From assembly GCA_018260755.1 (NCBI GenBank), contig JAGTWP010000024.1, forward strand, positions 730-7,405: a stretch of DNA of 6,676 bases, in the 5' to 3' direction. The number at the start of each line of letters is the position of its first letter. Position 1 is the first letter of the stretch. Of the stretch, positions 1 to 6,676 are shown one piece after another. Source of the DNA: Candidatus Altarchaeum sp. (GTDB lineage: Archaea; Altiarchaeota; Altiarchaeia; Altiarchaeales; Altiarchaeaceae). The notes below the pieces were generated by a model. That model was not told the DNA's origin. It ran no database searches and was given only the letters and a program-made list of their open reading frames with translations. The translations under genes were made by a program, and so were the position numbers.

Positions 1-60
1 TCCTTACATTAAAATATATCTCCTTACATTAAAATATATCTCCTTACATTAAAATACATT
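1..60. repeat. 20-bp tandem repeat at the left edge
   Basis: The unit tccttacattaaaatatatc occurs at 1-20 and 21-40 as exact copies. A third copy at 41-60 matches for its first 16 bases and then diverges into more catt/aaaat-type sequence. The array starts at base 1, so its true length to the left is unknown. It lies just upstream of the promoter of the small + strand gene. It may be a real variable-number repeat or an assembly loop at a contig end. Confidence 0.9.
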
Positions 61-64
61 AAAA

Positions 65-72
65 TTTATAAA
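65..72 (+). promoter_or_regulatory. Putative archaeal TATA box for the small gene at 100
   Basis: TTTATAAA begins 35 nt before the ATG at 100. An archaeal TATA box lies about 25-27 nt before the transcription start, so this would give a leader of only a few nucleotides. No Shine-Dalgarno-like purine tract precedes the ATG, consistent with a leaderless or near-leaderless mRNA. The AT-rich background makes chance matches common, but the spacing is the same as for ileS. Confidence 0.4.
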
Positions 73-99
73 ATACATAAAATTTAAGACATATCTAAA

Positions 100-345
100 A
101 TGGTCAGAAGATTGAGTATAAAAAAGGTCTTTAACAACAAGCATGAATCAACTGGAAGAGTGATGAAAATTGAAAAAACACCGGATAATATTTTGCTATA
201 TAAAGAAAATTTCGTATATAAAGTTAAGAAGGAAGGAAACAAATATATAAAGGTTAGAGGCGGAGCGGGAAAAGAAATCACAGAGGAAATGACAAAAACA
301 GAAATGCATAAATTCGGAGTCCGACTGCAGAAATTTTTCCCTTAA
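100..345 (+). CDS. Small basic protein, unknown function (81 aa)
   Basis: I do not recognise this protein. It has about 20 Lys/Arg against 9 Asp/Glu, no membrane segment, no signal peptide and no cysteine, so it should be a soluble, strongly basic protein. The N-terminus starts MVRRLSIKKV, the middle alternates hydrophobic and charged residues in a way that suggests beta strands (around 32-53, ending KYIKVRGG), and residues 59-80 look helical. This composition would suit binding to nucleic acid or a ribosome-like partner, but that is inference only. The ATG at 100 is supported by a TATA-like box 35 nt upstream, and a T-rich terminator follows the TAA. The overlapping antisense frame gives a Leu/Phe/Ser-rich product typical of a shadow. 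It stands alone on its strand, convergent with the membrane protein gene at 745. Confidence 0.7.
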   Translation: MVRRLSIKKVFNNKHESTGRVMKIEKTPDNILLYKENFVYKVKKEGNKYIKVRGGAGKEITEEMTKTEMHKFGVRLQKFFP

Positions 346-353
346 TTCTATAA

Positions 354-416
354 CTTTTTTAATAATTTTTTTTGTTGTATTTTCTGTTTTTGTTGTATTT
401 TTTCTTTTTTCTTATT
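354..416 (+). terminator. T-rich archaeal terminator after the small gene
   Basis: Beginning about 9 nt after the stop codon, the + strand carries several T runs: T6 at 355-360, T8 at 366-373, T5 at 387-391, T6 at 398-403 and T6 at 405-410. Archaeal RNA polymerase terminates on such T-tracts without needing a hairpin. The region contains a direct repeat of tttttgttgtatttt at 369-383 and 387-401, giving duplicated termination signals 18 bp apart. Confidence 0.7.
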
Positions 417-500
417 TGGTATTGTAAAAGCATTCATTGTTCTGAAATTTTATCAATAGAGTTGTTGCGAAATAGTTTATATATGCTATTTTATATCATA

Positions 501-525
501 TCAAAAATGTTTGAAACATTTTTGA
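501..525. repeat. Perfect 12-base-arm palindrome (hairpin 1)
   Basis: TCAAAAATGTTT, a single G at 513, then AAACATTTTTGA. Every position pairs. As RNA it would give an 11-bp stem with a UGA loop. Similar arms occur in protein operators and in cruciform-forming DNA, so the structure alone does not tell the function. Confidence 0.9.
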
Positions 526-531
526 GTATTC

Positions 532-552
532 TAAAAACCTGAGAGGTTTTTA
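532..552. repeat. Stem-loop with 8-bp stem (hairpin 2)
   Basis: TAAAAACC at 532-539 and GGTTTTTA at 545-552 pair perfectly around tgaga; T540-A544 can extend the stem to 9 bp with a GAG loop. On the + strand the stem is followed by tacaac rather than a T run, so it is not a classical hairpin terminator in that direction. On the - strand its right half presents TTTTT before the next stretch, which could help end transcripts coming from the membrane protein gene. Confidence 0.75.
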
Positions 553-577
553 CAACAACAATAGATAAACCATCTGA

Positions 578-648
578 AAATTTATTTTTTTATCACCTCG
601 CTTTGCTTAGAGATTTAAAACAAAGTTTTAAATGGTGGTAATAAATTT
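578..648. repeat. Nested stem-loop (hairpin 3)
   Basis: The outer stem pairs 578-585 with 641-648 (aaatttat/ataaattt). After a bulge of T residues at 586-590, 591-597 (tatcacc) pairs with 634-640 (ggtggta). A terminal hairpin pairs 613-621 with 625-633 (atttaaaac/gttttaaat) over an AAA loop. The middle stem holds T593 opposite G638, a U-G wobble if the + strand is the RNA but an A-C mismatch on the - strand, so a functional RNA would more likely be the + strand. Confidence 0.65.
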
Positions 649-744
649 AAAATAACAATAGATTGAAAATTATTTCGCAACATGTCTAATATATAAAATT
701 TTGCATTGTTGTCTAACTTTGTTGTCTAAAATTATTATACTTTA

Positions 745-1158
745 TTATACGTCCTTCAGCAATTTAATTGTGTATGCGAGTGCAACAGCCAATACACCCA
801 ATCCCACATAAAAAAGCCAGTCACCTGCAATAAAGTCCATAACCATCACTGCTTTACATATGGCAACAACAGCTGCAAGCAATATTGTAGTAGTAAATTT
901 CGGACTGCCTTCAAGATAAAATATCAATGCACATATTAATGAGGTTATTATAAGGATGGTTAAAGTATCACTCAATATACTTTTTGCCTCTTCAGAACCT
1001 AAACCACCTTCATGGACAGCTGTGCCGTAAATTGATTTTGATATATTTATTAATGATAATGCCCCCATTATAAGAAGAAGGATAATTAAAGCGACTGCAA
1101 TTGCTTTATTTCCGTTTCTTCCGGCCTTTATTATGTGTTCTATATCTGCTTTTACCAT
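745..1158 (-). CDS. Four-helix membrane protein, PsiE-like
   Basis: This 137-residue protein should sit in the cytoplasmic membrane. Hydrophobic segments lie at about residues 17-38, 60-82, 88-107 and 112-132. A charged N-terminus (KADIEHIIKAGRNGNK) and a short KLLKDV tail would both be cytoplasmic given an even number of spans. The helix 2 to 3 pattern (ILSDTLTILIITSL...FYLEG, then LLAAVVAICKAVMVMD) resembles the phosphate-starvation-inducible PsiE family, whose members have four helices and similar length; this is from recall of the family pattern and is not certain. The molecular function of PsiE proteins is not established. The start ATG at 1158 lies directly before the amphipathic N-terminus and there is no Shine-Dalgarno sequence. 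The gene is divergent from ileS across 374 bp with 10-bp tandem repeats 46-74 bp upstream. It appears to be transcribed alone. Confidence 0.8.
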   Translation of the reverse strand: MVKADIEHIIKAGRNGNKAIAVALIILLLIMGALSLINISKSIYGTAVHEGGLGSEEAKSILSDTLTILIITSLICALIFYLEGSPKFTTTILLAAVVAICKAVMVMDFIAGDWLFYVGLGVLAVALAYTIKLLKDV

Positions 1159-1203
1159 TTTAAATTAAGTTATTAATTTTGTAACTATTTGGGGCATTAA
1201 ATT

Positions 1204-1232
1204 TATGTTAATGTATGTTAATGTATGTTAAT
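1204..1232. repeat. 10-bp tandem repeat upstream of the PsiE-like gene
   Basis: The unit tatgttaatg is repeated 2.9 times without mismatch. The period is about one DNA helical turn, so identical faces of the DNA would be presented to a bound protein. The array lies 46-74 bp upstream of the start codon at 1158, a distance compatible with an activator site upstream of an archaeal promoter. A simple slippage-generated repeat is equally possible. Confidence 0.8.
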
Positions 1233-1388
1233 ATATTATACTTATAATTAAATAAATATATTTGGGCGTTTGAATCTGTTTATATTTTCTTTAAATTCTA
1301 ATTGTGTAAAACAATAGGTAAAGTATGAAACACAGTAAAAATTTAATTCTAAATAAATTTCATTATCTCTTTTTCTCTTCCGATTGCT

Positions 1389-1408
1389 ATTTGGTATTAT
1401 TTGGTATT
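1389..1408. repeat. 10-bp tandem duplication atttggtatt
   Basis: atttggtatt occurs at 1389-1398 and directly again at 1399-1408. A related stretch, ttatttggtattg, also occurs at 412-424 at the end of the T-rich terminator and at 1397-1409 here. No function is evident. Confidence 0.7.
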
Positions 1409-1496
1409 GGTCTATTTCAATAGTTTTAGTCAAATATAAATTTTATAAAATTAATTTAATCTCATTTATTTGATTTCAGGTATAATTTTATAACTG

Positions 1497-1506
1497 ATTT
1501 TATAAG
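1497..1506 (+). promoter_or_regulatory. Putative archaeal TATA box for ileS
   Basis: ATTTTATAAG is centred about 31 nt before the ATG at 1533, predicting a transcription start only a few bases before the start codon and thus a leaderless or very short-leader mRNA. No ribosome binding site is present. A second AT box (tttaaata, 1513-1520) would place the start inside the coding region and is less likely. Confidence 0.4.
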
Positions 1507-1532
1507 CAAAAATTTAAATAGCAGATTTTAAA

Positions 1533-4500
1533 ATGCAGAAAAAAACCGTCATTGATATAGAAAAGGATATTGAAAATTTTTGGAACACTCATAATATTGC
1601 AGATAAATTTAAAAATTTGAATAAAGACAACGTTCAGCACTTCTATTTCTGTCAGGGACCGCCATTTACAAGCGGAGAAGCACATATCGGGCATGCGTGG
1701 AATCATATTATCAAGGATGCTATAATTCGCTACAAAACAGCACAGGGTTATAATGTTTTTAAACGGGCCGGTTGGGATATGCACGGACTACCCATAGAAG
1801 TAAAGGTTGAAGGAAAATTTGGAATAAAAACAAAGAAGGACATTGAAATTTTCGGAACGGATAAATTTATAGAAGAATGTAAAAATTTTGCAATAACAAA
1901 TATGCAGGCAATGACTTCCCAGCTGAAAGAACTTGCCGTATGGCTTGACTGGGAAAATCCGTATCTGACAATAGACAAACATTATATGGAAGGTGTCTGG
2001 TTCGGAATTAAACAGGCTTATGAAAAAAATTTGTTGTACGAAAAAGAAAAAGTTATCCACTGGTGTCCGAGATGCGAGACGGCAATGGCCGGCTATGAAG
2101 TGGCAGACGGGTATAAAGAGGTTACCGATACGGCAATCTATGTCCTTACAAAATTAAAAAATAATGTTCAATACAACAATAAATTTAAAGATGCATCTAT
2201 TGTTATATGGACAACAACTCCGTGGACACTTCCAGCAAATGTTGCAATTGCGGTAAATCCGGAGATTGATTATTGTATTGTTGAGTATAAAAATGAGAGG
2301 GGCGGGGCAGAAAGAGTGATATGCAGCAGGAACAGCACAAAGAGAATATTCGGAGGGCAAAAAAGCAAAGGGAAGGATATGAAGGACACAAAGAAAAAGA
2401 AGTACAAAGACGATGTATTGGAAGTTAATACAAAAAATAATGATGTTAAGACAGAAAATCTGGAAAATTTTGAAGAAAATAGTAAAGATAAAAGTAAAAA
2501 CGAAAATTTAAATTTAAACATCATTGAAACATTTAAAGGAAAAGAACTTGAAAATTTACAGTATGAACCTATGTTAAACATTCCGGCACAGAACGAAGTA
2601 GAACACAAAATTGTAATGGCTAAAGAATTGGTCTGTGAAGAAGATGGTTCGGGATGCGTGCATATTGCCCCGGGACACGGTGAAGAAGATGCAATCGTTG
2701 GAGAAAAATACCACCTTTCTTCTCTTTCTCCTGTTGATGAATCAGGAAAATTTACAATAGATCCATACAAAGGAATTTATATAAAGGATGCAAATAAGAT
2801 AATCATAAATACCTTAAAAGAAACAGGAAAATTACTGAAAAAAGAAAATGTAACTCACACATATCCACATTGCTGGCGATGTCATACGCCGCTTTTATTA
2901 AGAAAAACAAAACAGTGGTTCCTGGCAATATCAAAAATAAGGGATGAATTGTTAAGGAACAATGAGAAGGTTAACTGGATTCCGGATTTTATCGGACACG
3001 GCGGAAACAGCAGGTTTGAGAACTGGATAAAAGAACCGACTGACTGGTGTATAAGCAGACAAAGATACTGGAATACACCTCTTCCGGTCTGGAAATGCGA
3101 AAAGTGTAATAATATTGATGTTATCGGAACAATTCCGGAATTAGCAGAAAAGGGCTATATTGTTGAAGAAGGAAATTTAAGAAATTTAAAAAAGATAAAT
3201 AGCGAAGAAGAAATAAGCGATTTGCATAAAAATTTTGTTGATAATGTTGTTATAAAATGTGAGAAATGTGGAAGTTATATGAATAGAGTGAAGGATGTCA
3301 TGGATGTATGGCTTGATTCAGGAAGTGCATCCTGGGCAAATTTAGGATATCCCGCTGACAAAACTAAAATGTCTTTATTTCCTCCTGACTTTATAACAGA
3401 AGGAAGCGACCAAACAAGAGGGTGGTTTTATTCGCTTTTGGTTATGGGAACGATTGCTTTTGATTCGATTGCTTATAAAAATGTCCTTTATCACGGATTT
3501 ACACTGGATGAGAAGGGCAAGAAAATGTCAAAATCACTTGGAAATGTTATAAATCCCAAAGACGTAATTGTTCAATTCGGAGTGGATGTTATGCGAATGT
3601 ATGTTTTAAGTATAACTCCATGGGATGATTTGAAATTTTCAATGGAAGAACTTAAAAATACTGACAAATTAATGAATATGCTGCTAAATGTTGTTGCTTT
3701 TATAAAGACATACAGCGGACTTGATAATTATGTCTATGATAAGCATAAAACAAGTGAGGAATATTTTGCTCAAATAAAGAACGATTTGCAGATTGAGGAC
3801 AGAATGTTAATTTCGCTGAGTAATTCATTAGTTAGGAATACAAAAGAAAATTTTAATAAATTTAACATCCATACAAGTGTCAATGAAATGGAAAAATTTA
3901 TAAATATTCTAAGCAGGTATTACCTCAAACTTATAAGACATAGGGTGTGGATGGAAAAAGAGAGTAGGGAAAAAGAGACCGCTTATTTCACTCTGTTTTA
4001 CACAATGGATAAATTTTGTAAAATTTTATCGCCGCTCGCACCTCATATTGCCGAATATATATACAGAACTTTGTTTTATAATGAGGAAGATGTTATGATA
4101 AATAGTGTGCATCTGTGTCCGTTTCCCGAATATGATGAATCACTGATTGACGAAAAACTGAATACGAAACTTGAGTTATGTAACAACATTGTTAATTGTG
4201 TCTTGTCAGCGAGAGAGAAGGCAAAAATAAAACTAAGATGGCCAATCAGAGAAATAAATGTTAATATACAAAACGATAAAATAAGTGACTTGCATGAAGT
4301 AGAGCAGGTGATTTTAACACTGGCAAATGCAGAGAAAATTTCTTATGAAAAAATAAATACAACCATGAAAATCAAGCCGAATTATGCCTCTCTCGGAAAG
4401 AAATTCAGGGAGAAAACAGCCGAGGTTGTTAATATAATCGGCAAAATTTCAGATAAAGAATGTAAAATAATAGACAGGGACGGAAGGATAAAAATTAACG

Positions 4501-4886
4501 GGCTGGAAATAACACAAGAGGATATAAAGACCGAAACATTGCTTCCGGAAGGTATTGTAGGTGAGAAATTTGACGGAGGGATCGTATATATCAGCACAAA
4601 GATTGATGAGGACTTGTTCAGGATAGGAATAGCACGGGAACTGATAAGAAGGATTCAGACAATGAGAAAGGATTTAGATCTTAAAGAATTAGAGGTTGTG
4701 GAATGTGTTATTGAGGGTGATGAAGAATTTAGCATCACAATTAATGACTCAAAGGCATTGATTGAACACGAAACGAGAACAAAGATAAATTTGGTTCCAC
4801 TACATTCGGAAAAAATTTCAGAAATTTATTATGCAAAGGATTGGGAGATTGAAGATTTTGAGGTTAGGATTGGGATGAAAAAATAA
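1533..4886 (+). CDS. ileS: Isoleucyl-tRNA synthetase (archaeal type)
   Basis: This cytoplasmic class Ia synthetase attaches isoleucine to tRNA-Ile using ATP and edits mischarged valine. In the 1117-residue product the HIGH signature is at 51-54 after QGPPFTSGEA, followed by GWDMHGLPIE (80-89). Cys pairs at 178/181 and 447/450 are typical of IleRS. The CP1 editing domain (about 195-440) has the Thr-rich TTTPWTLPAN (227-236) and GSGCVHIAPGHGEED (372-386), with D386 as the conserved editing aspartate. Cys pairs 522/525 and 576/579 form a probable zinc site. KMSKS is intact at 664-668. The anticodon-binding helical domain runs about 705-900, with a C-terminal domain to the end. The protein is somewhat longer than the roughly 1030-1070 residues I expect for archaeal IleRS because of a charged, low-complexity insertion at about 272-328. 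The start is supported by the TATA spacing and by the family-like N-terminus. It is monocistronic, with its 3' end 7 bp from the convergent gene. Confidence 0.98.
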   Translation: MQKKTVIDIEKDIENFWNTHNIADKFKNLNKDNVQHFYFCQGPPFTSGEAHIGHAWNHIIKDAIIRYKTAQGYNVFKRAGWDMHGLPIEVKVEGKFGIKTKKDIEIFGTDKFIEECKNFAITNMQAMTSQLKELAVWLDWENPYLTIDKHYMEGVWFGIKQAYEKNLLYEKEKVIHWCPRCETAMAGYEVADGYKEVTDTAIYVLTKLKNNVQYNNKFKDASIVIWTTTPWTLPANVAIAVNPEIDYCIVEYKNERGGAERVICSRNSTKRIFGGQKSKGKDMKDTKKKKYKDDVLEVNTKNNDVKTENLENFEENSKDKSKNENLNLNIIETFKGKELENLQYEPMLNIPAQNEVEHKIVMAKELVCEEDGSGCVHIAPGHGEEDAIVGEKYHLSSLSPVDESGKFTIDPYKGIYIKDANKIIINTLKETGKLLKKENVTHTYPHCWRCHTPLLLRKTKQWFLAISKIRDELLRNNEKVNWIPDFIGHGGNSRFENWIKEPTDWCISRQRYWNTPLPVWKCEKCNNIDVIGTIPELAEKGYIVEEGNLRNLKKINSEEEISDLHKNFVDNVVIKCEKCGSYMNRVKDVMDVWLDSGSASWANLGYPADKTKMSLFPPDFITEGSDQTRGWFYSLLVMGTIAFDSIAYKNVLYHGFTLDEKGKKMSKSLGNVINPKDVIVQFGVDVMRMYVLSITPWDDLKFSMEELKNTDKLMNMLLNVVAFIKTYSGLDNYVYDKHKTSEEYFAQIKNDLQIEDRMLISLSNSLVRNTKENFNKFNIHTSVNEMEKFINILSRYYLKLIRHRVWMEKESREKETAYFTLFYTMDKFCKILSPLAPHIAEYIYRTLFYNEEDVMINSVHLCPFPEYDESLIDEKLNTKLELCNNIVNCVLSAREKAKIKLRWPIREINVNIQNDKISDLHEVEQVILTLANAEKISYEKINTTMKIKPNYASLGKKFREKTAEVVNIIGKISDKECKIIDRDGRIKINGLEITQEDIKTETLLPEGIVGEKFDGGIVYISTKIDEDLFRIGIARELIRRIQTMRKDLDLKELEVVECVIEGDEEFSITINDSKALIEHETRTKINLVPLHSEKISEIYYAKDWEIEDFEVRIGMKK

Positions 4887-4893
4887 TAAACAA

Positions 4894-5289
4894 TCAGCGA
4901 TTTGCCATCCAAACGGAATAATCGTTAATGTATTGATAATTTGAGGATTCTTTGTCAGTTACCTCTAAGTCATCCAGAGGAACTTGAAATTTTTTCTTCC
5001 CTTTTTTTACTTCAAGTTTCCACCCTTCAACAATTATCCCATAAGTGTCATCTATTTCACTCATCTTCTTAACTTTTATCCCGTCATATTTGTCAAATAT
5101 TTCCTCATCACCTTTCAAATCTCCCGAAACCCTCGCATCAAAAGGAAAAATTAAAACACCTTCTAAATATTTTTTCCACACCCCAAATAAGGCAGATGTG
5201 TTTTCCTCATCAATACCCTTAATTACTTTATTTATTCTTGTCTCCTGTTCGTCCATGTTATTTTTGTGTTTGATATTTGCCATTTTCAT
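4894..5289 (-). CDS. CcbP-like calcium-binding protein
   Basis: The 131-residue soluble protein matches the pattern I know for the CcbP family, named for a cyanobacterial calcium-binding protein: a Trp-containing helix (VWKKYLEG, 37-44), then FPFDA (48-52), a beta-rich core with GIKVKK (70-75) and YGIIVEGW (83-90), VPLDDLEV (103-110), a conserved Asn-Tyr (117-118) and the terminal INDYSVWMANR (121-131). It contains about 25 acidic and 22 basic residues. Calcium binding is inferred from the family and has not been seen in the sequence as an EF-hand, which is absent. Two starts are possible, ATG at 5289 and ATG at 5283; the conserved part begins much later, so either gives the same domain. No Shine-Dalgarno sequence is seen; a weak TATA-like ttatagata lies on the - strand at 5323-5331. 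Its stop is 7 bp from the ileS stop on the other strand. Confidence 0.75.
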   Translation of the reverse strand: MKMANIKHKNNMDEQETRINKVIKGIDEENTSALFGVWKKYLEGVLIFPFDARVSGDLKGDEEIFDKYDGIKVKKMSEIDDTYGIIVEGWKLEVKKGKKKFQVPLDDLEVTDKESSNYQYINDYSVWMANR

Positions 5290-5343
5290 TTGGATGATTA
5301 TTTATTGATTTTTATTACCTGTTATCTATAACTAAAGGCACAC

Positions 5344-5376
5344 AACTTAATAAATAAGTTTTTGATAAAAAATTTT
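5344..5376 (-). terminator. Possible terminator after the HD gene
   Basis: On the - strand, about 12 nt after the stop codon at 5388, a T6 run lies in 5366-5372, followed by a small stem-loop (aactta/taagtt, 5344-5349 and 5355-5360). Archaeal polymerase can stop at T runs of this size, but the signal is weaker than the one at 354-416, so read-through into the CcbP-like gene 98 bp further on is possible. Confidence 0.4.
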
Positions 5377-5387
5377 CCAATGTTTTT

Positions 5388-6569
5388 TTAAATTTCCAGT
5401 TTCTGCTGTTTAAAAGGTATAAATTTTTCCGGAATGAAGTCCTTTTGCCGAGCAGTATATTTTCCATCAGTGTAAATGCAAAAAGTCAATCGTGAAATTT
5501 CTGTTTGTTTTAATGCCTTTGCAAGTTCTGAAATTTCATCTATTTTGTAAATTTCGCTATTTGAAGCAATCATCGCATCGTATTCCTTCAGCCGTATCTC
5601 GGGTAAATCAACGAGTAGATAATCATAAGGAATGCTTAATACATCGCAGATTTTGCTTTCAAATTTCTTTTCATCGTCTTTAACATCCGCGCAAAAAATT
5701 TCTCCTATTTCTTCATATTTCGCGACATAAAACCGCTTGAATAAATTTCTGTTTTTTATGCGGGTTAAAATTTCTTTTATGTATGGCTTTGCAGTACTTT
5801 CATTAGCTTTATTTTCCAAAAAATTTAATAAATTGCAGTCATCCATTTCCGATAATTTTTCAATTGTAAGATTTTCTTTTGCATAGTCGTAAGCCCTTGA
5901 AAACATCTTTTCGGCAATTCTTTTTGTGTGGTGCCTGTAAACCGTCTGGTGCATCATATTTCTCGCTATGAGCAATTTTTCTACTGCTTCTAATCCACCT
6001 TCGTCAATAACTAATTTTTTTTCGTAAAATTTCAGGCAGCCGATTATCCTGTCAATATCAATAATTCCGTAAGCAACTCCCGCATAATACGAATCCCGAA
6101 TCAAATAATCCATCTTGTCAACATCAATGTCAGATGAGATAATTTTTCCATAAACACCTCTTCCGAATATGAGGTCTGTGATTTTATTTGCTTCAATTCC
6201 GTAAAAATTTAATATGTCTATAATTTCGGTCTGTTTTATGAGGCGTGCGGAATTTTCCTCGTGGGAGAAATTTTTTATTTTTAAAAGATGCGAGAATGGA
6301 AGATGCCCAGTATCGTGCAGCAATCCGGCGAGACGCAAATCCTGTGTATATTCTTTACTTAAATTTAAATGCCGGGCAACCTTTCCCGCGAGATACATCA
6401 CGCCAAGAGAATGTTCAAATCTTGTCGCATTCATAGCAGGATAAACAATATAAGCAAGCCCGTTTTGCTTTATTCTCCGCAGTCGCTGCATTTGCGGAGT
6501 GTCTAATATTTTCAGTTCAACTTCGCTTAATTCAATGTCCTTATGAATCGGATCGCGGATTATTTTCAT
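5388..6569 (-). CDS. HD-domain phosphohydrolase, SAMHD1/dGTPase-like
   Basis: A 393-residue cytoplasmic metal-dependent phosphohydrolase of the HD superfamily group that includes SAMHD1 and COG1078 proteins. Seen motifs: MKIIRDPIHKDIEL at the N-terminus, RFEHSLG with H53, LLHDTGHLPFSHL with H85-D86, H89 and H94, FSHEE with H103, and DIDVDKMDYLIRD with D151. H53, H85, D86 and D151 correspond to the metal ligands of SAMHD1 (H167, H206, D207, D311), H103 to its catalytic H233, and Y155 to its substrate-contacting Y315. YRHHTKRIAEKM (211-222) is also family-like. The likely activity is dNTP hydrolysis to deoxynucleoside and triphosphate, but family members differ in substrate, so this is inference. 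I chose the ATG at 6569 because the family begins at MKIIRDPIH; an in-frame TTG at 6587 would add six unmatched residues. The gene precedes the CcbP-like gene on the same strand with a 98-bp gap. No SAM or allosteric domain is fused. Confidence 0.93.
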   Translation of the reverse strand: MKIIRDPIHKDIELSEVELKILDTPQMQRLRRIKQNGLAYIVYPAMNATRFEHSLGVMYLAGKVARHLNLSKEYTQDLRLAGLLHDTGHLPFSHLLKIKNFSHEENSARLIKQTEIIDILNFYGIEANKITDLIFGRGVYGKIISSDIDVDKMDYLIRDSYYAGVAYGIIDIDRIIGCLKFYEKKLVIDEGGLEAVEKLLIARNMMHQTVYRHHTKRIAEKMFSRAYDYAKENLTIEKLSEMDDCNLLNFLENKANESTAKPYIKEILTRIKNRNLFKRFYVAKYEEIGEIFCADVKDDEKKFESKICDVLSIPYDYLLVDLPEIRLKEYDAMIASNSEIYKIDEISELAKALKQTEISRLTFCIYTDGKYTARQKDFIPEKFIPFKQQKLEI

Positions 6570-6630
6570 ATTCGTTTTAAAATACAATTATCAGGTAAAA
6601 ATTTATCTTACAAATATAATTACTTATTTT

Positions 6631-6676
6631 TACAATTAAATTTTACAATTAAATTTTACAATTAAATTTTACAATT
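6631..6676. repeat. 13-bp tandem repeat at the right edge
   Basis: The unit tacaattaaattt occurs at 6631-6643, 6644-6656 and 6657-6669 without mismatch, and a fourth copy is cut after 7 bases by the window end. It lies upstream of the HD gene start on the - strand, about 62 bp or more from the ATG. Its full extent is unknown. It is unrelated in sequence to the 20-bp array at the left edge. Confidence 0.9.

Follow-up and report, generated by a model that had tools for sequence, protein, structure and literature searches.

Prokaryotic MITEs, e.g. those of the archaea Sulfolobus and Haloquadratum (PMC10969869), are short, AT-rich, intergenic sequences that have terminal inverted repeats (TIRs) and a target duplication, contain no open reading frame and show a strong potential for hairpin formation in the transcript. 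The element described here displays the same properties, however it is found in another host and its sequences differ. The Altiarchaeales are not among the archaeal MITE hosts named in PMC10969869, and a literature search for MITEs in Altiarchaeales found no report. The Nezha MITE of cyanobacteria, named in PMC10969869, is comparable by IS ends alone, i.e. an IS of its host group (cyanobacterial locus L108) ends in TAGAGTTGTTGCGAAATA, which is very similar to the ends of the element. Bacterial IS5 transposons produce target duplications of the form 5′-ANT-3′ (PMC4482050). IS5 family ISs have the 3-bp ANT duplication in common with the present MITEs, and the transposase-bearing ends in Altiarchaeales match the MITE ends at 16–18 of 18 positions. 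However these ISs are approximately 1.06 kb in length and carry a transposase, whereas the MITEs are 58–343 bp and carry none. The REP/RAYT system is linked to a Y1 transposase, and its dispersed short intergenic palindromes resemble the inner hairpins of the element.

The window analyzed is a 6,676-nt stretch of contig JAGTWP010000024.1 of Candidatus Altarchaeum sp. Among the window's open reading frames, two convergent genes enclose the element: an 81 amino acid open reading frame (positions 100–345, + strand) and a PsiE-family gene (positions 745–1158, − strand). Comparisons of sequence indicate that the element is almost certainly a MITE, most likely mobilised in trans by an IS5-family transposase. 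Its features are collected in Table 1.

Table 1. Predicted features of the element and its immediate flanks (window coordinates)
Feature	Position	Strand	Basis or remark
Left target duplication copy (AAT)	455–457		Flank reading, target duplication analysis
MITE, 230 bp, without coding capacity	458–687	+	Copy searches, both-ended family members
Left terminal inverted repeat, AGAGTTGTTGCGAAATA	458–474	+	Arm pairing, family alignment
Internal palindrome 1, TCAAAAATGTTTGAAACATTTTTGA	501–525		Perfect; paired changes among MITE copies
Internal palindrome 2, around AAAAACCT-GAG-AGGTTTTT	529–555		92%; class also found outside MITEs
Degenerate CCTCGCTTNGCTYGGAGATTT hairpin motif	596–617		Motif match; weak alone by folding
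Right terminal inverted repeat, AGACATGTTGCGAAATA (read on − strand)	671–687	−	Arm pairing, family alignment
Right target duplication copy (AAT)	688–690		Flank reading, target duplication analysis

A preliminary description had placed an inverted repeat of 12 perfect pairs, extendable to 16 of 18, around a sequence with no open reading frame at 457–688. Comparison of the arms confirms the repeat: the perfect 12-nt arm is TGTTGCGAAATA, the outer 18 nt of the element (with the adjoining T) match at 16 positions, 12 of them consecutive, and the arms at 457–478 and 667–688 are 86% complementary across 22 nt. The coordinates were correct to within 1 bp, the element occupying 458–687 once the target duplication, a 3-bp AAT direct repeat on both sides, is considered. 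The lack of coding capacity also holds, i.e. no open reading frame of at least 60 aa in the window's list overlaps the element. Of 1000 dinucleotide shuffles, 7 contained perfect 12-nt arms separated by more than 100 nt. Thus the outer repeat alone is modest evidence, unusual without being extreme. The window has tandem repeats in addition: 20-bp units (tccttacattaaaatatatc) at its start (positions 1–50) and, upstream of the element, two 18-bp units around TTTTTGTTGTATTTT (positions 369–404).

The element is multicopy. The window's own genome, G000 (1.32 Mb, 85% complete), has eight related copies that span much of the element. One is 100% identical (the window copy and G000:C58:4007–4243 form an identical pair over the 237-bp query) and the others display 72%–95% identity. 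Flanking sequences of these copies are unrelated beyond the element, and multiple copies are also found in three congeners (G001, G002 and G003). Several copies with common ends and differing flanks are what the preliminary description had named as its test for a mobile element. Together with transposase-bearing elements that have the same or very similar ends, this bears out the original MITE reading. When one mismatch is allowed, the end pattern TAGASNTGTTGCNAAWTA is found 72 times in the own genome, 237 times in G001, 39 times in G003, 13 times in G002 and 15 times in another genome, G026; the reversed pattern gave 0–2 matches as a control (2 in the own genome).

Elements with both ends were read in 65 cases, and their lengths, which include an outer T and an outer A, range from 58 to 343 bp. 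Size classes lie at 58, 80/81, 91, 105–127, 151 and 158 bp; the window copy falls in a further, long class (186–343 bp). The typical element has one GAGTT-type end and one GACAT-type end. The 58-bp members (L198:523–580, L205, L209 and L210) are identical to one another, are located at different sites of G001 and consist of barely more than the pair of terminal repeats, which is an extreme lower limit of size for a transposable unit. One MITE copy, L064:1375–1716, contains an insert of about 130 bp with the ends GGCATTGTTAA/TTAACAATACC and CGAAATA on both sides; apparently it belongs to a second MITE family, the target duplication of which is 7–8 bp. Carriage by viruses was considered and rejected, as IMG/VR contigs do not contain the exact 20–21-nt right ends of two subfamilies.

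Identical triplets flank 50 of the 65 elements: AAT in 26, ATT in 22, TTT in one and GAT in one. ANT flanks 59 elements on the left and on the right, and in 48 of these the two middle bases are the same (Fisher p = 7e-7, A/T table). Three insertions have paralogous empty sites, which align base for base and contain a single AAT or ATT. An 81-bp element within a long MITE of G003 (L041 compared with L067) shows ATT. An 81-bp element within a 151-bp element of G000 (L188 compared with L181, L189 and L192) and a 151-bp element within another repeat (L189 compared with L026, L028 and L035) both show AAT.

This duplication bears on the source of the transposase. A MITE of another family, i.e. IS6 or an IS630-type that duplicates TA, is extremely improbable, although the TGTTGC core is similar to the ends of IS6 and at first sight every copy has TA beside it. 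The duplication is AWT, neither TA nor 8 bp, and the agreement of the middle bases led to replacement of an IS630-like TA duplication by AWT. In the IS6 family the duplication is 8 bp. An IS240-type transposase (PF13610) has no match in G000 and G001, the genomes richest in MITE ends; G002 and G003 have a single match apiece, which lacks these ends, and IS5 transposases do bear them. An IS6 origin, at which the preliminary description had hinted, is therefore not supported, given the 3-bp duplication and the lack of an IS6-type transposase in the own genome or G001. IS6 was rejected, the combination of an IS240-type transposase with these ends and an 8-bp duplication not being found in the genus genomes.

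An IS5 origin, which was also mentioned, is supported by the transposase family and the ANT duplication. Contig G001:C53 encodes a 316 amino acid protein with HTH_Tnp_4 (44.5 bits) and DDE_Tnp_4 (84.1 bits) domains, both above cut-off. The nearest NCBIfam model, NF033581 (IS5 family), scores 63.5 bits, which is under its cut-off of 140. An identical protein is encoded on MTER01000053.1 of Candidatus Altiarchaeales archaeon A3. The transposase is located close to the contig end, immediately interior to ...AAGTTATTTCGCAACGGGTCTA; the contig terminates exactly at ...TTATTTCGCAACGGGTCTA. The right repeat of the MITE matches this IS5-family element end at 16 of 18 positions. In G026, contig C258 (L089) contains the C-terminal part of a related transposase followed by TATTTCGCAACAACTCTA, which is identical to the left end of the MITE with its preceding T (18 of 18). 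Transposase genes of the IS5 type with matching termini are thus present within both the genus and the class. A further contig, G002:C222 (L087:1–1225), begins at a AGACTTGTTGCGAATTA end and has a related IS5-type transposase whose open reading frame stops early, with an extra small open reading frame upstream.

In Methanophagales and allied archaea, close relatives of the transposase (55%–59% identity) are part of complete elements about 1.06 kb long, and so are more distant relatives in cyanobacteria. These complete ISs have AGACTTGTTGC (Methanophagales) or AGAGTTGTTGC ends on both sides. Among full-length ISs in other groups, five of the ten that are readable lack matching 3-bp flanks, so that the evidence for the target duplication of the autonomous element comes chiefly from the MITEs. 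No matching transposase was found in the own genome, which is 85% complete, and the genus yielded no complete autonomous copy with both ends, G001:C53 having a clear right end only. The preliminary description had looked to a full-length IS with the same ends. Transposases of G001 and G026 have matching right ends, and both ends together are seen only in the more distant ISs. Judged by the ANT target, the transposase probably belongs to the ISL2 subgroup of IS5.

An IS5-family DDE transposase most likely recognises the terminal repeats AGAGTTGTTGC... and AGACATGTTGC... in trans and would insert the element at A-W-T sites, with duplication of 3 bp. We infer that this particular transposase acts catalytically on these MITEs, and the MITEs may have moved recently and may be active at present. 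The family displays a short non-coding sequence, TIRs, location at unrelated sites, target duplications with empty sites, and ends related to those of autonomous elements, which is the pattern of a MITE. A DDE transposase of the IS5 type and the presence of the ANT duplication in the MITEs and in about half of the full-length ISs point to an IS5 source.

The preliminary description had also noted more complementarity than expected and had offered, as an alternative, a multibranched RNA closed by the outer repeat. The excess is real. The whole element folds with a z-score of −6.2 (+ strand) and −5.8 (− strand), and none of 200 shuffles folds as well; equal folding of composition-matched shuffles, named beforehand as evidence against the element, was therefore not observed. 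Without the terminal repeats the interior has a z-score of −2.4, and without the TIRs and both palindromes it is ordinary (−0.8). The excess is thus due to the terminal repeats and the two palindromes at 501–525 and 529–555. At least three stem-loops, two of them with perfect arms, had been described; the first palindrome is indeed perfect, however the second pairs at 92% and the third hairpin, around 590–640, is weaker.

If the outer repeat closed a functional structured RNA (a riboswitch, a ribozyme or an sRNA), a z-score of about −6 would be accounted for, and palindrome 1 does show paired changes among copies: three pairs are changed on both sides among five variants, which are few, and all cells are paired. 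This covariation cannot separate a constraint on DNA from one on RNA. The fold is equally strong on either strand, or nearly so, the interior outside of the two palindromes folds like shuffled sequence, and interior modules are gained and lost among copies while the ends are constant. The copies are scattered and have target duplications. There is no Rfam match inside the element, the only matches being sub-threshold chance ones located outside of it. A structured RNA is thus very improbable, and the RNA alternative is not upheld.

The interior of the MITE has further properties of its own. In the long class, hairpins vary in number and sequence: L046 has four and the window copy has two, whereas L053 and L063 have none at the position. 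Sites of the palindrome class number 19 in G000, six of which are inside MITEs of the family, and 91 in G003 (controls 0 and 2), and they are often located in intergenic arrays outside of MITEs. Dispersed hairpins of the form AAAAAYCT-NNN-AGRTTTTT with varied stems, and CCTCRCTTYGYTCGGAGATTTT hairpins, are present at 91 and 40 sites, respectively, in G003. Linkers, among them AAATACTGAAAA and TTTTCAATCTTTAAAAA, connect the hairpins of the arrays (L220:370–560, L217:380–850, L219:380–620, L222:60–160, L223:400–560 and other loci of G003 and G000). The MITE interior thus has hairpins in common with an independent dispersed repeat, which is the least expected part of the analysis. That the MITEs carry interchangeable hairpin modules with a function of their own, and so distribute regulatory or structural hairpins across the genome, is conceivable but unlikely. 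The inner hairpins were also considered as REP elements of the Y1/RAYT type; this was rejected, the Y1 transposase (PF01797) being absent in the four genus genomes G000–G003 as assembled and present in 5 of 14 controls.

The location of the window copy, between convergent open reading frames at positions 345 and 745, and the resemblance of its palindromes to intergenic hairpins elsewhere in the genus are what would be expected if mobile DNA had been adopted here as a 3′-end or terminator-like element. Comparison with G002 argues against this. At locus L175, window positions 27–345 and 764–1189 align with the same gene order and orientation, and a homologue of the 81 amino acid open reading frame is at the equivalent place. 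The intergenic gap of G002 is much shorter and cannot hold the element; it is too diverged for the junction to be read. The same neighbors thus occur without the element, and the window copy displays no sign of selection that conserves it. Adoption as a terminator-like element is quite improbable.

The MITE is an ordinary though clear kind of genetic parasite, a new family of a well-known element type, which an uncultured archaeal genus contains in dozens to more than 100 copies. Its folding is a warning that RNA need not be the reason when intergenic DNA of these genomes folds strongly. The genus of Altiarchaeales has a dense load of IS5-type MITEs, with up to 237 ends in an assembly of 1.4 Mb that is 65% complete (G001). 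This load, which includes the 58-bp elements, helps to explain the fragmented assemblies, and the MITE copies are markers for mobility at the strain level.
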